Below are positions 1 through 39,355 of a stretch of DNA of 39,355 nt, piece after piece. Where the stretch lies: positions 1 to 39,355 of the forward strand of contig MEMA01000039.1 in the NCBI GenBank assembly GCA_001767835.1. The letters run 5' to 3'. The position numbers and the translations under genes are program-made. The stretch is from Alphaproteobacteria bacterium GWC2_42_16 (GTDB taxonomy: Bacteria; Pseudomonadota; Alphaproteobacteria; UBA9655). The notes under the pieces are model-generated. The model ran no database searches, was not told where the DNA came from, and saw only the letters and a program-made list of their open reading frames with translations. Numbering within the stretch: position 1 is the stretch's first letter; each line of letters starts with the position of its first letter.

Positions 1-90
1 ATATTTTTAAGATTTGGATTTTTTTACTGGCCGCTCATTGAGGGAGGCGGCCAATTTTTATGGGCGAAAATGGATCATTTTTAGTGGGCG
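1..90. mobile_element. possible IS-end remnant with a GC-rich hairpin
   Basis: This stretch has no gene. It contains an inverted repeat, GGCCGC at 29-34 and GCGGCC at 47-52, followed by a short T-run, so it could act as a terminator. After it comes a GGATCA-containing segment (72-77) that abuts the truncated TPR reading frame at 91. The style, a GC hairpin plus a GATC-type motif next to a broken gene, resembles the ends of IS21-group elements. No transposase is visible inside the window, so the assignment is inference. Confidence 0.35.
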
Positions 91-705
91 TTGAGGGAAG
101 AGAGGCATTATGACAAAGCTAAAGAACTTCTAGAAAAAAGTTTAGCCATTCACACTAACGTATTTGAAGATAATAACATTAGAACAGGGTTGGTTCTTTT
201 TCATCTGGGAAACTTATATAAAGATATGGGAGAATTTGAAAAAGCAAAAACCCTTCTTGAAAAAAGTCTTATAGCTCACGAACAAAATTATGGCAAAAAT
301 CATATCGAAACCATGCGAGTTTTAAGAAGTCTTGGGCAGAATTACCTTTTGAAAGGACATCTGCCAACAGCACAAGAGTACCTATCTAAGGTAGAAGAGA
401 TATTTCAAAAAAATAACCATCCTGACGTTTATATGGTTTTTGAAGATTTAGCCGAGCTATATCTTAAAAAAGCTATGCTTGAAGCAAATAAAGGAGATAC
501 AAAACAATCCCAAGCCTTTCAAATCCAAGCTACTTCCTACCTAAAGCAAGCTTTAGAAGTTGTAAAAACTCATTTTCCAAAAGATTCTCCTCACATTCTG
601 AGAATTCAAAACAAGATTGAAAAATTAAAAGGAATGAATTCTTTATTACAGGAAAAAACGATAAGACCAAAAGTATACCCGGCGTATACCCGCTACATTT
701 TTTGA
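91..705 (+). CDS. TPR protein, probable 5'-truncated remnant
   Basis: About 204 residues made of tetratricopeptide-like helical pairs, for example the segment with GNLYKDMGEFEKAKTLLEKS around residues 41-60. The reading frame is blocked by a TAG at 82-84 and the only nearby start is a TTG at 91 without a clear ribosome site. This looks like the 3' end of a longer gene cut by an insertion or deletion at about position 90. The last 25 residues (a Tyr/Phe, Ser-Pro-His and Ile-rich tail) resemble the end of the NB-ARC/TPR protein at 32338-35805, so this may be the tail of a paralogous STAND-TPR gene. It probably lies inside an old island that integrated at the adjacent tRNA-Lys. It is probably not functional alone. 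Confidence 0.6.
   Translation: MREERHYDKAKELLEKSLAIHTNVFEDNNIRTGLVLFHLGNLYKDMGEFEKAKTLLEKSLIAHEQNYGKNHIETMRVLRSLGQNYLLKGHLPTAQEYLSKVEEIFQKNNHPDVYMVFEDLAELYLKKAMLEANKGDTKQSQAFQIQATSYLKQALEVVKTHFPKDSPHILRIQNKIEKLKGMNSLLQEKTIRPKVYPAYTRYIF
672..689. repeat. GTATAC-n5-GTATAC module, copy 1
   Basis: AGTATACCCGGCGTATAC lies 50 nt from the CCA end of the tRNA-Lys(CUU) gene. The identical 18-mer occurs at 15297-15314, also 50 nt from the tRNA-Lys(UUU) 3' fragment. The two GTATAC hexamers make an interrupted palindrome. It may be an integrase or attachment-region element, or a conserved tRNA-downstream signal. Confidence 0.7.
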
Positions 706-738
706 ATTTTATGAAATCTCCAAACCCCTTGATTTTCC

Positions 739-814
<76 letters not shown>

Positions 815-849
815 CACAAAAAGGAAGATATTAAAAATAATCTTAAGTT

Positions 850-1464
850 TTATCGTGAGTAAAACTCAACCACAAGGTTCGGTTCCATTTGTACCGGATA
901 AGGCACTTCCATCAACGTTGGGGTTCTTACATACGTCCCCTTCATTGCCTTATGATCGACTTCTAAGTATTCGGGCACATCTCTTTCTGCTAATTGAGCA
1001 GCCTCCATAACAACAGCCAATTGCTTGGATTTCTCCCGAATTTCAATCACATCCCCTGGGCTTGCAATATAGGAGGAAATATTAACCCGCTTTCCGTTAA
1101 CAAGGACATGGCCGTGATTTACAAACTGACGAGCCGCAAAAACCGTTGGAACAAATTTCATACGATAAATTAAAGCATCCAAACGAGATTCTAAAAGGCC
1201 GATAAGGTTTTCACCCGTATCTCCTCTGCGTCGGATAGCTTCCGCATAAAGGCGACGAAACTGACGCTCTGTGATATTTCCATAATATCCCTTTAGCTTC
1301 TGCTTCGCTGTTAATTGAAGGCCGAAGTCAGAGGGCTTGGAACGACGTTGACCATGCTGCCCCGGACCATAGGAACGCGCATTATAAGGGCTTTTTGGAC
1401 GCCCCCATAAGTTTACACCAAGGCGCCGATCTATTTTGTGTTTGGATTCAATTCTTTTACTCAT
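850..1464 (-). CDS. rpsD: 30S ribosomal protein S4
   Basis: 204 residues, the full alphaproteobacterial S4 length. The N-terminal part carries the basic 16S rRNA-binding segment ([20 protein letters not shown], residues 2-21) and the conserved [10 protein letters not shown]. An S4 RNA-binding domain spans about residues 94-155 ([11 protein letters not shown], then [12 protein letters not shown]). S4 nucleates 30S assembly and in many bacteria represses its own operon by binding mRNA. A ribosome site (AAAGGAAA) precedes the ATG. The gene is last in a leftward block but has its own strong promoter and a structured leader of about 140 nt, so it is likely expressed apart from proS. Confidence 0.98.
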
Positions 1465-1610
1465 TCAAAAATTTCCTTTGGGAGTGAAACTCCACGGGCA
1501 TAATCCCGTGATATTTTGCCTCTCTTCGTCGGGGTTCACCCGCTAAAGCTGCCACCCACCTCCATTCCTAAGCTCACGCTAGGGGCTTTGCGAAGGCGGA
1601 TAAATGCTGA
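1465..1610 (-). promoter_or_regulatory. structured rpsD 5' leader
   Basis: About 145 nt lie between the predicted rpsD transcription start and the ATG. On the minus strand they contain a 6-bp hairpin, CACGGG (plus 1493-1498) pairing with CCCGTG (plus 1504-1509), and a CGGG/CCCG hairpin around plus 1530-1542, followed by the ribosome site. S4 autoregulates through leader RNA in other bacteria, so this is a candidate control element. No known leader family was recognised and a separate small RNA is not excluded. Confidence 0.5.
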
Positions 1611-1614
1611 GGAG

Positions 1615-1642
1615 ACTATAATCAATAAAAGCTTCTTGTCAA
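1615..1642 (-). promoter_or_regulatory. sigma70-type promoter for rpsD
   Basis: On the minus strand TTGACA (plus 1642-1637) and TATAGT (plus 1620-1615) are separated by 16 bp. This near-consensus promoter lies just after the end of proS and points at rpsD. Confidence 0.8.
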
Positions 1643-1677
1643 ATCGTTTTCACAACGCAACTGTAAATGTATCCGCA

Positions 1678-2958
1678 TTAAAAAACCTTTCTTAAAGCAT
1701 CCTCAAAGGACAGCTCCAGCTTTTCTCCTGTTTTGCGATTTTTAAGCTCACAATACCCTGAAGAAACACTTCGCGGACCCACAATAATTTGCCAAGGAAG
1801 TCCTATAAGGTCCATATCAGCAAATTTAGCCCCTGGTCCTAAATCTCGGTCATCATAAAGAACCTCAACGCCATTATTCAAAAGCTTTTCATAAAGATCG
1901 TCACAAAGGCGCTTACACCCTTCATTCTTAATATTTAAATTCAAAAGCCCCACTTTAAAGGGAGCCACACTCATCGGCCATTTTATACCATTTTCATCAT
2001 GATGTGCTTCAATAATCGCCGCTACAAGGCGGGAAATTCCAATGCCGTAAGACCCCATTTCCACAGGAACCTGCTTACCATCAAGGCCCATCACATAAGC
2101 CCCTAAAGGAATAGAATACTTTGTTCCAAAATAAAAAACATGCCCCACCTCAATACCACGGGCCGTCTTCAAGCGCTCCTTAGGCACAGGACAATTCTTT
2201 GGATCATGGAGTTCATCAGAGGCTGCATAAAGGCTTTGAAGGCGATCAAGGGTCAAGGAATTGACGTCCAAATTTTCGTAGTCAGCGTCATAAAAAATCT
2301 CGCTCTCGCCTGTTTCCGCAAGGATTTGAAACTCGTGGCTCAGATCACCTCCAATAGCACCTGAAGCAGCCCTCACAGGGATGGCGGTCAGATCCATACG
2401 CGAAAAAGTTTTAACGTAAGCTTCAAGCATAGCTTGATAAGAAGCTCTTGACCCTTCTATGGTAAGGTCAAAGGAGTAATTATCTTTCATCAAAAATTCC
2501 CGGCCGCGCATGACACCAAAACGAGGGCGAATCTCATCCCGAAACTTCCATTGAATATTATAAAAACGCTTGGGAAGGTCACGGTAACTCTTAATAAAAC
2601 GCGCGAAAATATCCGTAATAACTTCTTCCGCCGTAGGGCCATAGAGCATCTCTCGTTCATGACGATCTTGGATACGAAGCATTTCCTTGCCATAATCATG
2701 ATAACGCCCACTTCTTTCCCAAAGCTCGGCGGGTTGAATTGTGGGCATCAAGACCTCAAGGCTTCCGGCTTTATCTTGCTCTTCCCTTACAATTTGAGAG
2801 ACCTTTTGGAGGACTTTTAGCCCTAGAGGAAGCCAAGTGTAAATTCCCGAGGTAACTTGGGAAATCATTCCACCACGGAGCATCAGGCGATGGGACATAA
2901 TTTGGGCTTCTTGAGGTGTCTCCCTCAAGGTTGGATAGAAAAAAACTGAAGATCGCAT
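1678..2958 (-). CDS. proS: prolyl-tRNA synthetase, short alphaproteobacterial type
   Basis: Class II aminoacyl-tRNA synthetase that charges tRNA-Pro. Motif 1 lies around residues 34-46 ([11 protein letters not shown]). Motif 2 is at 139-159 ([10 protein letters not shown] and REFLMKD). Motif 3 is at about 301-317 ([10 protein letters not shown]). The C-terminal anticodon-binding domain covers about 335-426. At 426 residues it lacks the full editing insertion found between motifs 2 and 3 in the 570-residue bacterial form, as is usual in Alphaproteobacteria. A very strong ribosome site (GGGAGGAGAG) precedes the ATG, 14 nt after lptB. This suggests translation from the lpt operon mRNA. Confidence 0.97.
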
Positions 2959-2972
2959 ATATCTCTCCTCCC

Positions 2973-3728
2973 TTAAAGTTTAAATTTCTCCCCGAGGTAA
3001 ACTTGACGAACTCGCTTGTCAGCAACAATCTCCTCGGGTGTTCCTTCTTTTAAAACAAGACCTTCATTAATAATGTAGGCTCGATCCACAATGCCAAGGG
3101 TATCGCGCACATTATGATCCGTAATTAAAACTCCAATGTTCTTTTCCTTCAAATGGGAAATAAGGTCACGAATCTCCCCAACGGCTATAGGATCAATGCC
3201 TGCCAAAGGCTCATCAAGCAACATGAAATGGGGGCTACTCGCAAGAGAACGGGCAATTTCTGTCCGTCGTCTTTCACCACCTGATAAGGAAAGGGCAGAA
3301 GATTTTCGAATATGTTTAATGGAGAATTCATCCAAAAGCATTTCCAGACGCTCTTCTCGATGATCATAATCTGGCTCTACAAGCTCAAGAATGGCTCTTA
3401 TATTGTTCTCAACTGTAAGCCCACGAAAAATGGACGTTTCTTGAGGAAGATATCCGATGCCAAGCCGTGCTCTTCTATACATAGGGAGGGCTGATATATC
3501 ATGGTTATCCAACAATACAGAACCAAAATCGGCCTTAATCAAACCTATAATGATCGTAAAACAGGTGGTCTTTCCTGCACCATTTGGACCTAAAAGGCCA
3601 ACAGCTTCTCCACGCGTTACCGTAAGATTTACATCATCAACAACCACACGTCTAGAATAGGATTTCCTTAAATTCTTTGCCCTAAGACCTTCAGCTAGTG
3701 CAGGTGTTGCTTGAGAAAGTGACGTCAT
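2973..3728 (-). CDS. lptB: LPS export ABC transporter ATP-binding protein
   Basis: Cytoplasmic ATPase of the LptB2FG transporter that extracts LPS from the inner membrane. Visible motifs are Walker [10 protein letters not shown] (47-55), the Q-loop at Q96, signature LSGGE (148-152), Walker B FMLLDE (168-173) with DEPLAGIDP, and the H-loop His205. Length (251) is typical with a short N-terminal extension. It follows lptA by 17 nt and precedes proS by 14 nt, so it is part of the leftward kdsD-lptC-lptA-lptB operon. Confidence 0.97.
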
Positions 3729-3745
3729 ACCAAATTACTTTACAT

Positions 3746-4687
3746 TTATTGAGACAATGTTTCAGATTCCCTTTTAGCAGGGAGTGGAAGGATCTGTCTA
3801 TCCTTATGCTTGGCGGAGGTCTCTTTTAGAGGGTCTTTCTTCTTCTCCTTTATATTCTTAGCATCCTTTGGAATAATAATGCCAGAAATGCGTTTTTGAG
3901 CTCCGGATTGGGAGCAGCCTACAGGTTGGGCAAACATTTCAGCCACATTTGTTTTTAAATTATGACGGGCATAGCCTCCTTCAATGATGTTATCTCCTTG
4001 CAAAATCCTAACGTTATCAAAGACCTCAACCAGGTGATTTTTTGCATAATAAACCCCGCGATCTCCTGTCACGAATCCCTTTGGACTGGAAGCAAGCATG
4101 TTGCCTTCGGCTTCGAGGCGATCGATAGAAAGCTTTTCCTTACCCTCTTTCTTTTTTCCCTCAGAGGGGCTGAAATAAGCGGTCAGCGTATCAGCTTCTA
4201 TCAGTTCTTCTTTTTCAGGAAAGGTCGCCACCGCTTTCCCACGAGCAATTCCTTTGTTTTGCGCATGCCAGTATTCAAGCGAATCTCGCGCTGTGATGTT
4301 TTCTTTGGAGGTCACGATTTTTAAGTTTCCCCCTGTCAAAAGAACACGATCAAGGGCAACGTCATAATGGGCATGATCTCCATAGGCTTTTTCTGAAGGC
4401 GTTTCCATAACTACATGACCATCTGCCATCATAGCAGTGATGTCGCGCCCTTTCCCCTCTGTAAAGAAAACCGTTAAAACATCCGCATAAATCGTTGATG
4501 TGCCTTTCTTTGCTAAGGCGTTTCCTGTAGCCACACATTTATTCATTGTTTCATCACACACGACAGAATTTTCAGCTTCAATAATAATGGGAGTCTCCTC
4601 ACTATCATTCCTTAACCGATCTAACATCTCTCCGTAACATAAGGTAGGTATAAGAAGGGGTAAGAAAAGGAGTTTACTCAAGGTCAT
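3746..4687 (-). CDS. lptA: LPS transport periplasmic protein LptA (OstA-like)
   Basis: Periplasmic bridge protein carrying LPS between the inner-membrane complex and LptD. An N-terminal signal peptide is visible (residues 1-19, hydrophobic stretch LLFLPLLIPTL). An OstA/LptA beta-jellyroll region follows, with repeated patterns such as VVCDETMNKCVATGNA, ARGKAVATFP and EVFDNVRILQGDN. At 313 residues it is well over the usual 170-250. The excess is a Lys/Glu-rich insertion near residues 175-183 and a Lys-rich tail of about 60 residues. It ends 17 nt before lptB and starts 2 nt after the stop of lptC, consistent with coupled translation. Confidence 0.92.
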   Translation of the reverse strand: MTLSKLLFLPLLIPTLCYGEMLDRLRNDSEETPIIIEAENSVVCDETMNKCVATGNALAKKGTSTIYADVLTVFFTEGKGRDITAMMADGHVVMETPSEKAYGDHAHYDVALDRVLLTGGNLKIVTSKENITARDSLEYWHAQNKGIARGKAVATFPEKEELIEADTLTAYFSPSEGKKKEGKEKLSIDRLEAEGNMLASSPKGFVTGDRGVYYAKNHLVEVFDNVRILQGDNIIEGGYARHNLKTNVAEMFAQPVGCSQSGAQKRISGIIIPKDAKNIKEKKKDPLKETSAKHKDRQILPLPAKRESETLSQ

Positions 4688-4689
4688 CG

Positions 4690-5307
4690 TTATCCTTTTT
4701 TCTTCTTAAGAGAACCCCGATTAATTTCAATACGAGAAGGCCCCTTTAATGTAATGACCTTCTTTCCTTCCGAGCGATTTTCAATTTTAAAACCATTCTG
4801 TCCATAAATTTTCCCTGCGGGCCCTTCTCCTTCTATGGATAAATCCCCTTCAATGACTTTGTTTTCAAGTGTTATACGGGCCTTTTGGGTATGCACATGA
4901 TAGCCATCCGTACTCGTCAATGTGACGTCTCCTTTTAAATCTAAGAATTTACCTTGATTATCGTAATATCCTTCCTTTGCCTCAAGGTTAAAAGTTTGAC
5001 CCTCTTCAACTGTTATAGCTCCCGATGGATTTGTAAGATCTGCAATACCCTCTGTTGTTTGCTTTGCCCAATCCGCATCCACATGAAAGGGCTGGTCTGT
5101 CTCATCGGTTGAAACATAGTGGGGGTGAACCATTCTGTTTTCTTGAATTTCAGGACGAGAGGCATCAACAAGAACCATATCCTCTTTACCCAAAGACATG
5201 ATATAAGGCCATCCAAAAGTAAAGCCAAAAGCCAAAACGATTCCTATAAGCAGGGTCAGTTTTATGAAATTTACATAACGTGAATACGTCTTTGGAAATA
5301 AACTCAT
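4690..5307 (-). CDS. lptC: LPS export system protein LptC
   Basis: Bitopic inner-membrane protein of the Lpt machinery that passes LPS from LptB2FG to LptA. It has one N-terminal transmembrane segment (about residues 13-35) followed by a periplasmic OstA/LptC-like beta domain (about 80-200), visible as repeated G-x-F-x-L-x-G-x-V-type strands. Length 205 is normal. It starts 2 nt after the kdsD stop and ends 2 nt before lptA, and this gene order is diagnostic. Confidence 0.92.
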   Translation of the reverse strand: MSLFPKTYSRYVNFIKLTLLIGIVLAFGFTFGWPYIMSLGKEDMVLVDASRPEIQENRMVHPHYVSTDETDQPFHVDADWAKQTTEGIADLTNPSGAITVEEGQTFNLEAKEGYYDNQGKFLDLKGDVTLTSTDGYHVHTQKARITLENKVIEGDLSIEGEGPAGKIYGQNGFKIENRSEGKKVITLKGPSRIEINRGSLKKKKG

Positions 5308-5309
5308 CT

Positions 5310-6302
5310 TTAAAGAAGGCCCTCTCGCAAACAGTCATGAAGGCGTAAAAGCCCGACGAGTTGATTTGTTCCTTCTTCCAAAACAAAAAGGTTCGTAATT
5401 GAATTACGATTCATAAATCCAACGGCTTCAGTCGCAAAGGAAGAGGAAAAAATCGTTTTCGGAGATGCTGTCATTACCTTTCCAACTTTTTCACTGAGAA
5501 GGGTTGAACTCATGTGACGACGCAGGTCTCCATCTGTCACAACTCCAATTAATTGCCCGCAATCATTTAAAACACCTATGCAACCAAACCCTTTCTCCGT
5601 CATGATAACAAGAGCTTCACTCATCAGAGTTTCTTTTGAAACAAGAGGAAGCTCCTTATAAGGACGCATTAGCTCTGATACATGCAATAACTTTTTTCCC
5701 AACCGCCCCCCAGGGTGAAAAGTTTTAAACTCTCGCTCAGAAAATCCTTTTCTCTTAAGCAAAGTGACCGCCAAGGCATCTCCAAGAGCCAGCATAAGAG
5801 TTGTCGATGTTGTTGGAGCAAGCCCCATCGGGCACGCTTCTGTAAAAGAGGGAAGGAGGAGCGTATGGTGGGCTGCTTTTGAAAGAAGGCTCTCAGCTTT
5901 ACATGTTATCGCTATTATAGGAATTGCAAAACGCTTTGCATAAGCAATCATGTCAGAGAGCTCTACTGTTCCCCCGGAAAGGGAGAGAATGATAAGCGTA
6001 TCTTTAAGGGTAACCATTCCCAAATCCCCGTGACTGGCTTCACTGGGATGAATAAAAAAGGCGGGAGTTCCTGTAGAGGAAAAGGTCGAGGCAATTTTAT
6101 GGGCGATATGACCGCTCTTTCCAATACCAGAGAGAATAACACGTCCTTCTGTTTGCATAAGGAGATCTAGAGCATTTTTGAAGGTGCTATCCAAGCTTCG
6201 TGCTAGAGTAAGGAGCGCCTCTGCTTCAAGATGTAAGACGCGATAAGCTTCTTCCAGGTCATCTTGAGAAACAAGTGAATTTGCGTTTGCTTGCTGCATC
6301 AA
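5310..6302 (-). CDS. kdsD: arabinose-5-phosphate isomerase, KdsD/KpsF family
   Basis: Converts ribulose 5-phosphate to arabinose 5-phosphate, the first committed step of Kdo synthesis for LPS. An N-terminal SIS sugar-isomerase domain carries GIGKSGHIAHK (59-69) and the HPSEASHGDLGM segment. Two CBS domains follow in the C-terminal third (about 212-265 and 275-330). Length 330 fits the family. Its position directly before lptC joins Kdo supply to LPS export in one operon. The start is MM; the second Met would also serve. Confidence 0.95.
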   Translation of the reverse strand: MMQQANANSLVSQDDLEEAYRVLHLEAEALLTLARSLDSTFKNALDLLMQTEGRVILSGIGKSGHIAHKIASTFSSTGTPAFFIHPSEASHGDLGMVTLKDTLIILSLSGGTVELSDMIAYAKRFAIPIIAITCKAESLLSKAAHHTLLLPSFTEACPMGLAPTTSTTLMLALGDALAVTLLKRKGFSEREFKTFHPGGRLGKKLLHVSELMRPYKELPLVSKETLMSEALVIMTEKGFGCIGVLNDCGQLIGVVTDGDLRRHMSSTLLSEKVGKVMTASPKTIFSSSFATEAVGFMNRNSITNLFVLEEGTNQLVGLLRLHDCLREGLL

Positions 6303-6343
6303 TATATTCTGCCTTAAAATTTAATAATTACTTTTCTTTATAC

Positions 6344-6958
6344 TTAATGTTGGAAAATATCAACTTCATTCCACCCTTGAATATCCAATTCACATCTGGC
6401 AGGAATAAATTTGAAGCAAGCCTTTGCTATGGACTCCCGTCCCTCTCGTTTTAAAAGTTCTTGCAAGGCGGCTTTGAGACGATGGAGGTAAATAACATCA
6501 CCGGCAGCATACTCCATTTGCTTCTCGGATAATTGTTCCGAGCCCCAGTCAGAGGTTTGCTCTTGTTTTGAAATCTCAACATTTAAAAGCTGCTTACATA
6601 AGTCCTTCAAACCATGTTTATCCGTATAGGTTCGTGAAAGACGGGAGGCAATCTTTGTACAAAAAAGCGGGGTTACATCAACTTTTAAATAATACTTTAA
6701 AATTGCATAATCAAACCGTGCAAAATGAAATATTTTCTCCAAACTCTTATCATTGAGAACAGCCCTTAGATGCGGAGCTTCATAGGATGATTTAAGAGGG
6801 AAATGAACCATGTGACAGTCTCCCCCACCTGAGGCTAGTTGCACAAGTGTTAAGCGATCACGAGGTATATAAAGTCCCATTGCTTCCGTATCAACAGCAA
6901 TAGAATGCTCAAATTTAAGGTTTGGAGGAAGATCTCCGCGGTGATAATGAATTTTCAT
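6344..6958 (-). CDS. rnd: ribonuclease D-type 3'-5' exonuclease
   Basis: DEDDy exonuclease domain. Candidate metal ligands are D23 and E25 (VDTEAMGL), D83 (HFARFDYAIL), and Y150 with D154 (YAAGDVIYLHRL). At 204 residues it has only the catalytic domain and lacks the HRDC domains of E. coli RNase D, as in the short alphaproteobacterial form. The family trims tRNA 3' ends and other structured RNAs. Its start is 44 nt from the 3' end of tRNA-Leu on the same strand, so the two may be co-transcribed, and kdsD follows 41 nt later. Confidence 0.92.
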   Translation of the reverse strand: MKIHYHRGDLPPNLKFEHSIAVDTEAMGLYIPRDRLTLVQLASGGGDCHMVHFPLKSSYEAPHLRAVLNDKSLEKIFHFARFDYAILKYYLKVDVTPLFCTKIASRLSRTYTDKHGLKDLCKQLLNVEISKQEQTSDWGSEQLSEKQMEYAAGDVIYLHRLKAALQELLKREGRESIAKACFKFIPARCELDIQGWNEVDIFQH

Positions 6959-6969
6959 ATTTTACTTTC

Positions 6970-6987
6970 ATGTCATTTTACTGACAT
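6970..6987 (-). other. small hairpin between tRNA-Leu and rnd
   Basis: ATGTCA and TGACAT form a 6-bp inverted repeat with a 6-nt loop between the tRNA-Leu 3' end and the rnd start. There is no T-run after it on the minus strand, so it is more likely an RNA-processing or stability structure than a terminator. Confidence 0.35.
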
Positions 6988-7002
6988 AAGTATACTCCTG
7001 AA

Positions 7003-7088
7003 TGGTGCCCAGGAGAAGACTCGAACTTCCACGAACTTTCGTTCACTAGAACCTGAATCTAGCGCGTCTACCATTTCGCCACCTGGGC
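7003..7088 (-). tRNA. tRNA-Leu(CAG)
   Basis: The minus strand gives a type II tRNA of 86 nt. The acceptor is GCCCAGG/CCTGGGC. The anticodon stem CTAGA/TCTAG has loop TTCAGGT, anticodon CAG. A long variable arm (TGAACGAAAGTTCG) precedes the T arm with GTTCGAGTC, and CCA is encoded at 7005-7003. A promoter lies just upstream. Confidence 0.97.
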
Positions 7089-7097
7089 TTCTGTTTC

Positions 7098-7126
7098 TCG
7101 TTACTGGTCTTAGCCCCAAAAGTCAA
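7098..7126 (-). promoter_or_regulatory. promoter of tRNA-Leu (and possibly rnd)
   Basis: On the minus strand TTGACT (plus 7126-7121) and TAACGA (plus 7103-7098) are spaced by 17 bp and lie about 10 nt before the mature tRNA 5' end. Confidence 0.5.
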
Positions 7127-7183
7127 TGATTTAGCTCAGTGTTTTTCCTTAAAATCTGATATACTTTTAAAAGGGGAGAAAAA

Positions 7184-8110
7184 ATGAGCACTGTTACCAT
7201 ATTTGGCGGCTCAGGATTTGTTGGCCGATATATCGTTGAGAAATTTGCAGCTAAAGGCCACTTAATTCGCGTAGCTGTTCGTAATCCCATCGCAGCGAAT
7301 TTTTTGAAGCCCCTTGGAGAAGTTGGACAAATTACACCCATCCAAGCTTCTATTCTTTCAACAAAAGATGTAGAAAACGCAATGGCCGGGTCAGACATCG
7401 TGATTAACCTTGTAGGGATCCTTTATGAAAAGGGCTCGCAAACCTTTGAAGCCATTCATGTGGAAGGGGCCCGTTGCGTTGCGGAAAAAGCTGCTGAATT
7501 GCACATTCCCGTTTTTCTTCACATGTCAGCCTTAGGAGCAAAGAAGAATTCTCGCTCTCGTTATGCTTCAACAAAAGCCCGCGGCGAAGAAGTCGTTTTA
7601 AAGCATTTCCCAGAAGCTACTGTTTTTCGCCCCAGTGTTATTTTTGGACCAGAGGATGCTTTCTTAAATAGATTTGCCGAAATGGCCCGTTTCTCTCCTT
7701 TTCTCCCCCTTATTGGTGGAGGAAAAACACGTTTCCAACCCGTTTATGTAGGTGATGTAGCGGAATGCTTTTTGAAAGCCGCCTTCAAGAAAGAATCCCG
7801 CGGGAAGACTTATGAGTTGGGAGGGACTGAAATTTATACATTCAAACAACTGATGGCGTACCTTTTAAAGACTATTTATCGAAAAAGGCTATTACTTCCC
7901 GTCCCCTTTAGTCTTGCCAGAATAATGGCAACTTTTGCACAGTTCTTACCAACACCGCCTCTAACTCCCGATCAAGTTGAATTGTTAAAATCCAATACAA
8001 CTGTTTCTTCAAAAGCCCTCATAGCGAAAGATCTTGGTGTTCATGTCAAGGCAATGGAAGCCTTAGCGCCTTTTTATTTAAAGAGATATCGTCCAGGAGG
8101 GAAAACCTAG
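7184..8110 (+). CDS. NDUFA9-like NAD(P)-binding SDR protein (complex I-associated family)
   Basis: Atypical short-chain dehydrogenase of the NDUFA9/39-kDa type, which in eukaryotes is an accessory subunit of respiratory complex I. Residues 5-15 (TIFGGSGFVGR) form the Rossmann nucleotide-binding loop. An RPSVIFGPED segment lies mid-protein and a YVGDVAECF stretch follows. Length 308 is typical. The catalytic Tyr-Lys pair of true SDRs is not conserved as such, so it probably binds nucleotide without classical oxidoreductase activity. AGGGGAG-type ribosome site lies before the ATG. It ends overlapping the convergent bamE by 4 nt. Confidence 0.85.
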   Translation: MSTVTIFGGSGFVGRYIVEKFAAKGHLIRVAVRNPIAANFLKPLGEVGQITPIQASILSTKDVENAMAGSDIVINLVGILYEKGSQTFEAIHVEGARCVAEKAAELHIPVFLHMSALGAKKNSRSRYASTKARGEEVVLKHFPEATVFRPSVIFGPEDAFLNRFAEMARFSPFLPLIGGGKTRFQPVYVGDVAECFLKAAFKKESRGKTYELGGTEIYTFKQLMAYLLKTIYRKRLLLPVPFSLARIMATFAQFLPTPPLTPDQVELLKSNTTVSSKALIAKDLGVHVKAMEALAPFYLKRYRPGGKT

Positions 8111-8571
8111 CGCCTTGGTCTTTCAGCGTCTGGATCTTTTCCATTAAAGCGGCCCACATTTCCAAATATCTGTTCGACAACGCTAAAGGTATGACCCGCA
8201 GTGGGTGTTGAACGTTGAATATGCGACACAACCTGTCTGTCTTTTTCGGAGAGGGAGTCAAGGGCTACCACCCTTCCCTGATCATTAAAATCAATGCGTG
8301 TAATATTACTTTTTAGAATGACGGGGTTAAAAAAGGCCCGACGCTGGGTCACCTCAGACATATAAAACCACGTGTTATTGCCAAAAGTAGAAACAGAAGA
8401 AGGTGTGCCTAAGAGCTCTGCAACTTGTTCTTTTTTTGTAACTCCGACTTTAATTTTTTCAAGTTGTACGGGCTCAACAACATGTCCACGATTGTCGATC
8501 GTTGCACAGCCCACGAGGATACAGGGAAGAAAAAGCGCTAAGGATTTAAAAGTTCTTGATTTCACAGTCAT
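8107..8571 (-). CDS. bamE: outer-membrane assembly lipoprotein BamE (SmpA/OmlA)
   Basis: Lipoprotein of the BAM complex that inserts outer-membrane proteins. The signal peptide ends in a lipobox (LVGC), followed by the SmpA/OmlA domain: KIKVGVTKKEQVAELLGTPS, then TWFYMSE and ITRIDFNDQGRV. I chose the ATG at 8571, which places the lipoprotein signal at the N-terminus; the longer frame from 8640 would overlap the divergent gene. About 154 residues. A divergent pairing with the bc1 chaperone gene is common in Alphaproteobacteria. Confidence 0.9.
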   Translation of the reverse strand: MTVKSRTFKSLALFLPCILVGCATIDNRGHVVEPVQLEKIKVGVTKKEQVAELLGTPSSVSTFGNNTWFYMSEVTQRRAFFNPVILKSNITRIDFNDQGRVVALDSLSEKDRQVVSHIQRSTPTAGHTFSVVEQIFGNVGRFNGKDPDAERPRR

Positions 8572-8590
8572 TTGTTTGTACGTGTCATAA

Positions 8591-9160
8591 ATGCTTCGAA
8601 AAATAAAAATTACCATGCCTCTCCTTATCTCCGCTGTCAACGGTTTCTGGAAAAAGCAGGCGCATCTTCAAGGAGAACAACTTTGTTTTTCAGCACTTAC
8701 GCAAGCGCGCCTCCCCATTTTTTATGAATCTTGGCATGTCCCTGACACCCTTGAAGGACGCTTTGATTGTGCAAGCCTTCACATTGCTCTCATTTTAAGA
8801 CATTTAAAAGGTCCTGTTGCTCAAGCTACTTTTGATGCCTTTTTTAAGTATATGGATCTGACCTTGCGCGAAGAAGGGGTTAGTGATCTACGCGTTGGAA
8901 AACAAATTAAAAAATGCGCACAATATTTTTATGGAACGCTTAAATCTTATCACGACGCCTTAGAAGGAAGAGCAACTTTAGAACAGGCCCTTTCCCGAAA
9001 TCTTTATGGAGGCATCTACCCCCCTTCTCTGCGAGATATAGCAGCTTATCTAAGAATGTGTGATGGGCTTTTGAAAAAGCATGATTTTGAACATGAGACG
9101 CCTATACCATGGCCCCCAGAAGAAACCACAATTTTGTCCTTTTTCAGTGATGACAAATAA
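8591..9160 (+). CDS. ubiquinol-cytochrome c chaperone (Cbp3-like)
   Basis: Helical protein of the ubiquinol-cytochrome c chaperone family (bacterial homologues of mitochondrial Cbp3/UQCC1), which help assemble cytochrome bc1. Diagnostic parts are FYESWHVPDTLEGRFDCASL, the long helix with FDAFFKYMDLTLREEGVSDLRVGK, and FYGTLKSYHDAL. Length 189 is slightly longer than the core domain. An alternative ATG at 8615 would leave more room for a promoter between it and bamE (the present gap is 19 nt). Confidence 0.87.
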   Translation: MLRKIKITMPLLISAVNGFWKKQAHLQGEQLCFSALTQARLPIFYESWHVPDTLEGRFDCASLHIALILRHLKGPVAQATFDAFFKYMDLTLREEGVSDLRVGKQIKKCAQYFYGTLKSYHDALEGRATLEQALSRNLYGGIYPPSLRDIAAYLRMCDGLLKKHDFEHETPIPWPPEETTILSFFSDDK

Positions 9161-9225
9161 ACCCAACTCTTATAGATTACACCTTATTCTACAGCCACTC
9201 GTAACCCTAGCCTAGAAAAAATAAT

Positions 9226-10806
9226 ATGAAAAAGTTAAACCTCAAGATCCTCCCTTCCCTCCTCCTCACGAAAGAAATTCTTCTTTTAATCCAAGACCTT
9301 AGTCTCTTAACGGCAAGTTTATATATTACCTTGTTCTTACAATTGGGAGAGAATTTCTATGAGCTTTCCACCTCTGCCCTTGTTTTAAATACTTTCCTTT
9401 ATACCCTCTTTGGACTTTCAGTTTTTTTAAGTCGACATATTTATCAAATGCTTTTTATCGACTCATCCTGGGGTGAATGGACATCCATCAGTCTTTCTGT
9501 CACGTGCATTACCCTTCTCTATCTCCCCGTAACCTTCCTTTTACCGAAGGCCTATACGCTTCCTGATTCAATTCCCCTTGTCAATTGGTTTGTTGCCATT
9601 TCCCTTTTAGAATATTCACGATTTTTACATCGACTTTATCGACGATATTTGTCCCCAAAAATAGAAGAAGCTCCTCCTTTAACGCAAAAGAAAGTTCTTG
9701 ATATTACAGCATTCTTAAAGAGAGACCCCCTTATTATCAATGAAGTTTCCCTTCAAAACTTTATCCAAGGCAAAAGGGTACTTATAACAGGAGCTGGAGG
9801 CACGCTAGGCTCTGCTTTTGCAAAAAGAATAGCTCCTTTTTCACCTACTCATCTTTGTTTCGTTGATCAAAGTGAATCCCTTCTTCAGTCCCTTATGCTC
9901 GACATGAATGAAATCTGCCCAAAAGTTTTATGTGATATCCTTTTGGGAGACATCACATCCCGCGAAAGAATTCGACATATTATTTCAATGTTCAAACCCG
10001 ACATAGTTTTGCATGCCGCAGCCTTAAAACAAGTTCCCTTAGTAGAAGAAAACCTCTCACAAGCCATTCTGACGAATGCTATTGGAACACAAAACGTGGC
10101 TGACGCTTGTCGCGATTTCAAAGTTGGTATTATGCTACTTCTTTCGACCAATGAAGCCATTCTCCCAAAAAATATAATGGGAGCGACAAAACGTCTTTCA
10201 GAAATGTATTGTTTCTCCTTAGACAATCTTGAGCGAAAAAAACCAAACGGAACCCGTTATGTGTGTGTTGAATTTTGTAACGTTTTAGGAGCTGAGGGCT
10301 CTGTCATTCCCCTTTTTAAACGTCAAATTGAAAAGGGAGGACCTCTGACTTTAACACACGCCGATATGACACGCTATTTCATCCCCCTTGAAGATGTCGT
10401 GAATCTTTCTTTAGAAGCCATGATCTTGTCCAAAGCTCAAAAAACTACTGCTGGAAAAGTGTTTTTGTTGGATATGGGTGCACCTATTAAAATCATAGAG
10501 TTGGCTAACTGGCTTATGGATTCAATGGGAGCGGCCACCAAAATTAACTATACAGGCCTTCGTCCAGGTGAAAAAATTACAGAAGAAATTTCTTTAGAAA
10601 GCTTTACCCCGTCCTCACATCCCAAAATTCTTCAGGGAGCCTTTCGTACCATGGATCACGGATTTTTAATGCGGGCCTTTCATGAACTGGAGGCTATAGC
10701 AAAAAGCCAAGATACAGACTCTATGCGTCGTCTTCTTCAAGCCCTGATACCCGAGTATAAAAAAGAAGCTTCTTATGCAGAAGCCGCGTTAGAAGAAGTG
10801 AGTTAA
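9226..10806 (+). CDS. FlaA1/PglF/WbpM-like membrane nucleotide-sugar epimerase/dehydratase with altered active site
   Basis: Four N-terminal membrane segments (about residues 12-38, 42-75, 85-108 and 118-140) are followed by a cytoplasmic extended-SDR domain with GAGGTLGS at about 191-198. Family members remove water from UDP-GlcNAc at C4/C6 for surface polysaccharide or protein-glycan sugars. The MGATKR part of the motif is intact. The usual STDKAV catalytic segment, however, reads STNEAI, so the Asp and Lys required by studied 4,6-dehydratases are Asn and Glu. It may have changed or lost activity. The neighbour on the opposite strand is a LPS-type glycosyltransferase, suggesting a surface glycan role. 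Confidence 0.87.
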   Translation: MKKLNLKILPSLLLTKEILLLIQDLSLLTASLYITLFLQLGENFYELSTSALVLNTFLYTLFGLSVFLSRHIYQMLFIDSSWGEWTSISLSVTCITLLYLPVTFLLPKAYTLPDSIPLVNWFVAISLLEYSRFLHRLYRRYLSPKIEEAPPLTQKKVLDITAFLKRDPLIINEVSLQNFIQGKRVLITGAGGTLGSAFAKRIAPFSPTHLCFVDQSESLLQSLMLDMNEICPKVLCDILLGDITSRERIRHIISMFKPDIVLHAAALKQVPLVEENLSQAILTNAIGTQNVADACRDFKVGIMLLLSTNEAILPKNIMGATKRLSEMYCFSLDNLERKKPNGTRYVCVEFCNVLGAEGSVIPLFKRQIEKGGPLTLTHADMTRYFIPLEDVVNLSLEAMILSKAQKTTAGKVFLLDMGAPIKIIELANWLMDSMGAATKINYTGLRPGEKITEEISLESFTPSSHPKILQGAFRTMDHGFLMRAFHELEAIAKSQDTDSMRRLLQALIPEYKKEASYAEAALEEVS

Positions 10807-10817
10807 AAGACGCCGCT

Positions 10818-11606
10818 TCATTCATTAATGATGACTTGTTTTTCCCAGAGTTTTGCAAGGCGCATAAAACGTATATAGGCATAGTGATAGGCAAGGATGA
10901 GCCCGTAACGGCCTCTGAGGATATTTCCCCGCGTGAAATATCCTATAAGGAAACTCAATGGGAATTCAAAGGCCAAACGAAAAAGAGAAACTTTTTTCCC
11001 CTGGTTAATAAAGACAGTCGCTTGTAGGTTTGTATAAACATTGGCTTTTTCAATCAAATGAGATAAAGAACGAATGCTTTTATGGTAGACATCCCCTTTT
11101 AAGGTTATATATTCAGTGCCATTTTTAAGAAGAATCCTATCATGAATAGGGCTCTTAGAATAACGTCCTTGATCAAGATGATAAAGGCGCACAACCTGAT
11201 AAGTATATGGCCAAAACCCGGGCTTTTTCTGATGAGGATAAACATCCTTAATTTTTAATTTGAAGGCCTTGTTTTTAGGAGGTAGAGTATGAAAAACCTT
11301 CTGAATTTCTAGAGCCAACTCAGGCGAAATACTTTCATCTGCATCCAAATTGAGAACCCACTTATTCCGGCATTGCTCTTCAGCAAACCGTTTTTGAGGT
11401 CCATAACCTGGCCAGTCTTTTTCAATCACTCTGGCCCCTAGACTTTTGCTAACGCTAACCGTTTGATCCTGACTTCCGGAATCAACAACAATAACTTCAC
11501 TAACCCAATCCACAACACTTTTAATGCACGCTGGAATTCGATCTTCCTCATCTTGCGCAATAATAAAAACAGATAAAGGAAGCTTTTGAGATATCTTTTG
11601 TGGCAT
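10818..11606 (-). CDS. family 2 glycosyltransferase, WaaE/KdtX-like
   Basis: GT-A fold glycosyltransferase. The N-terminal strand LSVFIIAQDEEDRIPACIKS, the VVDSGSQDQT loop and the DAD metal/nucleotide motif in VLNLDADESIS (about residues 87-96) are all present. The GYGPQKRFAEEQ segment and length (262) match the WaaE/KdtX group, which adds a sugar to the LPS inner core. A C-terminal amphipathic or hydrophobic part (FPLSFLIGYFTRGNILRGRYG) suggests membrane association. It is convergent with the dehydratase-like gene, 11 nt apart. The exact sugar cannot be told from sequence. Confidence 0.85.
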   Translation of the reverse strand: MPQKISQKLPLSVFIIAQDEEDRIPACIKSVVDWVSEVIVVDSGSQDQTVSVSKSLGARVIEKDWPGYGPQKRFAEEQCRNKWVLNLDADESISPELALEIQKVFHTLPPKNKAFKLKIKDVYPHQKKPGFWPYTYQVVRLYHLDQGRYSKSPIHDRILLKNGTEYITLKGDVYHKSIRSLSHLIEKANVYTNLQATVFINQGKKVSLFRLAFEFPLSFLIGYFTRGNILRGRYGLILAYHYAYIRFMRLAKLWEKQVIINE

Positions 11607-11744
11607 TACCGTACTTTTTTAATATTGCACCAAGATGAAACTTTACATAAATACACTTTTCCCAGTCTACATTTTTTATTGTACACATTTTTTCTTAAAA
11701 AGCCAGTTTTTGAATTAGTCATATTTTTTAAACCCCACCATTAA
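11607..11744. other. 138-bp intergenic gap
   Basis: AT-rich spacer between the glycosyltransferase start and the iron permease-like stop. No convincing gene, hairpin or RNA was seen. Confidence 0.5.
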
Positions 11745-12155
11745 TCATACTTCCTTTGGTTTTGTATCCCTTAGCCCTCGCAACAAATCTTGTCGGGCGA
11801 CCTGCGCCAATTTTTCATACTTTGCCTTAATGTGATCCAATTGCGTTTCTGTCAATTCCTCAAGATCTAAAAGTGCATTATGCGCTCCTTCATGGGAACG
11901 AATAAGCTCATCAAGTTTGATTTGTATGGCTTCCCCATCACGGTTTTGCGTATTCTGAATTAAGAACACCATGAAAAACGTGATAATGGTCGTCGCTGTA
12001 TTAATAAAAAGCTGCCACGTATCTGAAAATTCAAAAAGAAATCCTGAGATCAACCAAAGGATTAAAAAACAGCAAGAAAAAATAAAAGCCATTGGTTGGC
12101 CTGAAATATGAGCAATATGTCGAGCAAAATTTGAAAAATGTTTTGTGATCTGCAT
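11745..12155 (-). CDS. low-affinity iron permease family protein
   Basis: About 136 residues with two membrane segments, AFIFSCCFLILWLISGFLF and the stretch LFINTATTIITFFMVFLIQ, followed by NTQNRDGEAIQIKLDELIR. This is the hallmark of the small bacterial low-affinity iron permease (Fet4-related) family. The transport function of the short bacterial members is not established. The start at 12155 is chosen because AAGGAAA precedes that ATG; a longer frame to 12311 would run into mutS. The gene is divergent from mutS. Confidence 0.85.
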   Translation of the reverse strand: MQITKHFSNFARHIAHISGQPMAFIFSCCFLILWLISGFLFEFSDTWQLFINTATTIITFFMVFLIQNTQNRDGEAIQIKLDELIRSHEGAHNALLDLEELTETQLDHIKAKYEKLAQVARQDLLRGLRDTKPKEV

Positions 12156-12227
12156 TTTTATTTTCCTTTCATAATTAGCATGGTAATTATTCCTTTTATA
12201 CAAAGTATAATGCCCTGGAGTTGACAT

Positions 12228-14834
12228 ATGGCGCAAGCAGCCTTTAAAGAATCGAAGCCACTCACCGCTCTCACTCCTATGATGGCGCAATATCTCGAGA
12301 TAAAGTCTCACTACCTTGACGCGCTTTTGTTTTATCGTATGGGGGATTTTTATGAGATGTTTTTTGAGGACGCAATTTTGGCCTCAAAAGCGTTGGATAT
12401 TGCTTTAACGAAGCGGGGAAAAGGCAAAGAGGGTGAAGACGTTCCCATGTGCGGCGTCCCAGTGCATGCCAGCAACACCTACTTAGCACGACTTATCCGA
12501 CAAGGATTTCGGGTGGCCATTTGTGAGCAACTGGAAGATCCAGACTCTCGTCAAACAAAAGGTCCTTTAAAACGAGACGTCATTCGCCTTATCACGCCAG
12601 GAACCCTCACAGAAGAAGGGCTTTTAGAAGCAAGCCAAAATAATTTCCTCACATGTCTTGTTCCTAGTAAAACAGGGCTAATTGGGCTCGCATCACTTGA
12701 TATCTCTACCGGCGATTTTTTCGTTGAGTCGACTCCTCTCTCTCACTTAGAAACTGTCCTAGCACGCTTAAGACCTGGCGAGCTTCTTCTTCCTGATTCC
12801 TTTTTAAAAACACCAGAGCTTTACGAGACTTTTCAAGAGCTTAAAAAGAAAATCACCCCTCTTCCTTCCAGTCGGTTTGATGATCAAAATGGACTTGAAC
12901 GTCTGAAAGAACTTTATGGGGTTGAAGCCCTTGATGCCTATGGAGAATTTAAACCTCAAGAAATAGCAGCATCTGGGGCTCTTATTGATTATATTCGCCT
13001 AACTCAAAAGCAGGACATTCCCTCTTTAAAACCCCCCAAGCGTCTCAAAGAAGGAGGTAGGCTTGAGCTCGATGCCGCCACGCGACGTAACTTAGAACTT
13101 CATGCTTCCCTCGGCGGAGAAAAGCGTGGCAGTCTTTTAGACGTGATTGACCATACAACGACTCCCATGGGAGCCCGCCTTCTCTCGCACCACCTTGCAG
13201 CTCCCCTCACACATCTCAAGGATATTCAAAAACGGTTGGACTGTGTGGATTTCTTTTTTGAAAATCCTCAAGTCAATAAAGCCTTACGAGTTGTTTTGAC
13301 GCATTGTCCAGACTTGGAGCGCCCCTTAGCACGTTTAACGTGGGGGCGAGGCGGGCCGCGTGATTTAGCGGCTTTAAATCGAGGGTTGTCCCTTCTTCCT
13401 GATATCAAAAAAATATTTGAAGAACAACGGGTTCCAGAATCCCTAAGGGGGATTGTAAAGCGTCTTGGTTCTTATGATGACCTCACAAACCGTCTTACGC
13501 AGGCTTTAAAAGATGAATTACCGCACTTAGCGCGTGAGGGAGGAATTATTCGCCCCGGCTATCATCCCCCCCTTGATGAGCTTCTGGCCCTTCGAAACAA
13601 CAGCCAAGAGGCTTTAAGGGCCCTTCAAGAACGATATAGCATGGAAACGGGTATTTCCTCCCTTAAAATCAAACACAACAATATCATAGGCTATCATGTT
13701 GAGGTCACCAGCCTTCATAAGGATAAATTAGGACCCGCTTTTATTCACCGGCAAACCATGGCTAATGCCATGCGCTTTTCCACAACAGAGCTTGCCGAAC
13801 TTGAGCAAAAAATTATGGGAGCCCTTGACCAGGCATTAGCGATAGAGCTGCGTCTCTTCCAAGATCTCGTAAATGAAGTAGTTGCAAGAGCATCAAACAT
13901 TATTGAAACAGCCCATGCTCTCGCAGCACTCGATGTTGCAGCAAGCCATGCCTTTCTTGCAACAGAAAAGAATTATGTCAAGCCAGCCCTTGATGAAACC
14001 TTGGCTTTTGACATCATTGGGGGCCGCCATCCTGTGGTGGAAGCTCTTCTTCCCCAAGAAATCCCCTTTATCCCAAATGATTGCCGTCTCAATGGGCTTT
14101 GGCTTCTCACAGGCCCCAATATGGCTGGGAAAAGTACCTTCCTTCGTCAAAACGCCCTTATTGCTCTCATGGCTCACATGGGAATGTATGTGCCTGCACA
14201 AAAGGCTCACATTGGGATCATGGATCGTATCTTTAGCCGCGTGGGAGCCTCAGATGATCTGGCACGAGGCCGATCAACCTTTATGGTGGAAATGACGGAA
14301 ACAGCCACCATTTTAAATCAAGCCACCCCACGAAGCTTCATTATTTTAGACGAGATTGGAAGGGGCACGGCCACCTTTGATGGTCTTTCTATTGCCTGGG
14401 CTTGCGTCGAACACCTCGTTCACGTGAATCAGGCGCGTTCCCTTTTTGCCACCCATTATCATGAACTCACAGCTCTTGAGACATCTGAAGACGAGGTCAA
14501 CTGCTACACGGTGAAGATCCGAGAGTGGGAAGATCAAATTATTTTTCTTCATGAAATTGTCAAAGGAACAGCTGACAAATCTTATGGTATTCATGTAGGC
14601 AAGCTTGCGGGGCTTCCTCCGTCCGTTGTGAAACGTGCCGAAGAGGTTCTAAGAACTTTAGAAGAAACGAAACCAAAACTGGCCTCAAAGGCGCTTCCCC
14701 TTTTTATGGAAGCTCACAGCGCCCCTTCTCCCTTAACAAAAGCTATTGAGGTCTTAAATCCTGATGACTTTTCGCCAAAAGAAGCCTTAGACCATCTTTA
14801 CGTGCTTAAGAAGCTTTTGAAAGAGAAAAAGTAA
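12228..14834 (+). CDS. mutS: DNA mismatch repair protein MutS
   Basis: Full-length MutS (868 residues) that recognises mismatches and starts methyl-independent or MutL-directed repair. The mismatch-reading Phe and Glu are F41 and E43 in GDFYEMF. Connector, lever and clamp regions follow. The ABC-type ATPase has Walker A GPNMAGKST at about 629-637, then SRVGASDDLARGRSTFMVEM, Walker B FIILDEIGRGT, and the THYHEL switch. It is the last clearly core gene before the island border. Confidence 0.98.
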   Translation: MAQAAFKESKPLTALTPMMAQYLEIKSHYLDALLFYRMGDFYEMFFEDAILASKALDIALTKRGKGKEGEDVPMCGVPVHASNTYLARLIRQGFRVAICEQLEDPDSRQTKGPLKRDVIRLITPGTLTEEGLLEASQNNFLTCLVPSKTGLIGLASLDISTGDFFVESTPLSHLETVLARLRPGELLLPDSFLKTPELYETFQELKKKITPLPSSRFDDQNGLERLKELYGVEALDAYGEFKPQEIAASGALIDYIRLTQKQDIPSLKPPKRLKEGGRLELDAATRRNLELHASLGGEKRGSLLDVIDHTTTPMGARLLSHHLAAPLTHLKDIQKRLDCVDFFFENPQVNKALRVVLTHCPDLERPLARLTWGRGGPRDLAALNRGLSLLPDIKKIFEEQRVPESLRGIVKRLGSYDDLTNRLTQALKDELPHLAREGGIIRPGYHPPLDELLALRNNSQEALRALQERYSMETGISSLKIKHNNIIGYHVEVTSLHKDKLGPAFIHRQTMANAMRFSTTELAELEQKIMGALDQALAIELRLFQDLVNEVVARASNIIETAHALAALDVAASHAFLATEKNYVKPALDETLAFDIIGGRHPVVEALLPQEIPFIPNDCRLNGLWLLTGPNMAGKSTFLRQNALIALMAHMGMYVPAQKAHIGIMDRIFSRVGASDDLARGRSTFMVEMTETATILNQATPRSFIILDEIGRGTATFDGLSIAWACVEHLVHVNQARSLFATHYHELTALETSEDEVNCYTVKIREWEDQIIFLHEIVKGTADKSYGIHVGKLAGLPPSVVKRAEEVLRTLEETKPKLASKALPLFMEAHSAPSPLTKAIEVLNPDDFSPKEALDHLYVLKKLLKEKK

Positions 14835-15363
14835 AGAGAGTTTAAAAATACAAACAAGCCTTGATAAAAACCACTATGAGACCGGCAGAAAAATGTCTGA
14901 CGAAGCTGTTGAATCACACCGTTCGATTTCAACCGGATTATGCAATTGGCCATTTTAACATTTGACGAATTTTCATAAGATACAAATATGATAGAGAATC
15001 TAGCAAAAAAGGAGATATCTTTGAGAAAACAAAGTGGAGGCACGTGGCATATGACTGAGATTATAACTGACCTAGAAGATTGAGAGATTGGCTTAAGTAG
15101 GGCCCAAAGGTTTAGGTTTGGCGGTGATGGAAAATTTCAACTGCTTTTTTTAGGTTTATGGAAAAATTTCCGAGGTGAGTCGGGAAAGGGGGGCTGTTAA
15201 TATTTTTCCATGACGATTTTATGATGGCATTTGAAATTATAGCGACAATAACCCCGAAAGAAAAATCAATCTTAATCTCAATTTGCTTAATTCCAAAGTA
15301 TACCCGGCGTATACTCGAAGAATTTTTCCATTTTTATGGAGCTGCAAAACCCCTGTCTTTCCC
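14835..15363. other. island-border intergenic region
   Basis: About 530 bp without a convincing gene between mutS and the tRNA fragment. It holds one copy of the 10-mer CAATTGGCCA (14943-14952), four ATGGAAAA(A)T-type sites in both orientations (15127-15137, 15158-15167, 15202-15211, 15322-15331), and the GTATAC module at 15297-15314. A 20-codon frame starting TTG at about 15021 after GGAG has no recognisable product. Confidence 0.5.
15297..15314. repeat. GTATAC-n5-GTATAC module, copy 2
   Basis: Identical to 672-689, and placed at the same 50-nt distance from a tRNA-Lys CCA end. The intervening 50 nt are also partly alike (T-run, then CAAAACCCCT-like, then TTTCC), indicating a common origin. 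Confidence 0.7.
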
Positions 15364-15410
15364 TGGTAGGCGCTGCGGGATTCGAACCCACGACCCTCTG
15401 ATTAAAAGTC
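15364..15410 (-). other. attachment site: 3' fragment of tRNA-Lys(UUU)
   Basis: The minus strand carries only the 3' part of a tRNA: anticodon loop with TTT, variable region, T arm with GGTTCGAATCC, acceptor 3' strand AGGCGCC-like and CCA at 15366-15364. The D arm and 5' acceptor strand are missing. A partial tRNA next to a tyrosine integrase is the standard trace of integration into a tRNA 3' end, and it defines the left border of the island. Confidence 0.82.
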
Positions 15411-15571
15411 TTAGATTTATAGGTTTCTCTCAATATTTCTGGTTCTCTAAAAATATATATCTATTTGTTTTATAACGATTTTTGTTCTCACTCATTCTTT
15501 TTCATATTGCCAAAATCTTTTTATGCTGCTACCTATGTGCTACCTAGAATGAAAAATAAGGGCAACTGATT

Positions 15572-16729
15572 ATGCAAAAACTGACTAAGAAAATTGTTGA
15601 GTCAACTCTCCCTCAAGATAAGGATCTTATCCTATGGGATTCTGAGATCAGTGGATTTTTTTGTAAGGTGACTCCTACTGGGAAGAAGAGCTATTTTTTG
15701 TATTATCGCACTCAGGATAGAAGACAACGAAGACCAAAAATTGGCGATCATGGAATTATGACTTGTGAGCAAGCCAGGAATATAGCCCAACGGTGGCTTT
15801 TGGAAGTGAGCCAAGGGAAGGATCCTTCCGGAGAAAAACAAGAGGTGCGCCAAACTCCAATACTCAAAGAGCTTGCAGAAAAATATATGAAAGAACATGC
15901 CCCCCACAAAAAATTGTCAAGCTGCAAAGAAGACCAACGGTTGTGGAATCAATTTATTCTGGCCACTTTGGGTTCATTAAAAGTCTCATCTATAGAGAGA
16001 AGTGATATCGCCAAGCTTCACCACTCACTACAACATCTTCCGACGACAGCCAACCGCGTGCGGAGTCTTTTGTCTAAAGCTTTAAACTTAGCGGAGTTAT
16101 GGGGGTATAGACCAAACCATTCCAATCCTTGCCTTCACATAAAAAAATATAGTGAAACGAAACGAGAGCGGTTTTTAAGCCAGGACGAGATTGCTAAATT
16201 GATGGGAGTACTGGATGAGGAGGAGAGAGGAAATACAAATCCCTGGCCTCTTCATGCGATTCGCCTGCTATTGATTACAGGGTGTCGCCTCAATGAAATT
16301 CTTACCCTCAAATGGGAAGAGGTCGATCTGAAGAACCAGTGTCTACGTCTTCGGGATAGCAAGACAGGCAAAAAACTTATTTATCTTTCAACAATTGCCA
16401 TTGAGCTTTTAAAACACATTCCTCAGGAGGTTGGGAATCCTTTTGTGATTTGTGGGGGCAAAGAAGGAGCTCATCTCATTAACCTGCAAAAACCCTGGAG
16501 GCGGATTCGAGAGAAGGTTGGACTTGAGGATGTTCGTCTCCATGACTTACGCCATACCTTTGCCTCAATAGCTGCCAGCAACGGGTTATCCCTCCCCATT
16601 ATAGGAGCCCTCTTAGGGCATAAACAAACCCAAACCACAGCTCGCTATGCTCACCTTATTGGGCAGCCCCTTCTAGAAGCAAGTGAAAAAATAAGTGGAA
16701 AGATTATGGAAAAAACAAAAAACGCCTAA
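15572..16729 (+). CDS. tyrosine-type site-specific integrase (P4-like, DUF4102 N-terminus)
   Basis: 385-residue recombinase. The N-terminal arm-binding domain of the DUF4102 type covers about 1-90 (KLTKKIVES, then GFFCKVTPTGKKSYFLYYR). A SAM-like core-binding domain follows. The catalytic domain has R239 (GCRLNEIL), H324 and R327 (HDLRHTFAS), H350 (GHKQTQT) and nucleophile Y359 (ARYAHL). It should integrate and excise the island at the tRNA-Lys 3' end 160 nt upstream. All catalytic residues are present, so it appears active. Confidence 0.96.
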   Translation: MQKLTKKIVESTLPQDKDLILWDSEISGFFCKVTPTGKKSYFLYYRTQDRRQRRPKIGDHGIMTCEQARNIAQRWLLEVSQGKDPSGEKQEVRQTPILKELAEKYMKEHAPHKKLSSCKEDQRLWNQFILATLGSLKVSSIERSDIAKLHHSLQHLPTTANRVRSLLSKALNLAELWGYRPNHSNPCLHIKKYSETKRERFLSQDEIAKLMGVLDEEERGNTNPWPLHAIRLLLITGCRLNEILTLKWEEVDLKNQCLRLRDSKTGKKLIYLSTIAIELLKHIPQEVGNPFVICGGKEGAHLINLQKPWRRIREKVGLEDVRLHDLRHTFASIAASNGLSLPIIGALLGHKQTQTTARYAHLIGQPLLEASEKISGKIMEKTKNA

Positions 16730-16769
16730 GAGTCTCAAAGATGGAGGCCTTGTTAAGAGCTTATACTCA

Positions 16770-16803
16770 AAGGAGAGAATAAAGATCTCAAGGTCTCCTT
16801 TTC
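16770..16803 (+). terminator. rho-independent terminator after integrase
   Basis: AAGGAGA (16770-16776) pairs with TCTCCTT (16794-16800) and is followed by TTC, 41 nt after the integrase stop. Confidence 0.5.
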
Positions 16804-16865
16804 TTGAGGTGGCCTATTCTTTGTTCTCTAAGAGAGCCTCTTTTCGAAAATGCAAAGAATTTTAC

Positions 16866-16897
16866 ATCCGATAATTGACATTTTCCATTTATCGGAT
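16866..16897 (+). promoter_or_regulatory. promoter with overlapping inverted-repeat operator
   Basis: A perfect 9-bp inverted repeat, ATCCGATAA (16866-16874) and TTATCGGAT (16889-16897), brackets a TTGACA hexamer (16875-16880). A plausible -10 (ACAAAT, 16898-16903) lies 17 bp further on. Overlap with the -35 suggests repression of the ATPase gene at 16990. The hexamers are weak beyond TTGACA. Confidence 0.45.
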
Positions 16898-16989
16898 ACA
16901 AATAAGCTTAAGAAGGTTTCATCCGAAAAATGGATTTTTCCTTTTTTAGGATTTAAGATTCTTTTTTTTAATAATGAGGAAATTCATAA

Positions 16990-18420
16990 ATGCATGCTTT
17001 TATTGGAAGAAAGGAAGAGCTCTCAATCTTAAAAGGTCTTTGGGATAAAAAGTCAGCAAGTCTGGTTATCATTAAAGGACGAAGGCGAATTGGGAAAAGT
17101 CGACTTGTTGAGGAGTTTGGAAAAAATTATAAGTTTTATGCATTTACAGGTCTTCCACCTACTCCTCATACGACAGCAGACTCACAGCGAGATATTTTTG
17201 CAAAGCAGCTCAAAAGCGATTTAGGGGTTACAGTTGAGGAAAATCACTGGTGGGCCCTCTTACAAGCTTTAGCTAAGAAAACGGAAAAAGGCAAAATTGT
17301 TATTTTATTTGATGAGATCTCTTGGCTTGGGTCAAAAGATCCAGATTTTTTAGGAATATTGAAAGCCGTCTGGGATACGCATTTTAAAAAAAATTCTCAC
17401 CTCATTTTCATTTTATGCGGTTCAGTTTCCTCGTGGATTGAAAGGAACATTCTTTCAAGTACAGGATTTTTAGGGAGGATTTCTTTAACGCTTACACTTG
17501 AAGAACTTTCTTTGCCAGAATGTGGGTTGTTTTGGAATAACCAACAAGAATCAGTCTCTCCTTATGAAAAGTTCAAAGTTCTCGCGGTTACAGGAGGAGT
17601 ACCACGGTATTTAGAAGAAATTCGCCCCCATTTATCGGCGGAAGATAACATTCGAAACCTCTGCTTTAATAAAGAGGGCATTCTCTTTGACGAATTTGAA
17701 AAAATATTTTCTGACTTATTTTCGACGCGGAGTGAAACTTATCGCCATATTGTGAACTATTTAGCGGAAGTGAAAGGAGATCGGAATCAAATTGCACAGG
17801 CCTTGGGGATTGAAGTCGGGGGCGTCATTAGTAGTTATTTAGATGATCTTGAAAAGGCAGGCTTTATAGCGCGTGATTTTTCTTGGAATATAAAAGATAG
17901 CAAGATTTCTAAGTTAAGCCATTTTCGGTTATCCGATAATTATTTGCGCTTTTATTTAAAATATATCTCACCTAACAAGCCTAAAATAAATTCTAATCTT
18001 TTTAAAGATCGCTCCATCACTACATTACCTGGTTGGAGTAGCATCATGGGGTATCAATTTGAAAATTTGGTGTTACATAATCGGCAGCCCTTATACCAAT
18101 TACTTAAAATACAACTTGAAGATATAATTGCGGAAGGTCCCTATTTTCAAAGAACAACAAGAAAACAACCAGGATGTCAAATTGACTATATGATTCAGAC
18201 AAAATTTGATTCTTTGTATATTTGTGAAATTAAGTTTTCAAAATATGAATTAAAAAAGGAAATTATCAGGGAGGTAAAAGAAAAAATCTTACGCCTAAAG
18301 AGGCCTCGATATTTTTCATATAGACCTATCCTTGTGCATGTCAACGGAGTTTCTGAACATGTCGAAGAGAGTGATTATTTTGGAAAAATAATTGATTTTT
18401 CTGAGCTTCTAAAAAGCTGA
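16990..18420 (+). CDS. AAA+ ATPase with C-terminal DUF234 (nuclease-like) domain
   Basis: Family of ATPases common in archaea and in mobile regions of bacteria. Walker A is GRRRIGKSR (30-38) and Walker B is KIVILFDE (102-109), followed by a sensor-like ILCGSVSSWIE. A winged-helix segment lies around 255-300, then HFRLSDNYLRFYLKYI typical of the family. The DUF234 end has D399, E413 and K415 in the arrangement of a PD-(D/E)XK nuclease core (QIDY, then ICEIKFSK). Length 476 is complete and a GAGGAAA ribosome site precedes the ATG. Its cellular function is unknown; proximity to toxin-antitoxin and TOTE genes suggests a conflict role. Confidence 0.88.
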   Translation: MHAFIGRKEELSILKGLWDKKSASLVIIKGRRRIGKSRLVEEFGKNYKFYAFTGLPPTPHTTADSQRDIFAKQLKSDLGVTVEENHWWALLQALAKKTEKGKIVILFDEISWLGSKDPDFLGILKAVWDTHFKKNSHLIFILCGSVSSWIERNILSSTGFLGRISLTLTLEELSLPECGLFWNNQQESVSPYEKFKVLAVTGGVPRYLEEIRPHLSAEDNIRNLCFNKEGILFDEFEKIFSDLFSTRSETYRHIVNYLAEVKGDRNQIAQALGIEVGGVISSYLDDLEKAGFIARDFSWNIKDSKISKLSHFRLSDNYLRFYLKYISPNKPKINSNLFKDRSITTLPGWSSIMGYQFENLVLHNRQPLYQLLKIQLEDIIAEGPYFQRTTRKQPGCQIDYMIQTKFDSLYICEIKFSKYELKKEIIREVKEKILRLKRPRYFSYRPILVHVNGVSEHVEESDYFGKIIDFSELLKS

Positions 18421-18470
18421 TTTAATTTTTGCTTTTTCGACAACCTGGCTAATGCCTCGGCTTCAAGAAT

Positions 18471-18504
18471 TGATCCACTTTCGTTCATAAAAACTGATCC
18501 ACTT
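18471..18504. mobile_element. possible IS21-like end (repeated TGATCCACTT)
   Basis: TGATCCACTT occurs at 18471-18480 and again at 18495-18504, a 24-bp spacing like the multiple terminal repeats of IS21-group elements. No transposase is nearby, so at most this is a relic. It lies just upstream of the decayed AlpA-like copy. Confidence 0.35.
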
Positions 18505-18587
18505 GGTCCTCAATAATTATTTAAAAAAAGTCCAATCCTCTCTCTGACTTAAGAAAGCTTTACCAACACCTTCTCAATAGAGCGAGG

Positions 18588-18690
18588 TCCGTCAAAACAC
18601 ATCACAAAAACTTGGTGTTGCCGCTTGATCTTAAGCTAACCCTGAAGAGGGATCTCGTTTAAATGACCTTTAATTACTCTAACTTTTAAC
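18588..18690 (+). pseudogene. decayed 3' end of an AlpA-like gene (repeat of 25571-25680)
   Basis: About 100 bp match the last third of the AlpA-like gene at 25405-25647 plus the following noncoding 30 bp. The shared blocks are GTCAAAA-CATCACAAAAA, CTTGGTGTTG, ACCCTGAAGAG and TTTAAATG-CCTTTAAT. This copy has a 3-nt deletion and a 1-nt insertion (GCCGCTT for GCGCTT) that shifts the frame, and it has no 5' part. It is a relic of a second copy of the regulator region. Confidence 0.75.
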
Positions 18691-18700
18691 CCTCACTCCT

Positions 18701-19444
18701 CTATCCCATCACTTTTTGTACCAGCAAATTTTGAAGATCAACTCTCACGTGGGGATCATTGTCTAGAATCTTTTGAACCAACATATTTTTTTCGTGTTCT
18801 GACAATTGAGTAATGTCAAAAGGGAGAGTTGAGATATTTTGGCTTTGACCTCCGATCTGTTCAAGTAGGTTAGGATCAATTTCAAGAAACTCAACAAAAA
18901 CCTGAAGAGCCGGACTAAGATTTTTAAGATTAGGAGGAACGGGCAGAGATTGTACATATGTATCTATTTGTATACGCGCTTGATTGGCTATTAAAGCCAA
19001 ATAGAGAGATCGAGGATCACCAAGGAGCAAATCTTGTCTGAGCGGGAGCAATTCATCAAGAAGAGTTGAACAATCCTCTTCTTCAATCCACCCACCACCC
19101 TCTTCATTGTTGAAATGTAATGTCACGGTGGTATCGTGTTCATAGGGCTCTATCTCGACGATGTCTTCATATTCGTAAGGACATAAGCTCTGCACTTTTA
19201 GAAGTCGTGTAGGAAGTCGAAAACTCAGCTCTTTTGTGCCAAAATTAGATATATAAAGGAAGGCATCGAAATATTTAAACAGTACTTCACTTGAATTGCC
19301 ACGAAAATCACCAAAGTTATAGATAAAAATAGCTCTGTTTTGACTGACCCGTGCGCGACTAGAAAGTTTACGAACTTCTTCCATTTCTTGTGGTGTTAAC
19401 TGACGATCAACAGTTCGAAATTCGTAATATTGGAATTCACTCAT
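18701..19444 (-). CDS. conserved hypothetical protein (QYYEF/GDFRG family)
   Basis: About 247 residues from the ATG at 19444; the longer frame begins with a TTG. The N-terminal half (QYYEFRTVDRQLTPQEM, SSRARVSQ, YNFGDFRG, KYFDAFLYISNFGT, SFRLP) belongs to a widespread family of bacterial proteins of unknown function. From memory, these often lie next to a SWIM zinc-finger protein. No SWIM gene is present here, so it appears orphaned. It is acidic, with a Leu-rich C-terminus, and has no membrane segment. It is convergent with the decayed AlpA-like copy. Confidence 0.7.
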   Translation of the reverse strand: MSEFQYYEFRTVDRQLTPQEMEEVRKLSSRARVSQNRAIFIYNFGDFRGNSSEVLFKYFDAFLYISNFGTKELSFRLPTRLLKVQSLCPYEYEDIVEIEPYEHDTTVTLHFNNEEGGGWIEEEDCSTLLDELLPLRQDLLLGDPRSLYLALIANQARIQIDTYVQSLPVPPNLKNLSPALQVFVEFLEIDPNLLEQIGGQSQNISTLPFDITQLSEHEKNMLVQKILDNDPHVRVDLQNLLVQKVMG

Positions 19445-19677
19445 AGCGTACGATCTTATTATTCTTAGCAACTCGATGGTTCTATCGGGATTTTAGGAAA
19501 AAATTAGGTAATATGCAAGAAGGGTTTTGGAAGAATTAAAGCTGACTTAGGTTTGAAGAGACTGTGAACAGAAATAGGCCTAAAAATAATCCCTCAGGGT
19601 ACCTCCCTCACGTTACGTGATGTTGGCCAATTGGTTTATTGATTGCACATTATGCCATAATATGACATTATTTAAAT
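19445..19677. promoter_or_regulatory. AbiE upstream control region
   Basis: The region holds palindromes next to the abiEi start: ATTATGCCATAAT (19649-19661) overlapping ATAATATGACATTAT (19657-19671). A TGGCCAATTG 10-mer (19624-19633) matches sites elsewhere in the island in inverted orientation. AbiEi-type antitoxins repress their own operon by binding inverted repeats, so these are candidate operators. Confidence 0.5.
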
Positions 19678-20466
19678 ATGAAAGAACATTTGACCGATTA
19701 TATAGAAAGTCTCCGAAAACAGGGACGGTATCTTTTTCTGAAACAAGAAGCCGTCCAAGCTCTGGGGGCTTCAGAAAATGCCTTACAAAAAAGTATATCA
19801 CGCCTTTCTAAAAAGGGAAAAGTTGCCACTCTCAAAAAAGGTCTTTATCAAATTATCCCTGTTGAGTATGAATCAAGTGGCTCTTTGCCGCCTGAGTGGA
19901 TTATTCATGATTTGATGGCCCATTTAGGAGTTCGCTATTACATCGGTTTGCTTTCTGCTGCAGCCTTTCATGGGGCGGCTCATCAAGCACCTCAAATCTT
20001 TCAAGTCATCTGTCAAAAGCAAATTCCACGCTTAACTCTAGGAGGGATTAAAATTTGCTTTTATGGAAGCAAAGATTTTGATGTTATTCCCACGCAAGAT
20101 CTTAAAACATCCGCCGGGTATGTCAAAGTGTCAACCCCAGAAGGAACAGCTTTTGATTTAATGCGCTATTTTCATCAATCAGGACACCTCAATCACGTGG
20201 CAACAATCTTAAGCGAACTTGGGGATGTGATTGATTCCGAAAAACTCCCCATTGTGGCCCAGAAAATATCGCTTCGATATAGCCAACGCCTTGGATATTT
20301 ACTGGATCTATTGGGTCACGAGTCCTTGACTAAGCCATTGCATCAGCTTGTCTCCAATAAAAACTTGAGATACATTCCTTTAAGACCCGATAGTTCCGCA
20401 CAAACTGCTGAGAAAAATACAAAGTGGCATGTCCTCGTCAATGAGAAAGTAGACTCTGACTTATGA
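19678..20466 (+). CDS. AbiEi-family antitoxin/transcriptional regulator
   Basis: 262 residues. The N-terminal winged helix (SLRKQGRYLFLKQEAVQALG, then LKKGLYQIIP, about 8-62) is typical of type IV AbiEi antitoxins. The C-terminal domain has the characteristic YYIGLLSAAAFHGA, GSKDFDVIPTQ and VKVSTPEGTAFDLMRY. It should counteract the AbiEii toxin without direct binding and repress the operon. It overlaps abiEii by 4 nt (ATGA), so translation is coupled. Confidence 0.88.
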   Translation: MKEHLTDYIESLRKQGRYLFLKQEAVQALGASENALQKSISRLSKKGKVATLKKGLYQIIPVEYESSGSLPPEWIIHDLMAHLGVRYYIGLLSAAAFHGAAHQAPQIFQVICQKQIPRLTLGGIKICFYGSKDFDVIPTQDLKTSAGYVKVSTPEGTAFDLMRYFHQSGHLNHVATILSELGDVIDSEKLPIVAQKISLRYSQRLGYLLDLLGHESLTKPLHQLVSNKNLRYIPLRPDSSAQTAEKNTKWHVLVNEKVDSDL

Positions 20467-21293
20467 TTCCTCAGAACTTTATTACTGAATGGAAAAATCA
20501 AGCTCCCTGGAAGGATAATGCGCAAATCGAGCAGGACCTTATTCTATCGCGGGCAATTGTTGAAATCTTTTCAAATAAACTTTTGAAGGCTGCTCTTATT
20601 TTCAGAGGAGGCACAGCTTTACATAAACTATATTCTCCTCTTCAAGAACGCTATTCTGAAGACCTTGATTTTGTTCAAAAAGAGGCAGGCCCTATTGGTA
20701 GCACCCTAAAAGAACTTCATGATGTTCTTAATCCTTGGCTAGGAGAGCCTAAATGGAAACAAACAAAGGGACGGGTAACATTCTATTACCGCTATGAATC
20801 TGAATTTATTCCCGTTCGAAACATGAAGGTAAAAATTGAAATCAACACCCGGGAACACTATCAATACTGTGATTTAGCGGATATTCCCTTTCAGGTTTCC
20901 AATCGATGGTTCGAGGGAAAAGCATCAGTATCGTCATATGCTTTAGAGGAATTGATGGGCACCAAAATGCGCGCCCTCTATCAACGGAAAAAGGGGCGTG
21001 ATTTGTTTGATCTCATGGTAATGTTGCAAAATTTTCCTGGGTTAGACAGGAAAAAAATCATAGATTGTTTTCTCCATTATCTCAGTAAAGAAGACCTTCA
21101 GGTTTCAAGAGCGGAATTTGAAAGAAATATGCACCAAAAGCTGAAAGATAAAATCTTTTTAGAAGATATTATTGCTCTTCTGCCGCCTAATCGTGACTAT
21201 AACCATGAGACGTCCTATAGTCATGTTCATGAAAGATTGATTTGTCTCTTGCCAGGTGAACCTTGGGTAAAAAAGGCGCAGGAGGTTAGATGA
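20463..21293 (+). CDS. AbiEii/AbiGii-family nucleotidyltransferase toxin
   Basis: 276 residues. The nucleotidyltransferase motif is intact: RGGTALHK (48-55) followed by YSEDLDF (64-70), with metal-binding D67 and D69. A third acidic strand (KVKIEINTRE, about 121-130) and LMGTKMRALYQRKKGRDLFDL follow. Studied AbiEii-type toxins transfer nucleotides to RNA, in some cases tRNA acceptor ends, causing abortive infection or stasis. Paired with AbiEi upstream. Confidence 0.9.
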   Translation: MIPQNFITEWKNQAPWKDNAQIEQDLILSRAIVEIFSNKLLKAALIFRGGTALHKLYSPLQERYSEDLDFVQKEAGPIGSTLKELHDVLNPWLGEPKWKQTKGRVTFYYRYESEFIPVRNMKVKIEINTREHYQYCDLADIPFQVSNRWFEGKASVSSYALEELMGTKMRALYQRKKGRDLFDLMVMLQNFPGLDRKKIIDCFLHYLSKEDLQVSRAEFERNMHQKLKDKIFLEDIIALLPPNRDYNHETSYSHVHERLICLLPGEPWVKKAQEVR

Positions 21294-21328
21294 GCAATGC
21301 AGATTGGAAGAATATTCGGTTAAGGTAA
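21290..21328 (+). pseudogene. 12-codon gene start with perfect Shine-Dalgarno, probably truncated
   Basis: GGAGG at 21281-21285 stands 4 nt before an ATG that overlaps the abiEii stop (ATGA). The frame reads MSNADWKNIRLR and stops at TAA 21326. The good ribosome site and overlap suggest a third operon gene whose body was lost, rather than chance. The residues are reminiscent of starts of type I specificity subunits, but this is too short to claim. Confidence 0.4.
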
Positions 21329-21349
21329 AACTTCCGAATCAAAGGATAT

Positions 21350-23761
21350 ATGCAGTTTATTCATAAATACATTCAGCGTGTAAGAAGCTGGTTTTATAAT
21401 TGTAATGCTAAGAAAGCAGCGGAGCTGGGACAAACCAAGCTTGCACAAGAAAAACCAATTGCATCACCTTCAAATATCCCTCTTGTTTCTCCCATTCCTT
21501 CCTCCCTCTCTCCTGAAGAAAAAATCTCCCTTTTTATGGACCTTTTTCAGGGCCGTCGAGATGTCTTTCCCAAACGATGGGACAATCAAAAAACAGGTAA
21601 GTCAGGATATTCTCCAGTCTGTCAAAATGAGTGGGTGCGAGGAGTTTGTAAAAAACCACAAATCAAATGCAGCGAATGCCTCAACCAGGCCTTTGTCCCT
21701 GTCACAGAACAAGTGATCCGCAAGCACTTTACTGGAGAAAAAATAGGTAATTCAAGACGAGACTATACGATCGGGGTTTATCCAATGCTTAAAGATGAAA
21801 CCTGTTGGTTTTTAGCCGTAGATTTTGATAAGGAACAGTGGAAAAGGGATGCGAGCGCTTATCTGGAAACATGCCGCCTGAGAAATGTTCCTGCTAGCCT
21901 GGAGCGGTCTCGTTCAGGCAATGGTGGGCATGTTTGGATCTTTTTTAGTGAGCCGATCTCTGCACCTGATGCTCGAAAAATGGGAGCAGTACTCCTCACG
22001 GAAACCATGGAACGGTGTCCAGACATGGGATTTGAATCCTATGATCGCTTCTTTCCTAATCAAGATACGATGCCTACAGGAGGATTTGGCAACTTGATTG
22101 CTTTACCCTTGCAATGCCAGCCCCGCAAGCGCGGAAACAGTGTCTTTCTGAATGAGCATTTTGAACCATATACAGATCAATGGGGTTATCTTTCGTCTCT
22201 AAGACGGATGAGTTTAGAAGAAGTTAAAGTTATTGTAGAAGAAGCCTCATCTAAAGGCAGAATCCTTAATGTGCGAATACCTCTTTCTGAAGATGAGGAA
22301 AAACCATGGGAAATGTCCCCTTCACGTCTCAAGGCAGATATTCCTATTGATCAAAAACTGCCTGAGTCTATTGAGGCCATCCTCAGCAATCAGATCTTCA
22401 TTTCCAAAAAGGATGTACCTCCAGCTCTCATGAATAAGCTCATCCGGTTGGCGGCCTTCCAAAATCCTGAGTTTTACAGCGCTCAAGCGATGCGGCTTTC
22501 GACGTTTGGAAAGCCACGCATCATTGCTTGTGCTGAAGATTTTCCCCAATACATAGGGCTTCCAAGAGGATGCCTAGATGATGTGATGAACCTGCTGACT
22601 TCTCTTGATATCAAGCTGGAAATTGTTGATAAGAGAAATGAGGGAGCCTCACTTAAAACAAAGTTTCTTGGAGAACTTACCCCCCCGCAAAAACGAGCTC
22701 TTAAAGAATTAGAGAAATACGATACGGGCGTGTTAGCTGCAACGACTGCTTTTGGGAAAACTGTTATTGCTGCTAAACTCATCGCCGCAAGAAAGACGAA
22801 TACACTGATTTTGGTCCATCGCCGGCAATTGTTGGATCAATGGGTTGAAAGGCTGCGGGCATTTCTGGATATTCCAGAAAACCACATAGGGGTCATTGGG
22901 GGTGGAAAACATAAACCCTCAGGCATCATTGATGTAGCTCTTATCCAAAGTCTTGTAAGAAAAAACGTTGTTGATGACATTGTGGCTAATTATGGTCAAT
23001 TGATTGTGGATGAATGTCACCATCTCTCAGCCGTCAGCTTTGAGGCGGTTGCGCGGGCGACAAAGGCAAAATATGTCCTTGGACTTACAGCAACTGCAAC
23101 CCGAAAAGACGGTCATCATCCCATCATTTTTATGCAGTGTGGTCCTATCCGTTATAAGGTGAATGCTAAGCATCAAGCGACTCTACGTCCGTTTAACCAT
23201 AAGGTCATTGTTCGAAATACAGCTTTTCAATTGCAGATTATCAATGATCTAAAATCCAGCATTCAACAGCTCTATGCAGGGATCGTTGCAGATAAGACTA
23301 GAAACCAAATGATTTTTGATGATGTGTTACGCGCTTTACAAGAGGGCCGCAGTCCCTTGTTGCTTACGGAACGAAAAGATCATGCCATGGCGTTAGCTGA
23401 ACGATTTTCAAAATTCTGTAAAAATGTAGTTGTGATGGTCGGAGGCCAGTCCGTAAAGCAGCGAGAGTTGATTAAAACGCAGCTTGAAACAATCCCTGAA
23501 GAGGAAGAACGCCTCCTCATCGCAACAGGCCGTTATATAGGTGAAGGATTTGATGATTCAAGGCTGGATACCTTGTTTCTCACCATGCCCATTTCCTGGC
23601 ATGGGGCACTCGCTCAATATGCCGGCCGACTCCATCGCCTTCATCATAGCAAAAGGGAAGTAATCATCTATGATTATATTGACTCATCTCACCCCATGCT
23701 CTCCAAAATGGCTGATAAAAGGATGAAGGGGTATGGCAAATTGGGGTATAGTTTAAGATAG
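21350..23761 (+). CDS. TOTE-type conflict-system primase-helicase
   Basis: 803 residues. A Cys cluster (C91, C100, C107, C110) precedes an archaeo-eukaryotic primase domain with D158-x-D160 (FLAVDFDKE), the GNGGHVWIFF motif with H194, and GGFGNLIALPLQ near 242-254. A superfamily II helicase follows with TTAFGKTV (about 464-471), DECH at 554-557, LGLTATATRKDG, and a C-terminal lobe with ATGRYIGEGFDDSRLDTLF and QYAGRLHR. This fusion matches TOTE conflict proteins, thought to act against invading DNA. The nuclease usually found in TOTE loci is not visible as a separate domain. The first 45 residues are unlike the family core. Confidence 0.88.
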   Translation: MQFIHKYIQRVRSWFYNCNAKKAAELGQTKLAQEKPIASPSNIPLVSPIPSSLSPEEKISLFMDLFQGRRDVFPKRWDNQKTGKSGYSPVCQNEWVRGVCKKPQIKCSECLNQAFVPVTEQVIRKHFTGEKIGNSRRDYTIGVYPMLKDETCWFLAVDFDKEQWKRDASAYLETCRLRNVPASLERSRSGNGGHVWIFFSEPISAPDARKMGAVLLTETMERCPDMGFESYDRFFPNQDTMPTGGFGNLIALPLQCQPRKRGNSVFLNEHFEPYTDQWGYLSSLRRMSLEEVKVIVEEASSKGRILNVRIPLSEDEEKPWEMSPSRLKADIPIDQKLPESIEAILSNQIFISKKDVPPALMNKLIRLAAFQNPEFYSAQAMRLSTFGKPRIIACAEDFPQYIGLPRGCLDDVMNLLTSLDIKLEIVDKRNEGASLKTKFLGELTPPQKRALKELEKYDTGVLAATTAFGKTVIAAKLIAARKTNTLILVHRRQLLDQWVERLRAFLDIPENHIGVIGGGKHKPSGIIDVALIQSLVRKNVVDDIVANYGQLIVDECHHLSAVSFEAVARATKAKYVLGLTATATRKDGHHPIIFMQCGPIRYKVNAKHQATLRPFNHKVIVRNTAFQLQIINDLKSSIQQLYAGIVADKTRNQMIFDDVLRALQEGRSPLLLTERKDHAMALAERFSKFCKNVVVMVGGQSVKQRELIKTQLETIPEEEERLLIATGRYIGEGFDDSRLDTLFLTMPISWHGALAQYAGRLHRLHHSKREVIIYDYIDSSHPMLSKMADKRMKGYGKLGYSLR

Positions 23762-23817
23762 AGGCTCGAACCTACATATTTTTTGAAAACCTAGGGCTTA
23801 AGTTATTAAGAACGATG

Positions 23818-24642
23818 TTACTCCAAACAACATTTTTTGTATTTTTTACCACTTCCACAGGGGCAAGGATCATTCCGTCCAATTTTGGGGCTTCTTCGAA
23901 CTTGTGGTTCTGCACCATGAAAACAGTGGCTTCCGCAAAGATGGAAACGAGGTTTAGGTGTTACCCTTACTTTACGTACACCCAATTCGATTTCCACATC
24001 CTCTAAATCTCCCATAACGGTAATATCAACCGTGTTTGCAAGGAACGTGCTACGAATAAGGTCTAAGCTTTCAACAGCTTTAAGATCAACAAGATTACCA
24101 ATAAGAAGGGCATTGAGAACATCTTCATTTTCAGAGTACCTTTCCAACCTTTTTGAAATTGCATCCACGCACGCTTTACGCATTTCAGGGTAATCTGTCC
24201 CAATAAGCTCTAACGCCCTTCCCGCAGCCGTAATGCTCCAGCAATCCTTTGAGGGATCTTGAATATAACAAGAAAGGGGCTCAATTGAATTAACGCCCAT
24301 TTTTGCGAGAATACTGGGAATTTCTTCCATGCTCCAATCATCAACTTCGTTTTCTTTTTTATAATCAAGGCAATGAATTAAATCTTGGATAGCATCAACA
24401 GCCCGTAATTGCCCAAGGACACGCCATGCATGAAGGTCAGCCCATATGATGGGATCGTTTGAATTTGCTGTTTTAAAGGCAGGATCTTTTAGCATTTGAA
24501 TTAAGTGAGGGACGTCCTTCAAGGAAAACCCATATTTTTTTATATAATCTGGCCACTTGCGGAAATTGTTGGAGGCATCAATTTGTCGAGGATCCCCGAG
24601 GGATAATAAAGAAGCAGTGGGTTCAGTATACGTTTGGTTCAT
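23818..24642 (-). CDS. HEAT-like repeat protein with C-terminal SEC-C zinc motif
   Basis: 274 residues. Helical repeat-like region (about 40-210, for example [18 protein letters not shown], then [16 protein letters not shown]) and a C-terminal SEC-C motif [22 protein letters not shown] binds zinc and occurs in SecA and in many proteins that contact ribosomes or nucleic acids. Similar HEAT/SEC-C proteins are annotated with DUF1186-like domains. Function unknown. It converges on the TOTE gene with 56 nt between stops. Confidence 0.78.
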
Positions 24643-24849
24643 AAGGGGCTCGTCCTTTTCTCAGTAGCAAATTGTTCACATTTATTGCGGGCTATATCTT
24701 TTTAAAATTCTCTTTTTTTTAAAATTCTGCTTGCCTGCCATTAAAGAAACTATTATTCTTAAGATGTTACCTCATATGAGATAACGCGACACGCAGATGC
24801 TATAACATCCACGTGCCGCTGACCATGATCAACTGAACAGGAGTCAACC
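24643..24849. other. intergenic region before the small gene
   Basis: About 207 bp, AT-rich with short T-runs on both strands. It contains CTCATATGAG (24773-24782), a 10-bp perfect palindrome, upstream of the small gene at 24850. No longer gene seen. Confidence 0.4.
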
Positions 24850-25023
24850 ATGGGTGACCATAATATAGTCCTGCCTGAGTCTTTTTTAAAAGACCTGAAA
24901 TACAAAATCCAAAAATTTTCTACCATTGCGGATAAGCTTGATATCTTGGCTTTTGAGGCTCGTCAGGTTTATCTTGCACTTAATAAGGCATATAAAGATG
25001 CTCACATAAAGGATGCGGATTAA
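24850..25023 (+). CDS. small helical protein (57 aa), unknown
   Basis: ATG preceded by AGGAG at 24839-24843, 57 codons, TAA at 25021. The product is amphipathic and mostly helical (LPESFLKDLKYKIQKF, then KLDILAFEARQVYLALNKAY). A strong hairpin terminator follows 43 nt later. The ribosome site, helical composition and terminator make it a credible gene. Family unknown. It has neither a Cys cluster nor a membrane segment. Confidence 0.55.
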   Translation: MGDHNIVLPESFLKDLKYKIQKFSTIADKLDILAFEARQVYLALNKAYKDAHIKDAD

Positions 25024-25066
25024 GTCTAAGAAAATCTCAATAAATACTCATTCATCTTTGTTCATG

Positions 25067-25093
25067 AAAGAAAGCCTCAACAAGGCTTTCTTT
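25067..25093. terminator. strong hairpin terminator, probably bidirectional
   Basis: AAAGAAAGCCT (25067-25077) and AGGCTTTCTTT (25083-25093) form a perfect 11-bp stem with loop CAACA. The A/T flanks give U-runs in both directions. Confidence 0.75.
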
Positions 25094-25190
25094 CCTATTG
25101 CTATTTAGTATGGCAGCCATCTGAAGTTTAGTCCTACACTTATTGCGTTTCTTTCTCATTGAATATCTCTCCAAAGATCATTTTTGATTC

Positions 25191-25264
25191 TTCGAAGTGG
25201 AAAAAAGTTTGTATTCGAAGAATCATTATTTATGCATTCGAAGTAACAAAATCTTACATTCGAA
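25191..25264. repeat. iteron-like array of four TTCGAA palindromes
   Basis: TTCGAA occurs at 25191-25196, 25214-25219, 25237-25242 and 25259-25264, giving spacings of 23, 23 and 22 bp. Flanks are similar (ATTCGAAG in two, ATTCGAAT in the last, CTTCGAAG in the first). The sites lie in an AT-rich noncoding region between a terminator and the AlpA-like gene. Regular spacing near two helical turns suggests cooperative binding of a dimeric protein, a regulator or a replication/excision protein. Confidence 0.7.
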
Positions 25265-25316
25265 TATACATATTTGTATATGCAGAGAAAATAAAGTATA
25301 TGATGCAGAATTACTG

Positions 25317-25362
25317 TTGACGATAACTTTGTTTTGTGTTTTCATAAGGCAATTGGCCAATT
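25317..25362 (+). promoter_or_regulatory. alpA-like control region: TTGACG and a 12-bp palindrome
   Basis: TTGACG at 25317-25322 could be a -35; the matching -10 is poor. The perfect palindrome AATTGGCCAATT (25351-25362) lies 42 nt before the ATG at 25405, with a CAATTGGCCA core that also occurs at 14943 and, inverted, at 19624. Confidence 0.4.
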
Positions 25363-25404
25363 CAAGGCCAAATCCATAAGAATAAGAAGAAAGGAAAATC
25401 ATTT

Positions 25405-25647
25405 ATGGAAAAACTATTACTGACTCCAGAAGCCTTAGCTGAGCGCTGGAACATTACCCCTGCAACTTTAAGCCAGTGGCGATGGAATGGGCGGGGACCT
25501 CTCTTTATTAAAATGAATAAGGGTGTTCGATATCGTCTTTCAGATATTGAGCGCTTTGAAGAGCAACATACCTGTCAAAATACATCACAAAAAATTCTTG
25601 GTGTTGCGCTTGACTGTCGGCCAACCCTGAAGAGTGACCTCATTTAA
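25405..25647 (+). CDS. AlpA/MerR-like helix-turn-helix DNA-binding protein
   Basis: 80 residues. The N-terminal winged-HTH core has LTPEALAERWNITPATLSQWRW (7-28), the GRGPLFIKMNKGVRYRLSDIERF wing (29-51) and a short tail. Such AlpA/excisionase-like proteins control integrase genes or act as excision directionality factors. AAAGGAAA lies before the ATG. It sits downstream of the TTCGAA array, which it may bind. The TAA is followed directly by an 8-codon ATG frame that is also present in the decayed copy at 18588. Confidence 0.85.
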   Translation: MEKLLLTPEALAERWNITPATLSQWRWNGRGPLFIKMNKGVRYRLSDIERFEEQHTCQNTSQKILGVALDCRPTLKSDLI

Positions 25648-25706
25648 ATGGCCTTTAATGGCACTCACTTTTAGTCACCATTAAAACCAACCCGAAAGGA
25701 AACTCT

Positions 25707-26345
25707 ATGCCTAACTCAGAACCCAAAGATGAAGTTTTCTCTGAATTGGAAGAGAACGCTTTGGAATCAGCTTCACTTGAAGCAGATTCCTTACAAACAC
25801 TAACCTCTGATCTTCAAAGATTCCTCAATAAAAATCATCGCAAACAGATGGAAAAAATTGAGGAAAAAATTTCAGAGATTGAAGAAAGATGCTGCCAAGA
25901 AGTTCGTAAAACCATTAAAAAATACATCCGTCGCCAACTCAAGAAGAATTTTCAAGACGTAACTGAATCTTGTGAAACCAAGGTTTCTGAAATGTTTTCG
26001 TCCCTCTTAAGTCAGGTTGAAGGAGATGCTAGGAGGCTTAACAACGAAGTTGATAGAACAAATATACTTTGCCAAGAGATTCAGAAAAAATACACCTTTA
26101 AATGGTGCAAACCTTGGTTTGTGCTTGTTTTCTCAACAGCACTCACAGGAGCTTTTATGGGGATGGGGCTTTTTCTCATGCAAACCTCGCCTCTTGCTGT
26201 TTTTCTTATGAATAAGGAAACAAGAAAAATCTATGACTTGGGGATGTCTTATGCTGAGACTCGTGATGAACTTCTAAAACTCTATGATGCCATACAAAAG
26301 GAGAAAAAAGATTTAGATAATGCAAAGAAAAAATCTTCTCATTAG
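25707..26345 (+). CDS. coiled-coil protein with two hydrophobic segments, unknown
   Basis: 212 residues. Acidic N-terminus, a long coiled coil (about 25-125, heptad-like with KIEEKISEIEERC), a hydrophobic segment at about 140-160 (LVFSTALTGAFMGMGLFLM), and a second short helix-charged region to the Lys-rich end. It lies 59 nt after the AlpA-like gene with a good AAAGGAAA site, so the two are probably co-transcribed. Position and build recall MbeB/MobB-type mobilisation accessory proteins, but no family motif is visible. Confidence 0.6.
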   Translation: MPNSEPKDEVFSELEENALESASLEADSLQTLTSDLQRFLNKNHRKQMEKIEEKISEIEERCCQEVRKTIKKYIRRQLKKNFQDVTESCETKVSEMFSSLLSQVEGDARRLNNEVDRTNILCQEIQKKYTFKWCKPWFVLVFSTALTGAFMGMGLFLMQTSPLAVFLMNKETRKIYDLGMSYAETRDELLKLYDAIQKEKKDLDNAKKKSSH

Positions 26346-26369
26346 AGTTCCAACCTTCTTTTTTTATCC

Positions 26370-26398
26370 TTGACCCCACAGCGGGAACATTGTATAAT
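26370..26398 (+). promoter_or_regulatory. consensus sigma70 promoter of higBA
   Basis: TTGACC (26370-26375), 17-bp spacer, TATAAT (26393-26398). It lies 33 nt before the higB ATG, giving a short leader. Confidence 0.85.
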
Positions 26399-26431
26399 TT
26401 GTCTGTCAATAGGATAAGGTGCTGTCTTAAT

Positions 26432-26725
26432 ATGAGAGTGATTTCTAGAAAATCTCTTAAGAAATTCTGGAGCAAACATCCACAATCAGAAGAACCTTTA
26501 AAATCTTGGTTTGCTGAAACAAAAAAAGCTTTGTGGAGTAGCCCTCAAAATATCAAAGATCATTACAGAAGCGCCGATTTTCTGAAAAACAATAGGGTTA
26601 TATTTAATATATCTGGCAATAAGTATAGGCTGATCGTTCAAGTCAATTACCACTTTAAGATCGTCTATATAAGATTTATAGGAACCCATCAAGAGTATGA
26701 TAAGATAGATCCGGAGAGCATATGA
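26432..26725 (+). CDS. higB: HigB-type mRNA interferase toxin
   Basis: 97 residues of the HigB family: MRVISRKSLKKFWSKHPQSE at the start, SLKSWF-like LKSWFAETKKALW, ISGNKYRLIVQVNY, and YIRFIGTHQEYDKID at the end. Such toxins cut mRNA on the ribosome. The start at 26432 is chosen over 26390, since MRVISR is the family start and the promoter lies upstream of it. The stop overlaps higA by 4 nt. Toxin-before-antitoxin order is typical of higBA. Confidence 0.93.
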   Translation: MRVISRKSLKKFWSKHPQSEEPLKSWFAETKKALWSSPQNIKDHYRSADFLKNNRVIFNISGNKYRLIVQVNYHFKIVYIRFIGTHQEYDKIDPESI

Positions 26726-27120
26726 TGAATATCAAGCCTATCAAAACAAAGAAAGATTATGAAGCGACTTTAAAGCAGATTGCGGATTTGATGTCTGCAA
26801 TTCCTAATACCCCTGAGGGGGATTTGTTAGATGTCCTTACAGCTCTTGTTGAGTCCTATGAGACTAAGCATTATCCAGTGGACTTACCGGATCCTATTGA
26901 GGCAATTAAGTTCAGACTTGAACAAGAACATTTATCCCGTAAAGATTTAGAGTCCATCTTAGAAGTGAGGAGGGGGAGGGTCTCAGAACTTCTGACAAAA
27001 AGACGCCCCTTAACTCTGAGAATGATGCGTACTCTTCATGAGAGATTAGGAGTTCCTGCTGAGACTCTCCTTAAAGAATATACTTTACATAAACATAAAG
27101 CCCATCATCGTCATCATTGA
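26722..27120 (+). CDS. higA: HigA-type antitoxin with HTH
   Basis: 132 residues. An N-terminal part (IKTKKDYEATLKQI) is followed by an XRE-type helix-turn-helix (LSRKDLESILEVRRGRVSELLTKRRPLTLRMMRTLHERLG, about 73-112) and a His/Lys-rich tail. It should neutralise HigB and repress the promoter at 26370. ATGATG at 26722 allows two adjacent starts. Confidence 0.93.
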   Translation: MMNIKPIKTKKDYEATLKQIADLMSAIPNTPEGDLLDVLTALVESYETKHYPVDLPDPIEAIKFRLEQEHLSRKDLESILEVRRGRVSELLTKRRPLTLRMMRTLHERLGVPAETLLKEYTLHKHKAHHRHH

Positions 27121-27168
27121 TACTGTTTTTCGTTTTTGTGAGCTTGGGATTTTGAAGGCGTATATCCC

Positions 27169-30100
27169 TCAAAGGGAAAGGCCGCCTCTGTCTAGGGTTA
27201 AGGAACGGGAATGTTCTTCTTTCATCATCCGTTCAATGAACTTTGCTTCTTTAGTATCCTGAAGTTTAAGGGACTTCATAAAGTCTTTATCCTGAGCTAA
27301 CTCTTTGCCGAGACGCTTAAATTCTTCTTCAAAATAAGACTCAGCTTTTGGATTATCTTTGAGGATACACCGTAAAGCTTTAAAGCGAAGGTAGGTGGCT
27401 TCTAGAGTGTTTTGATGATCTGTGTTCTTTTGTTTTATTGTCCTCTCTTCTGGCTTTTCTCTTAAGTCAGGCTCTTGTCTTTCAAGAGCATTGTCTTTTA
27501 GATTTTGAATAAGCTTAAGAGTTTTTGCGGGATCTTGTTTAGCAAACTCACGTGCTTCATTCTTCCATTTCTCTGAAAGATAGATTAAGTGCGGGGAGTT
27601 TAATTCCTTTTCAACTTTGGTGAGGCTTTCTTGATAAAGATGAACAAGCTCTTCCTTTTTGCTTTCCCAATAAGCAATGGCTCTTTCTTCACCATAAAGT
27701 TTCAATCCCTTTTCAAAAGCTTTTCTTATAGCTTTCGCTTGAGGATGGTGACTCGCAAAGGCGGGTTGTCTCATGTCTTCATACACAGCTTTGAGAGTAG
27801 AGCTGGTGGAGTAAATATCTTTCCCATGAGCCTTATTATAAAACTCTTCTCCGACCATGGCCTTTTTTAAATCTTCGGAAATAGCCTGAGATTTTGAAGT
27901 TTTTGATGTTGGATTATGGACGCGGTTATAAAGCTCTTCGCCCAGCATTGTGCGTTTTAGGTCTTCCGTAACGGCTTGAGATTGTGTTGCCTTTGGTTTT
28001 GGGTTATAGATCCGGTTATAGAGCTCATCCCCCAGCATGGCTCGTTTTAAGTCTTCAGAAATGGGCTCAGGTGTTTTCTTGTTCGGGGAAGGGGATAAGG
28101 AAACCGGGTGATTGGAAAGGTCTTTAGGTTTTTCGAAGTTATAAAAATCCTCATTTTTGTGAAAAACGTCTTTTATTTTTGTGACGACTTTCTCAGCACC
28201 TTGTTTAATGTGGGTTGCAAGGGTTTTTTCCTCATGGCGCTTTTCAATGTCTTTTAAGGTATCAAACCGGAGGCTTGGGCCATTCCCATCTTGCCGTGTC
28301 ATTTGCCGAATCAGATGAGCCTCAGTTGGGGTTTCATCTTTCGAGACATAAAGGCTAAGAGACTTTGTTTGGCGCGTTAGGGCGACATAGTTGACAGATT
28401 GATCGATGATTTTACTGTGAAGCACATAGACATGATCTAAAGTTGATCCTTGAGCCTTATAGACGGTTGAAGCATATCCATGCCGGAGTCCATCATAGGT
28501 GTGAGGATCAACTTCTTTTTTTTCTTTGTTATCAAGAAGAACGGTTAGTTTTTTTGTTTGAGGATCTATTTTTTCAATGGTTCCAAAATACCCATTGAGG
28601 AGTCCTTGATCTCTGTCTGTTTTTGTAAAGTGAATCCTGTCTCCTTCCGCAAAGCTCATTTTGCCCCTTTGGGTCATACAAGTTACCTCTAGGCTTCCCA
28701 GCCGCCCTTGCTCACAGAGAATATCTCGAGCCCCCTGATTTAATGCGTCTACATCGATGTTTTTTTGAGCTAGGATTATTCGTGTTCCGTGGGAGTGGCT
28801 TTCCTTCGCCCAATCTTTGAGAATATCTGAAAGAGCGTCTTCTTTTGTGTCTTTCCATTGAATCGCCTTATTTTCTTCAAGAAGAGAAACGGCATTCCTC
28901 ACATCTCCTTTAGAAAGGTCTTCTGAAACTGCCTTTTGCCAATCAATTGTTTGACGTCTGACCTCTTGAAGCGTAACGGCTCCATATCGCTCCGCTAAAA
29001 GACCAAAGGCCCCTCCTCTGGCAACAGAACTCAGCTGCCGATCATCCCCCACAAGAAGAAGCTTTGCTCCACTTGTTTTGATGACATGAAAAAGCTCAAC
29101 CGAGAGCTCTGTGCCCATCATTCCCGCTTCATCGACCACCACAAGTGTATTTGAGTTAAGCGTTTCTCGATTGTTCTTAAATGCAAATAAAAAGGCATGA
29201 CACGTCTTGGCCTCTTTAAACCCGTCTGCCTTTAAATCCAAGGCTACTTTATGAGTCGGGGCTAATCCTAAGACCCTAAACCCACTTTCCTCATGAGCCA
29301 TACGAATAGGGGTTAAAACAGTGCTCTTGCCCACACCAGCTCGTCCTTGAATCAGACAAAGATTCCTGTTTTCATTGACACAATGCTCATAAGCGGCTTT
29401 TTGTTCAGGACTTAAAATAATCCCTCTATCTTGCTTCCCCACTATGAGAGGGTGGTTAAGACCTACTCTCGGCTTATTAGCGATATTGTCTGCAAAACGA
29501 ATCAGCTTTTCTTCCTCAGATCTCACCTCTTGAGTTGTAAAATAGCCTGTCTTTTTGCCGGTTTCCTTGTCATACAAAGAAAGCACGTCTTTACTTTCAA
29601 TGACCTTCTCAAAAAGTCCCTCTCTTTCATTAAAGGGAACATGTTTGTTTAAAAAGATATCGATATCTTTCCCGGTAAAGACAGCTCGATTCTGGGTTAT
29701 AGTCTCAATCACGCTTTTTGGATCTTGGGCAAGCTTCTCATTTGCCTTTTGAAGCATCTGAGATCTTAAAAGAGCCTCATTCATATGATGGCGCATGCGT
29801 ACAGGGCCTAAATGCTCTTGAGCGACAATTCCAATAGGATCAACCTGAAGGTCATACCCTTTTTCTTCAAAATAAGCATTTTGAAGGTCTCTCCATATCT
29901 CTCCCCACAATTCCGCTTCGACCACAAATCCCTTTCGAAACACCGGATCTAGATCTGTTGCTTTCTTTGAATAAAAAGAAGTCCCATCTTCTGAAAACCG
30001 TCGTGTAGTGACAAGAAAATGTGTGTGCCAGTTTCCTTCTCCGTCATGGGGTTCATGAATATCAAACTGAACAGCGACCCCTTTTTCAACAAAGATGCAT

Positions 30101-30432
30101 GCAAACATTCGGCTGAGTTCAATACGATCTTCAAAACTAACTTCCTTATCATCAGGAAGGGCAATCACGAATTCCTTAGCCACCTGACTGTCTCTTCGCC
30201 TCTCGCATCTTTCGGCTTCATTCCAAAGCACTGAGCTATTCTGAAAGCGTGCATCAGCTCCAATGGGCAACATGATTTCATGATGGACATTGTCGCCTCT
30301 TTCCTTAAAGGAAAAGACTTCTCCCGTTCTTTCGCATCTGAGTTCCTCACGCTGATTGTAAGAAGCCTTACGGCAGGCGTTACCTCCCGTACTTCGAGAT
30401 ACGTATTGACAACGTGCGAATTGAATGGCCAT
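27169..30432 (-). CDS. traA: Ti-type conjugative transfer relaxase/helicase TraA
   Basis: 1087 residues. MobA/MobL-type relaxase domain (about 1-220) with candidate Tyr25, and H126, H129, H136 and H138 (IHEPHDGEGNWHTHFL) for metal binding. The RecD-like helicase has Walker A GRAGVGKST (about 363-371), VVDEAGMMGTEL, and YASTVYKAQGSTLDHVYV. This enzyme nicks oriT and unwinds the transfer strand. Between about 788 and 868 a 30-residue unit occurs three times (DLKRAMLGDELYNR and relatives), followed by a charged coiled tail. The C-terminal tail is unusual in carrying these repeats. Starts 8 nt after the RhuM-Fic stop. Confidence 0.94.
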   Translation of the reverse strand: MAIQFARCQYVSRSTGGNACRKASYNQREELRCERTGEVFSFKERGDNVHHEIMLPIGADARFQNSSVLWNEAERCERRRDSQVAKEFVIALPDDKEVSFEDRIELSRMFACIFVEKGVAVQFDIHEPHDGEGNWHTHFLVTTRRFSEDGTSFYSKKATDLDPVFRKGFVVEAELWGEIWRDLQNAYFEEKGYDLQVDPIGIVAQEHLGPVRMRHHMNEALLRSQMLQKANEKLAQDPKSVIETITQNRAVFTGKDIDIFLNKHVPFNEREGLFEKVIESKDVLSLYDKETGKKTGYFTTQEVRSEEEKLIRFADNIANKPRVGLNHPLIVGKQDRGIILSPEQKAAYEHCVNENRNLCLIQGRAGVGKSTVLTPIRMAHEESGFRVLGLAPTHKVALDLKADGFKEAKTCHAFLFAFKNNRETLNSNTLVVVDEAGMMGTELSVELFHVIKTSGAKLLLVGDDRQLSSVARGGAFGLLAERYGAVTLQEVRRQTIDWQKAVSEDLSKGDVRNAVSLLEENKAIQWKDTKEDALSDILKDWAKESHSHGTRIILAQKNIDVDALNQGARDILCEQGRLGSLEVTCMTQRGKMSFAEGDRIHFTKTDRDQGLLNGYFGTIEKIDPQTKKLTVLLDNKEKKEVDPHTYDGLRHGYASTVYKAQGSTLDHVYVLHSKIIDQSVNYVALTRQTKSLSLYVSKDETPTEAHLIRQMTRQDGNGPSLRFDTLKDIEKRHEEKTLATHIKQGAEKVVTKIKDVFHKNEDFYNFEKPKDLSNHPVSLSPSPNKKTPEPISEDLKRAMLGDELYNRIYNPKPKATQSQAVTEDLKRTMLGEELYNRVHNPTSKTSKSQAISEDLKKAMVGEEFYNKAHGKDIYSTSSTLKAVYEDMRQPAFASHHPQAKAIRKAFEKGLKLYGEERAIAYWESKKEELVHLYQESLTKVEKELNSPHLIYLSEKWKNEAREFAKQDPAKTLKLIQNLKDNALERQEPDLREKPEERTIKQKNTDHQNTLEATYLRFKALRCILKDNPKAESYFEEEFKRLGKELAQDKDFMKSLKLQDTKEAKFIERMMKEEHSRSLTLDRGGLSL
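27830..28068 (-). repeat. in-frame triple 90-bp repeat inside traA
   Basis: Three copies of about 90 bp on the minus strand encode SEDLKRAMLGDELYNR, TEDLKRTMLGEELYNR and SEDLKKAMVGEEFYNK, each with a Pro/Thr/Ser-rich linker of about 14 residues. The third lacks the full linker. Nucleotide similarity is visible (for example CTCTTC-CC-CC-ATGG-CTTTT blocks). Confidence 0.8.
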
Positions 30433-30440
30433 GGGAATCT

Positions 30441-31421
30441 CTATGAGGGGACAAGCAGGTTAACAATAAGACGAACCATAAGATCCTTCTCTAAAGGATT
30501 ACTCTCTGCGACTAATAAGGCTAAAGCAACAAGAGCACTATTGGGTAAAGAAGCTAAAGACATTCCTTGCTTTTGGAGATACATTAAAAAGAGCAAAGTC
30601 CCTATTCGTTTGTTTCCATCGCTAAAAGGATGGTCTTTAATCACAAAGTACAGCAAATGGGCAGCTTTTTCTTCACGAGATATATATAAAGGTTTTCCTT
30701 CAAAGGTTTGCTCAATGCTTCCCAGAATGCCCTTTAAACCCTGACCATTTTGTTGACCAAACAAAGTGGTCGCTTCCTTACATTGAATCAATTGTACCTT
30801 TAAGTCTTGAATGGCCTTAAAGGCCTCCTCATAATCTAAGGCAGCTCTTGAGGGAACGCAGGTCTCAGGGAGAGATAGTCCATGATCATCATATTGAAAC
30901 AAGAGATTCCATGTTTTGGCATAACTTAAGATTAAAGAAAGAACTTCTGCTCCCTTTTCATCAATAAAAGCATGGCTTTGAAGGGTTTTGGACAAAAGAC
31001 CTAAAGTCTTCTGAATATCCGTAAGTCCTTTCTCAGTGATTTTCTTCTGATTCAAGGCGTAACCTTGAACAAGATAATCTTTCAGCTTTTGAGTTGCCCA
31101 TTGACGAAACTGAACTCCTCGTTTTGAATTAACTCTGTATCCTAGAGATATAATGGCATCGAGGTTGTAATACTCTATCGTTCTTTGAACGTTTCGTTCC
31201 CCCTCCACTTGAACTGTTGCAAAATATGCAACAGTTGATCTTCTTTCTAACTCACCCTCCGCAAAGATGCGGTTCAGGTGACGAGAAATTACCGACTTGT
31301 CTCTCTCAAAGAGCTCTGCCATTTGAGAAAGAGAGAGCCAAACGGTTTCATTTTTAAGTTGAACATCAATGTGAGTTTTACCATCCGTTTGGTAAATGAG
31401 AATTTGTTTATTGTTGGTCAT
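30441..31421 (-). CDS. RhuM-like and Fic domain fusion protein
   Basis: 326 residues. N-terminal RhuM/virulence-protein domain (about 1-110, with QTDGKTHIDVQLKNETVWLSLSQMAELF, EGERNVQRTIEYYNLDAIISLGYRV and RGVQFRQWA). A C-terminal Fic/Doc domain follows, with the complete AMPylation motif HPFSDGNKRIG (264-274). Fic enzymes transfer AMP or related groups to proteins. No inhibitory (S/T)xxxE(G/N) motif was found, so its control is unclear. It is 8 nt upstream of traA in the same direction, so it is co-transcribed with the relaxase. Alternative names are DOC/toxin or 'RhuM family virulence protein'. Confidence 0.9.
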   Translation of the reverse strand: MTNNKQILIYQTDGKTHIDVQLKNETVWLSLSQMAELFERDKSVISRHLNRIFAEGELERRSTVAYFATVQVEGERNVQRTIEYYNLDAIISLGYRVNSKRGVQFRQWATQKLKDYLVQGYALNQKKITEKGLTDIQKTLGLLSKTLQSHAFIDEKGAEVLSLILSYAKTWNLLFQYDDHGLSLPETCVPSRAALDYEEAFKAIQDLKVQLIQCKEATTLFGQQNGQGLKGILGSIEQTFEGKPLYISREEKAAHLLYFVIKDHPFSDGNKRIGTLLFLMYLQKQGMSLASLPNSALVALALLVAESNPLEKDLMVRLIVNLLVPS

Positions 31422-31636
31422 TCTTTTATTTGCCTTTAGTTTTTACTTTTACTTTTCTTTTTTTGAACTCAGGAGAATTGATTAAAAGTGAGTCTATCAG
31501 AAAGCAGTGTTGGTTACAACACATATTGCGTATGTCATAATTTAAAAAATTATTTCCATAACACCTTCGGTGCGTTTTTATGGGGAGATATTAAATTTAT
31601 TTTTATAAAAATTCCTTTTCAACTCACATTCATCTC
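31422..31636. other. tra intergenic region, candidate oriT
   Basis: Divergent gap between the RhuM-Fic/traA unit and traD, where oriT lies in Ti-like plasmids. It contains ACATATTGCGTATGT (a 5-bp stem) and a nested hairpin at 31556-31583: outer CCATAA/TTATGG and inner CACC-TTC-GGTG. No nick consensus was recognised. Confidence 0.4.
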
Positions 31637-31664
31637 TTGCCTATTGATTCCAAATTTGTATAAT
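31637..31664 (+). promoter_or_regulatory. promoter of traD
   Basis: TTGCCT (31637-31642), 16-bp spacer, TATAAT (31659-31664), 33 nt before the traD ATG. Confidence 0.65.
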
Positions 31665-31697
31665 CAAATAAAAATAGATTTTCCGTTGGAGTAGCAT

Positions 31698-32171
31698 ATG
31701 ACAACAACAAATATTCTCGAGAAACGTAAAAAGAACCTCGAGCAAAGAAAAAACAGGCTTAAACAGCTCGAAGTATCCTTAAATGCGCAAGGGCGTAAAA
31801 GACGCACACGACGACTTATTGAAATCGGAGGGTTAGCTGCAAAAGCAAACTTAGAGGATTGGAATTCTAATGCTCTTCTTGGAGCATTTTTATCTTTAAA
31901 AGAAAAAGAATCGGATAAAAAACAATTGGAAGCTTGGACTCATAAAGGAGGGGTAGCTTTTGCATCTGAAAAGGTTCTGAAAGCTCCCGTTATTGTAAAA
32001 TTTGAAACAAGACCAACGGACGAAATTAGAGCTTCCCTCAAATCACTCGGCCTTAAATGGAATGCCCTCAGACAAGAATGGGAAGGGTATACTAAAATTG
32101 AGGAACTAAAATCTCTCTTAGCTCCTCACGGAGCTTCTATCACTGAATTAGATGCTGGGTCCGAAAAATAA
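31698..32171 (+). CDS. traD: conjugal transfer protein TraD (Ti-type accessory)
   Basis: 157 residues. Lys/Arg-rich helical N-terminus followed by RKRRTRRLIEIGGLAAKANLEDW and LLGAFLSLKE, the signature of the Ti-plasmid TraD family. This is not the VirD4-like coupling protein. The C-terminal extension (about 85-157, APVIVKFETRPTDEIRASLKSLGLKWNALRQEWEGY) is longer than in the agrobacterial protein. These small proteins accompany TraC and TraA in relaxosome function. Confidence 0.8.
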   Translation: MTTTNILEKRKKNLEQRKNRLKQLEVSLNAQGRKRRTRRLIEIGGLAAKANLEDWNSNALLGAFLSLKEKESDKKQLEAWTHKGGVAFASEKVLKAPVIVKFETRPTDEIRASLKSLGLKWNALRQEWEGYTKIEELKSLLAPHGASITELDAGSEK

Positions 32172-32337
32172 TAGTATCTACAAACGCGCGAATCTTATTG
32201 AGATGAATCTGACTGGACTGACTTTGTCGAAAGTCGTTGAATTTTAGGATAGCTTTGAGCTAAGAATAAGAACTTGCTTTGATAAAGCAACTTAGAGTAA
32301 TTTTTATAATATATAAAATCTTAAAAATTAAAAGCTT
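32172..32337. other. 166-bp leader of the NB-ARC gene
   Basis: Contains TTGCTTT-GAT-AAAGCAA (32274-32290), a 7-bp inverted repeat, and TATAAT at 32305-32310, 33 nt before the ATG. No good -35 is in place, so the inverted repeat might be an activator or self-binding site. Confidence 0.4.
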
Positions 32338-35300
32338 ATGCAAAATGACAACGTTATTCTTCCATTAGATATTTACGCATCATGTCTGAAAACTATTAAT
32401 GGCATTGAATTTACACCGAGAGAGGTAGACATTATTGCCTGTCTCTTGAATGGAAGATCAGCAAAGACCATGCCATCCTTTTTATCTATTTCCCCTAAGA
32501 CAGTCACGACGCATATAAACAATATTCGAAGAAAGGCGGGATGTTCTTCTGGAGAAGGTATTATTGATTTTATAGAAAGCTCTGACAAATATTCTCTCAT
32601 AAAACATCATTATTATTCAAGCTTACTTAACCAACTTTCTTTTGAAAAATTTTTAAAAGCGTCCTTAAGAGAGGTTTCTCCCCCGTCTCTTTTTTGCACC
32701 CTAATTGATATGCAAGAGAAAAACGATAAGCCTTCTCTCATACATTACCTTGAAAGCCATTTAAAGCTTATGGGAATTCCAGTCAAATACACTAACAGAG
32801 CCAAGAAACCTCCGCCTTCTGAGGAGATGAAAGGCTCTCCTGATGAGTATAGTCTTTATATTGGGGCTACAGTTCCTCAGACCCTTATTCTAAATGAAAA
32901 CAATACAATTTTCCTTATAACTCATAAACAACTCAGTAAAAACTGCTCTCAGAAATGCATCGATTTCTCAGATCCAGGAAATTATTACCTTTCTTTCATA
33001 GAACTTTTAAAAATTCTCTTTCCTCATCATAAATTCGATCAGACAAGTCCTGATTTTATGCCGTATAGCCGGATAACATCCGAATCTTCTAAAAAGGAAT
33101 ATCCACCATCTTCTATCGTCGCAAAATCTGTCCAAGCTAAACTCTCATTAAAGACAGCAAAAGAATGGGTTAGCTTGTTTTTCAAATCAAGGCCTCTTTG
33201 GCTCAATCTAACTGGATTAATAATTCTAGGCGTAGGATTAACTTACATTTTTTCTTTAGTTTATATGGAGGATAAAACAGGAAAGGCATTTAAAAACAGC
33301 CCGGGCTCAAGTAGAAATTTTGTCCGGTCTGACTTGTTTTTGCCCACAGAAACAGCCTTTTTAAATCGAAAACTCCTACTCTCAAAACTTGAGAAAAAAC
33401 TTGAAAGTAATCAAGGAATCCAAATGGCTGTTTTGGTGGGTATTGGAGGATCGGGAAAAACAACACTCGCTCGTCATTACGCACAAAATCAACCCGCATC
33501 CGTCGTTTGGGAAATCAATGCAGAGACAAAAGAAAAACTCATGGTTTCTTTTGAGGAGTTGGCTTATGCTCTTTCTAAATCCCAAGAGGAGAAAAAGAAC
33601 CTTAAGGAAATACAGGACATAAAAAACCCTGCTGAGAAAGAAAAGTGCCTTCTCATATTTTTAAAAGAACGCTTAAAATCTCATCCGAACTGGCTTCTGA
33701 TTTATGACAACTTAGAAGCCATTGCGGATATTAAAAATTTCCTTCCCTATGACTCAGATGCTTGGGGAAATGGAAAAATTATTCTCACAACACGTAATGA
33801 GACCTTACAAAACACAAGTTATATCCAAGCAGAAAACATGATTCCTCTTGGAGAACTCTCCCCAGAGGACGCTTTTAAGCTTTTTACAAAAATCCTTTAT
33901 GGCTCTCAGCCCTTAACAGTCATTCAAAAAGAACAGTCCTTATCCTTGTTAAAAAATATTCCTCTCTTTCCTTTAGACATATCTATGGCTGCCTACTACA
34001 TCAAAAATTCTCAGCTTACCCCGGATCAATATCTTGAAAGAATTTCGCACAACTCTCAAAAATTTGACGTTTTCCAAGAAGCTCTTCTCAAAGAAGTGAG
34101 TGATTATACAAAAACACGCTCTGGCATTATTATTTCAGCTCTTGAAAAGCTTATTCATCAAAGCCCAGATTTTCAAGATTTACTGCTCTTTATTAGCCTT
34201 TTGGATTTCCAGCATATCCCAAATCATTTACTTGAATCCTATAAAGATCCTGCTCTTGTCGATCGTTTTATTCATGATTTAAGGAGAAATGCTCTCTTAA
34301 CCTATGAGACATCAGAGGTAAAAGGGAGAGAGACTATGAATGAGGGAATCTCCAGCTTTTCTCTCCACAGGAGCACACAAGCAATCAGCTTAGCTTTCCT
34401 TTTAAGCTTATTGTCCGAGGAGGAAAAAATAAAATTTATGAATAGCATGCTTTCCTCTATTCAGTCTTTTCATGGGAAATATTTAAAAACAAAGTGCGTT
34501 TATATTCTCCCGTTGGTGCCTCATTTAGAAGCTCTTCTCAAAAACTTAAAGAGTTTAAAATTGCCAGCTTCTTTAGAAGAACAATATAGAGAAAACCTGC
34601 TTTTGCTCATAGGCTCTTCTCATTATTGTTGTGCTGATAACTTGCATCTTGCAAAGGAGTATTTCACACAGATTTTAAACAAGAACAGTCATCTTGAAGG
34701 AAAGTTTTATGCTGAGATGCTGAGCGACTTAGCCTTGAGTTGCGTTGATTTAGGCGATCTGGATGAAGCTTTAGAGTATTGTCAGAAGGGCCTAAGTCTT
34801 TGTAAGAAAATCCCCAATTCAACCCTCTTAACTGCAGAAATTCTCAAAACAATGGGGGCTGCCTACTCTGATAAGAACGACCTTCCCAAAGCTCAATCTT
34901 ATTTTGAAGCAGCTTTAAAAATGATTGCATCAATAAACTCGAAGGAAAAGAAAGAACTAGAATCAGAAATCTACGAGCATCTTGCCTCTCTTTACAGCAA
35001 AACCTATATCAATAAACCAGAAGCTCATGAGGCTGTAAAATATGCCATAAAAGGTCTTGAAACCTGGGGAGCCTCTCACCTCGTTTATAAGTCAGATCTT
35101 AAAAAGCAAGGGAACATTCCAGATTCTCTCGCAAAGCACAAGTGGAGACTGGGTCAAGTCTATAACCGCCTTGGCCAGTATCAAGACGCTTTTGAAAAAG
35201 GTTTTAGGGAAGCTCAATACCTTCTTGACCATCACTCAGACAAGTTTTCTTACTCGTTATTAAGACCTCAAATCGCCTTAGGAATGGGAGAGATCTATTT

Positions 35301-35805
35301 GAGAGGCGGTCAACTAAAGGAAGCTGAAACCCACCTCAGTGATGCCGTCAACAACCTTGGAAAGTTGTTAGGAGCTTATCGAGCATTTCCTGCAAGAGTC
35401 TTGCGAGCAGAAACCTACATTCAGCAAGGAAAACTCAATGAAGCTTATGAGGATTGTAAGGCCGTTTTTAACATCAACAAGAAACCCGACAACAATTATC
35501 TCAAATTAATGTTTCTCACAACTTATTATCATGCCGCTGTTATCAAATACAAAATGGGAGACTTAACCAAAGCAGCTGACTATCTTTCTGAGTTTCTTGG
35601 GCAAATAAAACCATTTTGTAAATCTTTTCTCGATGAGAAAACATATGCTCAGTTAGATTCCAAAGGCACGTTTTCTCCTCTTCACTATAATAAAGAGAAT
35701 ACAAGCAACGTCCTTAGGAAACAATTGTCCCAGGCAGCTGAAATATTTTCTGCTATCTATGGATCTTCTCACCCCTTTATACAGAAATATATTGCAAAAA
35801 ATTAA
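32338..35805 (+). CDS. membrane-tethered LuxR-HTH / NB-ARC (STAND) / TPR protein
   Basis: 1155 residues. LuxR/GerE-type helix-turn-helix at about 22-82 (FTPREVDIIACLLNGRSAKTMPSFLSISPKTV). An unassigned region of about 200 residues follows. One clear transmembrane segment is at 287-309 (PLWLNLTGLIILGVGLTYIF). The NB-ARC ATPase has Walker A GIGGSGKTT (368-376), LLIYDN (453-458) and KIILTTRN (480-487), then TPR repeats from about 770 to 1110. The layout puts the DNA-binding domain on one side of the membrane and the STAND/TPR part on the other side if the segment is real. Neighbours are TraD and a secreted protein 49 nt downstream. Tail similar to the remnant at 91-705. Confidence 0.85.
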   Translation: MQNDNVILPLDIYASCLKTINGIEFTPREVDIIACLLNGRSAKTMPSFLSISPKTVTTHINNIRRKAGCSSGEGIIDFIESSDKYSLIKHHYYSSLLNQLSFEKFLKASLREVSPPSLFCTLIDMQEKNDKPSLIHYLESHLKLMGIPVKYTNRAKKPPPSEEMKGSPDEYSLYIGATVPQTLILNENNTIFLITHKQLSKNCSQKCIDFSDPGNYYLSFIELLKILFPHHKFDQTSPDFMPYSRITSESSKKEYPPSSIVAKSVQAKLSLKTAKEWVSLFFKSRPLWLNLTGLIILGVGLTYIFSLVYMEDKTGKAFKNSPGSSRNFVRSDLFLPTETAFLNRKLLLSKLEKKLESNQGIQMAVLVGIGGSGKTTLARHYAQNQPASVVWEINAETKEKLMVSFEELAYALSKSQEEKKNLKEIQDIKNPAEKEKCLLIFLKERLKSHPNWLLIYDNLEAIADIKNFLPYDSDAWGNGKIILTTRNETLQNTSYIQAENMIPLGELSPEDAFKLFTKILYGSQPLTVIQKEQSLSLLKNIPLFPLDISMAAYYIKNSQLTPDQYLERISHNSQKFDVFQEALLKEVSDYTKTRSGIIISALEKLIHQSPDFQDLLLFISLLDFQHIPNHLLESYKDPALVDRFIHDLRRNALLTYETSEVKGRETMNEGISSFSLHRSTQAISLAFLLSLLSEEEKIKFMNSMLSSIQSFHGKYLKTKCVYILPLVPHLEALLKNLKSLKLPASLEEQYRENLLLLIGSSHYCCADNLHLAKEYFTQILNKNSHLEGKFYAEMLSDLALSCVDLGDLDEALEYCQKGLSLCKKIPNSTLLTAEILKTMGAAYSDKNDLPKAQSYFEAALKMIASINSKEKKELESEIYEHLASLYSKTYINKPEAHEAVKYAIKGLETWGASHLVYKSDLKKQGNIPDSLAKHKWRLGQVYNRLGQYQDAFEKGFREAQYLLDHHSDKFSYSLLRPQIALGMGEIYLRGGQLKEAETHLSDAVNNLGKLLGAYRAFPARVLRAETYIQQGKLNEAYEDCKAVFNINKKPDNNYLKLMFLTTYYHAAVIKYKMGDLTKAADYLSEFLGQIKPFCKSFLDEKTYAQLDSKGTFSPLHYNKENTSNVLRKQLSQAAEIFSAIYGSSHPFIQKYIAKN

Positions 35806-35854
35806 TGAGAACATTAAAGTTATTTGAATCCAATAAAATAAAAAAGGACAATAT

Positions 35855-36553
35855 ATGAATTTAAAACAAGTCTTAATAAGCCTTTCTTTATTAACCCTCA
35901 CCCCACATCAAGTCCTCTCTTCTGGAGGAGAAGGTAAGATGCCGGATTTAAAAGATGAAGATTCTTCTCATGTATCTTCCCTTCTTCCCTCAAAAAATGA
36001 GAGTTCTCCCTCTTCTTCAGGGACTTCTTCCTCGTCATCTTCTTCAAGTCATCCCCTTTCTCCCACAGAAAGCTCTGATAAAAATCCTAAAAACGCAATT
36101 TCTACGTGCCTTTCTAATCTTAGAGAAAAATGGGAGCCTTTACAAAAAAAGGTAACATTTCTTGAGGCACTTGCTAAGTCTTTAGATCCTGATCCTTTAT
36201 TTTCCCCTAAGGTAAAAAGCCAATTAACGACGATTCTTCCTTCCTTAAAATCTCCAAAAGATCTTCTCCCTTCTTTAAATGCAGCTCTTTTGGCGGAAAG
36301 CTTTTCCTGGAAGGATGAATTTCTTAAGCCTTTAATTTCTATTCAAGAGCAGATCGATACAATTTTAACGTCTCTTTCTGCTCCTCCAGAGGGAAATTCA
36401 ACTGTAGATACCTTAGAGAATATTAAAACCTTCTATAGGTCTTCATACCATGCACTTCAGCAAGCAAGGGGGCGAAGATTATTGGGATGCAGTGGTCACC
36501 CTACTAGAGGCGGAGGATACTCGAGGTCTGGAGGGGGAGAAGTAAAACAGTAA
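35855..36553 (+). CDS. secreted Ser-rich protein, unknown
   Basis: 232 residues. Signal peptide at 1-22 (MNLKQVLISLSLLTLTPHQV). A linker very rich in Ser and Pro follows (about 40-78, including a run of Ser). A helical domain lies at 80-205, with EKWEPLQKKVTFLEALAKSL and LPSLKSPKDLLPSLNAAL. The end is short and Gly/Arg-rich. AAGGA lies before the ATG. It starts 49 nt after the NB-ARC/TPR stop, so it is probably in the same unit, and is followed by a terminator. No family recognised. The Ser/Pro linker resembles those of exported effectors. Confidence 0.65.
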   Translation: MNLKQVLISLSLLTLTPHQVLSSGGEGKMPDLKDEDSSHVSSLLPSKNESSPSSSGTSSSSSSSSHPLSPTESSDKNPKNAISTCLSNLREKWEPLQKKVTFLEALAKSLDPDPLFSPKVKSQLTTILPSLKSPKDLLPSLNAALLAESFSWKDEFLKPLISIQEQIDTILTSLSAPPEGNSTVDTLENIKTFYRSSYHALQQARGRRLLGCSGHPTRGGGYSRSGGGEVKQ

Positions 36554-36572
36554 AGTTTGGATTTCTAAAGAA

Positions 36573-36598
36573 AAAGGGACCCAATATTGGATCCCTTT
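36573..36598. terminator. bidirectional terminator
   Basis: AAAGGGA-C-CC and GG-A-TCCCTTT pair with one mismatch around loop AATATT, between two convergent genes. Confidence 0.7.
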
Positions 36599-36614
36599 CC
36601 TTAATGAAAGCAAG

Positions 36615-36914
36615 TTAGCTTTGTTCTGCGGGTTCTTTTATATCCAAGCTGCCTTGGTTATTGAAAACATCGCACACTAACTCTAAGGATCCACTTCCAT
36701 GCAAACTCACTCCTTGATTCAGGTGTATCTCAGAAGCTTCAATGCGGACATTTCCATGGTTCCTGATGACATCTGCCTCGGGTTGCGTTATGGTATAGTG
36801 TCCATGTATGGTATGGGATTCTCTCTCCTCTTCGTCTGGTCCTAGAACGGCCATAAGGGGAGAGAGATTTATCATGGCCAAAGCCATTGTCAGTAATATA
36901 AGTTTAGGTTTCAT
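36615..36914 (-). CDS. small secreted protein with hemagglutinin-like repeats
   Basis: 99 residues. Signal peptide at about 1-22 (LILLTMALAMINLSPLMAV). The rest alternates short strands and Gly/Asn turns (NHGNVRIEASEIHLNQGVSLHGSG, then NNQGSLDI), like one or two turns of a filamentous-hemagglutinin beta-helix. A strong AAAGGAG site precedes the ATG. Lies downstream of the toxin/immunity cassettes on the same strand with a 135-nt gap. It may be a remnant of a TPS/CDI exoprotein or an independent small secreted protein. Confidence 0.55.
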   Translation of the reverse strand: MKPKLILLTMALAMINLSPLMAVLGPDEEERESHTIHGHYTITQPEADVIRNHGNVRIEASEIHLNQGVSLHGSGSLELVCDVFNNQGSLDIKEPAEQS

Positions 36915-37049
36915 GTTTAGTCTCCTTTAAGGTTAAAGTTTCATTTCCACCACCAACAACCATCACACTCACACACAAATTAACCCTGTTGGACGAAGCT
37001 TTTCTCGAACAGCCGAGATTTTGTCCTCAGGCACCCACCAAGACCATAA

Positions 37050-37547
37050 TCAACACACTTCAAATGCTTGTTTTACCATTTCTATAATTAATGCCTCTAA
37101 ATCTAAATTAAGCTTATTTAAATCAACTCCTTTAGAAGAGTTAGAATTCTTGCATATGTATATTGAGGGATTTGATATATCGTATTTTTTACTTAAACAA
37201 AAAATCGTATCATTGTCATTGCCAATGATAAGGTAATCCTTAAAGATATTAGGTCTTCCATTAAACCAAGGACTTGTTTCAGGATTATTCATCCTAGAAA
37301 GATTTTCCACCCAAGTTTTTTTTTGGGTTTTGTCATATATACTATATATTCGTTTGTTATCTATAATAATTCCGTTTGTTTCTTTATAGTAAAAATATTT
37401 AAAAATATTTGGCAATTTCCAATCGATGGAAGATTCGAAATCATGTATGTTTTCTTCATTTATTGGTTGTATAAAGGCGATATCTCCTCCTAATTTTTTA
37501 TCTAAATTTTTAAGCGTTATGTGTAAAGAAGAAATATAGTCATGCAT
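37050..37547 (-). CDS. SMI1/KNR4-family immunity protein (cassette 2)
   Basis: 165 residues with the SMI1/KNR4 pattern: an N-terminal Leu-rich helix, EENIHDFESSIDWKLPNIFKYFYYKETNG, then strand-rich SIYDKTQKKTWVENL and YLIIGNDNDTIFCL, and the Asp/Asn-containing end. Such proteins protect against polymorphic toxins. Its ATG overlaps the toxin stop by one base (TAATG), so the pair is translationally coupled and is the cognate immunity gene for the toxin at 37547-38296. Confidence 0.75.
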   Translation of the reverse strand: MHDYISSLHITLKNLDKKLGGDIAFIQPINEENIHDFESSIDWKLPNIFKYFYYKETNGIIIDNKRIYSIYDKTQKKTWVENLSRMNNPETSPWFNGRPNIFKDYLIIGNDNDTIFCLSKKYDISNPSIYICKNSNSSKGVDLNKLNLDLEALIIEMVKQAFEVC

Positions 37548-38296
37548 TATTTATATCCTTCGTGCTTATGTTGTAATTTATGCAAATCGATATCCTGTAA
37601 ATCTGAATGTTCATAACTATTGCCGTCCTTAGCTGCCTTGCCACGTTTATGAGCTAATTCTTTCCCTGGAGGAACACGAATATACTTTTGTGGTTTTAAA
37701 CTTCCATCACGACCCATTTTAGAGCTTTTTCTCTCGATTGATTTTTCTTCTTGTTTTAACCATCCTCTGTCTGCTGATCCAAGTCTAACATCTTTTGCAA
37801 GCTCCTTTAATCTTCTTTGTTTTCCTGCTCTACCATCTTTCACTGATTCCTTAGACTTCTTAGCGATAGTTGTCACAACCGGCGGTCCCTGACTCGTCTG
37901 AGGAGATCCAGAGCCTTTTTGCACTTCAGGGCTTACATTTCGATTTGCCGGTAGTTTTTTAAGCAGAGCTGGTGCTTTACGGAAAATACTCTTTAGGCCC
38001 TGTGTTATTGAAATTACCGGCATAGCATAATCAAAGACCGTTGATACGGTCTCTTGGGAATATCCAGTTTTCTCTGCCACAACCTTACAAATTTCTTGTT
38101 TGTAATATTCAAGTTCTTCCTCATGGGTTAGAGAATACACCTCCCAGGAAACCTTTGCTGCTGCGATGACCTCTGGAAGAACCGCAGCAATTGCAACAGG
38201 GATCTGGAGGAAATTATTCTCAACCGCATTGGTAGACGCCAGAACAGTTGCATTAACGTCCTGTTTGAGGACAAAGGAGGTGAGGGCTGCTGCCAT
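37547..38296 (-). CDS. orphan CdiA-CT-like polymorphic toxin with VENN module
   Basis: 249 residues. The N-terminal module is NATVLASTNAVENNFL with a VENN motif (26-29), as in the pretoxin part of CdiA proteins, then a hydrophobic stretch IPVAIAAVLPEVIAAAKVSW and a conserved linker to QKGSGSPQTSQGPP. The C-terminal part (about 150-249; ADRGWLKQEEKSIERKSS, then RVPPGKELAHKRG, LQDIDLHKLQHKHEGYK) resembles type-8 polymorphic toxin domains. That family call is from memory of the motif. There is no signal peptide and no ribosome site before the first ATG, and a stop lies shortly upstream. It is thus an orphan module that may work only after recombination with a complete exoprotein. Confidence 0.75.
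   Translation of the reverse strand: MAAALTSFVLKQDVNATVLASTNAVENNFLQIPVAIAAVLPEVIAAAKVSWEVYSLTHEEELEYYKQEICKVVAEKTGYSQETVSTVFDYAMPVISITQGLKSIFRKAPALLKKLPANRNVSPEVQKGSGSPQTSQGPPVVTTIAKKSKESVKDGRAGKQRRLKELAKDVRLGSADRGWLKQEEKSIERKSSKMGRDGSLKPQKYIRVPPGKELAHKRGKAAKDGNSYEHSDLQDIDLHKLQHKHEGYK
37885..38059 (-). repeat. toxin-linker direct repeat, copy 1
   Basis: About 175 bp of the toxin gene similar to 39179-39355. The right-hand 59 bp (37998-38056) are identical to 39297-39355. It encodes the shared module that joins variable toxin ends. Confidence 0.85.
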
Positions 38297-38360
38297 GCCG
38301 GATGGCTGCAGAAAAAGGGAAGCTTATTTACTTGTCAAAGAACGAAATTTGTTATGTCCC

Positions 38361-38810
38361 TCACTCTTTCATATCGTGAAGTGAGTTAATAAATTCATCA
38401 AAACTATCGGCAATGAGGGTAAGATTATCATAGGAAGGTTCTTCGCCCTCGCCAGCTTCCATTTCATGATCCCAAAAATAAACTTTGCCTCTATCAGGGC
38501 CTTTTACTGAAAGAAGAATTCGATTACCAAAAACATCATCTGCTATGGGCAGCATTGTTGAGGGATATCTATGACCTATATCTTTTGCAACCAGAAGTAT
38601 ATTATCGTTCCCTCTAACTATCCCATAAAAACTATCCAAAACAGATCCTTCTTGTTTTCCTTTAAAATTGAAAGCTGTTTTTTTGGGAACTCCTCCATTA
38701 AACTTAAGCAAAAAAATTTTATAATCTTTTGGAAGACCAAACTGCCAAAATTGCTCAATGCAAAGCAAAAATTCTTCATTCAAGGGTCCGTAATGTTTTT
38801 CCATATTCAT
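38361..38810 (-). CDS. SMI1/KNR4-family immunity protein (cassette 1)
   Basis: 149 residues. The SMI1/KNR4 pattern is clear: IEQFWQFGLPKDYKIFLLKFNGGVPKKTAF, DSFYGIVRGNDN, GHRYPSTMLPIADDVFGNRILLSVKGPDRGKVYFWDHE and the C-terminal SFDEFINSLHDM. The ATG overlaps the WHH-toxin stop by 4 nt, so it should be that toxin's immunity protein. It is not closely similar to the immunity protein of the next cassette, as expected for cognate specificity. Confidence 0.85.
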   Translation of the reverse strand: MNMEKHYGPLNEEFLLCIEQFWQFGLPKDYKIFLLKFNGGVPKKTAFNFKGKQEGSVLDSFYGIVRGNDNILLVAKDIGHRYPSTMLPIADDVFGNRILLSVKGPDRGKVYFWDHEMEAGEGEEPSYDNLTLIADSFDEFINSLHDMKE

Positions 38811-39355
38811 TTCTTTGTTTTTGCCACCCCACCTGTATGCTTAATTGCCTTGTGAAGCTCCTCATCAACTAACATCATTGTTTGACTATCATGATGGTGA
38901 TGCCATGTATAGCCTTCTGGTTTTTTAGAAAGTCCGGCGGCTTTATTAGCTAAACCTTCGTCTATTTTTCGATTACCCGTCATTTTAATCTGTACTTTTT
39001 TAACAGCATACCTTGAAAAATCGGGATGTCCAGTGCCTGTGAATGGTACGCTATGAGGATATTTCCTACGAAGGCTCTCTGGAAGTTTTTCAAGAGGGTA
39101 AACACTCTTAGCATACTCGGAATTAATAGGCTTTCGATCATTAATGAGTCTGACTCGTGCTTGTGAATTAACCTTCGGAGGTCCCTGACTTGTTTGAGGA
39201 GATCCAGAGCCTTTTTGCAGCTGAGGACTTACATTTCGACTGGCTGGTAGCTTTTTAAGAAGTGTAGGTGCTTCTTTGCGAACGAAGTTTTTTACGCCCT
39301 GTGTTATTGAAATTACCGGCATAGCATAATCAAAGACCGTTGATACGGTCTCTTG
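38807..39355 (-). CDS. CdiA-CT-like toxin with WHH (HNH/ENDO VII) nuclease end, partial
   Basis: The gene runs off the right edge; the visible frame stays open to 39355. The shared module (QETVSTVFDYAMPVISITQG to GSGSPQTSQGPP) matches the toxin at 37547-38296. The variable end contains PEGYTWHHHHDSQTMMLVDEELHKAIKHTGGVA, the signature of WHH nucleases of the HNH/ENDO VII group, which cut DNA. Cognate immunity gene follows with 4-nt overlap. Whether the full gene is a complete exoprotein or another orphan cannot be seen. Confidence 0.85.
   Translation of the reverse strand, partial: QETVSTVFDYAMPVISITQGVKNFVRKEAPTLLKKLPASRNVSPQLQKGSGSPQTSQGPPKVNSQARVRLINDRKPINSEYAKSVYPLEKLPESLRRKYPHSVPFTGTGHPDFSRYAVKKVQIKMTGNRKIDEGLANKAAGLSKKPEGYTWHHHHDSQTMMLVDEELHKAIKHTGGVAKTKK
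39179..39355 (-). repeat. toxin-linker direct repeat, copy 2
   Basis: Similar to 37885-38059. The last 59 bp are identical and the identity continues to the window edge, so the repeat probably extends beyond. Confidence 0.85.

Follow-up and report, generated by a model that had tools for sequence, protein, structure and literature searches.

Phased TTCGAA palindromes upstream of an AlpA-like gene in an alphaproteobacterial island resemble the iterons of O-like/DnaD-like initiator genes

The island and its phased array

The window examined here, meaning the whole 39,355-nucleotide stretch of DNA that was analysed, is an entire contig (C39) of the 1.54-Mb assembly of Alphaproteobacteria bacterium GWC2_42_16. 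It contains an island that starts near a tyrosine integrase gene at 15572 and whose cargo includes an ATPase, AbiEi/AbiEii-like genes, a TOTE-type primase-helicase, an array of TTCGAA palindromes followed by an alpA gene, HigBA, and a TraA relaxase. The features that bear on the array are the following.

15572-16729, plus strand: tyrosine integrase at the left island end (Pfam Phage_integrase, E 2.9e-25)
25067-25093, no strand assigned: perfect 10-bp hairpin, terminator-like, with a T-rich 3' arm, upstream of the array (read from the sequence; no call by a consensus scan)
25181-25277, no strand assigned: entire iteron-like array with quasi-palindromic flanks (alignment and flank profile)
25191-25196, no strand assigned: core 1, TTCGAA (pattern search of the sequence)
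25214-25219, no strand assigned: core 2, TTCGAA (pattern search of the sequence)
25237-25242, no strand assigned: core 3, TTCGAA (pattern search of the sequence)
25259-25264, no strand assigned: core 4, TTCGAA (flank score 11.5, nearest to the in-gene iteron profile)
25274-25295, plus strand: TTGTATATGCAGAGAAAATAAA, resembling the (T)ACAGAGAnTAC motif conserved downstream of the iterons in initiator genes (19/22 identical to locus L073)
25317-25345, plus strand: candidate weak alpA promoter, TTGACG-17 bp-TTTCAT, 52 bp downstream of core 4 (read from the sequence)
25353-25371, plus strand: leader hairpin TTGGCC...GGCCAA, preceding the ribosome-binding site (read from the sequence)
25405-25647, plus strand: AlpA-like HTH_17 protein of 80 aa, an excisionase-type regulator (Pfam HTH_17, E 1.1e-7)
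27169-30432, minus strand: TraA (Ti-type) relaxase-helicase (TIGR02768, E 2e-164, 548.8 bits against a curated cut-off of 590)

The four cores start 23, 23, and 22 bp apart on the plus strand, and their flanks are alike, A/T-rich and quasi-palindromic. The hexamer itself is not enriched in the window (19 occurrences against 19.8 expected), and the unusual feature is its phasing alone. The expected chance count of such four-site chains in the window is approximately 5e-7, no three-site TTCGAA chain occurred in 2.36 Mb of first-order Markov sequence, and no phased chain of any 6-bp palindrome (at least three sites at 20-25 bp) occurred in 6.8 Mb of shuffled loci. A first-pass annotation of this DNA had described the spacing, the similar flanks, and the noncoding position before an AlpA-like gene, all of which are borne out. 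It had also placed a strong terminator upstream, where there is indeed a perfect hairpin with a T-rich arm, although the consensus scan did not call it.

The immediate surroundings include a small open reading frame of about 35 codons (25048-25155, minus strand), which is divergent from alpA, overlaps the terminator-like hairpin, and sits where related islands carry an Xre regulator. The candidate alpA promoter received no call from a consensus scan, and paralogs have TTGACA at a similar distance. A DNA search of plasmids with window positions 25100-25700 returned no match. Elsewhere in the island, the gene at 21350-23761 encodes an archaeo-eukaryotic primase of the TOTE type fused to a helicase (AEP-TOTE, E 2.7e-101), which is also present in the related islands of genomes G015, G004, and G003.

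The AlpA-like gene and its upstream DNA

The AlpA-like protein matches PHROG excisionase and transcriptional regulator families (E 2.8e-7), and its relatives include proteins of metagenome-assembled genomes labelled Caedibacter sp. 37-49 and 38-128, while a query against viral contigs returned none. The first-pass annotation had proposed the array as an operator of this protein. Autoregulation of this kind would suit the position of the array directly upstream of the gene, and relatives such as RdfS and AlpA are autoregulatory (PMC11963761, PMC11773190). The idea is nonetheless poorly supported, because AlpA genes with the same recognition helix lack the array. The nearest paralog outside C39 and C52 (the contig of a second island in the same genome), that of G015, is 76% identical and shares the TLSQWRWNGRGP helix, yet it is accompanied by a divergent Xre gene and lacks the array. 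The TTCGAA array is likewise absent upstream of the other, more distant paralogs examined, the same helix recurs in paralogs with quite different upstream DNA, and some AlpA-like genes are preceded by 10-bp TTCTCATT arrays instead. These latter arrays suit head-to-tail binding one turn apart, a mode that is described in the case of BldC and suggested for RdfS (PMC11963761). The window array resembles the RdfS, AlpA, and BldC operators in adjoining a gene for a protein of such a type; however, those proteins recognise either direct repeats or weakly specific DNA, at a spacing of one helical turn, whereas the window sites are palindromes at 22-23 bp, or two turns, and among close relatives are retained with the gene in C52 only. 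Among AlpA-containing loci drawn from public genomes (n = 80), the only phased TTCGAA array was one already known from G014. Autoregulation would also leave the arrays within initiator genes, described below, unexplained. With close paralogs lacking the array, we rejected an AlpA operator as the main reading and regard it as very improbable.

The same annotation had suggested an origin or excision site. We rejected an attachment or excision site, as the array lies inside the element and away from the integrase gene, 8.5 kb downstream of it in C39 and at a distance of approximately 2.2 kb in C52, whereas the suggestion of an origin fits the iteron match presented below.

As a separate observation, six exact TTCTCATTNN repeats at 10-bp spacing lie approximately 100-160 bp upstream of AlpA-like genes at L021 (G007:C17), L026 and L092 (G006:C12), and L089, and are a candidate operator for AlpA-like proteins.

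Phased arrays inside initiator genes

Across the 17 genomes that make up the order, phased TTCGAA arrays were detected on contigs C39, C52, and C44 of G000 and in G005, G011, and G014, and nowhere else. Those of C44, G005, G011, and G014 all lie within a single gene family (the G011 copy being apparently frameshifted), which matches the PHROG families 'replication initiation O-like' (E 2.5e-20) and 'DnaD-like helicase loader' and was found in 15 of the 17 genomes, the highest count for any one genome being 13 matches. Most of the 26 initiator gene copies that were read carry a TTCGAA-like array in a linker between the conserved N- and C-terminal parts, spaced at 21 or 22/23 bp within the order. 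Exact TTCGAA sites are concentrated in this linker, with 59 in 10.9 kb as opposed to 10 in the remaining 29.3 kb of the genes. The C44 gene, at L048:6215-7885, holds seven iterons 22/23 bp apart whose cores alternate between reading frames, indicating that it is the DNA rather than the peptide that is conserved. Given this alternation, and the noncoding position of the window array, we rejected coding repeats as the source of the phasing.

A structure model of the initiator (overall pLDDT 55, low) places a winged-helix-like region before the linker and predicts disorder at residues 171-269, where the cores lie. Searching the full initiator against solved structures gave nothing at E < 0.001 and weak MarR/ArsR-like winged-helix matches above E 0.02, and a fold search of a viral library returned phage HTH and replication proteins with E values down to 6.5e-9 and low TM-scores; the initiator query against viral contigs found no relatives. 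Bacillota plasmids encode homologues of the N-terminal part (E as low as 7e-27; 35-42% identity). When one core mismatch is allowed, genes of a 143-kb Bacillus subtilis plasmid and of Alicyclobacillus pAACI01 carry seven and five sites, respectively, at 21 bp and at the same linker position, and more distant plasmid homologues carry no TTCGAA array. A repeated (T)ACAGAGAnTAC element, hereafter the CAGAGA element, lies 3' of the iterons and is conserved from the Alphaproteobacteria to the Bacillota, including these two plasmid genes.

Likeness of the window array to in-gene iterons

We compared the window array with the in-gene iterons by three tests that are independent of the core hexamer. 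Its alignment to the C44 in-gene array scored 61, against a maximum of 46 among 300 null alignments in which the cores were kept in place (0/300 reached the observed score). A flank profile trained on 44 sites from other genomes scored the four array sites above all 15 other TTCGAA sites of the window (p = 0.0012 against 48 controls). Finally, on the side where one would be expected, a CAGAGA element lies 15 bp downstream of the first base of core 4, which is a modest match in that 5 of 1000 shuffles were as good. All three tests favour the view that the window array is, in its sequence, the same thing as the in-gene iterons. The best alignment to C44 is in reverse orientation while the CAGAGA element fits the forward one, and the orientation of the array is ambiguous because its units are quasi-palindromic. 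The cooperative, helically phased binding envisaged in the first-pass annotation would fit such iterons.

With at least three TTCGAA-type cores at 21-23 bp, iteron-like flanks, and a downstream CAGAGA element, the array resembles the origins of this initiator family in sequence; it is not of the in-gene type, as it is noncoding in both C39 and C52. No match to the initiator gene, fragments included, was found in either contig, both elements ending at contig ends in an assembly that is approximately 97% complete, and an initiator gene could sit in the unseen sequence of either element.

The likeness of the flanks also bears on whether the array might serve as operator for an Xre-type regulator that is now lost or unlinked, with its resemblance to iterons arising by convergence. 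As a simple palindrome, TTCGAA is the sort of site that Xre proteins bind, and a divergent Xre gene occupies the same spot beside alpA in all but one of the six other C39-type islands that were mapped, being absent from C39 and C52, where the array is found. Against this, Xre genes are present elsewhere without an adjoining TTCGAA array, and the likeness to iterons extends beyond the core. We consider convergence on an Xre operator highly unlikely.

A second copy of the array

The second island (C52) carries the same array upstream of the same gene. The BLAST match between the two contigs spans window positions 25152-25586, and 25220-25350 is identical in both, compared with 89% identity for the integrase genes (93% for the integrases). 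The C52 array is shorter by exactly one 23-bp unit, between cores 1 and 2 of the window, with its phase preserved. The loss of a single unit with the phase kept suits a tandem array of binding sites, while the shared block could also reflect a recent exchange. These are the only two noncoding arrays known; they sit in a block that is almost identical between them, which may mean that one was recently copied from the other, and their conservation is accordingly not independent. The phasing recurs in C52 but not in the other related islands, which keep the gene and lack the array, the outcome that the first-pass annotation had itself named as one that would refute its reading.

The two copies also inform the question of whether the array is a non-functional relic, either a scrap of an initiator gene or an old integrated origin. 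In favour of this, the order is rich in decayed integrative and conjugative elements (ICEs), and the displaced array is known from one or two independent cases only. However, the cores and phase are intact, the C52 copy differs by exactly one unit in phase, and the block around the array is more strongly conserved than the integrase genes. The absence of an initiator protein match, fragments included, led us to reject a decayed initiator gene fragment, and a relic of any kind seems to us quite improbable.

Two differences around the arrays may be added. In C52, the array and alpA are followed by a gene for a TraG/VirD4-type coupling protein that overlaps alpA. The arms of the leader hairpin are TTGGCC/GGCCAA in C39 and TTGGCTCG/CGAGGCCAA in C52, the stem being retained with changed letters amid nearly identical surroundings.

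Putatively displaced iterons and a co-resident ICE

We consider it probable, on the strength of these sequence comparisons, that the array represents the iterons of a lambda-O/DnaD-like initiator and some of the origin sequence next to them, displaced from the initiator gene to the control region of alpA in a mobilizable-type island and served in trans by the C44 ICE. In this model, the palindromic cores, spaced at two helical turns, would present binding sites for initiator dimers along a single face of the DNA. Iterons of known in-gene origins generally support replication when the initiator is provided in trans (PMC3155836). We infer that initiator binding, origin activity, and supply in trans apply to the window array as well, the most likely supplier being C44. 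This contig represents a distinct element that has its own integrase and an initiator gene bearing seven iterons, as well as F-type transfer functions (TraL, TraC). Binding of the C44 initiator to the C39 and C52 arrays would then allow the excised island to replicate, control alpA, or let the island sense an active ICE.

The second of these outcomes can be taken as a reading in its own right, in which the same iterons act as an operator rather than an origin, and the ICE initiator works through alpA to induce (or repress) excision, tying the movement of the island to ICE activity. The end of the array lies 52 bp upstream of the possible weak alpA promoter, and C39 and C52 have the array where most other C39-type islands have an Xre gene beside alpA. 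Moreover, there is a precedent in the activation of SGI1 xis by AcaCD of its helper (PMC4605294). A CAGAGA element would nevertheless be superfluous for an operator alone, and both the promoter and the regulation are conjectural. We regard an operator role without origin function as rather unlikely.

Building on the preferred reading of displaced origin iterons, we tentatively suggest that the island is a conjugation satellite engaged in origin piracy, in which detached iterons let an island of mobilizable type use an ICE initiator to replicate and/or to time its excision. We give this extension somewhat less than an even chance. The island has an integrase and TraA, and in the C39-type stretches mapped, in which the right end of the island lies beyond the contig, we found neither a conjugation apparatus nor homologues of C44 TraC or other C44 transfer genes.

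Comparison with known systems

The arrangement is most readily compared with the origin of lambda and Stx phages, in which iterons lie inside the O gene. Both have phased iterons with an adjoining unwinding-type region of the kind that serves an O-like initiator, and the related initiator genes likewise carry iterons in the linker. Iteron number in lambda-type in-gene origins varies by whole units, 4 versus 6 (PMC7466680). Unlike the phage origin, the window array lies outside an initiator gene, consists of TTCGAA palindromes at 22-23 bp, and is known here from sequence. Plasmids pLS32, pSK41, and pAD1 are listed as having in-gene iteron origins (PMC3155836). The Bacillota plasmids identified above, whose genes are likened by sequence and whose role as active replicons is putative, share the homologous N-terminal domain, TTCGAA-type linker sites at 21 bp, and a CAGAGA element after them; in these plasmids, however, array and initiator gene are united, whereas the window array is separate. 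Together, these likenesses point to an initiator family, found in ICEs of protist-endosymbiont-like Alphaproteobacteria and on Bacillota plasmids, that harbours a phased, palindromic TTCGAA origin within the initiator gene itself; the same sites also occur detached from it, beside an excisionase-type gene on another kind of element.

SGI1 offers a parallel as a mobilizable island with a cis-acting sequence that is read by a protein of its helper element (PMC10954446, PMC4605294), in that it carries parS sites of its IncC helper plasmid (PMC10954446). The difference is that the borrowed sites of the window island would be origin iterons and that its mobilization by the ICE is presumed. If confirmed, the window island would be a mobilizable island that reads the replication protein of another element, and origin iterons would join transfer regulators and parS sites among the known pirated helper signals.

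Two further features of the initiator family were observed. The 3' ends of the linkers (e.g. L055, L059, and L061) run from iterons through ACAGAGA repeats to a conserved alternating GCGCGCGCG stretch, as does that of pAACI01. At L055, L057, L070, L071, and L079, short genes of 176-208 aa that match the initiator N-terminal domain only lie beside the full gene, and their products are possible regulators that bind the same iterons.
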